Part shown: piece by piece, positions 1 to 64,000 of the stretch
How positions within the stretch are numbered: the stretch's first letter is position 1
Layout of the letters: each line of letters starts with the position of its first letter
Source of the DNA: an uncultured Gammaproteobacteria bacterium
GTDB taxonomy: Bacteria > Pseudomonadota > Gammaproteobacteria > JAADHQ01
Direction: 5' to 3'
DNA: 64,000 bases
NCBI GenBank assembly: GCA_947258655.1
Contig: CAMYJD010000020.1
Span: forward strand, 1 to 64,000
The notes under the pieces: generated by a model
What the model saw: the letters and a program-made list of their open reading frames with translations, nothing else
The model's database searches: none
Told to the model about the DNA's origin: nothing
Program-made: the position numbers and the translations under genes

Positions 1-3000
1 CTGACCCGGGATCGACCAGGCCGAGCCGCCAAACGGCGCCTGTCCACCCGCCGGTGGATTGACCGTGATCGCGACGATCTCGTTGTCGCTAAGACCGCCA
101 GCGTCGGTGACCGTGAACGTGACGTTGTAGGTGCCGGCCGTAGCCGCGCCCGGGGTCCAGTCGAACGTACCGGTGCCGTCCAGATTGTCGGTGAAGGTCG
201 CACCTGTCGGCAGACCGCTTGCAGTGTATGCCAGCTCCGTGACCGGGGCGTCGTCGCTGGCCGATGTGCCGAAGGTCAGCTGCACGCCTTCATTCGTGCT
301 TTGCGGACCGATCGGGGTCAGGACCGGGGCCTGGTTGCCCCCGCTCGGGGTCACGATGAAATCGGCCGAGGCCACGCCACTATCGGCCAGACCGCTTTTC
401 ACGGCAAACGCCTGTACAGTGGCATCTGCAGTCAGTGTGATTGGTGCCGTGTAAACAGGTGAGGCCGTTGATGGTGTAGTGCCATCTGTCGTGTAATGGA
501 CCGTTGCGCCAGTAGTACTGGTTGCCAGCGTCACATCGACCGAATCCGTGAAAGTACCGCCGTTCGGGGTAATGGTCGGAGTTGCGACCGTCGAACCGAC
601 CAGTCGGATCCAGGTCAGGTTAAAGCCCTTGCCATCCATCGCCACGCGCATGATTTGCTGGCCGGCTGCCAGTGTTACCGGGACACTCTGGGTCTGCCAG
701 TTTTCCCAACTTCCGGTATTGGCCAGTGTAATCGGACCGGTGACATCGACACCATTGAATTCGACGTGGATATCGCGGCCACTGTTTGGTGTTGTAGAGC
801 GCACCTCGAGTGTGTAATCACCAGCGGCAGCAACGTCGACCGTATATTCCAGCCATTCACCGGCCTTGTTGGCACCCACATAATTGCCTTCTGTAGCACT
901 CAGCCATATATCGATATCATCGGTTCGGTACTGGGCGCCGGTGTTGCCTGCCGTGGTGTCATGATAGGCAATGCCTTCCCCGCCGAGATCGTAGTCCTCG
1001 ACCTCGATCTGACCCGGGATCGACCAGGGCGATCCACCAAACGGTGCCTGCCCACCCGCTGGTGGGTTGACCGTGATCGTGACGACTTCGCTGTCGATCA
1101 GCCCGCCACCACTCAGATCGGTCACGGTAAAGGTCACATTGTAGCTACCGGCCGTGCCCACACCCGGGGTCCAGTCGAAAGTGCCGTTGCCATTGGTGTT
1201 GTCGGTGAATGTGGCACCGGTCGGCATGCCGGTGGCCGTCATCATCAGTTCGCTGGCCGGGCCATCGTCAGTGGCTGTGACCGGGAAACTCAGGGTCAGG
1301 CCTTCCTCAATGCTCTGCGCCCCTATCGGATTCAGGACCGGGGCCTGATTGGGTGCATTAACCGTAATCGTGACGACTTCGCTGTCGACCAGGCCGCCAC
1401 CGCTCAGATCGGTCACGTTAAAGGTCACATTGTAGCTACCGGCCGTCGCCGCACCGGGGGTCCAGTCGAAGGTGCCGTTGCCATTGGTGTTGTCAGTAAA
1501 AGTCGCACCGACAGGCATGCCGGTGGCGGTCATCATCAGTTCGCTGGCCGGACCATCGTCAGTGGCCGTGACCGCGAAATTCAGGTTTGCACCTTCCGCA
1601 ACACTCTGAGCCCCGATTGCAGCAAGCACAGGTGGTTGGTTGCCTGTCGCAGGTGAAACCGTGATCTCAACGATCTCACTGCTGGCCAGACCGTTACCGT
1701 TATCATCCGTGGCCGTGAACGTAACGCTATAGGGACTTCCTGCCGCATCACCGCCGGCGGGGGTCCACGTGAACGTGCCGGTACCGTCGGTATTGTCGAT
1801 AAAGCTGGCGCCAGCGGGCAGATTGGTCGCCGTCAACACCAGTGGTGCCGGGCCGTCTGCATCACTGGCAGTAACGGGGATAGTGAGCAGTTGGCCTTCC
1901 TGTGTATTTTGCGCCCCAATCGGTGTCAGCACGGGCGCCTGATTGGCGGCAGCAACATCGATCTGTACGACTTCACTGTCTGAGAGGCCATTGCCGTTGT
2001 CATCCGTGGCAGTGAACGTAACGCTATAGGGGCTGCCTGCCGCATCACCGGCGGCCGGTGTCCATGTGAATGAACCGGTGCCGTTGGCATTATCAACAAA
2101 CGATGCACCGGGCGGCAGATTGGTCGCTGTCAACACCAATGGCGCCGGGCCATCTGCATCAGAGGCCGAGACCGGTATAGTCAGGGGTACACCTTCCTGG
2201 GCTGACTGTGTGCCTATGGTTGACAATACGGGTGCCTGGTTGCCGCCACCCGTGCTCTTCGCATACACATCCAGGCGGTCAAACAATGGCTGGGTAGCGG
2301 TTCCACCTGACTGCCCGATGACCAGCTGCACGGTATTACTGCCCGTGGGCAGGTTGGCATTCCAGTCAAGGCTGGCCCAGCTTCCGCGTCTACCCGTGGT
2401 CGTTGGTTTTGTGGTGCCGATACTGACGCCGTTGACGTATAGGGTTACGTCCTTCGCAGCGCCTTCCCAGGAATAGCGGAATGACAGTACACGATTACCA
2501 CCGCCGCTAACGTTGGTCCACTCCAGTATGGCTCCATTGGTATTAACATCGAAATAACCTGTACCAGAGAAATCAGCCAGGGTATTGCCGATTACACCCC
2601 CGGTCTGGGTAGTCGCATCTTCGGCTTCATAACTGGCGAGGAAATTACCGCGGTCCGGGAACTGGCGCGGTTCCAGCAGGATGTCGTCCCAGAATGTCTC
2701 ACCGGATAGACAATCGTACCAACTGCGAAACACGGTATCGATCTTGGCGGCATTGGCTGGTGCCTGGAGATAGATCTTCATCTGCCTCCAGTCGTAGGTT
2801 CCATACGGCGCCCACATGTACATTTCCTTGGTGAGCTTGCCATTACTACTGTTACGCCAGCGTGTAACTGCCAGTGGCTTGCCACCACCACCAACACCCA
2901 CTACATTGTTTCCTTTGACCCAGACCGAGTACTCGTATTCCTGTCCGGCTGTTACACCACTAATATTGTATTGACCGAAATTATGATTGGTCGTTGATCC

Positions 3001-3210
3001 ATCATTGATCACATGCGCAGAATTGCTACCTGTGCGCGCGACAGTCGTGGAAAGGGATGTGGCGTAATCACTCGACGTCCAGTTGACACCTGATTCCAGG
3101 GAAGCATCCGGAATGACGTTGGCATGGGCAGAAGCGAGCATACCTGTTAACAGGTATGTCAGTAGAAAAATTTTTATTACTCGGCAAGACATGTGACCCA
3201 TAGCTCTCAT
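1..3210 (-). CDS. Large secreted modular carbohydrate-binding protein, 3' end outside window
   Basis: The frame is open from an ATG at 3210 to the left edge (1,070 codons, no stop); in-frame ATGs at 3201 and 3192 are alternative starts. Residues 1-30 look like a signal peptide ending in ASAHA. Residues 31-180 resemble a CBM4/9-type jelly roll and about 193-318 a CBM6/35-like module beginning SYEAEDA. Four putative Ig-like (He_PIG) repeats follow at about 323-715, each starting NQ(A/P)PVL. Next come a CBM6-like module (IEVEDYD, about 730-870), a chitobiase C-terminal-like module (about 873-945), a fifth Ig-like repeat and the start of a second CBM6 unit. No catalytic domain is visible. Inferred role: surface or matrix polysaccharide binding. 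The missing C-terminus could hold a sorting signal or an enzyme domain. Confidence 0.85.
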   Translation of the reverse strand, partial: MRAMGHMSCRVIKIFLLTYLLTGMLASAHANVIPDASLESGVNWTSSDYATSLSTTVARTGSNSAHVINDGSTTNHNFGQYNISGVTAGQEYEYSVWVKGNNVVGVGGGGKPLAVTRWRNSSNGKLTKEMYMWAPYGTYDWRQMKIYLQAPANAAKIDTVFRSWYDCLSGETFWDDILLEPRQFPDRGNFLASYEAEDATTQTGGVIGNTLADFSGTGYFDVNTNGAILEWTNVSGGGNRVLSFRYSWEGAAKDVTLYVNGVSIGTTKPTTTGRRGSWASLDWNANLPTGSNTVQLVIGQSGGTATQPLFDRLDVYAKSTGGGNQAPVLSTIGTQSAQEGVPLTIPVSASDADGPAPLVLTATNLPPGASFVDNANGTGSFTWTPAAGDAAGSPYSVTFTATDDNGNGLSDSEVVQIDVAAANQAPVLTPIGAQNTQEGQLLTIPVTASDADGPAPLVLTATNLPAGASFIDNTDGTGTFTWTPAGGDAAGSPYSVTFTATDDNGNGLASSEIVEITVSPATGNQPPVLAAIGAQSVAEGANLNFAVTATDDGPASELMMTATGMPVGATFTDNTNGNGTFDWTPGAATAGSYNVTFNVTDLSGGGLVDSEVVTITVNAPNQAPVLNPIGAQSIEEGLTLSFPVTATDDGPASELMMTATGMPTGATFTDNTNGNGTFDWTPGVGTAGSYNVTFTVTDLSGGGLIDSEVVTITVNPPAGGQAPFGGSPWSIPGQIEVEDYDLGGEGIAYHDTTAGNTGAQYRTDDIDIWLSATEGNYVGANKAGEWLEYTVDVAAAGDYTLEVRSTTPNSGRDIHVEFNGVDVTGPITLANTGSWENWQTQSVPVTLAAGQQIMRVAMDGKGFNLTWIRLVGSTVATPTITPNGGTFTDSVDVTLATSTTGATVHYTTDGTTPSTASPVYTAPITLTADATVQAFAVKSGLADSGVASADFIVTPSGGNQAPVLTPIGPQSTNEGVQLTFGTSASDDAPVTELAYTASGLPTGATFTDNLDGTGTFDWTPGAATAGTYNVTFTVTDAGGLSDNEIVAITVNPPAGGQAPFGGSAWSIPGQ

Positions 3211-4196
3211 CCCAATCGTGTCAATCCATTTAGACAATCCCAAACTACAGTAAAAATATTACAAACAAGTGCGCACGTTATCATAAACAGTCCAAACATT
3301 ATGTGACAGGGGTAACTGTTTCTTGACTAAATTTATGCTAATTGCACTATCAATTCGAAATCATGATTTAGCACGACCGGATTACCCGTACCATCTAGCT
3401 ACGACACAACAACCTGTCTTGAGCCGCTATTATCACCGCTGATTTTTAAGCGCAACGGTGTCACTGCGACATGTGTCGTCATGCATCATGAATTGCTAAT
3501 ATTGATACCCCAAATCCATACTATCCAATATCGCATGATGTTTCAATTGTTTTTATTTAATACTGTTAAATATATATAAACATCTGACGAACGGTAGTTT
3601 GAGATGCCACACAGATATTGCGGTTAACTATAATGGTGCAAGCCTTATCGATATAATATCAATAAGTTAATGAAATTATGGACAATACTGTCGGTTCATT
3701 TTACAAGCCCGGTAAACCCAGAAAACATATTTTCGATCACATAATCCGGATAAACGGTACCTGAGTGGATAGAAAACAAGTATGGCGCCCGAAATGCAAT
3801 GCCTTGCAGCTCATTCTGTAATCGATTTATTGCTAAACACAGCTATAGGATAATCCCGAAATACTCCTAAATGATTGAATTAAATTAAGATAATAAACCG
3901 GCTGGGATCAATGTTGCGTGTATGTACATTACATTTTTTGCCGATCGGCAGGAAACAGACAATTTTAAAAATATGACGAGAGAAGAAATTACATTTTAAG
4001 CATCATGATCGACAATAATGCAAGGTATGAATGCGACCTTAAGCAGATCAATTAACCCAATTTGCTTGCAGATCGATAAACGGCCTTCAGACAGCTGATT
4101 ACGGACAAGATACTAAAGTCAGGGCACAAGCCAACTTACAGCATGCACCAGGACTCGATTAATAAAAAACCGTGCAGGCGCTCCTGATAACACGTG
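3211..4196. other. AT-rich intergenic region without recognisable genes
   Basis: This stretch of nearly 1 kb lies between two minus-strand genes. It has no convincing open frame on either strand and no tRNA-like, IS-like or clear terminator structure. It is markedly AT-rich. It presumably carries the promoter of the modular protein downstream of it on the minus strand, but no sigma-70 or sigma-54 promoter could be assigned with confidence. Confidence 0.6.
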
Positions 4197-5159
4197 TTAT
4201 GGGCACATATGCAGTGATCGCACTATCCGCCGTATACCACCTAAAATCTTGTCCGATAAATTGATTAACCTGCCCACAAACGTACCCCATATCCGTCTGC
4301 CCTGGGTTAATTCGGGCAAGTAAAAATCATATCCAAGAGTAATAAGCTCCTGATAATTGGCGAACGCCTTTGATACCTTTATCATCTGCCAGGGGCTCAA
4401 CGTATTTTTCCATTTATCAAGCCCGGCAGTATGCGGATTGGCATTGAATTGATCAGCGGAATACCAGACCTCCCCGGACTCTACCGTTATTGCGCTCTCC
4501 CCCATATGCTTCTTTTCCCCTGGTACACACATGGCCGGATCCCAGTCAAGCCCGAGGAAATCACAGATCTTCCTAGTTTCTGCTTCAGGATCCAGAACCA
4601 CTTTTTCATACACCACGGTTAAAACATGGCCAGGATAATTTGCTGCAGCCTTGAATCCGGCATCCATGCACCGTTTGATATAGCGTATCGCAGCATCGAT
4701 ATCCCGGGTAAATTCCTGTACTTTAATCCCTTTCTTGCTGGCGCGCTCACCAACCTGAAGCATCGAAGCGACGATGGCACGTGGATCACGCACCACCATA
4801 ATGAAATGCGAATTCGGCAATAATTCAACGAGCTCAGGAAATACACGTATGTTCTCCGGAGTCTTCTCGCTTAGCAGTTTCGCTTCATGACGCTCAGCAA
4901 ACGGCACAAGAAAATCAAGAATAAGTGAACGAAAACGCGTATCTACCTCTTGACTGCTGCAAATCTGGTCAATCCACCCGCGCGCCACATTTTCCTGCAT
5001 ACTATTACGTACCTTGACAATTTCAGGAAGATGCAGAAACTCCGGCCCCCCCAGTATATCGGGATGCGAATCCAGCATATTTTGCACCAGGGTAGTACCG
5101 GAACGAGCCGACCCACCAACAAACACCAGGTTCTGTTCCATTTTTTCAGTATTTTCCAA
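4197..5159 (-). CDS. Sulfotransferase family protein (1 of 3)
   Basis: A 320-residue protein of the PAPS-dependent sulfotransferase fold, which transfers sulfate from PAPS to an acceptor, here probably a sugar of the exported polysaccharide (inference from context). The 5'-phosphosulfate loop is GGSARSGTTL near residues 15-24. The 3'-phosphate-binding segment is VVRDPRAIVASML near 122-134. No signal peptide is seen, so it is probably cytoplasmic. The start is a TTG at 5159, supported by GGAG seven bases upstream; the ATG at 5141 has no such site. It belongs to the Sulfotransfer_3-like group and is not closely similar to the other two sulfotransferases here, suggesting different acceptor positions. 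Confidence 0.85.
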   Translation of the reverse strand: MENTEKMEQNLVFVGGSARSGTTLVQNMLDSHPDILGGPEFLHLPEIVKVRNSMQENVARGWIDQICSSQEVDTRFRSLILDFLVPFAERHEAKLLSEKTPENIRVFPELVELLPNSHFIMVVRDPRAIVASMLQVGERASKKGIKVQEFTRDIDAAIRYIKRCMDAGFKAAANYPGHVLTVVYEKVVLDPEAETRKICDFLGLDWDPAMCVPGEKKHMGESAITVESGEVWYSADQFNANPHTAGLDKWKNTLSPWQMIKVSKAFANYQELITLGYDFYLPELTQGRRIWGTFVGRLINLSDKILGGIRRIVRSLHMCP

Positions 5160-5364
5160 AATTTTACTCCGCGATAATCCTAATCGACACTATTTTCTCT
5201 ATAGCCGACTGAGAAATCCGCAATAATTGAAATTCAATGCTGGTTTGATCATTATCATCTACTGTTAGGATATATTCTTTTCCATTATCAGTAAAAGCCC
5301 GAAATGTATTTTCAGCACATATTTCAGCACCAGTCACAAACAGTGGATATATTTCCAGTCGAGC

Positions 5365-7431
5365 TTAATTATCCAGTTCCGACAAACCTTGTTGCTCGCG
5401 AATTGTTACGATCCTGCTCGCGGAGATATTACGTATTTCCTGCACCGTGCCGCTCGGCCAATTAACCACAAGTCTGTCAACCTGATTGTTAGAACCGAGA
5501 CCAAAATGGAGCCGCTGATGATTCTGGGTAATTCGATGCATTCCGCCACGTTGTTCCCTGACCTGTCTGACACCACCGGCTTCGACGACTACGCTTGCAC
5601 CAATACCATCACGGTTGGATTTTACACCCTCAAGGTCAATTTCAATCCAACGGTTATTATTACCCTGATTGCGAAATAACTGGTGTGGACCCTCGTCAGA
5701 AAATTGTCCGGCCGGGTCGGTACCATTGGTGACAAATATATCCAGAAATCCGTCACGATTATAATCAGCCACAGCAGCTACATCGCCACGCCCCATGTGG
5801 CTTCCTGCGGCACCACCCGCATCTGGAACCAGACGGAAGTTTCCATCCCCATCATTTTCAAACAGGCGATTTGGTATATTAGCCACGGGTCCTGTACATA
5901 CCATGTAAAGATCTACGTCCATATCATTATCAAAATCCGCCGCAACTATGGAATAGCAGGATGTATCACCACCGATATCTCCCTTTAATTTCATAGGTAC
6001 AAACTTGTCATCCTGTCGTATAAGAATTGTATCGACACCCCTTTCTTTAAAAGGTATGAATCCTATTGTTTCTAGATCCTCTATAGCCTGATCGGCCTTA
6101 ATGGTGAAATCAGTGTAAACAGCACTGGAAAGATTACGAATCTCCCATATTGCTTTTTCCGGATTATAAACTATCGACAATGACTTGTTTTTTTCTGCAA
6201 GCTTTGCGTAGCCTGGCCCCCTGGCGACATCATCATCGGGTGAGAGAGTAAAAGTCAATGCATCAGGATGATGTCCATTTGCGCCAATAAATATTCTATC
6301 AAGGGCAAGCCATGCAGGGCCCATGCGAAATTCCAGCGTACCCTTTGCACGAAAAGTGATCATATTATGCTTATTGGCGCGCCTACCCGTTAACGTAGCC
6401 TTGATTTCATTTGCGCTCACTCGTATCACGTCAGACTCGAGAAACGGCCCCTTCAGCAAATACATATCATTTTTTCCGTCACCATTAAAATCCTCGATAG
6501 CGACATCACTTATGCCGTTTCTCCCGGGGATTTTGTAACTACTGGTTTCATCGTCGAACTCCTTGTCGTCCAGCGAGAAAATTCTTGTCGGCGAGGATAA
6601 CAGGACCAAATCGAGGTCGTCATTTTTGGATATCCTCGCCAATTGTGCAGCTTCAAGATGGTTATGCGAATTAATAAATGACGTCTTGGTTGTAAATTCA
6701 AAGCGCTTAAGATTGCGGTATGTGGCTAGGATTTTATCACGTCGCGTCCATTTGGAATCCCTCAATCCTGAGGCTTCTGTTGCATCTTTAAATCGCTTGT
6801 TTTTTTGCATGAAAACCGAAGTAGGGGAAAGTCCTTTTCTCCGTGTATTGACGGTTACCAAATCCAGCTTGCCATCACGATCAACGTCAATCCATAATGG
6901 AGAGCGCGCAAGCCCGGCCTGATCCAGGCCATACGCTTTCGCTTTTTCTTCGAGGACACCACCCTGATTCACATAAAGGTGGTTGCGTCCGCAACCGATG
7001 CATAGAGTGCCGTCCTCGTTCGTGCTTGCCCCGACCAGTTCCACCAGATCCTGGTCACCATCATTATCGAAATCTGCCCACGCAGCGCCGTGTTTATCAG
7101 CTCCGGGATTACCGCTCCATACCTTATCTATAATGTTGGTAAAAGTGCCATCCCGGTTATTCAGGTACATACTGGGCTTGCTATTATGGTTACCTACCCA
7201 CAAATCCGGCCAGCCATCACCATTAATATCACCCCAGGATGCTCCATACGTACTTGAAGAATGGTTGATTCGCGCATCTTGTGTCGCCTCTTCGAACTTA
7301 ATTTCTGCCATAATTGAATGTGATGAGACAAGGCAGTAAAGAGGTAAAATAAAACACTTCACTGCTAATATAAGTAAATCATGCTTGCAGGTAATTTTTC
7401 TTGTTCTTTCACGAGCCATCGTTACATTCAT
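5365..7431 (-). CDS. FG-GAP/VCBS repeat protein with ASPIC/UnbV C-terminus (paralogue 1)
   Basis: About 688 residues. The ATG at 7431 is chosen because AAGGTG lies six bases upstream; an open frame extends to 7467. An N-terminal hydrophobic stretch ending near SIMA looks like a signal peptide, so export is expected. The body is a beta-propeller-like array with six calcium-loop motifs of the form DxNxDGxxD, for example DINGDGWPDLW, DFDNDGDQDLV and DYNRDGFLDIF. The last ~85 residues form an ASPIC/UnbV domain (NNRWIEIDLEG, then NRDGIGA and HFGLG). The family is usually extracellular, with adhesive or carbohydrate-linked roles proposed. It is clearly paralogous to the next gene upstream on this strand; the pair probably arose by tandem duplication. 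Confidence 0.85.
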   Translation of the reverse strand: MNVTMARERTRKITCKHDLLILAVKCFILPLYCLVSSHSIMAEIKFEEATQDARINHSSSTYGASWGDINGDGWPDLWVGNHNSKPSMYLNNRDGTFTNIIDKVWSGNPGADKHGAAWADFDNDGDQDLVELVGASTNEDGTLCIGCGRNHLYVNQGGVLEEKAKAYGLDQAGLARSPLWIDVDRDGKLDLVTVNTRRKGLSPTSVFMQKNKRFKDATEASGLRDSKWTRRDKILATYRNLKRFEFTTKTSFINSHNHLEAAQLARISKNDDLDLVLLSSPTRIFSLDDKEFDDETSSYKIPGRNGISDVAIEDFNGDGKNDMYLLKGPFLESDVIRVSANEIKATLTGRRANKHNMITFRAKGTLEFRMGPAWLALDRIFIGANGHHPDALTFTLSPDDDVARGPGYAKLAEKNKSLSIVYNPEKAIWEIRNLSSAVYTDFTIKADQAIEDLETIGFIPFKERGVDTILIRQDDKFVPMKLKGDIGGDTSCYSIVAADFDNDMDVDLYMVCTGPVANIPNRLFENDGDGNFRLVPDAGGAAGSHMGRGDVAAVADYNRDGFLDIFVTNGTDPAGQFSDEGPHQLFRNQGNNNRWIEIDLEGVKSNRDGIGASVVVEAGGVRQVREQRGGMHRITQNHQRLHFGLGSNNQVDRLVVNWPSGTVQEIRNISASRIVTIREQQGLSELDN

Positions 7432-7500
7432 CTTTGTCACCTTGATTTTCTGTTGACAACAGAGCACATCGACCTGAGGGCCTTCCTGTTATTTATTTAA

Positions 7501-9516
7501 CTATATTTTTTCATCAACAACCAGAATCTGGTTAGCCGGTATATCATCAACCAGATGCTGCACCTGCCCTGCAGGCCAGTATATGCTTAGCGAGTCAGCC
7601 TTTTCATGTGGACCTAATCCAAAATGGACACGCATGTGATTTTGAGAAAAACTATGCATACCGCCATCGACATGCCTGACCTGGGTTTTCCCGTTCACGC
7701 TCAAAACCAGTTTCGCGCCAATACCGTCACGATTCGATTCACTACCACGTAAATCAATTTCCAGCCAGTGATTGTTATTCCTCATATTCTGGAATAGCTG
7801 ATGTGGACCTCCATGGGAAAAAGGCGGTGGACCCGCTCCATTTGTAACAAAGAGATCCAGAAATCCATCCAGGTTATAGTCAGCCATTGCCACCTGGTTA
7901 CCGCGACCCTTTATTGAACCTTCCGCTCCACCGGCATCTTTCACTTTAATAAAATTGGCTTTTCCGTCATTTTCGTACAATATGTTGGTGAGATTTTCGA
8001 CGGGGCCTGCACAGACCAGATAAAGATCCAGATCCATATCATTATCAAAATCACCCGCTGTAACAGAACTACATGACGTAGCCTGATCGGTAAAACGTAA
8101 TTTTTTTGCTACGAACCTGTTTCCCTTTCTGATTAATAATACGTCATGCTCACTTCCGGTTTTGGGCTTGAATCCCTTGGCATTGAAGGATTCGATATTT
8201 TTTGTCGAGGTAATAATGAAGCCTATCAACTGGCCAAGGTTCGCCAGGGTCCATTCCCTTGTGACCGGATTAAATTCAATAGAGATACCTCCCCCTGCTT
8301 TTTTCAACGATGGCGCGCGCTCACGCGCCGCGGCGCTATCGACGGGAATTGTAAATATTTCGCTTTTCAGCTCTCGCTCTTCCGAACCTATATACAGCTT
8401 CGGATATATCTGACTACGTCGGTCAGACGGATCGTACCACGGCCTGTGAATTTCAAAGGTAACGTCACCATCCGTTCGAAACTTGACACTGGCCATATCA
8501 GTCGTTGGCCCACCCATTTTTCCCTTGATACTTCGGGCGTTCACCATTGATATATCCCTGCTCCCGGAGCGGGCCCGGACGAGGAACATATCCATCTCCC
8601 CGTCACCATTAAAATCGCCAATTGCCACGTCCTCAACTGCAGCAATTTTTGGCAACAATATTTTATCAGTAACCGCTTTCAATCCCTTCGATTTGATCGA
8701 ATAGAACCTGCTGGGCTGCGTGTATGCTATCAGCTCCATCTGCTTTTGATCAGACAGTGAAGCAAGCTGTGCAAACGCATTATTAACCTTGATCTCTCCG
8801 GACTTACCTTGCTTGCTAACGCCCAGTAATTGCTTAATATCAGAGAATATGCCCCCATTTGATGATCGTGGAGCCCGAGAAAAACGAAACTTCTTCGTTT
8901 TATCTACAAAACCGTTATCAGTCTGAACAAACAGGGCCGAAGGGGCTTCCTTACGCATACGGTTCATCAACAGTATATCGAGTTTTCCATCCTGATTGAC
9001 ATCAAGCCAGAGCGGCGTTCTGCCGCGCCCCAATGGATAATCGATGCCCAGCTGCTTTGCCTTGTTTATTAACTGGCCGCCCTCATTAACAAAAAAGTAG
9101 TTGGGGCTTGCTCCACGACCTGCGGCTCCGCCTGTAACTGCAATCATATCCTGGTCACCATCATTATCGTAATCTGCCCAGGCAACGCCATGAAAGTCAG
9201 CGCGTAAATCTTCAAGAATAAGCGCGGAGTGAAGATCAATAAATTTTCCGTTTTTCTGATTCACATATAGACTGGGGGGCAAGCCATGATGATTGGATAC
9301 CCATATATCCGGCCAGCCGTCGGCATTGACGTCACCCCAGGCTGATGCTGCCGTTGGTATAGATTGATTGATACCCGCAGTTTTTGAAACGTCTCTGAAC
9401 TTAATTTCGCTATAGACATGTAGTGGGGCAATACCAAGTCCCAGCAATACGATATTAGCGATCATTTTGTACAATGCGGAAACAAACCTTTTGTTTTGAT
9501 GTCTAACTGGAGTCAT
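7501..9516 (-). CDS. FG-GAP/VCBS repeat protein with ASPIC/UnbV C-terminus (paralogue 2)
   Basis: A 671-residue protein with the same plan as its neighbour at 5365-7431: N-terminal signal-like hydrophobic segment ending near LHVYS, mature part beginning EIKF, six DxDxDGxxD-type calcium loops (DVNADGWPDIW, DYDNDGDQDMI, DFNGDGEMDMF, DYNLDGFLDLF among them) and an ASPIC/UnbV end (NNHWLEIDLRG, NRDGIGA, HFGLG). Both proteins share a long middle insert between the third and fourth loops that lacks propeller motifs. The 69-base gap to the downstream gene and shared strand suggest co-transcription. The substrate or ligand is unknown. The gene lies in the polysaccharide locus beside sulfotransferase genes. 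Confidence 0.85.
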   Translation of the reverse strand: MTPVRHQNKRFVSALYKMIANIVLLGLGIAPLHVYSEIKFRDVSKTAGINQSIPTAASAWGDVNADGWPDIWVSNHHGLPPSLYVNQKNGKFIDLHSALILEDLRADFHGVAWADYDNDGDQDMIAVTGGAAGRGASPNYFFVNEGGQLINKAKQLGIDYPLGRGRTPLWLDVNQDGKLDILLMNRMRKEAPSALFVQTDNGFVDKTKKFRFSRAPRSSNGGIFSDIKQLLGVSKQGKSGEIKVNNAFAQLASLSDQKQMELIAYTQPSRFYSIKSKGLKAVTDKILLPKIAAVEDVAIGDFNGDGEMDMFLVRARSGSRDISMVNARSIKGKMGGPTTDMASVKFRTDGDVTFEIHRPWYDPSDRRSQIYPKLYIGSEERELKSEIFTIPVDSAAARERAPSLKKAGGGISIEFNPVTREWTLANLGQLIGFIITSTKNIESFNAKGFKPKTGSEHDVLLIRKGNRFVAKKLRFTDQATSCSSVTAGDFDNDMDLDLYLVCAGPVENLTNILYENDGKANFIKVKDAGGAEGSIKGRGNQVAMADYNLDGFLDLFVTNGAGPPPFSHGGPHQLFQNMRNNNHWLEIDLRGSESNRDGIGAKLVLSVNGKTQVRHVDGGMHSFSQNHMRVHFGLGPHEKADSLSIYWPAGQVQHLVDDIPANQILVVDEKI

Positions 9517-10222
9517 TATATATCTTATTTTATTGAAATACCTGATAACCTCAATGTTCCGCTTAAATGTGGATCAATATCAACACAAAATTCTACCGCA
9601 TACAAGACACCGATACATGCACAAGGCAAACGTCTTTGATTTATTATTATACCCCCTGATATCATACTACGTGAATTCAGTCTGGCTGTGCAACAATTAT
9701 CCTGGAATTACAGAGCATCCATTGCCCACTGACTTTAGCGGCCAGATATCTGCGTAATTATCATAGATCTCATTACCATATAGGCATTCAGGATCAATAC
9801 TCGCCGCTGCACGTTATAATAAAACAGCGCCGGATATGTAAACACGGATTTCAGGCCATCATGCAGATACGGAGTCCACACACTCAGCAACGGCACGGAC
9901 AAGCCTTGACGCACTAATCAGGGGGTAGGTATAGACCGATACACACAAGTCAGCAGAAACTGCCAGAGCCGACCGGATTACATCGAAAAGCGGGCATCAT
10001 CGCGAGGTATTTACCGCACTCTCTCGCTGGGCCGAAATTATGACAAGGCGTAATTATTCGCCTCCTGGATTGATAATAATGGCTATCGCCGTCACCACCA
10101 TATGACTTATAAATAATTCTTTATTTTTCTTTACATTAAATATTGATTATGTCAGATTTATTTAATATTTCTATATTTATTACTTTGAACCAACATCCTT
10201 TGCGCAGACTGGGAATATTCCA
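9517..10222. other. Divergent intergenic region upstream of a sulfotransferase gene
   Basis: About 700 bases between a minus-strand FG-GAP gene and a plus-strand sulfotransferase gene, so it should hold two divergent promoters. The part next to the sulfotransferase start (about 10090-10200) is strongly AT-rich. A 59-codon open frame on the minus strand (9914 to 9735) has no ribosome binding site and no recognisable family; it may be chance or a gene remnant. Confidence 0.5.
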
Positions 10223-11176
10223 ATGAATTCAACTCAACGTGTTAAACCTGTCCTAGTAACCGGCTCGCCACGCTCAGGAACTACATGGGTAGGTAAAATG
10301 CTTACTCTCAGCCCGCTGCTGAATTACATACATGAGCCTTTCAATCCACATATGGCAAAAAACAGGGTGTTGTGCAATGTAAAATTTGAACATCCGTTTA
10401 CGTACATATGCGAGGACAATGGATCAACATATTACCACCCCATACAAAACATGCTGGAAGGTAAATATGATTTGATGTATGGGCTAAGGCATACGACCTC
10501 CGCCAGAAACCTGGTAAGCACGATCAACAAATGGCGTGAATTCAATCGACTGCGCAAACAGGGCTGCGCTCCACTGGTAAAGGATCCGATTGCAATAATG
10601 TCATGCGAATGGCTGAATCGTCATTTTGACATCCATACCATTATCATGGCCAGACATCCAGCAGCTTTTGTCTCCAGTATGAAACGGCTTGGATGGGGGT
10701 CTCGACCTGAAATATGGGCACTACAACAGAAGTCCTTGATGAGGGATTACCTGGGACCATTCGAGGAAGAGATCAGGTCTTTTCAAACCGGTGAATACGA
10801 TATTATCGACAGAGCATCTCTTGCATGGAAACTACATCATCACGTCATAAATCTGTATCAGACCAGGCACAAGGAATGGGTATACATACGTCACGAAGAT
10901 ATCTCTAGTGATCCAATAAATACATTCAAAGCATTGTTTTCGGGGGTGGGCGTGCCACTTACAGATGATATCAACAAAACGATTGAGGATTACTGCAACC
11001 CATCCAATCCATCAAGCGCGAATGCTCAGGAAAAACCTATAAAATTAAATAGCAAGGCAACCATATCAAACTGGAAATCACAATTAACGCCTGATGAGAT
11101 TGATCGTATTAGGGAACGCGTCGAGGATGTGTCAAAACACTTTTATTCAGACAGCGACTGGGAATTGGATACTTGA
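10223..11176 (+). CDS. Sulfotransferase family protein (2 of 3)
   Basis: A 317-residue cytoplasmic sulfotransferase. The PAPS 5'-phosphosulfate loop is TGSPRSGTTWVG near residues 13-24, and the 3'-phosphate segment is MARHPAAFVSSMKRLGW near 145-161. The C-terminal region (KLNSKATISNWKSQLTPDE) resembles the end of other bacterial carbohydrate sulfotransferases. It is the only plus-strand gene in the polysaccharide locus and sits between two FG-GAP/ASPIC genes on the opposite strand, so it must have its own promoter. The acceptor is unknown; sulfation of the exported polysaccharide is inferred from context. The ATG start at 10223 is the first in frame. Confidence 0.85.
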   Translation: MNSTQRVKPVLVTGSPRSGTTWVGKMLTLSPLLNYIHEPFNPHMAKNRVLCNVKFEHPFTYICEDNGSTYYHPIQNMLEGKYDLMYGLRHTTSARNLVSTINKWREFNRLRKQGCAPLVKDPIAIMSCEWLNRHFDIHTIIMARHPAAFVSSMKRLGWGSRPEIWALQQKSLMRDYLGPFEEEIRSFQTGEYDIIDRASLAWKLHHHVINLYQTRHKEWVYIRHEDISSDPINTFKALFSGVGVPLTDDINKTIEDYCNPSNPSSANAQEKPIKLNSKATISNWKSQLTPDEIDRIRERVEDVSKHFYSDSDWELDT

Positions 11177-11430
11177 TATATCTGTAGCAGCCATAGCTTG
11201 ATCAGATAGAGTGTATCACCACGAAGGCGGGCTTCTGCCATGATTGCCGCGCGCCATGCTGTCCCGCTATAGATAAATGCTGGATATATAACAGCTCGAA
11301 TTTATTCGTTGGTCAAAAGAGTTCAGATTCCCATACTGATCATTCAATATTCGTGCTTTCGTCTGTTCGTGGCGTATTATATTGATAAAGAATGATGTCA
11401 ACCACAAGTGTTGATGCCCAAGTTTGTTTA

Positions 11431-13497
11431 TCAACCCCCCTGAGCATTCTCCTTCCCCCGTTTTACAAACAGAAGCTGGTCCAGTTTAATTCCATTCATC
11501 ACCTGTCTATAACCATCGGGCCAGCTTACGTGTACAGTAACCGGATCCTTGCTCTTGCCCAGCCCGAAGTACAGACGATAGTGCCCTTGTGAATAGCGGG
11601 ACCCTTCAGACGCGCCCACTTGCTGCACCTGCGGTTGATCCGAATTAGCTGAACTGACTGTAACTACCGCCCCTATGCCTGCATGGTTCCCCGCAGATCC
11701 AAGCAATTCAATTTGCAGCCAATGATTGTCAGACTGCTTAATATTTTGCAATAAGAGCGGCTGCCAATAATCTTTCAAACCACCCAGGCGATTCTGCATA
11801 CCATACAACCCACCAAGCCCTTTCGCCCACCATTTTTTCTTACCTTTGTAATTCAGGGCCATCAATACATCTCGCGCACCATCGCTATTCATGTCAAACC
11901 ATGATACATGAGCATCGCTCAGATCATTGGATGAGAATCGATCCTTCGTCACACCGAGGACCCTGGATTGAATAAATTTACCGGGAGATTTCTGTTTATA
12001 CAAACCATCCGGGATCGTATGTAAATCCTGTACACCATCATTTTCGTAGTCTATCCAGTTAGCAGCCCTGCTACGCTTCGGCAAACCCCATGCAAGAGGA
12101 TCTGAAACAATAAAGTCACCGCCCATGTTAATGCAAAATGCATTGCCAGATGGTGAAACCGAAAAGATATCCATATCACCATCCATATCAAAATCTGCAA
12201 TCACAAGTTGCTTGCTTATATGCCCTGTAGGATTGGAAGAAAGATATTTCGGTGTAAAAGCTCCTGAAATATTTTCATAAAGGTAGAACGATCTTTTATC
12301 CACCCAGAAAAGATCGATGTCACCATCGTTATCCGCATCCAGCCAGACAAACGATCCTTCGGCAGGCATATCGAGCCCTACGTCTTGAGCCACTTCCTTG
12401 AAGTGACCACCTGGCAACTGTTCGTAGAGCTTGTTTGCCTGATACTCTAAGGACTTACCACATGAAACGTAAACATCAAGCCTGTTATCGCCATTATAAT
12501 CAACCCAGGCCGCTTTACGCCCGGAACAGTCTTTTTTTAATAATCCGCTTTCTTCCCCGATGTCTCGGTATACACCGGCCTCCGAGACGAATAGTTCATC
12601 CCAATACGGTTCCGGCATACGACCCATCCAGCCCTTTTGGCCACCCCGTGTAATGAACAAATCAAGTTGCCCATCCCCATTGTAGTCCGCCCATGCCATA
12701 CCATGGCGGTCTCTCATGTTTATACTGAATTCCAGGGCGGATGGCGATTTATGCTGTGTTCCGACATAAATACTATCTGCACTAACACCAGCATCAAAGC
12801 TGAAACGGATTGGCAAGGCATGCAGATAAGGTTTGAAGGAAAAATAGCTTTCACCTTTGAGAGTAAAATTAATAACCGTACGCTCTACTCCATTGGCGAG
12901 TGTTTCACGTTTAATAGTTGTTTTTACATTCTCGTTGTGATCAATTTTTAATGGCGACTTGACCACAACTTTTCCTTTAATTGCGCCAGCGCCGGTTTTG
13001 TGTGTTCGCACAATAATTGACGGTCCATTCCAACTGATATACACACCCTTTTCTTTAACCTCCGTTTCTTCGGGTAAAACTGCCAATCCCGGAAACTGTA
13101 GATCCTGATCCAGCTGCATAGAAGGGAATTGTTCTTTAAATTTATTACGCCCCTGATTAATAAGGACGCTTTGTGGACCTGAGTGATTTGAAGTAAAAAT
13201 GTCCAGCGCAGCATCCCGGTTTATGTCTGCAACCCCCAGATCAAACAAACCAAAATGCGCTATATCCAACGGCACTTCTTCGAAACCTTGTGTATTTTTC
13301 AATGAAGGTGTAAACCTTGAGAACAGGAAAACAATGATAAGAATTAGAACAATGAGGGCAAGCATACTTGCACGCACCAAAAATGTTATTGCCTTATTAA
13401 TCAATACAATCCCCCCAAAAATGATAGCCACTAGATGTTGTCTGCAGGTTCCAGCACAAAGCCATCTTTCATAGCAGCCAACACCCTTGATCGTCAC
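11431..13497 (-). CDS. Membrane-anchored FG-GAP/VCBS repeat protein with ASPIC/UnbV C-terminus (paralogue 3)
   Basis: Up to 688 residues. A strongly hydrophobic segment (SMLALIVLILIIVFLF, near residues 44-59) looks like an uncleaved signal anchor rather than a cleaved signal. Seven calcium-loop motifs are spread along the chain (DINRDAALDIF, DYNGDGQLDLF, DADNDGDIDLF, DFDMDGDMDIF and others). The C-terminus is an ASPIC/UnbV domain (NHWLQIELLG, NHAGIGA, YFGLG). It is more diverged from the other two paralogues than they are from each other. The start is uncertain: the longest frame begins with GTG at 13497 without a good ribosome site, whereas a TTG at 13404 has a GGGGGG run six bases upstream and keeps the anchor intact. 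Confidence 0.8.
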   Translation of the reverse strand: MTIKGVGCYERWLCAGTCRQHLVAIIFGGIVLINKAITFLVRASMLALIVLILIIVFLFSRFTPSLKNTQGFEEVPLDIAHFGLFDLGVADINRDAALDIFTSNHSGPQSVLINQGRNKFKEQFPSMQLDQDLQFPGLAVLPEETEVKEKGVYISWNGPSIIVRTHKTGAGAIKGKVVVKSPLKIDHNENVKTTIKRETLANGVERTVINFTLKGESYFSFKPYLHALPIRFSFDAGVSADSIYVGTQHKSPSALEFSINMRDRHGMAWADYNGDGQLDLFITRGGQKGWMGRMPEPYWDELFVSEAGVYRDIGEESGLLKKDCSGRKAAWVDYNGDNRLDVYVSCGKSLEYQANKLYEQLPGGHFKEVAQDVGLDMPAEGSFVWLDADNDGDIDLFWVDKRSFYLYENISGAFTPKYLSSNPTGHISKQLVIADFDMDGDMDIFSVSPSGNAFCINMGGDFIVSDPLAWGLPKRSRAANWIDYENDGVQDLHTIPDGLYKQKSPGKFIQSRVLGVTKDRFSSNDLSDAHVSWFDMNSDGARDVLMALNYKGKKKWWAKGLGGLYGMQNRLGGLKDYWQPLLLQNIKQSDNHWLQIELLGSAGNHAGIGAVVTVSSANSDQPQVQQVGASEGSRYSQGHYRLYFGLGKSKDPVTVHVSWPDGYRQVMNGIKLDQLLFVKRGKENAQGG

Positions 13498-13542
13498 CTC
13501 TGAAAATCAGTTGCAGCGACCGTCTATACCATTTGCAATCTA

Positions 13543-14355
13543 TCAGCCGTCCCAACTAAAATCCTTGCCAAGATAACTATACAGAGCCTGGTTATACTGT
13601 CGGTAATATTTCACCAGGAACTTTCGTATCTCCCGATCCATAGCAGTTTCCCTGCCTATATTAAATGTTTTGTACGAACTCAACTCATACTCGGGTAACT
13701 CAAGGAAATCTAGCACGCGACTAAAACAGGATGCAGTATCACTAAAGAATTCTTCGCTCTTAAGTACAAGGATCTGCTCCGCAGGGAACAGCTCAAACCA
13801 ACGCTTCACCTGCTCTATATAAATACCGCGCTTGAGATAGGAAAATATTTTATAGTTGATACTGGAATAATTTTCATCCATAAGCATCTTTTCATATTCT
13901 TCCTGCAACCTCGCTGGTTCTGCCTCAATGGCGTCCTTGAATGACAGGGGTTCCTGCCCGAGCTTAACATGATATCTATAGTGCGAAAATGCACGGTCGA
14001 CCGGATTCCTCAGCATTATTATTATTTTTGCTTTCGGAAAAGCGGACTTGATACGCTTTGCTACATGCGGATGAAATAAATAATAAGGTGTAGCCTCGCC
14101 AGTAATTATTCGATGGTGCTTGCGAACTGTATAATAATACTTTTTAATCAGAGACGGAAATTGCTTACTATACCAGGAATACCCCTTATCATACTTATCC
14201 GTAAAAAAATGAATTTCCTTCTCATGGGACGATAAAACACACGGATGCTTGACAAGGTAATTATATAAGGAGGTTGTGCCACATTTCTGCGCGCCTATGA
14301 TAAAAAAATCAGGTTTAGCATAGGCCAATGATTTAAAATTTTGCCATAGATGCAC
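13543..14355 (-). CDS. Sulfotransferase, heparan N-sulfotransferase-like (3 of 3)
   Basis: A 270-residue Sulfotransfer_1-type protein resembling the sulfotransferase domain of heparan-modifying enzymes. The 5'-phosphosulfate loop is GAQKCGTTSLYNYL near residues 21-34, with the catalytic-type lysine K24. The 3'-phosphate segment is MLRNPVDRAFSHYRYH near 113-128, a hallmark of the carbohydrate N/O-sulfotransferase group. The start is a GTG at 14355; an in-frame stop lies six codons upstream and no ATG is available nearby. No signal peptide is seen. It lies just downstream of the ABC exporter genes on the same strand, which supports a role in sulfating the exported glycan. Confidence 0.85.
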   Translation of the reverse strand: MHLWQNFKSLAYAKPDFFIIGAQKCGTTSLYNYLVKHPCVLSSHEKEIHFFTDKYDKGYSWYSKQFPSLIKKYYYTVRKHHRIITGEATPYYLFHPHVAKRIKSAFPKAKIIIMLRNPVDRAFSHYRYHVKLGQEPLSFKDAIEAEPARLQEEYEKMLMDENYSSINYKIFSYLKRGIYIEQVKRWFELFPAEQILVLKSEEFFSDTASCFSRVLDFLELPEYELSSYKTFNIGRETAMDREIRKFLVKYYRQYNQALYSYLGKDFSWDG

Positions 14356-14460
14356 GTTGTTTAAACCTGGTCATAGACAGATGAAAAGTTTATTAATCGC
14401 CTTACCAATTTGGCAAGATTTCACCAACCATTTGCCGTATATGGCAAATATATTCACTGT

Positions 14461-15753
14461 TCATACTTCAGAAGATAAAAATTTAACATCCCAATTTAAA
14501 GCTGGCATCGTTACACCCATGCGATTGGCCGGCACGAGATCACAACCTTTTGTGGAGATATCAAATGTGAGCGCATCTTCATACATATCAAGTCTTCTCG
14601 GGCCGTTACGTGTTCCTATCGATAAATTATATCGTCCGGGTCTCAAATGCTGGGATAATATACTGCTAGAAATATACACCCCCTTTTCTCGAAGTTGACC
14701 ATGTGCACCCGGATTATCAGTATCAATGGAAGTATATATTACATTACCTTTCATATCAGTAACCCGATAAAGGATCTGTATATTCCTGCTCGCATCCTTT
14801 ATTTCATATTTAATATCCAGCCTGAGAGGCTTATCATAATCAGCAAGTACAGATGAAGTGTTATCTCTTGGATCAATCAATTGCGCCTTGTGCAATATGA
14901 TATCTGAATTGACTGATCCCTGGTCGCCATCCGGCTCCCATACTGAATGACCGGCGGTACCTGCACTCAAATATGACGATACAACTTCATCTGCATCACC
15001 TTCGAGCCTCTTAGCTCCGTTATCCAGCCAGATGGCACGTTCACATAATTGTGTTATGGCCCCCATATTATGACTGACGAATAAAATAGTACGCCCTCCT
15101 TTTGCAACACTTTCCATTTTATTCAGGCACTTGTTCTGAAATTCGGCATCGCCGACCGCCAGAACCTCATCTACTATTAGGATCTCCGGCTCCAGGTGGG
15201 CAGCAACAGCAAATGCCAGACGTACTCTCATTCCACTGGAATAACGTTTTACCGGTGTTTCCAGAAATTTCTCGGTCCCGGAAAAATCCACTATTTCGTC
15301 ATACTTTTGATCCACTTCCTTTTTGCTCATGCCGAGAATTGTTCCATTCAGATATATATTCTCACGCCCCGTTAGCTCGGGGTGAAATCCTGTTCCTACT
15401 TCAAGGAGACTTGAAACACGCCCTCTGATTGTGACGGTACCTCTGGATGGCGGTGTGATTTTGGACAATACTTTTAGTAATGTAGATTTGCCCGCTCCAT
15501 TTCGCCCGATAATCCCTACTTTCTCTCCCGACTTTACCTCAAACGAGACATCATTCAATGCCTGAAGAATATTGTCCGGATTAGAATCAATATCACTAAA
15601 ATCAAACAATGAACGATATTTACGATAATTTTTTAATGGGCTGCGGATTGTATCCAGTAGGGAAGCCATCATAGAGTCATTAGTTGCTTCCTTTGCGCCC
15701 AGACGATAATACTTGCTTAGATTCTCTACTTTTATTGCGGTATCATTCATCAC
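14461..15753 (-). CDS. wzt: Polysaccharide ABC exporter, ATP-binding subunit (Wzt type)
   Basis: A 430-residue ATPase. Walker A is GRNGAGKST (83-91), the signature is YSSGMRVRLAFA (from 171) and Walker B is ILIVDEVLAVGD (191-202). About 170 residues follow the nucleotide-binding domain and match the Wzt C-terminal carbohydrate-recognition domain (residues ~290-425), which in O-antigen exporters reads the glycan's terminal cap. An extra N-terminal segment (about 25-60) before the ABC core is common in the TagH/Wzt group. It lies downstream of the permease gene with a 56-base gap. With the permease it should drive undecaprenyl-linked polysaccharide across the inner membrane. Confidence 0.92.
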   Translation of the reverse strand: MMNDTAIKVENLSKYYRLGAKEATNDSMMASLLDTIRSPLKNYRKYRSLFDFSDIDSNPDNILQALNDVSFEVKSGEKVGIIGRNGAGKSTLLKVLSKITPPSRGTVTIRGRVSSLLEVGTGFHPELTGRENIYLNGTILGMSKKEVDQKYDEIVDFSGTEKFLETPVKRYSSGMRVRLAFAVAAHLEPEILIVDEVLAVGDAEFQNKCLNKMESVAKGGRTILFVSHNMGAITQLCERAIWLDNGAKRLEGDADEVVSSYLSAGTAGHSVWEPDGDQGSVNSDIILHKAQLIDPRDNTSSVLADYDKPLRLDIKYEIKDASRNIQILYRVTDMKGNVIYTSIDTDNPGAHGQLREKGVYISSSILSQHLRPGRYNLSIGTRNGPRRLDMYEDALTFDISTKGCDLVPANRMGVTMPALNWDVKFLSSEV

Positions 15754-15809
15754 GCTTCACTTCTATAAAAAATAATAAATAGCCCCTGGGAACATAAATT
15801 TTCTGTAGC

Positions 15810-16643
15810 TTAAATTACGTCTACAAAAACCCTTTCCATTCGCTTGAAATACATTGCTCCCAACCACAGAGCTATGGCGCAAGTAATCATCCCAGGAAAA
15901 ATATACTGCCAAGGAATATCTGTTCCAAGGATACAGGCGCGAAAGCCCTCAATAACACCAACAATAGGATTTATTGAATATAGCAATCGATACGCATCGG
16001 GGATTTTATCAGCAGAGTACAATATAGGAGCAGAGTATATTAACAGCTTTAAAAAAAACTGCAGCGCAAACTTGACATCACGGTAACGTATAGCAAGCGA
16101 TGATAGAAATATACCAATTGCCGCAGGCACGGCCATCATCATAACAACAAATACCGGTATGAACAGCAAGTTCCAAGTCGGTGCAACTTGATAATAAATC
16201 AGAATGGGTATTAACAATAACAGAGAAATCGAAAAGTCGATTAATTTCGACAATACGGGAACTATGGGAAAAATCAAGCGGGGAATATAAACCTTACCAA
16301 GAATACTCTGCTGCGAAACAAGACTGTTACTGGACTTGTCCAAAACACTCTGCATATAGGTCCACGGAAGAATTGCCAGTGTAGAAAACAGAAAATACGG
16401 TATATCACCGGTATCTAATTTTGCCAATTTCCCAAATATTATTGTAAACACTATTATCTGGATAAGTGGAACGATCAGGGCCCATGAGAATCCCATAATA
16501 CTTTGGGCATATAATACTTTTATATCACGCCAAACCAGCGAGAAAAAAAGGTCTTTATACCTTACGAGTTCGGAAAAATTAAGCGCCTGCCAGCCCTGTG
16601 GAGGCTGTATTACATCTATTACCACAGAATCTTCTTTTGCCAT
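15810..16643 (-). CDS. wzm: Polysaccharide ABC exporter, permease subunit (Wzm type)
   Basis: A 277-residue ABC-2 type membrane protein with six predicted hydrophobic segments, starting after a cytoplasmic N-terminus with the typical amphipathic element YKDLFFSLVWRDIKVLYAQS. The motif MGFSWALIVPLIQI is characteristic of the Wzm/TagG/KpsM permease family. It is the first gene of the wzm-wzt pair on the minus strand and is preceded by a ~350-base gap, so a promoter there is likely. The partner is the ATPase at 14461-15753. It transports a lipid-linked polysaccharide; the identity of the polymer cannot be read from the sequence. Confidence 0.92.
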   Translation of the reverse strand: MAKEDSVVIDVIQPPQGWQALNFSELVRYKDLFFSLVWRDIKVLYAQSIMGFSWALIVPLIQIIVFTIIFGKLAKLDTGDIPYFLFSTLAILPWTYMQSVLDKSSNSLVSQQSILGKVYIPRLIFPIVPVLSKLIDFSISLLLLIPILIYYQVAPTWNLLFIPVFVVMMMAVPAAIGIFLSSLAIRYRDVKFALQFFLKLLIYSAPILYSADKIPDAYRLLYSINPIVGVIEGFRACILGTDIPWQYIFPGMITCAIALWLGAMYFKRMERVFVDVI

Positions 16644-16992
16644 TTTACCAATCTGCTTTTAAGTAAGATGTTAAAATAATTACATCAACGGTATTCTTGC
16701 TTTCATGATGCCAGTCGATACACATGTCGAGACGTATTCAATAATGCAACATATTGCATACTTTTACATCTCACCGTGCAAATATATAACAATTTATGTA
16801 AAAGGATTCTGATATACATGAGCGCCAATCATTAGAATCCGAATAAAAACTTCAGGCCGGAGAATTAGTGCCTTCATTCATCCTGCTTTGATTCCATATA
16901 TCAAATATCGAATTATCGAACATGGCATCAACTATACTCATCTGACAAACCAAGAGCTGCGATCCGGCAGACCGATTACAAACTCTTAAATA
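16644..16992. other. Intergenic region between the exporter and the export/kinase operon
   Basis: About 350 AT-rich bases separating two co-directional minus-strand gene groups. It must contain the 3' end of the upstream operon transcript and probably a promoter for wzm-wzt. I see no strong hairpin followed by a T-run, no riboswitch-like core and no open frame of note. Confidence 0.5.
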
Positions 16993-17967
16993 CTATTTAA
17001 ACATTTTCTCAATGCTGGAGAGCCCTTTTCTTTTCCTTTTCTGGCTGCTCTGTGCCTTCCTACCTTTCCCTTCAGGCAAAACCTTGTGTGCTTCCTGCCG
17101 CTGACTGATCATATCGGACTCGTAAACCTGAGCCTCGACTTCCTGCTCTCTAATCGGGGACATACCAAGCTTTTTATCTTCCAATACAAGCTCAATGATT
17201 TCCTTATCTATGCGTGGCTTCTGATCTGCAAATGCATACACAAGAGCCATACCACAAAGTATGTTGACTAACCTTGGAACTCCCCCGGTAACTTTCCATA
17301 TAAGATTATAAGTATCCGGCGCAAAAAGGTCTTTATCTCCTCCTGCAACAGAAAGTCTGTGCTCAATATACCGTTTTACATCTTCTTCGTCCAGCGAACC
17401 CAGAAAGTAATCCACCTCAATACGCTGAACAAACTGAACCAGTTTAGGTTGTCGTAATACATCCCAAAGATTCGGTTGGCCAACCAAAATCAACTGAAAC
17501 ACTTGGTGCTTATCAACATTGATGTTCGTCAGCATGCGAAGTTGCTCAAGAATTTCAGCGCTGAGATTCTGCGCCTCATCAATTATAAGTACCGTTCTTT
17601 TGCTCGCCGCATATGTGTTGATCACAAACTCGGTAAATTCATCGAATAGCTCTACTTTGTCTTTACCTTTGTATTCCAGCTCAAAGGCATAAAGAATGAA
17701 CTGCATCATCTCCTCAAATGAAGATATGGTGACAGTTGACACCAAGCCAACCTCTACATCACCCTCAAGATTACGCATCAACTCACGCACCAGCGTAGAC
17801 TTTCCAGAACCGATACCACCGGTTATCGCCGTTATAGCTGCTTTATTTAAAATGCTATATTCGAGTTTCGATAAAGCCTTTTTATGCTTATCAGTCAAAT
17901 ACAGGTAGGCAGGATCCGGCGGAACCGCGAACGGAAGCTCCTTGAAATTGTAAAATTCTTCATACAT
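16993..17967 (-). CDS. ExeA-like AAA ATPase of the exosortase-associated (XrtA) type
   Basis: A 324-residue ATPase starting MYEEFYNFKELPF, the standard opening of the ExeA/GspA family. Walker A is GGIGSGKST (50-58); Walker B is TVLIIDEAQNL, followed by EILEQLRMLTN and the sensor-like ILVGQPNLWDVL. No membrane segment or peptidoglycan-binding domain follows, which distinguishes it from GspA and fits the PEP-CTERM/exosortase-associated ATPase family. The C-terminus (after ~290) is highly charged and probably disordered. The ATG has GGAGG eight bases upstream. It is the last gene of a five-gene minus-strand operon with a tyrosine kinase and chain-length protein. Exact role unknown; assembly or regulation of polysaccharide export is inferred. 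Confidence 0.88.
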   Translation of the reverse strand: MYEEFYNFKELPFAVPPDPAYLYLTDKHKKALSKLEYSILNKAAITAITGGIGSGKSTLVRELMRNLEGDVEVGLVSTVTISSFEEMMQFILYAFELEYKGKDKVELFDEFTEFVINTYAASKRTVLIIDEAQNLSAEILEQLRMLTNINVDKHQVFQLILVGQPNLWDVLRQPKLVQFVQRIEVDYFLGSLDEEDVKRYIEHRLSVAGGDKDLFAPDTYNLIWKVTGGVPRLVNILCGMALVYAFADQKPRIDKEIIELVLEDKKLGMSPIREQEVEAQVYESDMISQRQEAHKVLPEGKGRKAQSSQKRKRKGLSSIEKMFK

Positions 17968-18113
17968 ATTTCATGCCTCCATTACACTTGGAAGAAAATA
18001 TACTGCCTGCACACATAAAAATTATTGCTGTCAGCCCGACCAGGCAAATCTCTTCTTGAATTATTTTCTTGATATTATACATAACACCTAACCAGAAATT
18101 TCCTTTTAATACA

Positions 18114-18902
18114 TTAATAATATTCAGAAGGTTTGTGGACTACTTCAGATTTATTGAGGACAACACCTGCGATGTTGACATCCTTTAATAGCTCCAATGC
18201 CTGCTTAAATTCATTCGATTGAGTTTTGCCATCCTCGACAACAAGTAAAAGAGCATCCAGATGCTGCGACAATCCCACCACATCATCCCCAACCATAATC
18301 GGCGGCAAATCGAACACTACTATACGCTCAGGATAACGTTGCCTGGAGTGCTCGATAAACTCTATCATTCGTGGAGACGAAAGTAATTCTGATGCACCAC
18401 CATGAACACGATTACTAGGAACCATCACGAGTCGTTTGATCTCGGGATGTATAAAGATATCATCAAGCGAACTCTCTTCCAGCAGATAGTTATTCAAACC
18501 ATATTCCACCTCTATACCAAGTGTTTTACAAACACCAGGTTTCCTAAGGTCAGCATCTACCAAAAGCACAGAGTGGTTATGATCTTGCGCTATGCTGATG
18601 GACAAATTTATTGCAGTTACAGACTTTCCTGCCGACGTATTAGGGCTTGTGATCCCTAATGTCTTCCAGTTATTTTGCTTCATAACCTGAAGGACTCGTG
18701 TGCGCAACAGTCCATATGTGTCAACAATCCGCTCATCATCGAGACCGATAATAACGCGGTTCTCGCGTAAAACATCAGGCTCAAGTGAAATTTTACGGGA
18801 GCTGGAATATTGTATCGGCTTTGCTGGCACAGCATCTGATTCATTGTGTACTTTTGATATTTTACTTCGAGCCTGCTCCAGGGCGCGTGATATTCTATCC
18901 AT
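18114..18902 (-). CDS. BY-type tyrosine autokinase (CpsD/CapB family, XrtA-associated type)
   Basis: A 262-residue cytoplasmic kinase. The Walker A-type P-loop is TSPNTSAGKSV (85-95), Walker A' is VLLVDADLRKPG (112-123) and Walker B is VVFDLPPIMVGDD. The C-terminus ends SEYY, a very short tyrosine pair instead of the usual long tyrosine cluster. In the family, autophosphorylation and cycling with the chain-length protein control polymer length and export. Its activating partner is encoded directly upstream (18963-20816) as a separate protein, as in Gram-positive and exosortase-type systems rather than the fused Wzc. The ATG is preceded by GAGG at eight bases. Confidence 0.9.
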   Translation of the reverse strand: MDRISRALEQARSKISKVHNESDAVPAKPIQYSSSRKISLEPDVLRENRVIIGLDDERIVDTYGLLRTRVLQVMKQNNWKTLGITSPNTSAGKSVTAINLSISIAQDHNHSVLLVDADLRKPGVCKTLGIEVEYGLNNYLLEESSLDDIFIHPEIKRLVMVPSNRVHGGASELLSSPRMIEFIEHSRQRYPERIVVFDLPPIMVGDDVVGLSQHLDALLLVVEDGKTQSNEFKQALELLKDVNIAGVVLNKSEVVHKPSEYY

Positions 18903-18962
18903 CAGCGCAACCTCATTCTCGACATAAAGTATCTAAGACAGACAATTGAATTTGGTCCACAC

Positions 18963-20816
18963 TCACTTATCAATACTTTCTTTCTCATTTTCATTCACTA
19001 CCTCAGCTGCTGCTTCTGCCTTCTTTTCTCTATCTACTACCTTGGCCGCTTTTGCTGCCCTCTTATCTACGGGCTCGTCAAATAATTCATCGAGAGGCTT
19101 CAAGTAAAAATGGACAAAAGCCAGTGTTGACGCAACCAATACAAAAAACACTACTACCATCAACAGGCGTTTTTTCAAATTCCTGGCAGCATCATTAGCA
19201 TTCTGGATATAAGGAATTACTACAATAGGTAGCGCACCATATATTTCAACAATACCCCTTCTACCACGCACACTATTATCGTTATATTCACCCAACAGCA
19301 CTGACCCAAGGCCGCCACCAAATGCCAGCAAGCCGCCCAGCAGTACTATTCCTAGACGATTAGGGCTGTCAGGGCTCGTGGGCAGATACGCCGAACCGGT
19401 CAGGACAAATCGTTCTCCTTTTCCGCCAGCCTCTAGTTGTTCCGCGAGCTTTGCCTTCAATTGCTTGGACTTCAATTCCTGATACTTCGCCTTGGCATTA
19501 GCATAATCACGGCTCAATGACTTGTAGTCTCTTTCGACCACCGGAGTCTCAAATAGTCGCTTTTCATATACGCGCAGTTTTTCCCTGTGGCTTGCCAGTT
19601 TGGATTTCTCTTCAGTCAGATTGGAATAGGTGGTTTCCAATTGAGTTTTCAACGCCACAAATCGCGGATTATCGGCAGGTATATTATTGGATTCCGACTT
19701 TTCAGCACCGGTAATTACAATATTTCTCAGCCGTGTCTCAAGTGTGGATACTATTGACTTCAGCTTCATAACATCCGGATGATTTTCAGAGTATTGCTGT
19801 CGTGACTCCAGCAGCTTGGATCTTGACTGCGTTAGCTTTGTTACAAGCTGGCTCGCCTCAGCCGCACTTTTTGACTGACCGCCGAGCATCTCAATCTCCC
19901 GGCGAAGCTTAATGACATCTGGATGCGAAGGAGTATAACGCGTATTCGCCTGAAGAAACTCTACAGTCAGTGCACTCAAACGTTGACTTGGTGTCTGGAT
20001 AATTTTCCCTTCTTCAGTAGTAACGGCCTTTCTCGGGTCGGTTAAGGAGAGCTCCGATTTTAAAGCTGTTATTTTATCCTCAAGAGTCAGTATTCTTCCT
20101 TTCGAACTTTCTATATTCTCTTCCGCTTTTTCGTATAATTTGAGATTAAGGTTCATCAGCTCGGGCAACCGTTCTCTCTGCTCCTGCTTGAAAACAGCTA
20201 ATGCCTTCTCCTGTTTCTCAATCTCTTTACGTAAAGCTTCTGCTTCCTCTTGAAGAAACGCTGATACTTCTACGGCCTGCTTACTGCGCGATTGCTTATT
20301 CTCAGCCAGATAACGGTTAGCCAACTCTGCAGTAACTTTCCTCGCAATCTTCGGCTCTTCTGCTTCATATGCAACTGTAAAAGATACGGTTGCAGTTGTC
20401 TGGCCTTTTGACTTTGAGTCACTGGCCTGTATGTTCAGCATTTCTACACTGATACTATTACGAATTAAGGCGACCATTTCGCTCAGGTCACCCCGCTTCC
20501 TCATATCTGGATAAAGATTAAGCGTTTTCGCAATATCAATCAGATTGTCATAGGTAATGAGGCTTTGCTTGATACCAATGATCCTCTCCTGCACATATCC
20601 GGTTACCGTAGTTTCAACAAGATCACGGGGTATATCCTGTTTTTCAATGAGAATAGTAGCTTCAGAGCGGTAAACAGGAGGCAAGATGTACGCGACGATC
20701 AAACTTATAATCAGGATAATAGCAAACGTTATAAAAAACGGAACTCTCCTACGTTTGAGGATATCAAGATAATCTGACAACTCCATCGCGTAATAATGTG
20801 ATGCGGCATTTTCCAC
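18963..20816 (-). CDS. Polysaccharide chain-length determinant protein (Wzz/GNVR family, XrtA-associated)
   Basis: A 617-residue inner-membrane polysaccharide co-polymerase. The N-terminal Wzz segment (MELSDYLDILKRRR, transmembrane ~27-49, then PPVYRSEATILIEKQ) is followed by a long periplasmic coiled-coil region (~180-440). A GNVR-like segment (TPVVERDYKSLSRDYANAKAKY) leads to the C-terminal transmembrane part (~490-570). A lysine/glutamate-rich tail follows. The internal phrases YTPSHPDVIKLRREIE and YSENHPDVMKLKSIV are two copies of the same element, showing an internal duplication. The start is GTG at 20816 with AGGAG six bases upstream. It works with the tyrosine kinase encoded next and sets polymer length. 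Confidence 0.9.
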   Translation of the reverse strand: MENAASHYYAMELSDYLDILKRRRVPFFITFAIILIISLIVAYILPPVYRSEATILIEKQDIPRDLVETTVTGYVQERIIGIKQSLITYDNLIDIAKTLNLYPDMRKRGDLSEMVALIRNSISVEMLNIQASDSKSKGQTTATVSFTVAYEAEEPKIARKVTAELANRYLAENKQSRSKQAVEVSAFLQEEAEALRKEIEKQEKALAVFKQEQRERLPELMNLNLKLYEKAEENIESSKGRILTLEDKITALKSELSLTDPRKAVTTEEGKIIQTPSQRLSALTVEFLQANTRYTPSHPDVIKLRREIEMLGGQSKSAAEASQLVTKLTQSRSKLLESRQQYSENHPDVMKLKSIVSTLETRLRNIVITGAEKSESNNIPADNPRFVALKTQLETTYSNLTEEKSKLASHREKLRVYEKRLFETPVVERDYKSLSRDYANAKAKYQELKSKQLKAKLAEQLEAGGKGERFVLTGSAYLPTSPDSPNRLGIVLLGGLLAFGGGLGSVLLGEYNDNSVRGRRGIVEIYGALPIVVIPYIQNANDAARNLKKRLLMVVVFFVLVASTLAFVHFYLKPLDELFDEPVDKRAAKAAKVVDREKKAEAAAEVVNENEKESIDK

Positions 20817-20852
20817 AAACTACTCCTACGAAAACCAGGCTATTTTGCTGGA

Positions 20853-22082
20853 CTATTCCAAATTAATGGGCTTACTATGAGTCAATGAGATCGAGACAGC
20901 GTTACTATCAACTTCATTTGCATTTTTCCCGCGCTCGACAAAGGTATAATCATATCCACCGTTCAATGTCCACCAGCGAGTTAATTTCCAGCTCATGCGC
21001 GGCCTGATGATATAATAACGGGTTTCTTTCGTATTCGATGAACCAACATTTTCATTATCGATAAACCTGAACAACAAGGAACTACTCAGTCTCCGCGTAA
21101 AACGATGATGCAAATCAAACTTTAGTTGATTCGACTCAACAACAGAACCTGTACCACTTGGATCCACATCATGCTTAATTGATAAGCCGTACTTGGTGGT
21201 TTCGGTTTTGCTCTTCAAATCTAGGCGCAATACATATCCGTCAATATCGACATCTGAAGCGATTACATCACTTTTTTGGGTGTTACGGTTGATACCGGCA
21301 TTAATGCTGCCTGACATTGTTTCTGAAAATAAGCGTCGGTAACCGACAGTCAGATTATAGCCATCGACCTCGTTATTGGCATTATCCAGTGATTCGAATT
21401 GACTCGCTCCCACGCTTATATTGAAGGTATCGCGCTCACTCAGACGGCGAAAAACACCGAAGCTCACACCTTGCTGCTCATAATCAAAAAGGCCACTTCC
21501 TGAACGATTTTTATCGTAACTGACATCCCTGTAATTTAAGGCAAAGCGAAGATTGGTTCTTTCGCTGAGACTATGCTCCCAAGAGGGTGTGAGCAGCACA
21601 TTATTACGCCTGATATTGACATCAACCAGACCTTCATCAATATCATCCCCCAAACCGTCGTCCACGACGTCATCTAATTCAATTCTTTTTAACGTTGTAT
21701 CACGTCGATAGTAGCCATCCAGCCCCCATCTGCTCCGCTCGGTTTTATAATAAGAAGCCAATACGAAATCAACGTCAGTATTATTGGTATTTACTTCATC
21801 GTCATCAGAATAATCGCTATATTTCGCATTGATGCGTCCACTGACTTTACTTATTTCTGTTAACCTGCTGAATTCAAGATTACCCTTTAATAGGGCGCCT
21901 GTAACTGTATCGTGTGGCGCGCTGGTCAAGCGAATATTATCATCGTACCTTCCTTCCAGTGTTACACGCGGTGTAAGCTCCCATAGCTCAGCGTTTGCAA
22001 GAAATGGAAACAATGATGCGACAGCTATGCTCATGGCTGTCGCAAACCTGTAATGGTTATTATGCATGATATTTTTGCGCAT
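20853..22082 (-). CDS. Outer-membrane beta-barrel protein of the exopolysaccharide operon
   Basis: A 409-residue secreted protein with a signal peptide ending in FLANA and a mature start at ELWELTPRVTLEGRYDDNIRL, the usual opening of the exosortase/EPS-associated outer-membrane barrels (EpsL-like). The rest alternates polar and aromatic residues in many short strands, ending in an aromatic-rich strand pattern, consistent with a barrel of about 16 or more strands. AAGGA lies six bases before the ATG. It sits between the export protein gene and the chain-length gene. Inferred role: outer-membrane passage or retention of the polymer; not shown by sequence alone. Confidence 0.8.
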   Translation of the reverse strand: MRKNIMHNNHYRFATAMSIAVASLFPFLANAELWELTPRVTLEGRYDDNIRLTSAPHDTVTGALLKGNLEFSRLTEISKVSGRINAKYSDYSDDDEVNTNNTDVDFVLASYYKTERSRWGLDGYYRRDTTLKRIELDDVVDDGLGDDIDEGLVDVNIRRNNVLLTPSWEHSLSERTNLRFALNYRDVSYDKNRSGSGLFDYEQQGVSFGVFRRLSERDTFNISVGASQFESLDNANNEVDGYNLTVGYRRLFSETMSGSINAGINRNTQKSDVIASDVDIDGYVLRLDLKSKTETTKYGLSIKHDVDPSGTGSVVESNQLKFDLHHRFTRRLSSSLLFRFIDNENVGSSNTKETRYYIIRPRMSWKLTRWWTLNGGYDYTFVERGKNANEVDSNAVSISLTHSKPINLE

Positions 22083-22133
22083 GATTTTTCCTTGCTTATT
22101 TTTTATTTATAAATTGCCTATGCAACATAACCG

Positions 22134-22799
22134 TTATGGCACAACGATGACATCGTCGTTCTGCAGACTGATATTCTGGTCCAGATTCTCACCACTTTTA
22201 ACGGCCTTGTAATTGAATGGAAAAACAATCTTTTTCCCATTCTGCTTTCTGAGCACCTTGATCTCTTTTTGTGATGCATACGGGTCAAGCCCACCCGCCA
22301 ATGTTAATGCCTGCAGCACATCGACATAGCGGCCAATCGTAAACTGCCCCGGCTTCTTTACTTTGCCGATTACATAAATACGGAATCCGGTAAGTTTTGT
22401 TACCGAGACCGTCACCACGGCATCAGGAATATATTTCTGAATGCGTGCGGTGATATCAGCCCGTAACTCTGCCGTTGTCCTTCCTGCCGCCATGACATCG
22501 CCCGCCAGTGGAAATGTAATCCCGCCATCCGGACGAACCAGCACTTCCCGTTGCAGTTCCGGCTCCTTCCACACCGAAATCTGCAGCACATCCTCTGGAC
22601 CTATCCTGTAATCTTTTAATTTAGCTGGCTTTGCCGGAGACTCTTCAGCTTGCACGCTGCCTGAAAAGATGCCGAACAATGCTATCAGCGCCACCAACAA
22701 CAGCAACCTGCGTGACTGCTCGTGTCGCTGTGATTTCTGCATCACCGGCCTATCTGCGGACCATGAACCAGCATTGCTCACAGAAAATTGTACATTCAT
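22134..22799 (-). CDS. Polysaccharide export protein (Wza-like, Poly_export plus SLBB)
   Basis: A 221-residue periplasmic/outer-membrane export protein. A hydrophobic signal segment (about 31-50) ends GSVQA. The Poly_export domain begins KDYRIGPEDVLQISVW (from about 63) and contains the hallmark VRPDGGITFPLAGDV. A single SLBB domain follows (RIYVIGKVKKPGQFTIGR, then ALTLAGGLDPYAS). There is no lipobox cysteine and no long C-terminal helix as in Wza, which matches the short exosortase-associated export proteins. AAGGAG seven bases upstream supports the ATG. It is the first gene of the five-gene minus-strand operon, so the promoter should lie in the gap above 22800. Confidence 0.9.
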   Translation of the reverse strand: MNVQFSVSNAGSWSADRPVMQKSQRHEQSRRLLLLVALIALFGIFSGSVQAEESPAKPAKLKDYRIGPEDVLQISVWKEPELQREVLVRPDGGITFPLAGDVMAAGRTTAELRADITARIQKYIPDAVVTVSVTKLTGFRIYVIGKVKKPGQFTIGRYVDVLQALTLAGGLDPYASQKEIKVLRKQNGKKIVFPFNYKAVKSGENLDQNISLQNDDVIVVP

Positions 22800-23356
22800 C
22801 TCCTAGCTCCTTGTTATATATACATATATTATATGTCGATAGTTATACATACTTACTCACATTAACGGAAGGAAGTTTCAGTAGCAAGATTAATATATAC
22901 CAATACTATAAAACAAACTTATTAAGTAAAAATTAACTAATAATTTACATCGACGCGGTAAGCTGTTGCCCGCTCAGGTTCAATATAATGCCGGCTTCCG
23001 TGACTGCAAAACTTCACCCAAATAATTTTAAGTAATTGAATATAATCTACTTTTATATGATCTACCCCATATAGCGACCACAGCCATACTTTATTTACCC
23101 TAATTAATGATAATTGAATGGATATCAACTTACTAATCATAATTTCAGATCGATCCGAACAATCAAAGTTCAGACAGTCATATAGAAAGAGCAAATGCGG
23201 CGGATAGTACCTGACACACCAGCCAGGTTAGCGGGTGCCTGATATTTGAGATACAGCAGCTATAGGAAAGAGTCTCAGCTGATTTACGCTACAGCGTACA
23301 CAGCCAAAACAGGTTTGCCCGGGCTACTCCGCAGACAGGCAGGATACGCAGACCGA
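22800..23356. other. Upstream region of the export operon
   Basis: About 560 bases between two minus-strand genes. The half nearest the export gene is AT-rich and likely carries the operon promoter. I searched by eye for a sigma-54 promoter (GG-N10-GC core), since exosortase-type EPS loci are often sigma-54 controlled, and found no acceptable match. A short palindrome TACGCT-AC-AGCGTA lies near 23287. No gene is visible. Confidence 0.45.
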
Positions 23357-23380
23357 CGGGGCCGGAAAAATCCGGCCCCG
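23357..23380 (-). terminator. Hairpin downstream of the desaturase gene
   Basis: A perfect 10-bp inverted repeat, CGGGGCCGGA / TCCGGCCCCG, with a four-base loop lies 12 bases after the desaturase stop codon. It is very GC-rich compared with its surroundings. There is no T-run after it, so it is either a terminator helped by other factors or an mRNA 3'-end stabiliser. Confidence 0.7.
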
Positions 23381-23391
23381 ACTATCAGTTC

Positions 23392-24594
23392 CTAGACTGC
23401 AGTCGGTACCGGTGAATAGTTACGCAGGTTCCTGGCAAAGTCCTGCAGGACTTTGATGCCTGTGGCCTCGGCCTGTGTACACCATTCTTTCAATGCCTGC
23501 ACCAATGTGTCGTGATTGGCTGCCGCTCGTCCCCAAACATCCTGTAATTGCACACGGAACCTGTAGACGGTTTCCAGCTCTTGATTGCTGCTCAAGACCT
23601 GGTCCAGTTCGGTCTTTGATGCCTCATCCATCTGCGGGTACTCACGCACCAGCAGGGTTTTTGCCTTACGCAAGGCCTTCTGGCATGCGCCGTCCTTGCA
23701 GGACTGCTGACTCAAAACCGGCAGCGTGACCTGCTTGGCATAATTGGCCATGACATGCAGGCGGTTGGCAAATACGGCCTTGATCGTCTCGAGATCGATG
23801 GTATCACGGCTGGCATCGAGGTGCGGCTTGGGCGCAAGCTTTTTGACCTTGACCAGACCTAACGCTGACAGGACCTTGATGTACATCCAGCCAATATCGA
23901 ACTCCCACCATTTCATAGAAAATTTGGCCGAGCTCGGGAAGGCGTGATGGTTATTATGCAACTCCTCACCACCAATCCAGAATGCGATTGGCCACAGGTT
24001 GGTCGCCGCATCCTGGGTCTCATAGTTACGATAGCCCCAGTAATGCCCGAGGCCATTGATAACACCTGCTGCATGGAATGGGATCCAGATCATCTGAATC
24101 GCCCAAACAGCAATACCGGCAACGCCGAACAGCATGATATCAATCAGCAGGTTCAGGTAGATACCACCTTGTTTGAAATTGGTATAGACCTTGTTTTCCA
24201 TCCAGTCATCCGGCGTACCATGCCCGTAGTCATCGAGGGTCTGCTGTTTTCTGGCCTCTTCCTTGTACAGGGACACGCCGTCCCACAACACCTTGTTGAT
24301 GCCATCGATCATCGGGCTGTGCGGATCATCCTCGGTTTCACACTTGGCATGGTGCTTGCGGTGGATAGCGACCCACTGCTTGGTCAACATGCCGGTTGTG
24401 GTCCACAACCAGAATCGGAAAAAATGGGCGAGTACCGGATTCATATCCAGTCCACGATGTGCCTGATGGCGATGCAAATAAATGGTTACCGAAGCAATGG
24501 TGATTTGTACCAGTACCAGGGCAACCAATACGATCTGCCAGGCGCTGAGATCAAGTAAACCCTGACTCAGGAAGGTAAGAATTTGATCAAGCAT
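23392..24594 (-). CDS. Acyl-CoA/acyl-lipid delta-9 type fatty acid desaturase
   Basis: A 400-residue integral-membrane di-iron desaturase. The three histidine boxes are HRHQAHR (41-47), HRKHH (78-82) and HNNHH (213-217), separated by hydrophobic segments, as in stearoyl-CoA type desaturases. About 140 residues after the third box (from ~260) are soluble and helical and exceed the minimal family; similar C-terminal extensions occur in proteobacterial DesA-like proteins. It introduces a cis double bond into membrane fatty acyl chains, needs oxygen and reductant, and probably adjusts membrane fluidity. The gene stands alone with a hairpin downstream. Confidence 0.92.
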   Translation of the reverse strand: MLDQILTFLSQGLLDLSAWQIVLVALVLVQITIASVTIYLHRHQAHRGLDMNPVLAHFFRFWLWTTTGMLTKQWVAIHRKHHAKCETEDDPHSPMIDGINKVLWDGVSLYKEEARKQQTLDDYGHGTPDDWMENKVYTNFKQGGIYLNLLIDIMLFGVAGIAVWAIQMIWIPFHAAGVINGLGHYWGYRNYETQDAATNLWPIAFWIGGEELHNNHHAFPSSAKFSMKWWEFDIGWMYIKVLSALGLVKVKKLAPKPHLDASRDTIDLETIKAVFANRLHVMANYAKQVTLPVLSQQSCKDGACQKALRKAKTLLVREYPQMDEASKTELDQVLSSNQELETVYRFRVQLQDVWGRAAANHDTLVQALKEWCTQAEATGIKVLQDFARNLRNYSPVPTAV

Positions 24595-24799
24595 TGGACG
24601 CTACTCTCTTTTTGATTAACATAATAAAACAATGCACTCTGCGGGTATTGTCTCTTGGTGGCTGCAATCATATAGTATTGATAATGCCCCTGTCCAGCGC
24701 AGGATTATTAGGCCATACCAAAAAACTTTAATAAATCAATTACTTTTAATAATACCCGGGTTTGACATAGGTCTAATATGGAGCCGATCAGTGCCTATT

Positions 24800-26773
24800 T
24801 CAATCCCGTATCAACACCAGATTACCAACATCATCACGAAAACAGACCCATCCGGGCGCGACAAATGTCGTCGCCACCTCTTCCAGAATGACTGCAGGCC
24901 CCGCCAGGCGTTGCCCGCAACCGAGCTCGGCACGCCGGAAAACTGCAGCCGACGCGTCCAGGCCTGCCAGTGGTATGTGTCGACAGGGCTGCGCCGTTGC
25001 AGTCTGCGTACAAGGCTCCAGGATCATATCTGGCTCAGGCCCCGATACTGCAATGCGGATATTGACGAGTTCCACAGGCTCTGCCAGTGAATGCCCGTAA
25101 ATGCGCTGATGTTGTGCATGAAAATGTTGTTGACACACCTGCAGGTCGGTTTCGTCCCGGTCAAAATCGACATTCAGAGAATAGGACTGTCCGCTATAAC
25201 GCAGATCCATACTACACCTGACCATTATATCGGCTAATTCCAGACCCTCTTGACCCATCTCCTCAAGCCCATGATCAATAAGCCTTTTATAATGCCCTTG
25301 CAGCGTATCGCCGCTGATATTGCGCAATTCCACCGTCATAGTCTGTGAAAACTGCCGGCTCAGCGGCGCCACCAGCATACCCAGGGCCGATAGCACCCCG
25401 CCATGCACCGGAACGACAGCGCGCTTCATTTGCATGGCCTCGGCCAGTGCACACACATGCAGGCCACCTGCACCACCGAATGAGGCCAGTACGTAGTCGT
25501 GTGGGTCGCATCCGCGATGCAGTGAGATGACCCTGAGCGCACGCACCATGTGTTCATTGGCCAACTCCACGATCCCTTGCGCGGCCTGCTCTACATTTAT
25601 CTGCATGGCCGCAGCAATCGCGGACACCGCTGTGCGCGCAGCCCCAATATCGAGACGCATACGTCCGCCGAGGAACGCATCGGCCTGAATACGCCCGAGA
25701 ACCAGATTGGCATCGGTTACGGTTGCCTGTGTGCCCCCCTGACCATAACAGGCGGGTCCCGGTCTCGCACCGGCCGATTGTGGCCCGACATGCAGCATCC
25801 CACCCGCATCTACATAGGCGATTGAGCCACCTCCGGCGCCGATGGTATGCATATCGACCATAGGCACCGCGACCGGGTAATCACCGATAGCGCCCTCCGA
25901 TGTCAATTTGATACGCCCATCGATCAACGCAACATCGGTGGAGGTACCGCCCATATCAAATGTCAGCAGACGCTGTTGCCCGATCTCCTTGCCAATATGC
26001 CGCGCTGCCATCAAACCGCCGGCCGGCCCTGATAACAACATATTCACGGCAAGGCGCCCGGCCTTTGACGCACTGACGGTACCGGCTGAGCTTTGCATTA
26101 CCGCGACGCTCGCCGGTGCCACGGCCTGCTCCAGACGGCCCAGGTAACCCTGTAACAATGGTCCGACAAAGGCGTTCAACCAGGTCGCGATACCGCGTTC
26201 GTATTCCCGATATTCAGACAGCACGGCAGATGAACAGGTGACAAACAAATCCGCTGGCAATGCCGCAGCGATGCGTTGCTCCAGCGACGGATCCAGATAG
26301 GAAAAAAGCAGGTTTATCGCTACGGCCTGCGGCTTCAGCGCCTGTATTTGTGCGCATAAGGTCTCGATGTCATGATCGGTCAACGGCTCCAATACAACTC
26401 CATCTGCTGACAGACGCCCACCCGTCTGCAGACATAGCTCGGCAGGAACGGGGGGCGGCATTTGCCCGGGCTGCAAATCATACAGGGATTTTCGCGCCTG
26501 CCGACCAATCGTCAACACGTCGGCAAAACCGTGATTGCTTATATAGGCCGTCCTGACCCCACGCTTTTCCAGCACTGCATTGGTCGCGACAGTGGAACCA
26601 TGTACGATCTGCAATCCCTGCAATAACACACCGAGATCAGCGATGCCCTGCAGAATGGCGCGCTCAGGGGCATCCGGCGTCGACAGTACCTTGTGCACCC
26701 GGATCCGCCCATTTTGATAGAGCACAAAGTCGGTGAAGGTACCACCGGTATCAACACCGAGCTGTGACGACAC
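24800..26773 (-). CDS. Hydantoinase/oxoprolinase family protein, HyuA-type subunit
   Basis: About 658 residues. The N-terminal hydantoinase A/oxoprolinase domain opens LGVDTGGTFTDFVLY, followed by VHGSTVATNAVLEKRG; the second domain contains LTFDMGGTSTDVALIDG and ASFGGAGGLHVCALA, the ASKHA-type phosphate loops. These proteins open cyclic amides such as hydantoins or 5-oxoproline using ATP, normally with a HyuB partner. No hyuB gene is adjacent. The start is taken as GTG at 26773 because GGGAGG lies four bases upstream; an ATG at 26800 is in frame without such a site. It overlaps the 3' end of the diguanylate cyclase gene by 23 bases, implying translational coupling. The substrate is unknown. 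Confidence 0.88.
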   Translation of the reverse strand: MSSQLGVDTGGTFTDFVLYQNGRIRVHKVLSTPDAPERAILQGIADLGVLLQGLQIVHGSTVATNAVLEKRGVRTAYISNHGFADVLTIGRQARKSLYDLQPGQMPPPVPAELCLQTGGRLSADGVVLEPLTDHDIETLCAQIQALKPQAVAINLLFSYLDPSLEQRIAAALPADLFVTCSSAVLSEYREYERGIATWLNAFVGPLLQGYLGRLEQAVAPASVAVMQSSAGTVSASKAGRLAVNMLLSGPAGGLMAARHIGKEIGQQRLLTFDMGGTSTDVALIDGRIKLTSEGAIGDYPVAVPMVDMHTIGAGGGSIAYVDAGGMLHVGPQSAGARPGPACYGQGGTQATVTDANLVLGRIQADAFLGGRMRLDIGAARTAVSAIAAAMQINVEQAAQGIVELANEHMVRALRVISLHRGCDPHDYVLASFGGAGGLHVCALAEAMQMKRAVVPVHGGVLSALGMLVAPLSRQFSQTMTVELRNISGDTLQGHYKRLIDHGLEEMGQEGLELADIMVRCSMDLRYSGQSYSLNVDFDRDETDLQVCQQHFHAQHQRIYGHSLAEPVELVNIRIAVSGPEPDMILEPCTQTATAQPCRHIPLAGLDASAAVFRRAELGCGQRLAGPAVILEEVATTFVAPGWVCFRDDVGNLVLIRD

Positions 26774-27815
26774 AGTTCCTCCCACTGCGTTTGGCCTCAT
26801 ATAATGCCTTGTCAGCGCGCTCAATCAGAGTGTCGGCAGTATCGCTTGCATATGCACAGGCCAGCCCCTGGCTAAGGGTGATATCGATTTCCTCGCCATT
26901 GGCATTGTAGGGCGCCTCGTTGACATGGGTACGAATACGTTCTGCAATCAACTCAGCCTGCTGCTCAGTCTTGTTGATCAACAGAATGATAAATTCCTCA
27001 CCACCATAGCGACCAACCATATCAGTCCCGCGCAGAGACTGGCGAATCCTCGCGGCTACACCCTTGAGTACATAATCGCCGGTTAAATGGCCAAATTCGT
27101 CATTGATTGTCTTGAAGTAATCCAGATCGGCCATAATCAGATAAATCCCGTGCTTGTGATTGCGCAGATCGATCAGTTCGCGCATCAACCGCTTTCTTAC
27201 AACTTCGCGGTTTGGCAGACCGGTCAGCTCATCGGTACTGGCCTTTTGCATCAATTGCAGGCGCTCATACTGGATGTTTCTCAAAGAGTCCTCGAGATTA
27301 TTTACTGTTGTGGAATGATAGGCCGATACCGCCAATGACATATCGAGACAGGATACCTTCAGGGCATAATTAATCATGGCCAGGCGCTCGTCGTCAGCCG
27401 CAATCAGGGAGCAGATTTCGCGAATAAAAATCTCCTGCAATATCCGGTATGCGCTCTGGTACAGGCTCAATGGCACACCCACCTGATAATGCACCCAGCC
27501 TATTTTCAGACGCGCATCAAAATAGCTCAGGGTATTAAAATCCTTGCCCAGGGTAGCGAGATAGGCTGTCTGAGTCTTTTTCAGGCCGGCAAGATCGACG
27601 CCACCCTGATTGATAATATGCATGAACTCGGGTTTCTGCATCAATCTGGCATAGAAGTCGTCCACAATCTGTTGCTGGCACGGATGCATGACCCGGGCCA
27701 GGAACTGTTCGGCGCATTCCAGCTCGGCTGCACCCATATCCATCATCATCAGGCGTATGTCAATCGCTTTCTGATCGAACCCGAACAGTTCGCAATATGG
27801 GTATGCATCGCTCAT
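26751..27815 (-). CDS. Globin-coupled diguanylate cyclase (heme oxygen sensor type)
   Basis: A 354-residue soluble protein. Residues ~10-165 match the sensor globin of globin-coupled sensors, with the likely proximal heme ligand H109 in KIGWVHYQVGVP. A short linker leads to a GGDEF domain (~192-350) with DELTGLPNR, the active-site motif GGEEF (271-275) and an intact product-inhibition I-site RGTD (262-265) five residues before it. It should make cyclic di-GMP in response to oxygen or another gas ligand, with feedback inhibition. It is close to the DosC/Bpe-GReg group in architecture. Divergent from mutM; the downstream hydantoinase gene overlaps its stop codon. Confidence 0.9.
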   Translation of the reverse strand: MSDAYPYCELFGFDQKAIDIRLMMMDMGAAELECAEQFLARVMHPCQQQIVDDFYARLMQKPEFMHIINQGGVDLAGLKKTQTAYLATLGKDFNTLSYFDARLKIGWVHYQVGVPLSLYQSAYRILQEIFIREICSLIAADDERLAMINYALKVSCLDMSLAVSAYHSTTVNNLEDSLRNIQYERLQLMQKASTDELTGLPNREVVRKRLMRELIDLRNHKHGIYLIMADLDYFKTINDEFGHLTGDYVLKGVAARIRQSLRGTDMVGRYGGEEFIILLINKTEQQAELIAERIRTHVNEAPYNANGEEIDITLSQGLACAYASDTADTLIERADKALYEAKRSGRNCVVTARC

Positions 27816-27905
27816 GATATTTATCTGGATCAGTCACCGAACTTCAGGATAACATGATTATAATGATCAGGTTTAATTGCTATATAGCTTAACAAGAAAA
27901 CAGAT

Positions 27906-28721
27906 ATGCCGGAACTACCCGAAGTCGAAACCACCCGCAGGGGCATCGAACCCTATCTACTCGAGCAGCAAATCAGTCGCATCGATATACGTAACCGCCA
28001 CCTGCGCTGGCCTGTCAGTTCACGTCTGCAGGCCGAGGCATGCAGCGCACACATCCACGCGGTTGAACGACGGGCGAAGTACCTGCTGATATATACCGAT
28101 CGCGGTTGCATCATTATCCATCTGGGCATGTCGGGCAGTCTACGCATTGTCGCGAACGGCACAGACGCCGGGAAACATGATCATATTGATATCACGCTCA
28201 GCAATAACAGGGTATTGCGCTTCCGCGACCCGCGTCGTTTCGGCGCCTTCCTCTGGACCCGTAATGATCCCCTGGCGCACAAACGCCTGCGTGCACTTGG
28301 CCCGGAACCGTTGCACGATGACTTCGACAGCAGCTATATGCAGAGACTTGCCCGGGGCCGTAAACAGGCCATCAAGACCTTCATCATGGACAACCATATC
28401 GTTGTCGGTGTCGGTAATATTTATGCCTGCGAGGCATTGTTTCTGGCCGGCATCAACCCGAAAACAGCCGCTGGCAAACTGTCAGCCGCACGTTGGCAAA
28501 AACTGGTCACGGCCATAAAAACGGTACTGCGCAACGCCATCAAGCAGGGGGGGACCACGCTCAGGGACTTTACCGGTAGCGACGGCCAGCCCGGCTATTT
28601 TGCCCAGTCCCTGAACGTCTACGGCCGTGAGGGTAAGGCCTGCTCACACTGTCAACGTCCGATACGCCGGATCACGCAGGGCCAGCGCGCCACGTTCTAC
28701 TGCAGCAAATGCCAGCGCTAG
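27906..28721 (+). CDS. mutM: Formamidopyrimidine-DNA glycosylase (Fpg)
   Basis: A 271-residue base-excision repair enzyme that removes 8-oxoguanine and formamidopyrimidines and nicks the abasic site. The N-terminus PELPEVETTRRG carries the catalytic proline and Glu2 after Met removal. Lys57-equivalent is in ERRAKYLLI, the helix-two-turn-helix includes NHIVVGVGNIYACEALF, and the C-terminal zinc finger is CSHCQRPI...CSKC. Length and motifs are fully normal. It is transcribed divergently from the globin-coupled cyclase, with a 90-base shared promoter region, and lies upstream of an S24-like gene on the same strand. Confidence 0.97.
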   Translation: MPELPEVETTRRGIEPYLLEQQISRIDIRNRHLRWPVSSRLQAEACSAHIHAVERRAKYLLIYTDRGCIIIHLGMSGSLRIVANGTDAGKHDHIDITLSNNRVLRFRDPRRFGAFLWTRNDPLAHKRLRALGPEPLHDDFDSSYMQRLARGRKQAIKTFIMDNHIVVGVGNIYACEALFLAGINPKTAAGKLSAARWQKLVTAIKTVLRNAIKQGGTTLRDFTGSDGQPGYFAQSLNVYGREGKACSHCQRPIRRITQGQRATFYCSKCQR

Positions 28722-28811
28722 CACATATTTAGCATAGATTACAATACGTTAGCCAATATCGCGGTAAAATGCTATGATAACGGCCGATATATACAGATTT
28801 GAGGTCCGCAA

Positions 28812-29165
28812 ATGAGTTCAATCCCGTTCGATAATGGCACTGATATTAGCGCCTGCGCATCCAATGCACCCTTCGCGCTGCAGGTCCTGGGTGACAGCAT
28901 GGAACCCGAATTCAGGCATGGTGCCATTATCATCGTCGATCCCAGCGTCCCATTGCACCATGGTGCCTATGTCGTAATCGATTACCAGGGAGAAACAACG
29001 TTCAGGCAATTTATTGTCCGCGCAGAGAAGCACTACCTTGTCGCGCTGAATGACAACTATCCCGAGGTCCTGATCAGCGAGGAATACAACATTCGCGGGA
29101 TTGTGTCCCAGCAGGCCCGCAATCGTAAACTCGGCATCAAAAAAGCGATCCACTACCTGAAATAG
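28812..29165 (+). CDS. S24/LexA-fold protein without DNA-binding domain, catalytic lysine replaced
   Basis: A 117-residue protein that is only the C-terminal peptidase-like fold of LexA/UmuD. The serine box is VLGDSMEPEFRHGAIIIVDP (from residue 25), with the nucleophile-position serine in GDSMEP. At the place where LexA has VTVKRL with the catalytic lysine, this protein reads TTFRQF, so lysine is arginine. Autoproteolysis is therefore not expected. GAGG seven bases upstream supports the ATG at 28812. No helix-turn-helix is present. It could be a dimerising or ligand-binding relative of S24 proteins; function unknown. It follows mutM on the same strand after 90 bases. Confidence 0.8.
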   Translation: MSSIPFDNGTDISACASNAPFALQVLGDSMEPEFRHGAIIIVDPSVPLHHGAYVVIDYQGETTFRQFIVRAEKHYLVALNDNYPEVLISEEYNIRGIVSQQARNRKLGIKKAIHYLK

Positions 29166-29243
29166 TGGCTCCGATCGTTACCCGTTTCGGCCAGTAAGTG
29201 AATTCGCACTGAATCGACTGACATAGCATCAGCAATGTCAGTG

Positions 29244-29678
29244 TCAGCATTGCTCCCACGGAAGACCACGAAAGCGCCAGCCACCAACCGTGCTGCGTTG
29301 GTGCTGCTCGTTCAATTCTCCTTCAAAACCCTCACTGACATGGTAGACATTCTCCAGGCCTGCCTCGATCAGTTTATGACCCGCTTCCCTGGAACGCTTG
29401 CCACTGCGACAGATCAGGATAATCGGCGCGCATTGCTCACCCGGCTCACAGGCTACGCCACCGAGCATTAACTGGCGGATCTCGGTGACAAAATGCGGAT
29501 TCACAACCCAGTCCGGCTCGTCAATCCAGGCCACATGCACGGCCCCGGCCGGATGACCGACAAACAGGAATTCCATCGATGAGCGTATATCCACCAGCAC
29601 CGCACGGTGATCTGTCTGGAACATATCCCAGGCCTGTTGCGGGCTTAGTTCACCCAATTTGTTGTTTTCATCGGACAT
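29244..29678 (-). CDS. Rhodanese-like domain protein
   Basis: About 144 residues forming a single rhodanese domain. It begins LSPQQAWDMFQTDHRAVLVDIRS, and the active-site loop is ICRSGKRSREAG with the persulfide-carrying cysteine. ATG at 29678 is preferred over the GTG at 29687 because AGGGTG is suitably spaced from it. No signal peptide. It would carry sulfane sulfur for sulfur transfer or detoxification; the physiological partner is unknown. It faces the S24-like gene tail to tail with a 78-base gap. Confidence 0.9.
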   Translation of the reverse strand: MSDENNKLGELSPQQAWDMFQTDHRAVLVDIRSSMEFLFVGHPAGAVHVAWIDEPDWVVNPHFVTEIRQLMLGGVACEPGEQCAPIILICRSGKRSREAGHKLIEAGLENVYHVSEGFEGELNEQHQRSTVGGWRFRGLPWEQC

Positions 29679-29814
29679 GGAGTTCACCCTGAAGCAATGT
29701 ATGGTTTAATTGTAGACATGACTGATGAATAGCACAATTTAGGGCGTACCACACAATATCACCGACATGTGCCGCCTTGTTTCGTTGTGATAGCCTTTAT
29801 TTTTTCATATCCCA

Positions 29815-29843
29815 CAAAAACAAAAGGCCCCGCAATCGGAGCC
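29815..29843 (-). terminator. Rho-independent terminator of the rsmD-coaD-ferredoxin operon
   Basis: On the minus strand GGCTCC-GATTGC-GGGGCC forms a 6-bp stem (one G-T pair) and is followed by TTTTGTTTTTG. It lies about 26 bases after the ferredoxin stop codon. Confidence 0.75.
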
Positions 29844-29869
29844 CTGATGAAACGCACAGGCGGGGATTA

Positions 29870-30106
<237 letters not shown>

Positions 30107-30128
30107 TTAAACGATGGGACTGCGTATA

Positions 30129-31216
<1,088 letters not shown>

Positions 31217-31332
31217 GCTATTGGGCCTGTACACAGTGGCAAAAACAAGGCCGCAGACAACTGCGCTTTATTGTCATTGAAAAATAGGGCACTGACATAC
31301 CGCTATTATTCCGCCCCCTGCATCCCGGGTAA

Positions 31333-31357
31333 ATCAGTAACGCATGGCGTTACTGAT
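31333..31357 (-). terminator. Perfect hairpin overlapping the stop codon of the M16 gene
   Basis: ATCAGTAACGC and GCGTTACTGAT form an 11-bp perfect stem with a three-base loop. The stop codon TAA of the M16 gene (31350-31352) is inside the stem. Only a weak T-rich stretch follows, so it may act as a terminator or protect the mRNA 3' end. Confidence 0.6.
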
Positions 31358-32663
31358 CTCCACCGACAATAACAGTGACCATACGCTCGACGTCTAAGCG
31401 CCGCCGCATCGTATCCTGTATTTGTTGCAACGATACGGCCTCGACATTGTTATTGAAATCATCGAGATAGGTTAACGGTAACTTGTAGAAACCTATCATG
31501 GCCAGATAGCCAAGGATCTTTTTATTACTGTCGATACGTAACGGGAAGCCACCGGTGATATTCTTGCGTGAGGCCTGGAGTTCAGCGGCCGTCATGCCTT
31601 TGTCGACATATTCCTGCATCGTCTTGCGCAGCACCTTGAGGCCCTGCTCTGCCTGGTCGTTGCGGGTCTGCATACTGACCTGAAAGACCCCCTTGCGCGC
31701 CAGTGGCAAATAATAACTGTAGACACTATAGGAAAGTCCGCGTTTCTCGCGTATCTCGTCACTGAGGCGTGATACCAGCCCACTCCCTCCAAGGGCATGG
31801 TTACCGATGTACATCGCGAAATAATCGGCATCGCCTCGATAGTTGCCGGGATGCCCCATCAGGATATGAGTTTGCGTAGATGGATGCGCAATACGAATAA
31901 CCCGCGCCTTCTGTAACTCCTCAACCTTTGGTAATGCTGCGGCTGCTTCACCGCCAGGCAGCTTTTTCAGCACGCGCGCCACCAGTGCCTCGGCGGCCTT
32001 ACGCTCGATATCGCCGACAATCGAGACCGTGGCATTGCGGGCCACATAGTATTTGCCGAAAAACCGTTTCAGGTCCGCCACTGTCATTGACTGCAGCGTT
32101 TCCTCGGTACCATTCGGCATATTCGCATAGGGATGGTTACCGTATACCGCCTTGTAAAAGATACGTGTAGCAACACTGCCCGGATCCTGTTTCTCGCGCT
32201 TGAGGCTGTTCAGGTAACGCTTGCGTTCACGCTCAAAATCCTGCTTGTCAAAATTCGGATCCGACAGGATCAGGGCCAGGGTATTCACGGCCGGATCCAG
32301 CCATTTGCCTTGCGCAAGACTGCGCAGTTTCAGCCACGCCATATCACGGTCCGAATCCTGGCTGAATTGCGCACCCACACCCTCGAAGCGTTGCGCAATC
32401 ATGGTAGCATCCAGACCGCCGGCACCCATACCGAGCATGTGGCTGGTGATCGATGACAGGCCAGACTGCACCCCATCACGCGCACTGCCGGCATTAAAGG
32501 TAATTTGCAGGTCGACTATGGGCAGACCGGGGGCATGCACATAATAGACCTGCGCCCCGCTTGGACTCTGCCAATGTTCGATATCCGGTGCAGCATGCAG
32601 CACAGACGTCAGCAAGGTCAGACCGGCGAGTACCATTAATTTCACAACCCTAGCGATGACCAT
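31350..32663 (-). CDS. M16 family peptidase-like protein without zinc motif (non-catalytic partner)
   Basis: About 437 residues with a signal peptide ending LHAAP. It has the M16 two-lobe fold (DLQITFNAGSARDG at the start, IVGDIERKAAEALVARVL between the lobes), but the HxxEH zinc site is replaced by ITSHMLGMG, so it should not bind catalytic zinc. The substrate-handling motif KRGLSYSVYSYY of the second lobe is present. This is typical for the beta-like subunit of a periplasmic M16 heterodimer. The start at 32663 is favoured because AGGAGG lies five bases upstream; it overlaps the upstream catalytic gene by 14 bases. Confidence 0.9.
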   Translation of the reverse strand: MVIARVVKLMVLAGLTLLTSVLHAAPDIEHWQSPSGAQVYYVHAPGLPIVDLQITFNAGSARDGVQSGLSSITSHMLGMGAGGLDATMIAQRFEGVGAQFSQDSDRDMAWLKLRSLAQGKWLDPAVNTLALILSDPNFDKQDFERERKRYLNSLKREKQDPGSVATRIFYKAVYGNHPYANMPNGTEETLQSMTVADLKRFFGKYYVARNATVSIVGDIERKAAEALVARVLKKLPGGEAAAALPKVEELQKARVIRIAHPSTQTHILMGHPGNYRGDADYFAMYIGNHALGGSGLVSRLSDEIREKRGLSYSVYSYYLPLARKGVFQVSMQTRNDQAEQGLKVLRKTMQEYVDKGMTAAELQASRKNITGGFPLRIDSNKKILGYLAMIGFYKLPLTYLDDFNNNVEAVSLQQIQDTMRRRLDVERMVTVIVGGDQ

Positions 32664-34026
32664 GCTGACCTCCTGCACTTTTTTGTTTCTGCGTTTTGTT
32701 GTCCATTGGCAGTGGCACCAACTCTGCGATTGTCAGGCGATCATCGACCAGGTATTTACGGGCGACCGCCTGTACCTGTGCGGGCGTTACCGACTGTATT
32801 CTGTCGACGTATTCATCCAGGCGCTTCCAGCCCAACCCGACCGTTTCATAGATGCCGGTCTGCATAGCCTGGTAAAAAATGGAATCACGTTCGAATACGT
32901 TCTCGGCAACCACCTGGGCCTTGATACGTTCCAGTTCGTCGCCACTGACCGGATTCTGCTGTAACTCGCCGATCTCTTTCAGTAGCGCCTCCCGGGCCTG
33001 CTCGATGCTGTATCCCTGGGCCGGTACGGCATCCAGCAGGAACTGACCAGCGAGACGATTGGCAAGGCTGTAGCCGGCACCGGCACTGGTCACAATCCCT
33101 TTCTCCCTGATCAGGCGGGTTGGCAGACGCGCGCTGGTACCGCCATCCAGTATCCCGGCCAGCACCTCCAGCGCATAGGCCTCCCATTCGTGTTCGGCCA
33201 CTTTCAATGACGGCACCGGATAGCCCATGATCAGGTATGGCAACTGCGCCGGCATCTTGACCTGAATACGACGCTGCCCTTTCTGCTCGGGCTCGGTTTG
33301 TGGCTTTGGCGACTGCAGGTTTTTCGACGGCTTCAGGGGGGCAAAGTATTTTTTTGCCAGCCGATAGACCGCCTCGGGCTCGACATCCCCGGAGACGACC
33401 ACGGTGGCATTATTCGGCGCATACCAGCGTCGGTACCAGTCTTTTAGATCATCTACCGTCATACTTTCGAGGTCGGCCATCCAGCCGATAACCGGATTGC
33501 GGTACGGGCTTGTCAGCTGTGCGGTGGCATTGAATTGTTCATAGGTAAAGGATTCCGGTTTGTCTTCGGTTCGCAGGCGACGTTCCTCCATAACCACCCT
33601 GACTTCCTTCTGGAATTCTTCATCCGTCAACTGCAGTCCGCGCATGCGATCGGCCTCGAGCTCGAAACTGACCTTGAGACGGGTTTTTTCCAGACGTTGA
33701 AAATAGGCCGTGTAATCGCGACTCGTGAAGGCGTTCTCACGACCGCCATTGGCTGCAATAATACGCGAAAACTCGCCCGGCTCGAGCTTGTTTGTACCCT
33801 TGAACATCATATGTTCGAGTACATGTGACAATCCGGTGGCGCCATTATATTCATAGCTGGAACCCACCTTGTACCAGACCTGCGAGATAACGACCGGGGC
33901 GCGATGATCCTCACGCACAATCAGCTTGAGACCGTTGTCGAGACGGTATTCGGAGACCCTGGCCTGCACCGTCGACAGCAGACTAATACCCAGGAAGGCC
34001 ACCGCAATGGCATTCGTTTTACGCAT
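32650..34026 (-). CDS. Catalytic M16 family zinc metallopeptidase
   Basis: About 458 residues from ATG 34026, supported by GAGGA nine bases upstream; the open frame reaches further up to 34332 but that part overlaps ftsY and lacks a signal sequence. A signal peptide (FLGISLLSTVQA) leads into the M16 domain. The inverted zinc motif is HVLEH, in GLSHVLEHMMFKGT, with the downstream glutamate in the helix RENAFTSRDYTAYF...ELEADRM. It is a periplasmic pitrilysin-like peptidase, probably pairing with the zinc-less protein encoded next. The gene is divergent from ftsY, which is the usual arrangement in gammaproteobacteria. Confidence 0.93.
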   Translation of the reverse strand: MRKTNAIAVAFLGISLLSTVQARVSEYRLDNGLKLIVREDHRAPVVISQVWYKVGSSYEYNGATGLSHVLEHMMFKGTNKLEPGEFSRIIAANGGRENAFTSRDYTAYFQRLEKTRLKVSFELEADRMRGLQLTDEEFQKEVRVVMEERRLRTEDKPESFTYEQFNATAQLTSPYRNPVIGWMADLESMTVDDLKDWYRRWYAPNNATVVVSGDVEPEAVYRLAKKYFAPLKPSKNLQSPKPQTEPEQKGQRRIQVKMPAQLPYLIMGYPVPSLKVAEHEWEAYALEVLAGILDGGTSARLPTRLIREKGIVTSAGAGYSLANRLAGQFLLDAVPAQGYSIEQAREALLKEIGELQQNPVSGDELERIKAQVVAENVFERDSIFYQAMQTGIYETVGLGWKRLDEYVDRIQSVTPAQVQAVARKYLVDDRLTIAELVPLPMDNKTQKQKSAGGQHGHR

Positions 34027-34077
34027 AAAATTCATTCCTCTGTCAAAGAAGTGATAGAATATAGCAAATTTACTGAT

Positions 34078-35058
34078 ATGACCCGTAACAATATGTTTGG
34101 TTTCAAAAAAGACAAAACGAAAGCGAGTAATGACAAAACCACGGGCAAGGGCCTGTTCGCACGCCTGAAAGACGGCCTGTCGCGCACCCGCTCGAGCCTG
34201 ACCGGAGGCATCAATGACCTGCTCCGGGGCCGTAAAATTGACGACGAACTGCTTGAAGACCTCGAAACCCAGCTGCTCACAGCCGATGTCGGTGTCGAGG
34301 TGACCCAGCGCATTATCGCTGACCTGACCCAACAGGTGTCACGCAAACAATTGTCCGATGGTGAAGCATTGATGGCCGCTATGCAAGAGTCCATGAGCGC
34401 GATACTCGCACCTTGCAGTCATCCGCTCGAAATCAAGAGCGAACATCAACCTTTTGTCATCCTCGTAGTCGGTGTTAACGGTGTTGGCAAGACCACCACC
34501 ATCGGCAAACTGGCAAAGCGTATGCAGCAACAGGGGCATTCGGTCATGCTCGCTGCGGGTGATACGTTCCGTGCTGCCGCAGTGGAACAACTACAAGCAT
34601 GGGGTGAGCGCAATGACGTCGCCGTGGTTGCCCAGCATACTGGTGCTGATTCGGCCTCGGTCATCTTCGATGCACTGGATTCGGCGCGAGCACGAAATAT
34701 CGATGTGCTGATTGCTGATACGGCCGGTCGTCTGCATACCCAGGACAACCTGATGGAAGAGCTGAAAAAAATCCGCCGTGTACTCGGCAAGCTGGACGAC
34801 AGCGCCCCGCACGAAGTATTGCTGGTCGTCGATGCCGGCACCGGCCAGAATGCCTTGTCACAGGCTAAACAGTTTCATGAAGCGGTCGAGCTCAGTGGCA
34901 TTACGATCACCAAACTCGACGGCACGGCCAAGGGTGGCATTATTTTCGCTATCGCGAATAAACTCAACATCCCGATTCGCTTTATCGGCGTCGGCGAAGG
35001 CATTGATGATCTTAGGGTTTTCGATGCTGACGAATTTACCAGGGCATTATTTGAATGA
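34078..35058 (+). CDS. ftsY: Signal recognition particle receptor FtsY
   Basis: A 326-residue SRP GTPase docking SRP-ribosome complexes at the membrane. GTPase motifs: G1 VGVNGVGKTTTIGKLA, GDTFRAAAVEQL, G3 DTAGRLHTQDN and G4 TKLDGTAKGG. The N-terminal acidic A domain is nearly absent (about 20 basic residues before the N domain), shorter than in E. coli but common in other proteobacteria. ATG at 34078 or 34093 (MFGFKK) are both possible; neither has a clear Shine-Dalgarno site. Longer in-frame extensions upstream overlap the M16 gene and are rejected. Confidence 0.97.
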   Translation: MTRNNMFGFKKDKTKASNDKTTGKGLFARLKDGLSRTRSSLTGGINDLLRGRKIDDELLEDLETQLLTADVGVEVTQRIIADLTQQVSRKQLSDGEALMAAMQESMSAILAPCSHPLEIKSEHQPFVILVVGVNGVGKTTTIGKLAKRMQQQGHSVMLAAGDTFRAAAVEQLQAWGERNDVAVVAQHTGADSASVIFDALDSARARNIDVLIADTAGRLHTQDNLMEELKKIRRVLGKLDDSAPHEVLLVVDAGTGQNALSQAKQFHEAVELSGITITKLDGTAKGGIIFAIANKLNIPIRFIGVGEGIDDLRVFDADEFTRALFE

Positions 35059-35216
35059 TATTCAGGCCACACCATTACCCCCTGCCATACGTAATTTGAT
35101 TCCGGATTTTTTTTATACTATTAATACAAGCAATAATTTCACTAGCATTAAACTTATCTCAATGATCTAATAAAAAGTATGTCATTTTTCCAGGGCTCGT
35201 CAGTTCTGGGAGGTTT

Positions 35217-36659
35217 ATGAATAATAAAAACACTAAAACCACGCTCTATCTCGCATTCAGCGCCGTTATCGGTTTGATGATACTACTCATTAGTATCGGA
35301 CAATCAGTCATCCACAACAACCTTCAGCGCATCGAAACCATTGTTCAATCCAACAACCTGAAACGTGATCTGATCCTGCAGATGCGCACAAGTGCGCGTG
35401 AACGCACATTCAATCTGATAAAAATGACCATAATGAGCGATCCGTTTGACATCGACGGAGAATGGATGACTTTCAATGATCATGGCAGTCAGTTCATGAC
35501 AGCCTATGAACAGATCAAGGACATGCCATTCAGCGATGAAGAGCGCATCCTGTTCCGGGCCGAAGAGAAGGCCATGTCCACCATTGGCCCGATCCAGCAC
35601 GACATAGCGGAACTGGCCCTCGAAGGCAAGATCGCCGAGGCCCATAAGCTGTTACTCGATCAGGCCATACCATTGCAGCGAGAAGCTTACCGTGGCCTCT
35701 CGAATATGATGCAAATCCAGCAACAACACGCCGAGCAGTCTTTGCACGAGGCCGAACAAGATTATCATAATACGCGTATCTCAATGTTGTTACTGTCAAT
35801 CATTATTGTCGCCATCAGCCTGCTAATCGCCTATGTCATTACAAGGCGCATCACTGCGGCGGAGAAACAGTTAAAGCTGGCACATGACAACCTTGAACAA
35901 CGCGTCGTCGAACGCACCCAGGCCCTGAGGCTGGCAACTGAACAGGCCAATAGCGCAAACCAGGCAAAATCCGATTTTCTATCGCGCATGAGCCACGAAC
36001 TGCGCACACCCATGAACGCAATACTGGGCTATTCTCAATTGTTAGCCGTCGATTCCAGAGAGCCACTCAATGGCGAGCAGAGTTCCATGGTCGACGAAAT
36101 CTCTAAAGCAGGACATCACCTGCTGGAGTTGATCAACGAAGTGCTTGACCTGTCCTCCATAGAAGCCGGCAAGGTGCAAATGCAGATATCCGAACTGGAA
36201 CTCGCAGATGTAATCCATGACTGCATGACCCTGGTAACACCGTTGGCAGAACAGAAAAACATCCGCATTAAGGATCTGACGGGTAACGACACCTATAAGG
36301 TCATTGCCGACAGAACCAGACTCAAACAGGTGATCCTGAACCTGATGTCCAATGCGGTCAAATACAACAACATCGGTGGCAGCATCACCCTACAGTGCAG
36401 CCGTGCAGACAATAATATGCTAAACATCGATATCACCGACACAGGCCCTGGTATGACGACAGAACAACTGGAATTGCTATTTCAGCCCTTTCAGCGAATT
36501 ACGCAAACAACAAGACAGGAAGAAGGCAGCGGCCTTGGCCTGATGCTATCAAGGCAACTGATCGAAATGATGGACGGAACCATTCGTGTCGACAGTAAGC
36601 CTGGTCAGGGCAGCACCTTTCGAGTGAGTATCAGGCTGGTGAAAGATGATAATTCATAG
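35217..36659 (+). CDS. Membrane sensor histidine kinase
   Basis: A 480-residue transmembrane kinase. Transmembrane helices at about 10-29 and 188-208 enclose a helical periplasmic sensor of the four-helix-bundle type. A short coiled coil (LAHDNLEQRVVERTQAL) leads to HisKA with the phospho-accepting H260 in SHELRTPMNAILGY. The HATPase domain carries N (NLMSNAVKYN), G1 (DTGPGM) and G2 (GSGLGLMLS) boxes. There is no attached receiver, although such kinases are often hybrids. GGGAGG three bases before the ATG is a strong ribosome site. No dedicated response regulator is adjacent; the REC-REC-GGDEF protein 2 kb downstream is a possible partner (inference). Confidence 0.92.
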   Translation: MNNKNTKTTLYLAFSAVIGLMILLISIGQSVIHNNLQRIETIVQSNNLKRDLILQMRTSARERTFNLIKMTIMSDPFDIDGEWMTFNDHGSQFMTAYEQIKDMPFSDEERILFRAEEKAMSTIGPIQHDIAELALEGKIAEAHKLLLDQAIPLQREAYRGLSNMMQIQQQHAEQSLHEAEQDYHNTRISMLLLSIIIVAISLLIAYVITRRITAAEKQLKLAHDNLEQRVVERTQALRLATEQANSANQAKSDFLSRMSHELRTPMNAILGYSQLLAVDSREPLNGEQSSMVDEISKAGHHLLELINEVLDLSSIEAGKVQMQISELELADVIHDCMTLVTPLAEQKNIRIKDLTGNDTYKVIADRTRLKQVILNLMSNAVKYNNIGGSITLQCSRADNNMLNIDITDTGPGMTTEQLELLFQPFQRITQTTRQEEGSGLGLMLSRQLIEMMDGTIRVDSKPGQGSTFRVSIRLVKDDNS

Positions 36660-36869
36660 CATGGTAAACTGGACCGCTATACCCTGCTTTTCCTTATGGC
36701 AGACAGGCGCGGACCAAGAGCAAATGTGATCCGCCGTGATGCAACGAACTACTAAGCGGACACCGGCGCCATTTTTTTCGACGAGCCCATACCATCCGCC
36801 ATCAAGATAAACTAGAATGCTAAGCTGATTGATCCATGTCGATGTTCAAACAGTAGCTTATCAGTATAT

Positions 36870-37544
36870 ATGATCCATTTTCAGAACCTGTTCAAACGTT
36901 ACCCCGGTGGGCACGATGCCCTTGCCGATGTCAGCTTCGAGTTGGCAGATGCCGAGATGGCATTCCTGACCGGTCATTCCGGTGCCGGTAAGAGTACATT
37001 ACTGAAAATCATCTCATTGATAGAGCGGCCTTCACGCGGCCAGGCCCTGCTCAATAACGTCAACCTTGCCAAGGTCAGCAGACGGCGCATTCCCTACCTG
37101 CGTCGCCAAATCGGGATTATATTTCAGGACCATCAATTACTGTTTGACCGCAGCGTATTTGATAATGTTGCCTTACCGCTGGTCATTGCCGGTTTCAGAC
37201 ACCAGGAAATCGGCCGCCGTGTACGCGCTGCACTCGACAAGGTAGGCTTGCTCGACAAGGAAAAGCAAAACCCGGTAGCCCTGTCCGGCGGTGAACAACA
37301 GCGCGTTGGTATAGCCCGTGCCGTAGTCAACAAGCCACCGCTATTACTGGCCGACGAACCTACCGGAAACCTGGACCCGGAGCTGTCGTGGGAAATAATG
37401 CAGTTATTCGAAAATTTCAACCAGGTCGGCGTCACGGTATTGATCGCCTCTCATGACCTCGAACTGATCAAACGTATGGACCACCGCATCCTGACATTGC
37501 ATCAGGGACGTATGTTTGAACAAGCCAGCTGGGATCTTGAATGA
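36870..37544 (+). CDS. ftsE: Cell division ATP-binding protein FtsE
   Basis: A 224-residue ABC ATPase. Walker A is GHSGAGKSTLL, the signature LSGGEQQRVGIARA, Walker B LLLADEPTGNLD, and the Q-loop lies in IGIIFQDHQLL. FtsE and FtsX together transmit cytoplasmic ATP hydrolysis to periplasmic amidase activation at the septum. It is followed after one base by ftsX. The synteny ftsY-ftsE-ftsX-rpoH is retained here with a histidine kinase and a GGDEF gene inserted. Confidence 0.97.
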   Translation: MIHFQNLFKRYPGGHDALADVSFELADAEMAFLTGHSGAGKSTLLKIISLIERPSRGQALLNNVNLAKVSRRRIPYLRRQIGIIFQDHQLLFDRSVFDNVALPLVIAGFRHQEIGRRVRAALDKVGLLDKEKQNPVALSGGEQQRVGIARAVVNKPPLLLADEPTGNLDPELSWEIMQLFENFNQVGVTVLIASHDLELIKRMDHRILTLHQGRMFEQASWDLE

Positions 37545-37545
37545 C

Positions 37546-38526
37546 ATGAGCAAAAACAGGGCTACCACCATGAACCGTGGCGCAGCAGATGCCAGCGTGC
37601 CAAACGCCCGCTTTCTGGCCTATCTGCTAAACCATGCCCAGGTCATCGTATCGAGCCTGGGTAAACTCTACCGCACGCCAGTATCGACATTAATGACCGT
37701 TGCCGTCATCGCTATTGCGCTGGCCTTTCCGGCCGGCCTGTATGTGTTGCTGCAGAACCTGCAGGTCGTCAGCGGCGGCTGGAACGGGGCCACCCAGATC
37801 TCGCTGTTTGCGCACATGGATGTCAGCGACGAACGCGCCGCAGAAGTGGGTCAGCAATTGCGCCTGATGTCAGAGGTCGAGTCCCTGCACGTCCTTACGC
37901 GTGATGAAGCGATGCATGAATTTCGCGCCCTGTCCGGCTTTGGCGAGGCCCTCGAGGCGCTGGAGCATAACCCGTTACCGGCGGTGTTGATTATCCACCC
38001 AAACGAGGCCCACAGCGCCCCGGCACAGGTCAGTATTCTACTGGAGAAGCTGCGTGCACTACCCGAAATAGAACTCGCTCAACTGGATATGCAATGGGTT
38101 GAGCGCCTGCATACGATGATGGAAATCGGCGAGCGTGGCATCCTCGTCATTGCTGCATTGCTGGCACTGGCGGTATTGCTGACAATCGGTAATACCATAC
38201 GTCTCGATATCCAGGGCCGTCGCGATGAAATCGTGATTGTCAAACTGATTGGCGCTACGGATGCCTTCATTCGCCGGCCATTCCTGTATACCGGCCTGTG
38301 GTACGGTGCCTTGGGCGGTTGCCTATCCTGGTTCATGGTCGAGGTTTCGCTGGGTATATTATCTGATCCGGTCCAACGCCTCGCCGGCCTTTACGGTAGC
38401 AGCTTCAGTCTGTCGAATCTGGGGCTAGCCACGGGCACCGCCCTGCTTGCTATCAGTATCCTGCTTGGCCTGACAGGGTCGTGGATAGCCGTCAGCCGGC
38501 ATTTGCATGAAATCGAACCTTCCTGA
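37546..38526 (+). CDS. ftsX: Cell division permease-like protein FtsX
   Basis: A 326-residue membrane protein with the FtsX topology: cytoplasmic N-terminus, first transmembrane helix (~50-70: VSTLMTVAVIAIALAFPAGL), a periplasmic domain of about 100 residues, then three transmembrane helices from ~195 to the C-terminus. The ATG at 37546 lies one base after the ftsE stop (TGACATG), so translation is coupled; a longer open frame into ftsE is rejected. It recruits amidase activators during division. Confidence 0.95.
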   Translation: MSKNRATTMNRGAADASVPNARFLAYLLNHAQVIVSSLGKLYRTPVSTLMTVAVIAIALAFPAGLYVLLQNLQVVSGGWNGATQISLFAHMDVSDERAAEVGQQLRLMSEVESLHVLTRDEAMHEFRALSGFGEALEALEHNPLPAVLIIHPNEAHSAPAQVSILLEKLRALPEIELAQLDMQWVERLHTMMEIGERGILVIAALLALAVLLTIGNTIRLDIQGRRDEIVIVKLIGATDAFIRRPFLYTGLWYGALGGCLSWFMVEVSLGILSDPVQRLAGLYGSSFSLSNLGLATGTALLAISILLGLTGSWIAVSRHLHEIEPS

Positions 38527-38738
38527 TAAAATGAATCGAAATATAAATTAAATAACAATAAGTTAGCGATAAATCGGACACATACAGGGATCACGGTCCG
38601 GCAATACAGTTAAGCATTGTTTACGGCTAATATAATTAATCGACTATTTTGCTAAACCTATTGCTAAAATGCGCGCTATAGACAGCAACACCATAAAAAT
38701 ATAAAGGAATCGTCAGTCAGTCCAACCCTGAATCTATC

Positions 38739-40151
38739 ATGTCTCATTACCCCTACAAAAAAAGCAGCAGCATTATGGTTGTCGACGGCTCCGAGGTCTC
38801 ACGCACGATTATTTCGCGCATTATCAAGGCCGAGATGGCAAACACACATATCGTTACCTGCGGTAGCGGTGAAGAGGCGCTTGCGCATCTTAGCCTCGAG
38901 CGCTTTGACCTGATCACCACATCACTGATGCTCCCGGACATGGACGGCCTCGACCTGGCACGCCAGGCGCGTCAGTCTGACACCCATCACTATACGCCGA
39001 TTGTCGTTGTCTCCGGCGATGCCGACAGTCGATTGCTGCGTGAGGGATTTGATGCAGGGGTCACGGATTATTTCGATAAATCCCTGGGATACCAGCCTTT
39101 TGTAGAGTTCATCAAGACCATTACCCGGCGCACCGCTGGTCTCGTCGGGCGTGTCTTATATGTCGAGGATAGCAAGACAGCGGCGATGATTACCCGCCAC
39201 ATTATGGAAAAACAGGGCCTCAAGATCACCCATACCACCACCGCCGAAGATGCACTCAAGTTACTTGAGGATGCAGCCCAATCAACGGATCCAAATGACG
39301 GCTTCGATATTATCGTCACAGACTTTTACCTGAAGGGTAACCTGACCGGCGGCGATCTGTTACATGCAGTCAGGACACGACTACACTACTCACACCAGGA
39401 GATGCCGGTTCTGATTGTAACGGTGCCCGATAATGCCCAGAAGCAGGCCGAAGTCTTTCATGCCGGCGCCAATGATTTTGTCACCAAGCCAATCATCGAG
39501 GAGATCCTGATAGCGCGGATACACTCTTTATTGCTGATCAAGCAGCAATTTAATGCGCTCAAGCGCCAGGCAGAGGAAATGCGCCTGATTGCCGCAACAG
39601 ACAGCCTGACCGGTGTCAAAAGTAAACGCTACTTGCTGGATAATGGTGAAAAATTTGTCTCCGATATGGACAACCACCCAGCCTGCGCCTTCTTGCTGGA
39701 TATTGATCACTTCAAAATGATTAACGATGAGAAAGGGCATATAACCGGTGACCATGTCCTGTCAGAGCTTGGCGGCCTGCTCAATGACAGTTTTTCCAAA
39801 GACTCGATTATTGTACGCTTCGGCGGCGAGGAATTTGCGATTATCCTGCCCAGGACCAGTATAGAAACAGCCAAGATCAAGGCCGAGGCCATTCGCCGCA
39901 AGGTTGAGCGCCTGATGCCGGTCAGTCTTCCGATTACGATCAGTCTTGGTATCGCGTCTACGCTGGATCACCCCGATATTGACCTCAATACCTTGCTGCA
40001 ACTGGCAGACAAGGCACTTTATGCCGCCAAGGAAGGAGGCAGAAACCGCATCTGTATCCACTCGGCACAGTCCGTTGAACATTTGATATTACCCGACATG
40101 GATTCAGGAATATTCGAATTTCTCAATCAGGGCGATCCTGTCCCCCCATAA
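38739..40151 (+). CDS. Response regulator diguanylate cyclase, REC-REC-GGDEF (PleD-like)
   Basis: A 470-residue soluble protein. REC1 spans about 10-130 and REC2 about 137-265, followed by a GGDEF domain (~285-445) with active-site GGEEF (362-366). REC1 lacks the phospho-accepting aspartate: the expected position is S62 in LITTSLMLPDMDG. REC2 keeps it (D195 in IVTDFYLKG, with K250). The I-site position before GGEEF reads SKDS, not RxxD, so product inhibition through the usual site is unlikely. It should make cyclic di-GMP after phosphorylation of REC2. The layout matches PleD. No kinase is adjacent, but the orphan histidine kinase at 35217-36659 is close. Confidence 0.92.
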   Translation: MSHYPYKKSSSIMVVDGSEVSRTIISRIIKAEMANTHIVTCGSGEEALAHLSLERFDLITTSLMLPDMDGLDLARQARQSDTHHYTPIVVVSGDADSRLLREGFDAGVTDYFDKSLGYQPFVEFIKTITRRTAGLVGRVLYVEDSKTAAMITRHIMEKQGLKITHTTTAEDALKLLEDAAQSTDPNDGFDIIVTDFYLKGNLTGGDLLHAVRTRLHYSHQEMPVLIVTVPDNAQKQAEVFHAGANDFVTKPIIEEILIARIHSLLLIKQQFNALKRQAEEMRLIAATDSLTGVKSKRYLLDNGEKFVSDMDNHPACAFLLDIDHFKMINDEKGHITGDHVLSELGGLLNDSFSKDSIIVRFGGEEFAIILPRTSIETAKIKAEAIRRKVERLMPVSLPITISLGIASTLDHPDIDLNTLLQLADKALYAAKEGGRNRICIHSAQSVEHLILPDMDSGIFEFLNQGDPVPP

Positions 40152-40221
40152 TATATTGATTATAAAGCTATTATTAAATAATCCATAAATGGAACTAAAT
40201 ATTGTTTTGTCCTTCTAATAA

Positions 40222-40248
40222 TTAGCACTCATTATGATAGAGTGCTAA
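40222..40248 (+). promoter_or_regulatory. CIRCE operator (HrcA binding site) upstream of rpoH
   Basis: TTAGCACTC (40222-40230) and GAGTGCTAA (40240-40248) are separated by exactly nine bases, which is a perfect match to the CIRCE inverted repeat. It ends 39 bases before the rpoH start codon. The spacer holds TATGAT, which could be a -10 box, so repressor binding would block transcription directly. hrcA is not in the window. Confidence 0.9.
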
Positions 40249-40287
40249 AATAGATTACGAGATCGAGATACAGGAGAACACCACATT

Positions 40288-41151
40288 ATGAATAATGCCC
40301 TTAGCGTCACTACTTACAACAGCACCATGCAAGCATTGACGGGCAATATTGAATCCTACATCCAGTCAGTTAATGCATTTCCGGTTATCAGTAGGGAGGA
40401 TGAGCAGGAACTGGCTGTCAAGCTGCAACAGGACAATGACCTGGCAGCAGCGCGCCAACTGATACTGCCGCATTTGCGCTTTGTCGTTTATATTGCGCGC
40501 GGTTATAACGGTTATGGGCTGCCGCTGGCTGACCTGATACAGGAAGGTAACATTGGCCTGATGAAAGCGATCAAACGCTTTGATCCGCAGCGAGGCGTAC
40601 GCCTGGTATCCTTCGCGGTTCACTGGATCAGGGCGGAAATCCATGAATATATCCTGCGCAACTGGCGCATTGTGAAGGTCGCTACAACCAAGGCCCAGCG
40701 CAAGCTGTTCTTCAACTTGCGCAGCGCCAAGAATCGTCTCGGCTGGCTCAATAAAGAAGAGGTCGATAATGTCGCCAGGGACCTCGGTGTCAAGGCGGAA
40801 ACAGTCCTGGAAATGGAATCCCGCCTGAGTGGCCAGGATATCGGTTTTGATGGCTATAGTGACGATGGTGATGACCATGAGTACCTTGCACCTGCAGCCT
40901 ATCTTGCCCATGACAGCGAAGACCCGGCTGCTGCAATCGAGCATAGTGATCTGTCTGGTCAGCAAAGCGAGCAGTTACATGCAGCCCTGTCGACACTGGA
41001 TGCACGTAGTCAGGACATTCTGGCAGCGCGTTGGCTACAGGAAGACAAGCTGACATTGCATGCGCTCGCGGCCAAGTACAATATCTCTGCGGAACGTGTC
41101 AGGCAGCTGGAGAACAATGCTCTGAAGAAACTGAAACAGGCCATGACATAG
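40288..41151 (+). CDS. rpoH: RNA polymerase heat-shock sigma factor (sigma-32)
   Basis: A 287-residue sigma-70 family protein. Region 2 contains [32 protein letters not shown]-type sequence (around 65-100), and the sigma-32-specific RpoH box reads QRKLFFNLR (from about 139). Region 4 ends with a helix-turn-helix, [22 protein letters not shown]. It directs transcription of chaperone and protease genes on heat or envelope stress. A perfect CIRCE site precedes it, adding HrcA control. It closes the ftsY-ftsE-ftsX-rpoH group. Confidence 0.97.
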
Positions 41152-41158
41152 ACCCTGC

Positions 41159-41190
41159 GCCACGGACGTTTAACAGTTTACGTCCGTGGC
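41159..41190 (+). terminator. Hairpin downstream of rpoH
   Basis: GCCACGGACGT and ACGTCCGTGGC form an 11-bp perfect stem with a ten-base loop eight bases after the rpoH stop. No T-run follows, so it is called a terminator-like hairpin. Confidence 0.7.
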
Positions 41191-41407
41191 CAGATCTATT
41201 AAGCGCAGCGCTGCAGATATCTACACCGATTACGTAAATTCCTTCCTTTTTTCAACAATCATACCCGGCCTGATCCGTATTCGTCCGCACTACCGACGAT
41301 CGTTACCGCATCACGCATAATTTTCACAACAGAATCCATGCGCACGAGCGCTTCTTAGCCGTTATCAGCACAATCATCGCGATAACAACATTATCTGGCA
41401 CCCAGGC

Positions 41408-41441
41408 ATAAAAAACGGCCTCACCCGAAGGTGAGGCCGTT
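41408..41441 (-). terminator. Rho-independent terminator of a short minus-strand transcript
   Basis: AACGGCCTCACC and GGTGAGGCCGTT form a perfect 12-bp stem with a four-base loop. On the minus strand it is followed by a run of T residues. It begins 27 bases after the stop codon of the 29-residue open frame at 41469-41558. Confidence 0.88.
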
Positions 41442-41468
41442 AAAGAGCAAGCGATACCTGCTCGTTAA

Positions 41469-41558
41469 TTATGCCAGTACGACTGACAGGAATGACAACC
41501 AACTGGTAACAACGAGCACTATTATTATCACCAGAGGTAAATTCTGAAATGTAAACAT
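41469..41558 (-). CDS. 29-residue single-span membrane peptide
   Basis: An ATG at 41558 opens a 29-codon frame beginning MFTFQNLPLVIIIVLVV and ending SFLSVVLA before TAA. Nearly the whole peptide is hydrophobic, enough for one transmembrane helix. AGGAG lies six bases before the ATG, which is an ideal ribosome site, and a strong terminator follows the stop. An inverted repeat ATATAAGA-GATA-TCTTATAT (41576-41595) lies just upstream and could be an operator or a 5' hairpin. It does not match CydX, KdpF or AcrZ by eye. Function unknown. Small membrane peptides often adjust larger membrane complexes; that is only an analogy here. Confidence 0.7.
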   Translation of the reverse strand: MFTFQNLPLVIIIVLVVTSWLSFLSVVLA

Positions 41559-41849
41559 GGGTAGCTCCTAAATCTATATAAGAGATATCTTATATTACAT
41601 CTCTGTCTGGTGCAATAATTGTGAACGTCACAGAAATTATTGCAAGGGCAAAACAGCCTTATTTGGAAATAAATTCAGAATTAATTTATATATATAAATC
41701 AGTTACTTAACAATCTACCTGGAAATATATCCCGTAAAATCAGAGGGCTACGATTTTTGTGAAAATAGCCGAAATGCCCTCCTTTCCATGCAGTTTAAGT
41801 GGGTATGATTTACACCTTTACCCTTTGTTCTTTTCCCTTTGCCCTTCCG

Positions 41850-42521
41850 TTAATTTAAATACACGAATTCCATTTGAAAATCGGCGATTTCGATAATGTC
41901 ATGCTCGTTCAATTTAACGGAATCGACAGTAATGGGGGCGCCATTGATTAGTGGCGTAAATTCGGCGGTCACGGGCTTCTTGCCCTGATAAACGGCTATG
42001 CTATAGCCATCCATGCCTCTTGCAATCGTAGCCAGTGTCTTGCCCTTGAATCCGATGGTATTGAGTGGCTTACGCATTTCCATGACCACATTGGCGCAGG
42101 GGCCATTCAATAGTTTAGCTGCGCCCAGGGGCATACCTTTTAGATCATCACTCAATGGATTATTGGTATCGATCATGCGCGTTTCATCCATCTCGGCCTT
42201 GATAAACATCGTCGGCTCATAATCAACATTGTCTTCCGAAAAGTAGGTAAACTGGTGCGAGCCGATCTGGATGATATCACCATGCATCAACAGCAATTTA
42301 TTAATGTAGTTACCATTAACCAGCGTGCCATTGGTCGTGCGCAAATCCTCAATAAAGGTGTCGTTGCCGATATTTGTCAACAATGCATGCCTGCCACTGA
42401 TCGTCATATCATTTACCTGGATATCATTACCATGACGGCGACCGATAGAGATACTGTCCTTGTTGACAGGGAATTCCTTCAGAATTGCGCCATCCAGTGT
42501 CATGATGAGTTTTACTGTCAT
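41850..42521 (-). CDS. FHA domain protein with a second degenerate FHA-like half
   Basis: A 223-residue cytoplasmic protein. The N-terminal FHA domain (~20-90) has the phosphothreonine-binding residues in SIGRRHGNDIQVND, TISGRHALL and TTNGTLVNG. Residues ~130-223 look like a second FHA fold (NTIGFKGKTLATIARG, PLINGAPI, LNEHDIIEIADFQMEFV) in which the binding Arg/Ser/His set is lost. It would read threonine phosphorylation produced by the kinase encoded three genes upstream in the same operon. The gap to the PilU-like gene is 27 bases. Confidence 0.9.
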   Translation of the reverse strand: MTVKLIMTLDGAILKEFPVNKDSISIGRRHGNDIQVNDMTISGRHALLTNIGNDTFIEDLRTTNGTLVNGNYINKLLLMHGDIIQIGSHQFTYFSEDNVDYEPTMFIKAEMDETRMIDTNNPLSDDLKGMPLGAAKLLNGPCANVVMEMRKPLNTIGFKGKTLATIARGMDGYSIAVYQGKKPVTAEFTPLINGAPITVDSVKLNEHDIIEIADFQMEFVYLN

Positions 42522-42548
42522 GTGCTAGCCTTGATTAATATTGGAAAT

Positions 42549-43637
42549 TTAACTGAAGACCTCGTCCTGTAACAGACGATACTGCTCGAATTGCGATTTA
42601 TGCTGTGCATGCTTGTATGCCTCAGTACCTGATATCAGTTTTTCATCGAGCAGCCTGCGCAAGGCATAGTCGAGGGTTTGCATCCCTTGCATGGCGCTAC
42701 TCTGGATCACATTATCCAGCTGTTCAGGTCTGCCATCGCGGATGATATTAGCGACAGCGGGATTATTGACCAACACCTCGATGGCAGCCAGCCTGCCACG
42801 ATTATCTACCGTTCGTACCAGCTTCTGCGAGATTACGCCACACAATGATGTCGATAACATGGTGCGAATATAGGGTTCATCAGTGGCTGGAAACACATTG
42901 ATAATGCGTTCTATGGTTGCCGCAGCACTATTGGTATGCAGGGTACCCATGACCAGGATACCCATTTCGGCAGCCGTTACCGCCAGACTGATGGTATCGT
43001 GATCACGCATTTCCCCGACCAGGATAACATCGGGATCTTCACGCAAGGCCGAGCGTAGGGCATGCGCAAAACTGTCGGTATGCGTACCTATTTCACGTTG
43101 GCTAATGAGACAGCTCTTGTTCTTGTGGGCGTACTCGATCGGGTCCTCAATCGTGATGATATGGCCCTTACGCGATAAATTGATATAATCGACAACTGCG
43201 GCCAGTGTTGTTGATTTGCCGGAGCCCGTAGGCCCGGTTACCAGTATCAATCCTTTCTTGCTATTTGCCAGTGTTTTCATAACCGGCGGTAGTCGCAGTT
43301 CCTCCATCGTCATGATTTGCTCGGGAATGGTCCTGAATACTGCACCGACACCACCAACGTGACGAAACAGGTTTACCCTGAATCGCGACAGACCACTCAC
43401 TTCATAGGAAAAATCCACGCCACCATGCAGGTCAAATTCAGCCTTTTTCTTCTCGCTCATGACCTGGGTCATCAGATCCATGACCTCGTCCTCGCTAAGA
43501 TCACGATATTTAATCGGATAGATATCTCCAAACAAGCGCATACGCGGCGGGTTTCCCGACACCAGATGCAGGTCTGATCCACCCTGTTCAACGACCAGTT
43601 CAAGAAATGCATTTATGCGTTTATTAACGGGTTCCAT
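42549..43637 (-). CDS. PilU-like type IV pilus retraction ATPase paralogue
   Basis: A 362-residue hexameric secretion-type ATPase of the PilT/PilU family. Walker A is GPTGSGKSTTLAA, the Asp box is IITIEDPIEYAHKNK, Walker B is ALREDPDVILVGEMRDHDT and the His box is MGTLHTNSAAATIERI. The terminal region (MQTLDYALRRLLDEKLIS) is PilU-like. Retraction ATPases depolymerise type IV pilin at the inner-membrane motor. It is located in a kinase/FHA operon, not next to yggS/proC where the main pilT pilU pair often lies, so it may be a second set. The upstream PilT-like gene ends three bases before its start. Confidence 0.92.
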   Translation of the reverse strand: MEPVNKRINAFLELVVEQGGSDLHLVSGNPPRMRLFGDIYPIKYRDLSEDEVMDLMTQVMSEKKKAEFDLHGGVDFSYEVSGLSRFRVNLFRHVGGVGAVFRTIPEQIMTMEELRLPPVMKTLANSKKGLILVTGPTGSGKSTTLAAVVDYINLSRKGHIITIEDPIEYAHKNKSCLISQREIGTHTDSFAHALRSALREDPDVILVGEMRDHDTISLAVTAAEMGILVMGTLHTNSAAATIERIINVFPATDEPYIRTMLSTSLCGVISQKLVRTVDNRGRLAAIEVLVNNPAVANIIRDGRPEQLDNVIQSSAMQGMQTLDYALRRLLDEKLISGTEAYKHAQHKSQFEQYRLLQDEVFS

Positions 43638-43639
43638 AG

Positions 43640-44734
43640 CTAGCTGATAGACAGATTGATTGATGGAAGAATATCGGCATTTGTGACAAATTGCTGGAAC
43701 TGCTTTTTATCGCTTGCATGAATATAGGCGTCATCGGGATCGATTTCCTTGTTCCTGAGCGCTGCCAACAGGGCCTGATCCATTAATTGCATACCCTTGT
43801 CAGCACCGGTCTGTAGTACCCCGGGAATCTGGTGGATCTTGCCGCTCAGGATCAGGCTGGAAATGGCAGGCACATTCAGCATGACTTCGAGTATGGCCTT
43901 ACGATCCCTGCCATCAGCCGTGCGCACGAGTTTCTGACTAATAACGCCGCGTAGATTCTGCGCCATAAATGTGGATGCCTGCGCCTTCTGCTCGGTGGGC
44001 ATGGCATCAATGATGCGGTCCAGTGACTTGACCGCTGACGATGTATGCAATGTACCCAATACCAGGTGTCCGGTTTCGGCCGCAGTCATCGCCAACAATA
44101 TGGTTTCCGGGTCACGCAACTCGCCAACCAGGATAACATCAGGATCTTCACGCAAGGCCGAACGCAGGCCATCGGCAAAGGTTTCGACATGTTGACCCAG
44201 TTCGCGCTGTACTACCAGCGACAGCTTGCTTTGATAGACAAACTCGACTGGATCTTCGAGGGTAATGATATTGAGCCGGCGGTTACTGTTCAGATAATTG
44301 ATCATCGCAGCCAACGTGGTCGATTTACCGGTACCTGTTGCACCGGTAACAAGCACGAGACCGTTATTGGTCTGGATCATGTTTTCGACAACCTTGGGCA
44401 GACCCAATTCATCAAGCGTCGGAATCTTCGGTGCGATCACCCTGAAGGTTGCACCAAGACCACCTACCTTGTGAAAGATATTGACACGGAAACGGCCAAC
44501 TTCCTCATGCTCATAGGAAAAATCCAGGTCTTCGCCATTCTCGCTACGTGTTTTGAATGCCGGCGACATGATTTCATAAACCAGGTCCTGCAATTCCGCC
44601 GCCGTCAGGTCACGGTATTTTATCGGATTGAGTTCACCCAATTGTCGGACCAGTGGTGGCGAACCCACAGCAAAATGAATATCCGAGCAGTTCTGCTCCC
44701 TGCCAAGTTGTAGAAATGCGTTAATACGCGCCAT
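43640..44734 (-). CDS. PilT-like type IV pilus retraction ATPase paralogue
   Basis: A 364-residue PilT/PilU-family ATPase. Walker A is GATGTGKSTTLAA, the Asp box IITLEDPVEFVYQSK, Walker B ALREDPDVILVGELRDPET and the His box LGTLHTSSAVKSLDRI. Two PilT-type ATPases in tandem suggest a working pair, as known for PilT and PilU. The PilT-specific AIRNLIR element is replaced by AISSLILSG, so it is diverged from canonical PilT. Its ATG overlaps the kinase stop by one base (TGATG), which ties its translation to the kinase. Confidence 0.92.
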   Translation of the reverse strand: MARINAFLQLGREQNCSDIHFAVGSPPLVRQLGELNPIKYRDLTAAELQDLVYEIMSPAFKTRSENGEDLDFSYEHEEVGRFRVNIFHKVGGLGATFRVIAPKIPTLDELGLPKVVENMIQTNNGLVLVTGATGTGKSTTLAAMINYLNSNRRLNIITLEDPVEFVYQSKLSLVVQRELGQHVETFADGLRSALREDPDVILVGELRDPETILLAMTAAETGHLVLGTLHTSSAVKSLDRIIDAMPTEQKAQASTFMAQNLRGVISQKLVRTADGRDRKAILEVMLNVPAISSLILSGKIHQIPGVLQTGADKGMQLMDQALLAALRNKEIDPDDAYIHASDKKQFQQFVTNADILPSINLSIS

Positions 44735-47145
44735 CAGGACATCTCCTGTAATAGCTGATCAAGGTCTGCGCGCAATGATGCAAAAGTCTGGTAACGCTGT
44801 TGGGGTTCTACGGCCATGCACTTGCGGATAATACTTTCCAGTTTCTCCGGGATTTGCTCATTCAATTCCCGTGGTTTGGCAGCCTTGCCTTCGACATGCT
44901 TCAGCAAGGTCGACATCGGGTCTTTTTCGTCATAAGGAGGTCGTCCTGTAAATATACGATACATGATAACCCCAAGACTGTAGATGTCTGTACGCGAGTC
45001 TATGTCTTCACCACGTGCCTGCTCCGGCGCCATGTAGGTCGGTGTACCCACCAATACGCCGGTCTTGGTGATTCTACCATCCATATTGGAGGCCGCGGCC
45101 GCAAGACCGAAATCAACAATTTTCACCTGATCATTATCGTTGATAAGGATATTGGCCGGCTTTAAATCGCGATGTACAACATGGACCTGCTGGGCAGTCG
45201 TCATACCACGGCAAAGATCCCTGAGGATCTTCACCATACGCTTTATATCTGTAGCAGCACCCCTGTCGAGTTCGTCCGCGAGGGAATGGCTAGGGAAATA
45301 TTCCATTGAAATGGCATAGGATTTTCCAAATGTCAGGAAGTCATAGATGCGGATAATATTCTCGTGGGTAACCTTGCGTGCATACCGTAACTCATGGGTA
45401 AAACGCTGGACGACCGATTCATCACTGGCAAATGACGGGTTCAGGAACTTCAGTATATATTCATCATCAACAACTTCATCATGTACCAGGACCACGGTAC
45501 CGAAACCGCCCTTACCCACGCGCTTGATCACCTTGTAACGATTGGCAATAGCATCACCTTCACGTAATCGATCTGCGTCAATAAGGATTACCGAATGTCT
45601 TTCCTTTTCGATTCTGGGGTTGAATTTGATTTCAGACGAACTCTTTTCCTGCTCTGCAACGGCAGGGACAGCATGCTCGCTCAGCAGGTCAATACCGGAT
45701 CGGCTGAGCACCTGGGTCTTGCCGGCAAATCGATCTGCCAGGTCGGCTGCGGTCTCGCTGGCCAGCGCCTTAATTTCCTCATCATTGATGGAAATCATCT
45801 GCGTGACGGCCTTTTGCACCTGTTCGGCATTATTCTCATCGGCCAGCTGTGATAGAGCGGCTATGGCCTCCTTTTGCACTGATGGATGATTGGTTGCCAG
45901 GGCCTTGATCAAATCCTGCACCGACTCAACATCACCCAGACTGGCGAGCGCGCGTATCGCCACCTGTACGGTCTGCGGATCCTTGCCCAGGAGTTCCCGC
46001 AGTGGTTTGACCGCCTTCTCATTACCCATCGAAGCAAGCGCATCTGCGGCACGTTCCCGTACCCACCAGTCTTCGTCCTTGAGCGCCTCAACCAGGCTAG
46101 CAAAGGCGCGCTCATCCTTGCTGGTATTCAGTATCTCTACAGCGGTACGGCGTAAGAATGGATCTTTGTCCCTGATCAACGCTAACACTGCATCGACGAC
46201 CCTCGGCCCACCAATCGATCCGAGTGCATCTGCCGAGCGCACACGTACCCACCAGTCCTGGTCACGCAAGGCCATCAGTAGATCCTTGATTGCGCGTGTG
46301 TCGCCGACCTCGTTCAATACCTCTACAGCTGCACGACGGATATATTCTGATTCATCCTGCAGGTACTCGATCAGGTATTTAACAGTACTGGCATCGTTAA
46401 GGCGTATCAGTGTTTCTATTGCCTTGGACTGCACCATCATGTCTGGATCACGTAACAGCTTACAGATGACCTGTGCCGGGACGGGGATATCCATACCGGC
46501 CAGGCCTTCCAGTGCCGCCATGCGCACATTTTTATTCGGATCCTTGAGCAGTTGAAACATTGCCGCCCTGATTTCCTCACTACTGAAAGCTGACATCAGG
46601 CGTACAACACGATAGCGGGTTTCGGCAGACTCACTTCTGGAGTAGGTGATCAGGTGCGGGACCATTTCCTGGGTACCTATCGATTCCAATATCTTGAACA
46701 CGGTCTGGCGTAGGCCTGAGGATCCACTATGCAGCTCTTCGAGGAGCTTTTTCTGACTGATTCTTGCACCCTGCTGCTTGATAATATCGACGATATATTC
46801 CTTGCGGATATCATCACGCTGCAATGCATCGATCATAAGGTTGGCATCATACTTGGTGGAACTACCCAAAACCCTTTTGATAACCGGCACAATGGCATGA
46901 TCATCATAGGCCAGTGTATCGAGGTAATATTCCAATGTATCATCGGTAACTAAACCCTGCAGGAGCGACTCGAATACCTCGGCATTTTTCTCTTCGCCAA
47001 GGGCATCAAGAACCAGCGGTATCGCCGACTCACCAACTTTCTTCAAGGTCATGGTCGCCTGAATAACATCAGCAGCAGCAGGCGACACAGACGACATAAT
47101 CGTATTGATCGCCTTTTTCGATTTAACTGAATCAAAAAATCCCAT
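44734..47145 (-). CDS. HEAT-repeat protein fused to a Hanks-type Ser/Thr kinase
   Basis: An 803-residue soluble protein. Residues ~15-475 are about a dozen HEAT/PBS-lyase-type helical repeats (phrases such as DEDWWVRERAADALASMG recur). A linker of about 50 residues follows. The kinase domain is 534-803, with glycine loop GKGGFG (544-549), lysine K566, catalytic loop HRDLKPANIL (D660), DFG at 678-680 and APE in YMAPEQARGE, so it should be active. There is no transmembrane segment or PASTA domain. The repeats probably bind a partner. It is the lead gene of a kinase-PilT-PilU-FHA operon; the counter-acting phosphatase gene is divergent at 48205. Inferred role: phosphorylation control of pilus motors. 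Confidence 0.9.
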   Translation of the reverse strand: MGFFDSVKSKKAINTIMSSVSPAAADVIQATMTLKKVGESAIPLVLDALGEEKNAEVFESLLQGLVTDDTLEYYLDTLAYDDHAIVPVIKRVLGSSTKYDANLMIDALQRDDIRKEYIVDIIKQQGARISQKKLLEELHSGSSGLRQTVFKILESIGTQEMVPHLITYSRSESAETRYRVVRLMSAFSSEEIRAAMFQLLKDPNKNVRMAALEGLAGMDIPVPAQVICKLLRDPDMMVQSKAIETLIRLNDASTVKYLIEYLQDESEYIRRAAVEVLNEVGDTRAIKDLLMALRDQDWWVRVRSADALGSIGGPRVVDAVLALIRDKDPFLRRTAVEILNTSKDERAFASLVEALKDEDWWVRERAADALASMGNEKAVKPLRELLGKDPQTVQVAIRALASLGDVESVQDLIKALATNHPSVQKEAIAALSQLADENNAEQVQKAVTQMISINDEEIKALASETAADLADRFAGKTQVLSRSGIDLLSEHAVPAVAEQEKSSSEIKFNPRIEKERHSVILIDADRLREGDAIANRYKVIKRVGKGGFGTVVLVHDEVVDDEYILKFLNPSFASDESVVQRFTHELRYARKVTHENIIRIYDFLTFGKSYAISMEYFPSHSLADELDRGAATDIKRMVKILRDLCRGMTTAQQVHVVHRDLKPANILINDNDQVKIVDFGLAAAASNMDGRITKTGVLVGTPTYMAPEQARGEDIDSRTDIYSLGVIMYRIFTGRPPYDEKDPMSTLLKHVEGKAAKPRELNEQIPEKLESIIRKCMAVEPQQRYQTFASLRADLDQLLQEMS

Positions 47146-47298
47146 TACAGCTTCTTGTCGTATGTGTGTGCCTCGTTACCTGAATGCCAGCGTCTGGCCA
47201 ATACCGGGCATAGGCAGTAAAGCGCATCCAGTTCGCCCAGATCAGGGCCGGATTGCCATTGATTATCCGCCATACTTCCATCTGCTAAGGAATACGGC

Positions 47299-47760
47299 CT
47301 AGAGACTCTTTGCATAAATAATATAACTTTTGTTGATCAGGCTTATTTGGCCACTATCCTGATGCAGCGGAATGAACAAATCATCACCCTTGTTCAGATG
47401 ATCGTACAAACGCCTGCGGTCAGGTGGAAAAGCCGCGCAAATCTTGCCACTCATCAACGAGCCGTCCATCATATGTAGCTCGCAGTCCATCGCCTCACTG
47501 CCCGGCTCGGAATCACCCTGGTCCTGATATTCAAGACGCACTATTGAAGATTTGCTGTAGAAACGGTATTCACCCAGTTCTTCACGATGGACGACCACGA
47601 ACGTCTCGGCCTGATTGAAGAGCTCGGCCGGCGTCTCCTCACCGCTATGATGAAGGCTCTGTTCGCGAACGAAAACGGAACCCAGCACCCGTCCTTCCGG
47701 ATGCACCCACAAACTGACTGACCTTTCACGCTTAGGGACCTTAAAAAATTCCGCTGACAT
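47299..47760 (-). CDS. Conserved-looking protein of unknown function near the kinase operon
   Basis: A 153-residue soluble protein with mixed alpha/beta character. It has no signal peptide, membrane helix or recognisable catalytic motif. Notable phrases are KVPKRERSVSLWVHPEGRVLG near the start and MDGSLMSGKICAAFPPDRRRLYDHLN in the second half. I do not recognise the family. It is on the same strand as the HEAT-kinase gene, 153 bases upstream, and head-to-head with the phosphatase gene, so it probably belongs to the same functional module, possibly as a phosphorylation target or adaptor (inference). Confidence 0.75.
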   Translation of the reverse strand: MSAEFFKVPKRERSVSLWVHPEGRVLGSVFVREQSLHHSGEETPAELFNQAETFVVVHREELGEYRFYSKSSIVRLEYQDQGDSEPGSEAMDCELHMMDGSLMSGKICAAFPPDRRRLYDHLNKGDDLFIPLHQDSGQISLINKSYIIYAKSL

Positions 47761-48204
47761 ATGTATCTACCTGGAAACTGCGATTAAAATAACACCTAAT
47801 CCACGAATCTCAATAAATTATATTTTAAATCAGCATCTTACCACATTTTTATAGAAAATGCCGATACTTGTGGCCGTTCATCTGTTCCAACTCATCGGAT
47901 GTTAACAGAAAAACCTCCAGTTAACTCGAAATACTGTTATCACCAGCACCAATATCGCTATATATGGTATATCTTCTGCTGATGCATTCCATTGTTATTA
48001 AATGATAAATATAATTTTATTGCCTGATTTTTCTTTCATTCCAGGTAAATTAAAGAAATTCAAGTACATGCCGAAAATTTAAACAAAGCAGGCCATTAAA
48101 TATGCCTTTTGTGAACTCCATACTATTGGACGCTATACAAGCCAGTGGTCTTACACTAGAATGTTTAGATACCAGTAAAAACAGGTAAATAGATTATAAC
48201 AAGC
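47761..48204. other. Divergent promoter region between kinase-module genes and phosphatase
   Basis: About 440 AT-rich bases between oppositely transcribed genes, expected to carry two promoters. I could not fix -35/-10 pairs. A 28-codon open frame on the plus strand (48101-48187) has a distant AGCAGG but no other support and is not called. Confidence 0.5.
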
Positions 48205-48939
48205 ATGCACAGATATGCTCATATTACACACCCTGGCCTGACACGCCAGCACAATGAAGACAACTATCTGATCAACGAGGACGCTGGTCTGTGGGTCGTT
48301 GCCGATGGTATGGGTGGTCATGCCTGCGGCGAAGTGGCCAGCCAGATTGTCGTCGACCTGATCGATGACAAGGTCAACCAGGGAGCCGGTCTGAAAGAAG
48401 CCGTAGCCACGGCTCACCATATTGTTTTAATCGCTGCCGATCAACGTATGGGATTACCCGGTATGGGTTCCACAGTCGTTGCCGCAAGGTTTCACGCCGA
48501 TCACTATGAAATCGCCTGGGTCGGCGATAGCCGGGCCTATTTATGGGACCAGGGCAAGCTCAAACAACTGACTCGTGACCACTCCTTTGTGCAACAAATG
48601 GTCGATGCCGGCACCATCAGCAAACGCGAGGCAGCAGTACATCCTCACCGTAATGTTATCACCCAGGCCATTGGCGCAGATGATCTCGACCAACTTGAAG
48701 TCGGCACAGTACACGTGCCAATGTACAAGGGTCAGAAACTGTTACTTTGCAGTGACGGCCTGACCGATGAAGTCAGGGATGAGGCAATCGCATCCATACT
48801 CGCCAGCACTGAAAATGAACAGGACAAGGTCAATCATTTACTGCAGCGTGCACTGGCCTCCGGGGGCAGTGACAATATCACCATTATCCTGGTTTCAGCG
48901 CCGGACTCTGCGCCGGAAAGACTCGTTTCGCTGGCCTGA
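48205..48939 (+). CDS. PP2C-family Ser/Thr phosphatase (Stp type)
   Basis: A 244-residue metal-dependent phosphatase. The metal-binding motifs are all present: RQHNEDNYL near the start, VVADGMGGHACGE, GMGSTVVAARF, VGDSRAYLW, LLCSDGLTDEV and GGSDNITIILV. No membrane segment is present. It removes phosphate from Ser/Thr residues and is the natural opponent of the HEAT-kinase encoded across the divergent region. Kinase, phosphatase and FHA reader thus form a complete write-erase-read set. Confidence 0.94.
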   Translation: MHRYAHITHPGLTRQHNEDNYLINEDAGLWVVADGMGGHACGEVASQIVVDLIDDKVNQGAGLKEAVATAHHIVLIAADQRMGLPGMGSTVVAARFHADHYEIAWVGDSRAYLWDQGKLKQLTRDHSFVQQMVDAGTISKREAAVHPHRNVITQAIGADDLDQLEVGTVHVPMYKGQKLLLCSDGLTDEVRDEAIASILASTENEQDKVNHLLQRALASGGSDNITIILVSAPDSAPERLVSLA

Positions 48940-48962
48940 TCCGAAGCCTAGCAATATAAAAC

Positions 48963-49160
48963 CTAATCCTGCTGTTTTTTTTCGCGCTCAATCCTCGCCG
49001 CGTTGTCCGGAATCATAGGATCATCATCATCCATAAGAATTCTGTGTGCGGGCCCCTCAAGATCCTCATATTGACCACTGCGGACTGCCCATACAAACAA
49101 AGCGATAGCCGCTCCAAGGATAATCAGGCCAATGGGTATAAGTAGATACAGGATATTCAT
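48963..49160 (-). CDS. ccoS: cbb3-type cytochrome oxidase assembly protein CcoS
   Basis: A 65-residue protein with one N-terminal transmembrane helix (MNILYLLIPIGLIILGAAIA) followed by the family motif FVWAVRSGQYEDLEGPAHRI. CcoS is needed for cofactor insertion into the cbb3 oxidase. It follows ccoI on the same strand after 78 bases, the standard position. The charged tail ends in a lysine-rich stretch. Confidence 0.93.
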   Translation of the reverse strand: MNILYLLIPIGLIILGAAIALFVWAVRSGQYEDLEGPAHRILMDDDDPMIPDNAARIEREKKQQD

Positions 49161-49238
49161 ATTAAAACCGGTTCTAGACTCTGGATTACAAGGATAGCAT
49201 GTTGCTGCGGGCTTCGCAGTGTTGACATATCAATGACA

Positions 49239-51641
49239 CTATCTTGTCAGTCTTAATGCATTCAGCACTACAACCAGCGAACTGGCAGACATGCCGATAG
49301 CCGCCATCCATGGTGCCACCATTGCCATCGCGGCCAGCGGTAGTGCCAGCAGATTATAGACCAATGCCCAAGTCAGGTTCTGCCTGATTACAGTCAGACT
49401 GCGACGCGCCATGACTACACCGTCAACTATATGCGGCAGGCTTTCTGACAACAGCACCATATCGGCACTGGCATGCGCAATCTGCGAACCGCTGCCCATG
49501 GCGACAGAGACCTGTGCCGCCGCCAACACCGGGGCATCATTAACGCCGTCGCCTACCATCGCAACGATATCACCTGCCTGCTGCATGGCCTGTATGCGCT
49601 CGAGCTTCTGATCTGGCAACATTCCGGCATGTGCGTCATCGATTCCGAGTGCGTCGGCAACGTGATTGACAACCGGCGCCTGGTCACCACTTAATAACGT
49701 AATCTTCAGCCCTAGTTGGCGTAGGGCCTGGATCGTTTCAGCCGCATCCTCGCGAACGATATCGGCCATAACAAACAGGGCCAGGATATGCTGCTCATCG
49801 GCCAATGCGATGACAGTTTTCTGCTGCCTGAATGCCTCATGCAGTTCGCTGCTGCCACAAAGTTCAGCAGCAAAGTCCAGCTTACCTATCCTGTATAAGC
49901 CGCCATCAATGCTGCCCTGCATGCCACGCCCTGTCACTGCGCTAATGTCAGTCACCTGCAACTTCTCCTGAGGCGCAGATTCTATAATTGCCTTTGCAAT
50001 AGGATGTTCAGAGCCACTTTCAAGTGCTGCGGCGATTTTCAATGCCTGCTCTTGTGATTGACAATGCAGATTGATCACATCCTCCAACTGTAAACGCCCG
50101 TGTGTCAACGTACCCGTTTTGTCAAAAACGATATGTGTGGCCCTGGCCAGTGTTTCGAGTGCATGTCCGCGGGTGGTCAACAGGCCCATGCGGGTCAATT
50201 GTCCGGTGGCCGCTACCAGTGCAGCCGGCGTGGCCAGTGATAAAGCGCACGGACAGGTCACGACCAGCACGGACAAACTGATCCAGAATGCATTGGCAGG
50301 ATCATGTTGCCACCAGTACCAGGCTATCGTGGTCGCCAGCAACAATATGACAGCGACAAACCAGCCGGCCACCTTGTCCGCCAGTTGCGCCAGCCTGGGC
50401 TTTTCCGTTTGCGCCCGGTCCAGCAGACGCACGATCGACGACAGCACGGTGTCTTCACCGGTCTTGTCGATGCGCATCAGCAATGGACTTTCGATATTTA
50501 TACTGCCGCCGATAATTTGATTATTGTTACCCCTTGATACCGGCACGCTCTCACCGGTCAGTAACGACTCATCGATAGAGCTGCTACCTTCAACAATTAC
50601 CCCATCGGCGGGTACAGTTTCTCCCGGCTTGATCCTGACCAGGTCACCCACCTGCAATTCATTGGCGCTGACAACCTCTTCTTCACCAGCGCATACCCGG
50701 GTTGCCGTGACCGGCAACAATCTGACCAGCGCCTCGGATGCCTGGCCGGCACGATGGCGCGCCATCATTTCCAGATAGCGACCTGTCAGCAGAAAGAACG
50801 TAAACATCGTAACGGAATCGAAGTAGACCTCCCCCTGATTCGAAACGGTGGCCCAACTGCTGGCGATAAAGGCAAGACCGATAGCGAGTGAGACCGGCAC
50901 ATCCATGCCAAGCTGATGGTGCTTCAGGTCGCGCCAGGCCGAACGAAAGAATGAACTGGCCGAATAAAAAACCACTGGCAGGGTGATCAACAGACTGATC
51001 CAGCGCATGAAATCACGCAGTCCCGTATCCATACCCTGACTTTCACCAGCATACATAGCAACGGCCAGCATCATGACCTGCATGGCCCCAAGACCCGCTA
51101 CGGCCAGCCCGCGCAAGGCCCGTGAGCGTTCGCGCTTATGCAACTTTTCCTGGCGACTGGCATCGAAAGGATGGGCAACATAGCCTATCGCCGTTATTGC
51201 CTTGAGAATATCGCTCAAATGTATTCTTTCATCGTCCCATGTCACCGTGGCACGTCGCGTTGAGTAATTAACACGAAACTCACTGACACCGGGAAGGGCC
51301 ATAACATGCCTCTCATTCAGCCATACACAGGCTGCACATACAATACCTTCCAGAATCAATGAAGCCTGGCGCAGCTTGCCGGACTCCTGTTTAACAAAGT
51401 CCTTTTGCAACTCTGGCTTGTCATACAGGGAGAGTGTCTCATACAACTCATCCATCGACTGTTGCGGGTTAAGTGATTTTTCAGTGCGATATTTGTAAAA
51501 ATCCGTCAGACCATTTTCCACTATCGCATTGGCAACCGCCTGACAACCCGGACAACACATGTCCCGGGTCTCCCCGTCTATTTCAACCGGGTAATGCGCA
51601 CCGGAAGGTATAGGTAAATCGCAGTGGAAACAGTTAGACAT
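49239..51641 (-). CDS. ccoI: Copper-translocating P-type ATPase CcoI
   Basis: An 800-residue P1B-type ATPase supplying copper for the cbb3 oxidase. The N-terminus has the cysteine-rich CFHCDLPIPSG and DMCCPGCQAV elements, followed by an HMA domain with GIVCAACVWLNE. The membrane copper motif is CPC in VVTCPCALSLATP, the phosphorylation site DKTGTLTHG, and the hinge GDGVNDAPVLAAA. Eight transmembrane helices are expected. It lies between ccoH and ccoS, typical of ccoGHIS clusters. The ATG is at 51641, directly after a palindromic repeat region. Confidence 0.95.
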   Translation of the reverse strand: MSNCFHCDLPIPSGAHYPVEIDGETRDMCCPGCQAVANAIVENGLTDFYKYRTEKSLNPQQSMDELYETLSLYDKPELQKDFVKQESGKLRQASLILEGIVCAACVWLNERHVMALPGVSEFRVNYSTRRATVTWDDERIHLSDILKAITAIGYVAHPFDASRQEKLHKRERSRALRGLAVAGLGAMQVMMLAVAMYAGESQGMDTGLRDFMRWISLLITLPVVFYSASSFFRSAWRDLKHHQLGMDVPVSLAIGLAFIASSWATVSNQGEVYFDSVTMFTFFLLTGRYLEMMARHRAGQASEALVRLLPVTATRVCAGEEEVVSANELQVGDLVRIKPGETVPADGVIVEGSSSIDESLLTGESVPVSRGNNNQIIGGSINIESPLLMRIDKTGEDTVLSSIVRLLDRAQTEKPRLAQLADKVAGWFVAVILLLATTIAWYWWQHDPANAFWISLSVLVVTCPCALSLATPAALVAATGQLTRMGLLTTRGHALETLARATHIVFDKTGTLTHGRLQLEDVINLHCQSQEQALKIAAALESGSEHPIAKAIIESAPQEKLQVTDISAVTGRGMQGSIDGGLYRIGKLDFAAELCGSSELHEAFRQQKTVIALADEQHILALFVMADIVREDAAETIQALRQLGLKITLLSGDQAPVVNHVADALGIDDAHAGMLPDQKLERIQAMQQAGDIVAMVGDGVNDAPVLAAAQVSVAMGSGSQIAHASADMVLLSESLPHIVDGVVMARRSLTVIRQNLTWALVYNLLALPLAAMAMVAPWMAAIGMSASSLVVVLNALRLTR

Positions 51642-51662
51642 TATATAATCAGGTACAAGGTT

Positions 51663-51747
51663 AAAGATAAAAGATACAAGGGGAAAATACGATCACCCTT
51701 TTAACTTGTATCTTTTATCTTTTATCTTGTATCTTTTGTCTTGTATC
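51663..51747. repeat. Palindromic low-complexity repeat between ccoI and ccoH
   Basis: An 18-bp perfect inverted repeat (51663-51680 with 51705-51722, arm AAAGATAAAAGATACAAG) flanks a 24-base spacer. The right arm continues as imperfect tandem units of the form CTTGTATCTTTT to about 51747. The element forms the last codons of ccoH, including its stop. It could be a small dispersed repeat or a terminator-like structure between the two genes. Confidence 0.8.
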
Positions 51748-52572
51748 TGCTGTTGGAATATTGGTTGATGCATGTATTTCAAAATCCTCTTCTGCATGCG
51801 TAAAATTAATATTTACATTCCATAATCCGGGTAATGGCAAGCGCAATTCGCTCTGGTAGATGCCCGGCATCTTTTCCTGCATACTGAACACTATATCGTG
51901 ACGGCTGTCTGAGGCACGCATAAAGCGCCCACCGGCGATCATACCGCTAATCGCCCTACCGGAATCATCCTCGATGACCAGTTGAAAAACTCCGCTCTCA
52001 TTGGCTGCCGGTGCCCGCCCCAACCAGCCTTTACGCACAGTCCAGCCGCGCTGTTTCATCATATCAAGCTGACGTAAATACTGGTTATATTTCGCTTCCT
52101 TTTTATGATAATTATTATGCATTACACCGGGGAACCGGGTCTCTACCTGTTTGGCCTGCATGCGCTCGGGTACGATCAAATCCTGCAAACCTCCGGGCAA
52201 ACCTTCTTTGGACAAGGTAACAAACACGGCATCGACGATCAGTATCACCGCAAAAAAACCGACAATAATTGCAGGCCCCCAGTGAAACCACTTGCCACGC
52301 ATTTCGGGATCATTTTGCGCCTTTATCTTTTCCCGGTGCGAAAACAACATGCCCAACAGATAGGCAGCCATGAAAAATACTGTGATATTCATTGCCAACA
52401 CGTCCGCGCCTGGCCAGTAGAGTAATGCAACCGGCAAATAAATGGCCAGGGCCAGAAGACTAATGACAAAGCCTGACTGTTTGGCGTTCAGGGGCGTTAG
52501 GCGGTAGAACAGCAGGTACAATACGAACAGCAGCAGTACGCCAGCCGGAATAGTTAATACCAGAGATGTCAT
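51715..52572 (-). CDS. ccoH: CcoH/FixH family protein with an extra N-terminal membrane region
   Basis: A 285-residue protein. Residues ~100-270 are the FixH domain, with one transmembrane helix (GPAIIVGFFAVILIVDAVFV), FPGVMHNNYHKKEAKYNQYL and an outer beta domain ending GLWNVNINFTHAEEDFEI. The first ~85 residues add about three further transmembrane helices not found in ordinary CcoH (~170 residues). The last dozen residues (TRQKIQDKR end) are encoded by the palindromic repeat, so the natural terminus may have been altered by that element. CcoH stabilises cbb3 oxidase and CcoI-CcoG interactions. The ATG overlaps the ccoG stop by four bases. Confidence 0.88.
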   Translation of the reverse strand: MTSLVLTIPAGVLLLFVLYLLFYRLTPLNAKQSGFVISLLALAIYLPVALLYWPGADVLAMNITVFFMAAYLLGMLFSHREKIKAQNDPEMRGKWFHWGPAIIVGFFAVILIVDAVFVTLSKEGLPGGLQDLIVPERMQAKQVETRFPGVMHNNYHKKEAKYNQYLRQLDMMKQRGWTVRKGWLGRAPAANESGVFQLVIEDDSGRAISGMIAGGRFMRASDSRHDIVFSMQEKMPGIYQSELRLPLPGLWNVNINFTHAEEDFEIHASTNIPTADTRQKIQDKR

Positions 52573-53996
52573 GGTGCGAAATCACCTCGCATAGTAAACA
52601 GGGCCTTCTTCATTTCCGTGACCGGCTTGCCATCGATGACCGTGTCAACAACGAACCTGAACGGGATCTGCCCGGATTGACCCTTGACAGGAGGCGCCTT
52701 AACACGCACAAACAGGTTCATGGACGACAGGGGCTCAAGTTCAATTTTACGGATCCTGCCCAGGTCCAGGCTAGCATTCGCCAGGCCATCTATGCGCACT
52801 TGCAAGGTCACTGTTTTTTCCGATTTGTTATTGAGCTTGATGTCATAACTATTCTGCAACTGACCATCGGACAGTATTACATATAATGGATTTCTGACCT
52901 GGGTGACGGCCATCGATAACTGTGTCTGCGAAGCAATGCTCCATACCAGTCCAGCAATTGCCGCCAATAGGACCAGACCATAACCAATGTTCTTGATTTT
53001 GAACAAGCGATGCTTACCGCCTTCCAGCTCGTTTTCCGATGCATAACGTATCAGACCACGCGACCAGCCGAGCTTGTCCATGATGGCGTCACAGGCATCG
53101 ACACACAGCGCACAGGAAATACAGGACATTTGTAGTCCATTTCGAATATCGATGCCAGTCGGACATACCTGCACACAAAAACCACAATCTATACAATCAC
53201 CGATATTTGCAGCATGCCTTTCTTCGACTGTCTTGCGCCCCTTGCCCAGCTTGGCTCGACCTGCCGCACCCTCACCACGCTCCTCATCATAGGCAACGAT
53301 CAGGGTATCGTTATCGAACATGATGCTCTGGAAGCGTGCATACGGGCACATATAAGTACACACCTGCTCACGTGCAAGACCGGCCATAACATAGGTCGTC
53401 AGGGTCAGGAACAAGGTCGTCGCATAGGCCGGGAATGGCGCCGTGCCTTCAAAAAACTGTCCGAACAGTGCATACGCATCGCCCCAGTAGAGGGTAAAGG
53501 TCAGCCCCGTAATGAAAGCCACCGCTAACCACAGCACATGGGTGACTGTCTTTTTCAGGATGCGTTCGCCGCTCCAGCCTGATTTGTCCAGGCGTATGCG
53601 CGCCGGCCTCTCGCCCTGCACCAGATGCTCAATCAGAATATAGACATCTGTCCACAAGGTCTGAAAGCAAAAATAGCCACAAAAGGCACGTCCCGCAATG
53701 CCGGTTACAAAAAAAAGCAAAAAGGCTGCAATCATCAGAATTGCAGCCAGCCAGAATATGTCCTGTGGATTTACGATCATACCGAACAGGTAAAAGATAC
53801 GATCCTGGATGTCAAACATGACCGCCTGCTCAACACCGGACTCACGCTGCCATCGAAGCCAGGGCAAGGTAAAATAGACGCTATATGCAAATAGCAGAAT
53901 CAACCATTTCATAGTGCGGAAGCGACCCTTGACCGACCGGGGATAGATCGGGATACGTTCCTCGAATAAAACAATATCTTCCGCGTTTTTTGCCAT
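52569..53996 (-). CDS. ccoG: Cytochrome c oxidase accessory protein CcoG
   Basis: A 475-residue membrane ferredoxin-like protein (RdxA/FixG) implicated in copper reduction for cbb3 oxidase assembly. Five or so transmembrane helices in the first half include FCGYFCFQTLWTDVY. The 2[4Fe-4S] domain reads CIDCGFCVQVCPTGIDIRNG and CISCALCVDACD. A periplasmic Ig-like domain occupies the C-terminal 120 residues. It is the first gene after the ccoNOQP terminator and is coupled to ccoH. Confidence 0.95.
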   Translation of the reverse strand: MAKNAEDIVLFEERIPIYPRSVKGRFRTMKWLILLFAYSVYFTLPWLRWQRESGVEQAVMFDIQDRIFYLFGMIVNPQDIFWLAAILMIAAFLLFFVTGIAGRAFCGYFCFQTLWTDVYILIEHLVQGERPARIRLDKSGWSGERILKKTVTHVLWLAVAFITGLTFTLYWGDAYALFGQFFEGTAPFPAYATTLFLTLTTYVMAGLAREQVCTYMCPYARFQSIMFDNDTLIVAYDEERGEGAAGRAKLGKGRKTVEERHAANIGDCIDCGFCVQVCPTGIDIRNGLQMSCISCALCVDACDAIMDKLGWSRGLIRYASENELEGGKHRLFKIKNIGYGLVLLAAIAGLVWSIASQTQLSMAVTQVRNPLYVILSDGQLQNSYDIKLNNKSEKTVTLQVRIDGLANASLDLGRIRKIELEPLSSMNLFVRVKAPPVKGQSGQIPFRFVVDTVIDGKPVTEMKKALFTMRGDFAP

Positions 53997-54026
53997 ACCT
54001 TGTTTTGTTGCCTCAATTTACATGCA

Positions 54027-54057
54027 AAACGGGCCCAGGGAAGTCCTGAGCCCGTTT
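54027..54057 (-). terminator. Rho-independent terminator after ccoP
   Basis: AAACGGGCTCAGG and CCTGGGCCCGTTT (minus strand) pair over 13 positions with one G-T pair and a five-base loop, and the last arm runs on into four T residues. It lies 21 bases after the ccoP stop and separates ccoNOQP from ccoGHIS. Confidence 0.85.
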
Positions 54058-54078
54058 ATATCGGTACGCCCGCCTGGC

Positions 54079-55011
54079 TTATTGACCGCCACCAAGCTCA
54101 TGCACGTAGACAGTCAACACCTTTATTTCCGCAGGACTCAAACGATCCTTCCAGGCCGGCATCTGACGATTGACGCCATTGCTAATGATTTTACCCACTG
54201 CCTCACGCTTGGCGTCTATTGTCTTTTGTCCTGGAACATCCGCCAGCGTCCAGATACCGTCAGTCAGGTTCGCCGCTCCGACCGAATGCATGCCTGTGGC
54301 TTCCTTGGTATGGCAGTAATAACAACCGCCCCCTTCACCATTAAACAACACGCCACCACGTCCAGCCATCTCCTTGTTGACCTCATGGCCGGACAGGCCG
54401 AGAACATACTCAACCACATCGTCCATCTGCTGCTCGGTAAATGTTTTCCTGAATGCCGGCATGAATCCATTGCGGCCCTGGGTCAGAGTTGTCTGGATCT
54501 GCTCAACCTTGCCACCCCACAACCAGTCGTCATCAACAAGATTGGGGAACAGACCGATCACGCCCGCACCACCCATGCCATGACAAGCTGCACAGTTGTC
54601 GGTAAACAGGATCTTGCCTACCGAGCGGCTGAACTGCATCATGCTCGAATCAGACAGGATCTGCTCATAACTGGTATCGACAACTTTCTGCATATACTGA
54701 CGCTGCTTGACGGCCTCTTCACCTTCCTGCAGATCCTTCATCAAACGCGCACGCGTATTCCAGTGCGTAGTCACATCCTTATCACCTACCTTATAGGTAA
54801 TACTGTTCATACCACCCTTGGTATAGCTGTCACCCACTGGCCAGGCCGGATAGAAAAACCAGTAAACAACTGCAAATACAACCGTTGCATAAAAGGCCCA
54901 TAACCACCAGCGCGGCAGGGGGTTATTGAATTCCTGGATATCACCGTCCCATGCATGACCTGTGGTCTGTACCGAACCGGTTTGAGCTGTATCTTTTTTT
55001 ACTTCACTCAT
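54079..55011 (-). CDS. ccoP: cbb3-type cytochrome c oxidase subunit III (diheme)
   Basis: A 310-residue membrane-anchored diheme cytochrome c. The N-terminal part has the CcoP signature HAWDGDIQEFNNPLPRWW and a transmembrane helix (~34-54). Two heme c sites are present, CAACHGMGG and CYYCHTKEATG, with distal methionines in GRNGFMPAF and RQMPAW. It delivers electrons from soluble cytochrome c to CcoO and CcoN. Its ATG overlaps the ccoQ stop. Confidence 0.97.
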   Translation of the reverse strand: MSEVKKDTAQTGSVQTTGHAWDGDIQEFNNPLPRWWLWAFYATVVFAVVYWFFYPAWPVGDSYTKGGMNSITYKVGDKDVTTHWNTRARLMKDLQEGEEAVKQRQYMQKVVDTSYEQILSDSSMMQFSRSVGKILFTDNCAACHGMGGAGVIGLFPNLVDDDWLWGGKVEQIQTTLTQGRNGFMPAFRKTFTEQQMDDVVEYVLGLSGHEVNKEMAGRGGVLFNGEGGGCYYCHTKEATGMHSVGAANLTDGIWTLADVPGQKTIDAKREAVGKIISNGVNRQMPAWKDRLSPAEIKVLTVYVHELGGGQ

Positions 55012-55216
55012 GTTTACTTACCTTATCGTCAGAGCCTGTATACTCGTCGTGATCTTCATCCTCAAACGGGATGTTCTTGTACGATTCCAGTCGCTCGGAT
55101 CTATTCTTGCTTGAATATAAATAAATCAATATGGCGCAAAACACTACGAAGAACAGCACCAGAGCAAATACCTTGCTGTTCTCCATATGGGTAAACCATT
55201 GCAGAAAGTCCGCCAT
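55004..55216 (-). CDS. ccoQ: cbb3-type cytochrome c oxidase subunit CcoQ
   Basis: A 70-residue single-span membrane protein (helix ~16-35, VFALVLFFVVFCAILIYLY) followed by the charged FixQ-type segment SSKNRSERLESYKNIPFEDED. It stabilises the cbb3 complex. Located between ccoO and ccoP as usual. It overlaps ccoP by eight bases. Confidence 0.93.
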   Translation of the reverse strand: MADFLQWFTHMENSKVFALVLFFVVFCAILIYLYSSKNRSERLESYKNIPFEDEDHDEYTGSDDKVSKHE

Positions 55217-55244
55217 TACTTACCCTCTCACCCTCACCCGGCCC

Positions 55245-56003
55245 CTAGCGGAACTCGGAGAAATGACCATCCTGGTAACTCTTGAAATCAACCATCGTGC
55301 CCAGCACCTGCAGGTAGGCTACCAGCGCATCCATTTCTGTCAGACGCGTCTTGTCACCATCATAGTTACCTGTCTCAGCCTGTTTGAGCAGATTTTTTTC
55401 TGCATAAAGAATATCCAGATTTTTGGCCACCTCAGGTCCGAATCGTTTCACATTCGCCTCATACTCTTCATCTGTTTCCGAGTAGGGAACGCCGACCGCC
55501 TTCTGCGCCTGCATACGTGCCCTGATATCCGAATAATCAAGCGTGTTCTCCATTAACCAGGGATAATTCGGCATGATCGAATCCGGCATCACTGACTTGG
55601 GTTTGATCAGGTGCTGTGTATGCCACTCGTTTGAATACTTCTTGCCCACACGCGCCAGGTCAGGCCCTGTTCGTTTCGAACCCCACTGAAACGGGTGATC
55701 ATACTGTGATTCCGCCGCCAGTGAATAATGCCCATAGCGCAGGTGCTCATCACGAAACGGACGGATCATCTGCGAATGACACAGAAAACAGCCTTCGCGC
55801 ACATAGATATCCCGGCCGCGGCTTTCCAGTGGCGTATACGGATGCACCGCATCACGACCATCTGCAGTTTTCACCTGCTCAACTGTTTCATTGATGAAGA
55901 ACAGCGGCACAATTTCGACCAGGCCACCGATGCTGACGACAACCAATGTCAGGGCAATCAGCAACCCGGCATTAATTTCAATACTTTCATGTTTGAACTT
56001 CAT
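55245..56003 (-). CDS. ccoO: cbb3-type cytochrome c oxidase subunit II (monoheme)
   Basis: A 252-residue membrane-anchored cytochrome c. One N-terminal transmembrane helix (~13-36) is followed by the heme site [13 protein letters not shown] and the distal region MPNYPWL. It is somewhat longer than the shortest family members, with [13 protein letters not shown]-type helices at the end. It passes electrons from CcoP to the CcoN core. 25 bases separate it from ccoN. Confidence 0.97.
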
Positions 56004-56028
56004 TACTATCAGCTCCTACTATACTTGA

Positions 56029-57480
56029 TCAGGCATTAGCCATTTTTGCAGCTATCCTGGCTTCAAGCTCTGCTGCTTCACGTTTGGCCTGGGAAATGGT
56101 GCGGAAAATGTTGTAGGCCATAATGATTACACCGGCAACGAAGAACATTCCACCGATTGCACGCCAGACATAAGGCTGATGCAGAAATACAACCGTTTCG
56201 ATAAAGCTGTATTTAAGATTACCGAAATCATCAAAGGCGCGCAGGAACAGTCCCTGACCAATTCCAGCAATCCACATAGACGTGATATACAGTACGATAC
56301 CGATGGTCGCCAGCCAGAAATGTATATAGATCAGTTTCAGGCTGTAAATCTTGGTTCCATACAAACGCGGTATCAAATGATACATGGAGCCGAAGGATAT
56401 CAATGCTACCCACCCCAGCGCTCCGGAATGAACATGGCCGATGGTCCAGTCTGTGTAATGCGACAGGGCATTAACACTCTTCAATGACATCAATGGCCCT
56501 TCGAAAGTCGACATGCCATAGAATGACAGCGCTGCGATCATGAACAACATGATTGGGTCCGAGCGCAGTTTGTCCCAGGCACCGGACAGCGTCATGATAC
56601 CGTTGATCATCCCGCCCCAGGATGGCAGCAACAACATAATCGAGAAAGTCGCGGCCAGTGTCGAGGTCCAGTCAGGCAGAGCGGTCCAGTGCAGATGATG
56701 GGCACCTGCCCACATGTACAGAAAGACCAGTGCCCAGAAATGGATAATCGACAATCTGTAGGAATACACCGGTCGCCCGGCCTGTTTCGGTACAAAGTAA
56801 TACATCATGCCGAGGAATGCTGCGGTGAGGAAGAAACCAACCGCATTATGCCCATACCACCACTGTGTCATCGCATCCTGTACGCCGGAAAACGCACTGT
56901 AGGACTTCAATGTGAACAGGCCGACAGGCATGGCCAGATTATTGAAGATATGCAGGATAGCGGTGACGAGGATAAAGCCCAGATAGAACCAGTTGGCAAC
57001 GTAGATATGTGGCTGGCTACGCTGGCGAATCGCCTGGACATACAGCGCCAGGTATGCGATCCAGACGACGGCGATGAGGATATCGATAGGCCATTCAAAC
57101 TCGGCGTATTCACGGCCCTGGGAGTAACCCAGCATATAGCTCAGCGCACCGGCAGCAATAATGGTCTGCCAGCCCCAGAATGTGAATGTCGCCAGGCCAT
57201 CACTGAACAGACGTGTCTGACAGGTTCGCTGCACCACATAATATGACGTAGCAAATAACGCACTACCGCCAAAACCAAAGATAACCAGGGTCGTATGTAC
57301 GGGCCTCAAGCGTCCGAACGTGATCTCGGGAATATCAAAGTTCAATGCCGGATATGCCAGTTCCAGGGCGATATAAACACCGACCGACATTCCCAATATA
57401 CCCCAGACCAGGGACATAATCGCAAATTTACGAATGATTTCGTAATTGTATTGCTCTTTCGAAGCAGCTGCGTGCGCCAT
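56029..57480 (-). CDS. ccoN: cbb3-type cytochrome c oxidase subunit I
   Basis: A 483-residue catalytic subunit of the high-affinity cbb3 terminal oxidase, with about 12 transmembrane helices. Heme and copper ligands are visible: [12 protein letters not shown] (low-spin heme histidine), [23 protein letters not shown] (CuB region with the crosslinked histidine/tyrosine helix) and [17 protein letters not shown] (heme b3/low-spin histidines). It reduces oxygen to water and pumps protons under low oxygen. The first gene of ccoNOQP; the promoter should lie in the ~680-base gap above 57480. Confidence 0.97.
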
Positions 57481-58165
57481 ACTTCATGCCTCATTTTTTA
57501 ATGTTCTAGACAAAGCCCTTGTAAAACAACAGGATATAAATTATAGGGCGGAAAATCCTGCATATTATAATATGCTTATATATATCGATTCAAGATCAAA
57601 TTACCAGCCAGCAGATAATTCTGGTATTTAATTTACGGACAGGCGGCAACAAACTTGAGTCACAATTGCTAGAAATTGTAGACGTTCCATGGAGTTTTGC
57701 ACTTCTTTGTGCCTTTTCGCGCAATATTAGTAGTGTTTAGGCTCAAGCAAGATCAGCTTCGTCGTACATACCATTACAGACTGCATGTATCTTTATCTGA
57801 CCATATCACCTAAATGGTCTGGATAGTTGAACTATATAAAAAGCAGATACGTTTTACTGTCGCGATGAAATTATGTTCTCTCTTGGGCTGTTTGTTGCTC
57901 GTATCCTTGCCTGGCATTGGCAACAGACAGAGCATCATCATTGCACTGAACGCCCGCTTTTCTCGCAGTAGTACCCGTATCCAACGCCAATCCCTGCATT
58001 AAAATTCACAGACTGTCTACATGCATATTCACCCCAATAAAGTATGCAAATAAATCACACAGCGCGAGAGTACTCATTCACAGAGACAAAACTTAAATCG
58101 GTGTAATTTTCCAATTAAATAAATCAAGGAGATGAAGATTTCGCAATAATCTGGAGAGGTGCGAC
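57481..58165. other. Divergent intergenic region upstream of ccoN and the metallopeptidase gene
   Basis: About 685 bases. cbb3 operons are often FNR/ANR-controlled, so I looked for TTGAT-N4-ATCAA; the best hit is a half site TTGAT (minus strand, near 57594-57598) with a poor second half. A 62-codon plus-strand open frame at 57814-58002, containing a lipobox-like LLGC, lacks a ribosome site and is not called. The region likely holds both divergent promoters. Confidence 0.5.
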
Positions 58166-59224
58166 ATGAACAGCATCAACAAGACATACAGAATACTGTT
58201 AACGAGTATGGTGCTCTTGCTAATAGCGGCATACACAAAACCGGCCTTGGCAAATATTTCCCATGATATCGAGATCCAGATTGAGAAATATTCTAATACA
58301 TATCCTGATATTCAATTTTTTTGGCTGAAAGGTCAGGAAGGTCTTGAGCAGTTATTGAGGTTACCCGCCCTGCTTGGGGAGGGCGCAAGGAATCTGGACT
58401 ATGAGCATGACGATGTTGTCAGAAATATCCTCAATAAAGCACAATACCACCGTATCAGCATGATGATACACAAGCAGTGGCCTTCCGCCACTCTATTCCA
58501 GACGGGGAATGACTCGAAACTTATTAGCAGGCATGCCTGCGTTATAACCCTCGATCCCGATCTATTTGAACATGATCATTATTCTGCAATGCGTCTCATG
58601 ATTGGTGACGATATAACAAACCTGAACCGAATACCCGCTGAATATCAAATCAATAATGCCGATTTTGCCAATTTCACACTACACCACGAGATCTTTCATT
58701 GCCTCGACGCCTATCAGAACGGTCCTCTATATCCCAAGTCCCGCGACGAACTTGGCAGTCTTTATTCAGGCTACCGCGCAGAAAACCGTGCGGATATCTA
58801 TGCCACTCAGACCTTCCTCTCTGAACAGTCTGGGGATGATCGCTTCCTTGAAAATTTCACTCGCATGCGTACATTATGCGTTCCTGCATGGGACCTTACA
58901 CACTGTACCGACAAGGGCATACAGCATAGTCTGGATGCGATTTCCGGGCTGGCAGCTAATCTGTCTCATAAAAAGATTATCGATAATACCGACAAAATAT
59001 CCACTCAAGCGATACCCGAGTATGAAACCTTTACCGAATTTCTGGCATGCGCCTACAGGACAGCTATTAATCTTGGTAACAAGGATATCACTTTTACCAA
59101 GATAGCCGCAGCAATAGAGAGCTTTGCTATTGACGACAAGAGTGCGCGGCGCATGGAGAATAAAATCAAACATATACAGACATTGCTATTCTCAGATAAT
59201 TCTACACAGCAGGATGACATGTAA
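58166..59224 (+). CDS. Putative secreted gluzincin-type zinc metallopeptidase
   Basis: A 352-residue protein with a signal peptide ending in PALAN. The zinc motif HEIFH is at 174-178 (HHEIFHCLDAYQ). A downstream AENRADIYATQTF (205-217) fits the ExxxD third-ligand helix of gluzincins, with E206 about 28 residues after the second histidine. Four cysteines after that region may form disulfides. I do not recognise a named family. The start has GGAGAGG six bases upstream. Its TAA stop overlaps the ATG of a 59-residue anti-sigma-like gene. It may be periplasmic or secreted; the substrate is unknown. Confidence 0.75.
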   Translation: MNSINKTYRILLTSMVLLLIAAYTKPALANISHDIEIQIEKYSNTYPDIQFFWLKGQEGLEQLLRLPALLGEGARNLDYEHDDVVRNILNKAQYHRISMMIHKQWPSATLFQTGNDSKLISRHACVITLDPDLFEHDHYSAMRLMIGDDITNLNRIPAEYQINNADFANFTLHHEIFHCLDAYQNGPLYPKSRDELGSLYSGYRAENRADIYATQTFLSEQSGDDRFLENFTRMRTLCVPAWDLTHCTDKGIQHSLDAISGLAANLSHKKIIDNTDKISTQAIPEYETFTEFLACAYRTAINLGNKDITFTKIAAAIESFAIDDKSARRMENKIKHIQTLLFSDNSTQQDDM

Positions 59225-59403
59225 TGAGAGGCGTAAAAATCACAGAAGAGGCATTGCATGCATTTGTAGACAATGAATTACCGGAAGACGAACATCCGAA
59301 AATCCTGTGCAAGATTAATCGCAACGAGGATATACGCAACAAGATAAGCTCACTGATAACATTAAAGACGCTTATCCGGCGTGCATATCAACAGCGAAAC
59401 TAA
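59224..59403 (+). CDS. 59-residue anti-sigma-factor-like protein
   Basis: An ATG at 59224 overlaps the metallopeptidase stop by one base (TAATG) and opens a 59-codon frame. The start MRGVKITEEALHAFVDNELP matches the typical opening of short anti-sigma-factor family proteins (a pattern like SEExLxAYVDGELP), and the end KTLIRRAYQQRN resembles their last helix. No transmembrane segment or zinc cysteines follow; only one cysteine is present. If real, it is a small cytoplasmic regulator translated with the peptidase. No sigma factor gene of the ECF type is adjacent, so the binding partner is unknown. Confidence 0.65.
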   Translation: MRGVKITEEALHAFVDNELPEDEHPKILCKINRNEDIRNKISSLITLKTLIRRAYQQRN

Positions 59404-59562
59404 TATACATTATAGTTTGGATATAAACGCAAACATTGACCAGTCTTTACAAGATCGAGTCGTACTGACTATAACTATTGACATTGCACTACTGGATCAG
59501 CATCAGCAATAAACAACAAATGCCCAGCCATCGGATTGAGAAAGCGCATCCCGCTGCGACTA

Positions 59563-60459
59563 TCAGGCCATCAGTTCCTGCAATAGTGGTATATAATGAT
59601 CAATCAACAGGAAGGCGAAGATACCCATCAGATACAGGATCGAAAAGCCGAAGGTCTTCATCGCGATTTTACTGCCTTCCTCTGCCTTCATCAGCATAAT
59701 CGCGTAGTACAGAAATCCCAGGCCCAGCGCCAGAGCACCACCAAGATAAAACACGCCACTCATGCGTGTCAGGAAGGGCAATACACTGACGACCAGCAAC
59801 AGGATCGTATACAACAACACATGCAAACGGGTAAAGGCCAAACCATGTGTCACCGGCAACATGGGAATTTCAACTTTGGCGTATTCATCGCGACGATGAA
59901 TGGCCAGCGCCCAGAAGTGCGGCGGTGTCCACACGAAGATAATCAGGAACAACAGCAGTGAATTCGGATCGACGCTGTTGGTTACCGCGGTCCAGCCCAG
60001 CACCGGCGGTGCAGCACCTGCTGCACCACCTATGACGATATTCTGTGGGGTAGCACGTTTCAGGTACATGGTGTAAATAACGGCATAGCCAATCAATGAA
60101 GCGAAGGTCAACAATGCTGTAAGCGCATTGACCAGCAACCACAGGATAGCCAGACCGATGATGCCTATAACAAGCGCAAAAATTATTGCGTTCTGTATAG
60201 GCATACTGCCCTGCGGCAATGGGCGGTTCTTCGTTCTGGCCATGACCTCATCAACTTTCTGGTCGACAACATGGTTGATGGCCGCCGCCGATGCCGAAGC
60301 CAGGGCAATACCAATTGATCCAAACACCAATGGTTGCCATGGCACCATGCCTGGCACGGCCAGGAACATGCCGACAACAGCAGTAAATACAAGTAGCATG
60401 ACGACCTTTGGCTTGCAAAGTTCGTAATAATCTGACCATTTGATTATATTATTAGCCAT
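59563..60459 (-). CDS. cyoE: Protoheme IX farnesyltransferase (heme O synthase)
   Basis: A 298-residue UbiA-family membrane prenyltransferase that adds a farnesyl group to heme b to give heme O. The first aspartate-rich motif lies in INHVVDQKVDEVMARTKNRP and the second in AIHRRDEYAKVEIPML, with eight or nine transmembrane helices. It supplies heme O for heme a production or direct use. It is the last gene of the aa3 oxidase assembly group; heme A synthase (ctaA), which usually precedes it, is absent here. Confidence 0.95.
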   Translation of the reverse strand: MANNIIKWSDYYELCKPKVVMLLVFTAVVGMFLAVPGMVPWQPLVFGSIGIALASASAAAINHVVDQKVDEVMARTKNRPLPQGSMPIQNAIIFALVIGIIGLAILWLLVNALTALLTFASLIGYAVIYTMYLKRATPQNIVIGGAAGAAPPVLGWTAVTNSVDPNSLLLFLIIFVWTPPHFWALAIHRRDEYAKVEIPMLPVTHGLAFTRLHVLLYTILLLVVSVLPFLTRMSGVFYLGGALALGLGFLYYAIMLMKAEEGSKIAMKTFGFSILYLMGIFAFLLIDHYIPLLQELMA

Positions 60460-60480
60460 TACCCTATACCCGAATCAATC

Positions 60481-61119
60481 TTATTTTCTTAACTTGCTGT
60501 TGTGCATCAGCTTCGACATATCCTTTTGCATACCCTTGCCGAGCTTTAGAATTTCTTTCCGGTCCTTGTAATACAACATCAGCTTTGCATCAGGATCAAC
60601 GACATATATATGGCCGGCGGATACTGGATTGTCATTGCCTGCGAATGCAAATGACTTCAGGAATGCCTGGCGCTGTGTTTCATTTGCCAGTATTACGGTT
60701 TGCATACCGGGGAACTCTTTGAGGCTTTGCCTTAACTTGTCATCGACTGAATCTGTTGAAAGCACCAGTAATCGACGTAAACGTGAGATCTCCTTGCCCT
60801 GTGTCAAACGAACATTTTTTATCAGCATCAGGTGTTCGAGACAGTCTGCATCACAGTTTTCCCTGATATAGACATAACTCCAGTTTTTCTTGAAATAAGC
60901 TTGCGGCAGTGGTTGATTGTCGATATCCACAAAACCATCCAAGCTGACTTCAGCCGGCGGGATAACAAACTCACCATGATTGGATGTACCCAATGAGCGT
61001 ACGACATCAGGAAAATAGTTATATACGATCCAGGCTGCCAGCATTGGCGCAATAAACACCAGCACCATTAACGGAACTGCCATCCGCGACAACAAGCCTT
61101 TTTTTGCTACCTCATTCAC
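60481..61119 (-). CDS. Sco-like thioredoxin-fold cytochrome oxidase assembly protein
   Basis: About 212 residues from GTG 61119, supported by AGGAG nine bases upstream. An N-terminal transmembrane helix (~14-35) anchors a periplasmic thioredoxin-like domain. The motif ENCDADCLEHL has a CxxxC pair at the place of the Sco copper site, and a histidine near the C-terminus is not obvious; HIYVVDPDAKLMLYY resembles the Sco beta strand. It is likely an assembly factor for oxidase subunit II copper or heme handling; a precise role is not shown. The gene overlaps the SURF1 gene end by eight bases. Confidence 0.82.
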   Translation of the reverse strand: MNEVAKKGLLSRMAVPLMVLVFIAPMLAAWIVYNYFPDVVRSLGTSNHGEFVIPPAEVSLDGFVDIDNQPLPQAYFKKNWSYVYIRENCDADCLEHLMLIKNVRLTQGKEISRLRRLLVLSTDSVDDKLRQSLKEFPGMQTVILANETQRQAFLKSFAFAGNDNPVSAGHIYVVDPDAKLMLYYKDRKEILKLGKGMQKDMSKLMHNSKLRK

Positions 61120-61885
61120 TTCTATCAACTCCTGAACCAGATTTACTTCTGGATATTCTTAAAGACAAAATAACATACATAATCAATGCCAGTCCGGCCA
61201 GTGAGAACCATTGTAGCGCATAGCCCATGTGTTTTTCCGGTGTCATCCTCTGCGAAGACTGGAATTTCTGGCGCCAGTCCCGAACCAGGCCAAATGCCTC
61301 GCCACTGGTCTGGTAAACGACATAGGGCAACAGAGTATAACCCGTCTCCTTGCCAAGCCAGTCCAGATCGAGATAAATAACACGCTTGGGCCAGATCCTG
61401 CCTGACTCTCCCGGGGCTCCCACCTTGATACCGACACTGGGTACATTCCCGATGCGCCCCAGTATGTTTATCTTTGCAACAGGCCCCGTCAATGCGGGGA
61501 TAAAGCGACGATCATTGCCCTGCCTGATCCAGCCACGATTGACCAGCACATAGGTATCACTACCCTGAATCCGTAACGGCGTAAATACATGATAGCCGGG
61601 TTCTCCATTATGCTTTTGATTATCCAGCAATATTTGCCGCTCCAGATCAAATACCCCATGGATCTCAACTGTCCGATAGAGCATTTCTGCTGTATCGTTA
61701 TCACCACCCTGAAGGATAGCGGGCGCCGATGCTGTATTGACCCTGCGCAGATCGATTTCAGCCTGTTTGAGCGCGGCTCGATCCATCTGCCACGACCCCA
61801 GAAACAGGCCCAGTGGCAGCAATATCATCAATATTACTGTCAGGCCCCATCTGTGCCTGAATTCGTATTTTCCGATTTGAATCAA
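61112..61885 (-). CDS. SURF1 family cytochrome c oxidase assembly protein
   Basis: A 257-residue protein with transmembrane helices at both ends (~14-32 and ~224-243) and a periplasmic domain between them, as in SURF1/Shy1. Signatures are GSWQMDRAALKQ, NRGWIRQGNDRRF and HMGYALQWFSLAG. It assists heme a insertion into subunit I. Upstream in this group are ctaG and coxC; downstream, overlapping by eight bases, the Sco-like gene. Confidence 0.93.
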   Translation of the reverse strand: MIQIGKYEFRHRWGLTVILMILLPLGLFLGSWQMDRAALKQAEIDLRRVNTASAPAILQGGDNDTAEMLYRTVEIHGVFDLERQILLDNQKHNGEPGYHVFTPLRIQGSDTYVLVNRGWIRQGNDRRFIPALTGPVAKINILGRIGNVPSVGIKVGAPGESGRIWPKRVIYLDLDWLGKETGYTLLPYVVYQTSGEAFGLVRDWRQKFQSSQRMTPEKHMGYALQWFSLAGLALIMYVILSLRISRSKSGSGVDRSE

Positions 61886-61977
61886 ATGCTGCCTGCCTGC
61901 TCGTGGTTTCCGATACTAATCAGCATCGATCATTGCTATAATTACAGCTTACAAAATCACGTTATTATGTAACGCTT

Positions 61978-62190
61978 ATGCCTATATTCAAGATACTCGT
62001 AGTATTGTTATTGCTGGTCATCGTCTCTGCCCTGTTCTCGGGCATGTACTATATGATGAAAGACAAAGGCAAATCAGACCGTGCAGTCAAGGCATTAACT
62101 TGGCGCGTCGGTGTGTCCGTTGCCCTGTTTGCTATGCTTATGATCGGAGCTGCAACCGGCATTATAGAACCCCATGGCGTCTACGGCTGA
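61978..62190 (+). CDS. Twin-transmembrane protein (DUF2909 type)
   Basis: A 70-residue membrane protein with two helices (~4-24 and ~44-62) joined by the basic loop KDKGKSDRAVKALTWRVGVS, the signature of the DUF2909 family. Such genes are regularly found between coxC and the SURF1 gene, as here, but on the opposite strand to their neighbours. It probably helps oxidase assembly; no biochemical function is known to me. No clear ribosome site precedes the ATG. Confidence 0.85.
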   Translation: MPIFKILVVLLLLVIVSALFSGMYYMMKDKGKSDRAVKALTWRVGVSVALFAMLMIGAATGIIEPHGVYG

Positions 62191-62268
62191 AGCTTGTAAT
62201 CGCCACATTTCCTGGATCATCGATTTGCACCCGGGTCAACTCTGCTGACCGCATTATATACCTGCAAA

Positions 62269-62304
62269 AAAAAGTGCGCCGCTATTCCTAGCGACGCACT
62301 TTTT
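62269..62304. terminator. Bidirectional terminator between DUF2909 gene and coxC
   Basis: AAAAAGTGCG and CGCACTTTTT flank an inner CGCT/AGCG stem, with one mismatch and a six-base loop. A-rich and T-rich ends on both sides make it work for both converging transcripts. It lies 12 bases after the coxC stop. Confidence 0.88.
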
Positions 62305-62316
62305 CGAAGAGCGCTG

Positions 62317-63198
62317 TTATACTAACCAGTATACAAAGATAAACAGCCCCAACCACACCACATCAACGAAATGCCAGTACCAGGCAGCCGCTTCAAAAGC
62401 GAAATGATTTTCTTCACTGAAGTGCCCCTTCATACTACGCAACAGGACCACCAGCAGCATGATGGCACCAATCGTGACATGCAGGCCATGGAAGCCTGTC
62501 AGCATGTAGAAAGTACTACCATAGGCGCCTGAGTTCAGCTTCAGGTTCAGGTCACTATAGGCGTGGATATATTCATATGCCTGGAAGCCGACGAATATAA
62601 AGCCCAACGCAACGGTTGCAAACAGACCGAGGATCAACTGGCCACGATTTTCTTTTTTCAGGCCCCAGTGCGCCCAGGTTACCGTGACACCGGAACATAA
62701 CAGGATCAGGGTATTGATAGCAGGAATGCCCCATGGACCCATGGTCTGAAAGTCGCCACCAACATTTCCCGGACCATTGGTCGGCCAGTGGGATGTATAT
62801 TCCGGATACAACCATTCATGTGTACTCAGGTTGTTACCTGCACCACCCAGCCATGGATCTGCAAAAATACGAATATAGTAAAGCGCCCCGAAGAAGGCTG
62901 CAAAGAACATGACTTCAGAGAAGATGAACCAGGTCATACCCATGCGGAACGAGCGATCAACCTGATCATTATACATGCCAGCTTGACTCTCCTTGATGAC
63001 TGTACCAAACCAGCCAAACAACATGACAGCCAATACAGCAAAACCGGCATACATCACACCCAGACTGCCGATTGGATCGCCTGCCTTGTCTGGCAATGCC
63101 ATGGCAAACCCACCTGTGGCCAGGAACAGACCAATGGAACCGGTAATCGGCCAGTGGCTGGGTTGCGGGACATAATATCCACCATGTGTACTAGACAT
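62317..63198 (-). CDS. coxC: Cytochrome c oxidase subunit III
   Basis: A 293-residue membrane subunit of the aa3-type oxidase with seven transmembrane helices. Characteristic pieces are SEVMFFAAFFGALYYIR, the glutamate/histidine-containing ENRGQLILGLFATVALGFIF, GFHGLHVTIGAIMLL and AAAWYWHFVDVVWLGLF near the end. GAGGGG five bases upstream supports the ATG. It stabilises the catalytic core and proton uptake. Followed by a strong bidirectional terminator. Confidence 0.97.
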   Translation of the reverse strand: MSSTHGGYYVPQPSHWPITGSIGLFLATGGFAMALPDKAGDPIGSLGVMYAGFAVLAVMLFGWFGTVIKESQAGMYNDQVDRSFRMGMTWFIFSEVMFFAAFFGALYYIRIFADPWLGGAGNNLSTHEWLYPEYTSHWPTNGPGNVGGDFQTMGPWGIPAINTLILLCSGVTVTWAHWGLKKENRGQLILGLFATVALGFIFVGFQAYEYIHAYSDLNLKLNSGAYGSTFYMLTGFHGLHVTIGAIMLLVVLLRSMKGHFSEENHFAFEAAAWYWHFVDVVWLGLFIFVYWLV

Positions 63199-63257
63199 AG
63201 TTACCCCTCTCTTTATTTATATTATAGTTAAATTAAAAAACGTTACTTAAATATTCA

Positions 63258-63815
63258 TCAATTGCTTTTAGCGTATTTATCAGCCCTGAAGAATGTATAA
63301 GACAGCGTCACTGTTTTTATATTCTCGGGTAAATCCGGTTCCAGCATAAACAGCACAGGCATATCCTTGCTTTCACCTGATTTCAGCGTTTGCTGGGTAT
63401 AACAAAAACACTCTGTCTTTTTGAAATACCTGGCCGCTTCTACCGGCGTCACACTATAGATGGCCTGCCCAACCACATCGGAACCGGACAGGTTCCTGGC
63501 GATATAATTGACCTTTTTCAACTCACCGGGATGCAGCTGTATCTCTTTTACCTGCGGCTCGAATCCCCAGGGCAATCTACTGTTGACAATCGAACTGAAT
63601 GCAACGGTCACCGTTCGACTCTTGTCTACCTTCACTTCACCTGCCGCTGCCTTGCTGACCTGCTCTGCCTGGCCGTTCAGGCCGAATGAATCGCAAATCA
63701 GGTTATAAAGCTGCGGCAAGGCAACATATCCAAAAGCAAACATGCCGACGACGATCAGCAGGATCTTTCTTACAACGCGCTTATTGGCGGCCCGAAGATC
63801 TTGTTGTTGACTCAT
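63258..63815 (-). CDS. ctaG: Cytochrome c oxidase copper-insertion protein CtaG/Cox11
   Basis: A 185-residue protein with one N-terminal transmembrane helix (~17-37) and a periplasmic immunoglobulin-like domain. The copper-binding motif is CFCYTQQTL, preceded by EAARYFKKTE, exactly as in Cox11. It delivers CuB copper to subunit I. Its ATG overlaps the stop of a 37-residue upstream gene by one base (TAATG). Confidence 0.97.
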   Translation of the reverse strand: MSQQQDLRAANKRVVRKILLIVVGMFAFGYVALPQLYNLICDSFGLNGQAEQVSKAAAGEVKVDKSRTVTVAFSSIVNSRLPWGFEPQVKEIQLHPGELKKVNYIARNLSGSDVVGQAIYSVTPVEAARYFKKTECFCYTQQTLKSGESKDMPVLFMLEPDLPENIKTVTLSYTFFRADKYAKSN

Positions 63816-63928
63816 TAACGTGTTGCCTGCATATAGAAAAAGCCGATGTAAATAATTGCTACTGTTACAACCAGCAACACCACCGTCTTTTTCGCCTTGC
63901 GTTTCTGTTCAGTTGTTACTTCAGTCAT
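63815..63928 (-). CDS. 37-residue cytochrome oxidase small assembly protein
   Basis: An ATG at 63928 opens a 37-codon frame, MTEVTTEQKRKAKKTVVLLV at the start and YMQATR at the end. A basic N-terminus precedes a single transmembrane helix. Small proteins of this type between coxA and ctaG are known as cytochrome oxidase small assembly proteins. It is coupled to ctaG through the TAATG overlap. Its upstream leader contains a perfect hairpin. Confidence 0.85.
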   Translation of the reverse strand: MTEVTTEQKRKAKKTVVLLVVTVAIIYIGFFYMQATR

Positions 63929-63937
63929 ACATTAATC

Positions 63938-63962
63938 AGGCCTGCCCGTTACGGGCAGGCCT
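63938..63962 (-). terminator. GC-rich hairpin between coxA and the small assembly gene
   Basis: AGGCCTGCCCG and CGGGCAGGCCT form an 11-bp perfect stem with a three-base loop five bases after the coxA stop. No T-run follows. It may protect the coxA mRNA 3' end or partly terminate transcription, giving more coxA than assembly-factor mRNA. Confidence 0.65.
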
Positions 63963-63967
63963 TCTCC

Positions 63968-64000
63968 TTATTTGATTTCCGGTGCTGTATCAAAGCTATG
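63968..64000 (-). CDS. coxA: Cytochrome c oxidase subunit I, last 10 codons
   Basis: The right edge holds a minus-strand frame ending HSFDTAPEIK then TAA. Subunit I proteins of aa3 oxidases often end in a similar HxFxxxPEI(K/V) tail, and coxA is the expected gene at this place before ctaG. Only the end is visible, so the assignment rests on context and these ten residues. Confidence 0.65.
   Translation of the reverse strand, partial: HSFDTAPEIK

Follow-up and report, generated by a model that had tools for sequence, protein, structure and literature searches.

We identified an rpoH gene in the window (the whole 64-kb stretch of DNA that was analysed), together with a CIRCE operator and two candidate promoters in front of it (Table 1). 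The encoded sigma-32 was recognized with a TIGR02392 score of 406.7 bits (cut-off 323.1) and contains the RpoH box QRKLFFNLR within an intact surrounding region. Upstream of rpoH, and likewise on the plus strand, are ftsE, ftsX, and the gene of a response regulator/GGDEF protein, in this order; the latter protein, encoded between ftsX and rpoH (38739–40151), is PleD-like with two receiver domains. The leader of rpoH is predicted to be about 30 nt long. The genome has a size of 3.48 Mb on 92 contigs and is 98.7% complete; the nearest named matches of the window are unclassified Gammaproteobacteria, Thiohalobacter, and Chromatiales MAGs.

Table 1. Location of rpoH and of the predicted regulatory elements in front of it.
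Feature	Position	Strand	Remark
Candidate sigma-E (RpoE) -35, GGAACTA	40191–40197	+	6/7 to GGAACTT
Candidate sigma-E-type -10, TCTAA	40214–40218	+	16 bp after -35
CIRCE operator, TTAGCACTC-N9-GAGTGCTAA	40222–40248	.	Predicted HrcA site; kept at rpoH in genus and class
Candidate sigma-70 -35, TTAGCA	40222–40227	+	Within operator left arm; promoter scan
Candidate extended -10, TGC-TAAAAT	40243–40251	+	Operator right arm plus AAT; promoter scan
Shine-Dalgarno-like AGGAG	40272–40276	+	Read from sequence
rpoH, heat-shock sigma factor sigma-32, 287 aa	40288–41151	+	TIGR02392 and NF005143 above cut-off

The operator reads TTAGCACTC-ATTATGATA-GAGTGCTAA with zero mismatches and is separated by 39 bases from the ATG of the RpoH reading frame, in agreement with an earlier note on this DNA, which had described a flawless CIRCE at this distance from the sigma-32 start. 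It is the only CIRCE site of the window at ≤3 mismatches, while 0.02 sites are expected from shuffled sequences. The repressor HrcA depends on GroEL for its activity. A single hrcA copy (TIGR00331, 322 bits) is present in the genome, and three CIRCE sites were found genome-wide at ≤3 mismatches, namely before rpoH, groES, and hrcA. The groES site (locus L001) is perfect, and the hrcA site (locus L003) has two mismatches and lies between hrcA and a divergent NAD kinase gene. Because hrcA is followed by grpE and then dnaK and dnaJ, the predicted HrcA set comprises groESL, hrcA-grpE-dnaK-dnaJ, and rpoH. The genome thus holds what the earlier note had proposed to look for, hrcA itself and CIRCE at both groESL and the dnaK cluster. 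Operator, repressor family, and chaperone targets are the same as in the class I heat-shock CIRCE/HrcA system of Bacillus and others (groESL, dnaK). TTGACT and CCCCTATTAT directly precede the groES CIRCE as a combined sigma-70/sigma-32-type promoter, so that groESL would be a second point at which sigma-32 and HrcA come together. Class-wide, groES loci such as L001 (minus strand, just ahead of the CIRCE at 1501–1527) show TATNAT joined to a CCCC box right in front of the operator, as though sigma-70 and sigma-32 shared one -10 region.

The rpoH CIRCE occurs in each of the four species of the genus, with perfect arms and differing spacers. hrcA was found in 35 of 56 relatives, and 33 of the 35 also have a recognizable rpoH; a CIRCE-like site (0–3 mismatches) was detected at rpoH in 30 of the 33, compared to four of 20 relatives without detected hrcA, and three of these four are incomplete genomes (62–86% complete). 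The joint CIRCE and rpoH pattern was recovered from 139 of 321 sampled genomes of the class, which is a lower bound because the pattern misses real cases (for example G002, G004, and G024). Among these 139 genomes, 127 have hrcA (Fisher p = 1.6e-12, a value that overstates independence because the genomes are related), and 103 hrcA-positive genomes in the class sample are without the joint pattern. Named genomes among the matches listed include Methylocaldum, Nitrosomonas, Variovorax, Pseudoalteromonas, Alcanivorax, Dyella, Rheinheimera, Thioalkalivibrio, Comamonas, and a Geobacteraceae MAG. The comparison of rpoH upstream regions in relatives, also suggested beforehand, came out in favor of the site: it is conserved within the genus as well as class-wide, and it tracks the presence of hrcA. 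The link between rpoH and an HrcA operator is real but not rare, and CIRCE with a putative built-in promoter recurs in front of rpoH across many gamma- and betaproteobacteria and is not peculiar to this genome.

This candidate sigma-70 promoter is the operator itself, with TTAGCA as -35 and TGC-TAA plus AAT as extended -10. A promoter scan of positions 40100–40320 returned TTAGCA (40222) and TAAAAT (40246–40251) at a spacing of 18 bp, with TG before the second hexamer; this independent, generic scan chose the same hexamers as the conservation analysis. Bases 3' of the operator are near-fixed in 145 distinct rpoH CIRCE loci (position 28, A in 85%; position 29, T in 95%) and make, with the final TAA of the operator, a TANNAT -10 hexamer that is preceded by TGC of the right arm. 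Bases completing a -10 (TANNMT, i.e., AT or CT at the last two positions) were present at 136 of the 145 rpoH sites and at none of 32 groES sites. The groES genes of the same genomes are unlike rpoH in that their -10 (TATNAT) comes first and CIRCE follows within the transcribed leader, whereas the -10 of rpoH extends to three bases past CIRCE. TTAGCA agrees with the -35 consensus in 4/6 positions and the 18-bp spacing is off the optimum; TTAGCA is kept by the constraint of HrcA binding, and its conservation is therefore no proof of its use as a -35. Except for GGAACTT, which peaks at -16, no other conserved -35-like motif was found upstream in 118–145 rpoH CIRCE loci. An operator that overlaps a promoter in this way might exert only weak repression.

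Sigma-E promoters of E. coli match the motif pair GGAACTT/TCNNA. The upstream element GGAACTA-N16-TCTAA has the GGAACTT-like -35, the 15–17 bp spacing, and the TCNNA of a putative sigma-E promoter, in a genome that encodes full-length RpoE (E 3.6e-97), and its predicted start at about 40224–40226 falls inside the operator. Congeners have GGAACTT (G001) or TGAACTA (G002 and G003) at the same -35 place, and TCTAA follows at exactly N16 in 4/4 species of the genus. A GGAACTT-like motif followed after 15–17 bp by TCNNA was detected at 98 of 136 rpoH loci, compared to a mean of 7.1 and a maximum of 15 in shuffled upstream sequences. The sigma-E-type promoter either overlaps the operator or lies next to it. 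In most loci, the left-arm TC of the operator and the first spacer bases form its -10, and in the genus of the window the promoter is located 15 bp further upstream than in most loci. In 17 of the 98 loci, the best sigma-E-like match begins at -12 instead of -16 relative to CIRCE, which may reflect a second register or another element.

Based on these sequence features, CIRCE very probably functions as an HrcA operator that lies on top of the rpoH promoter. In unstressed cells, GroEL-activated HrcA would occupy the operator and thereby cover the -35 and extended -10 of the sigma-70 promoter TTAGCA-N18-TAAAAT as well as the start region of the upstream sigma-E-type promoter. Misfolded protein would titrate GroEL, HrcA would be released, and groESL, hrcA-grpE-dnaK-dnaJ, and rpoH would be derepressed together; newly made sigma-32 would then drive groESL via its sigma-32-type promoter. 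Such a loop would be a coherent feed-forward, with HrcA repressing rpoH and groESL and sigma-32 activating groESL, and would be closed by GroEL, which would act as negative feedback on HrcA. GroEL exerts negative feedback on sigma-32 too. Envelope stress would add a sigma-E input to rpoH.

Three other explanations of the locus were weighed. That CIRCE is a chance palindrome or a relic without function today has a negligible probability given the number of sites expected in the window, the arms kept next to a variable spacer over dozens of families, and the co-occurrence of the rpoH CIRCE with hrcA. A -10 box inside the spacer, raised as a possibility in the earlier note, is very unlikely to mark the true promoter. 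TATGAT at 40233–40238 agrees with TATAAT in 5/6 positions and congener G003 has TACAAT at the same place, but there is no -35 16–18 bp upstream, G001 (CATTAT) and G002 (TAGCAA) are without the box, and mid-spacer positions are near random in the 145 loci, in contrast to the nearly fixed bases after the operator. The spacer box was rejected as it has no -35 and is not kept across all congeners.

It is also conceivable, though unlikely, that HrcA binds CIRCE while the main rpoH promoter lies elsewhere, with transcription coming, for instance, by read-through of genes upstream or from an unrecognized promoter, in which case HrcA would merely trim sigma-32 synthesis and heat control would be exerted on translation and stability as in E. 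coli. Consistent with this, no terminator-like site was found in the 136-bp gap between the same-strand GGDEF gene and rpoH, and the RpoH region with its box is intact. On the other hand, no second sigma-70-like promoter was detected on the plus strand at 40100–40320, and every conserved promoter motif touches the operator. A weak further point against it is that a 180-nt fold around the start codon gave no signal of an E. coli-type RNA thermometer in the form of structure in excess of shuffles, and that 45 CIRCE-positive and 13 hrcA-negative genomes showed no difference in this respect; the test is weak because the E. coli element is longer. The start region of the window is 57% unpaired at 37 °C in the fold.

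Outside the class, a stricter search anchored on the K of GLMKA, which would miss sigma-32 proteins with Q, gave no match. The looser anchor of the phylum survey, an ATG-NAR-GC codon pattern, recovered three genomes from one family of another class, in all of which the gene is a true rpoH. CIRCE in these three loci has 2–3 mismatches and TATAAT or a similar hexamer about 10 bases downstream; the sites are located at 482–508 (+) in L248, 501–527 (+) in L249, and 466–492 of the reverse complement in L250. The Geobacteraceae locus (L096) is unlike the window in having a -10-like TAATAT just upstream of the operator and TGG after it, which is the groES geometry and not that of an operator serving as promoter. 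These differing geometries point to possibly separate origins of the rpoH CIRCE. For Geobacter sulfurreducens, a perfect CIRCE at -51 of rpoH was predicted in 2004 (Table 8 in PMC545781), and the HrcA–rpoH link is therefore already known in kind. As in the window, the perfect site near rpoH is accompanied there by groESL and hrcA-grpE-dnaKJ under CIRCE (PMC545781). The linkage of repressor-type and sigma-type circuits put forward in the earlier note is thus supported by hrcA, the other CIRCE targets, and conservation, but not as a singular case, as the arrangement is widespread and had been predicted in Geobacter (PMC545781). In the part of the literature searched, we found no description of CIRCE at rpoH beyond that study, and none of the operator-as-promoter geometry, the contrast to groES, or the combination with sigma-E; earlier reports of rpoH CIRCE in beta- or gammaproteobacterial genomes are likely.

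Teaching on sigma-32 is usually based on E. coli, where control is post-transcriptional and acts on translation and stability of the factor. The E. coli rpoH is an orthologue that resembles the one in the window in having a sigma-E-type promoter in front, the sigma-E-dependent P3, which is one of several promoters. E. coli is unlike the window in that it has no hrcA (PF01628 was silent in the E. coli control genome), whereas in the window an HrcA operator overlaps the rpoH promoter. A joint reading, which we hold tentatively and at somewhat less than even chances, would make HrcA control of rpoH the old default wiring of gamma- and betaproteobacteria: CIRCE plus three bases would by itself form a full extended -10 promoter with a sigma-E promoter overlapping it, and one repressor would gate cytoplasmic and envelope inputs to sigma-32; enterics and others would have lost this wiring along with hrcA and turned to translational and stability control; and Geobacteraceae and the one family of another class would have reached the link with a different geometry. 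If most hrcA-bearing gamma- and betaproteobacteria gate rpoH via HrcA, the E. coli mode would be a special, derived case, and a comparison of lineages with and without hrcA could serve to trace and test the switch from a repressor to RNA and proteolytic control. The operator-as-promoter form yields exact predictions at the level of single bases, which are testable.

Downstream of rpoH, the minus strand encodes in a row (41850–47145) an FHA-domain-like protein, two PilT/PilU-like ATPases, and an 803-aa HEAT-repeat and Ser/Thr kinase-like protein, the translations of which suggest phospho-signaling to twitching motility.
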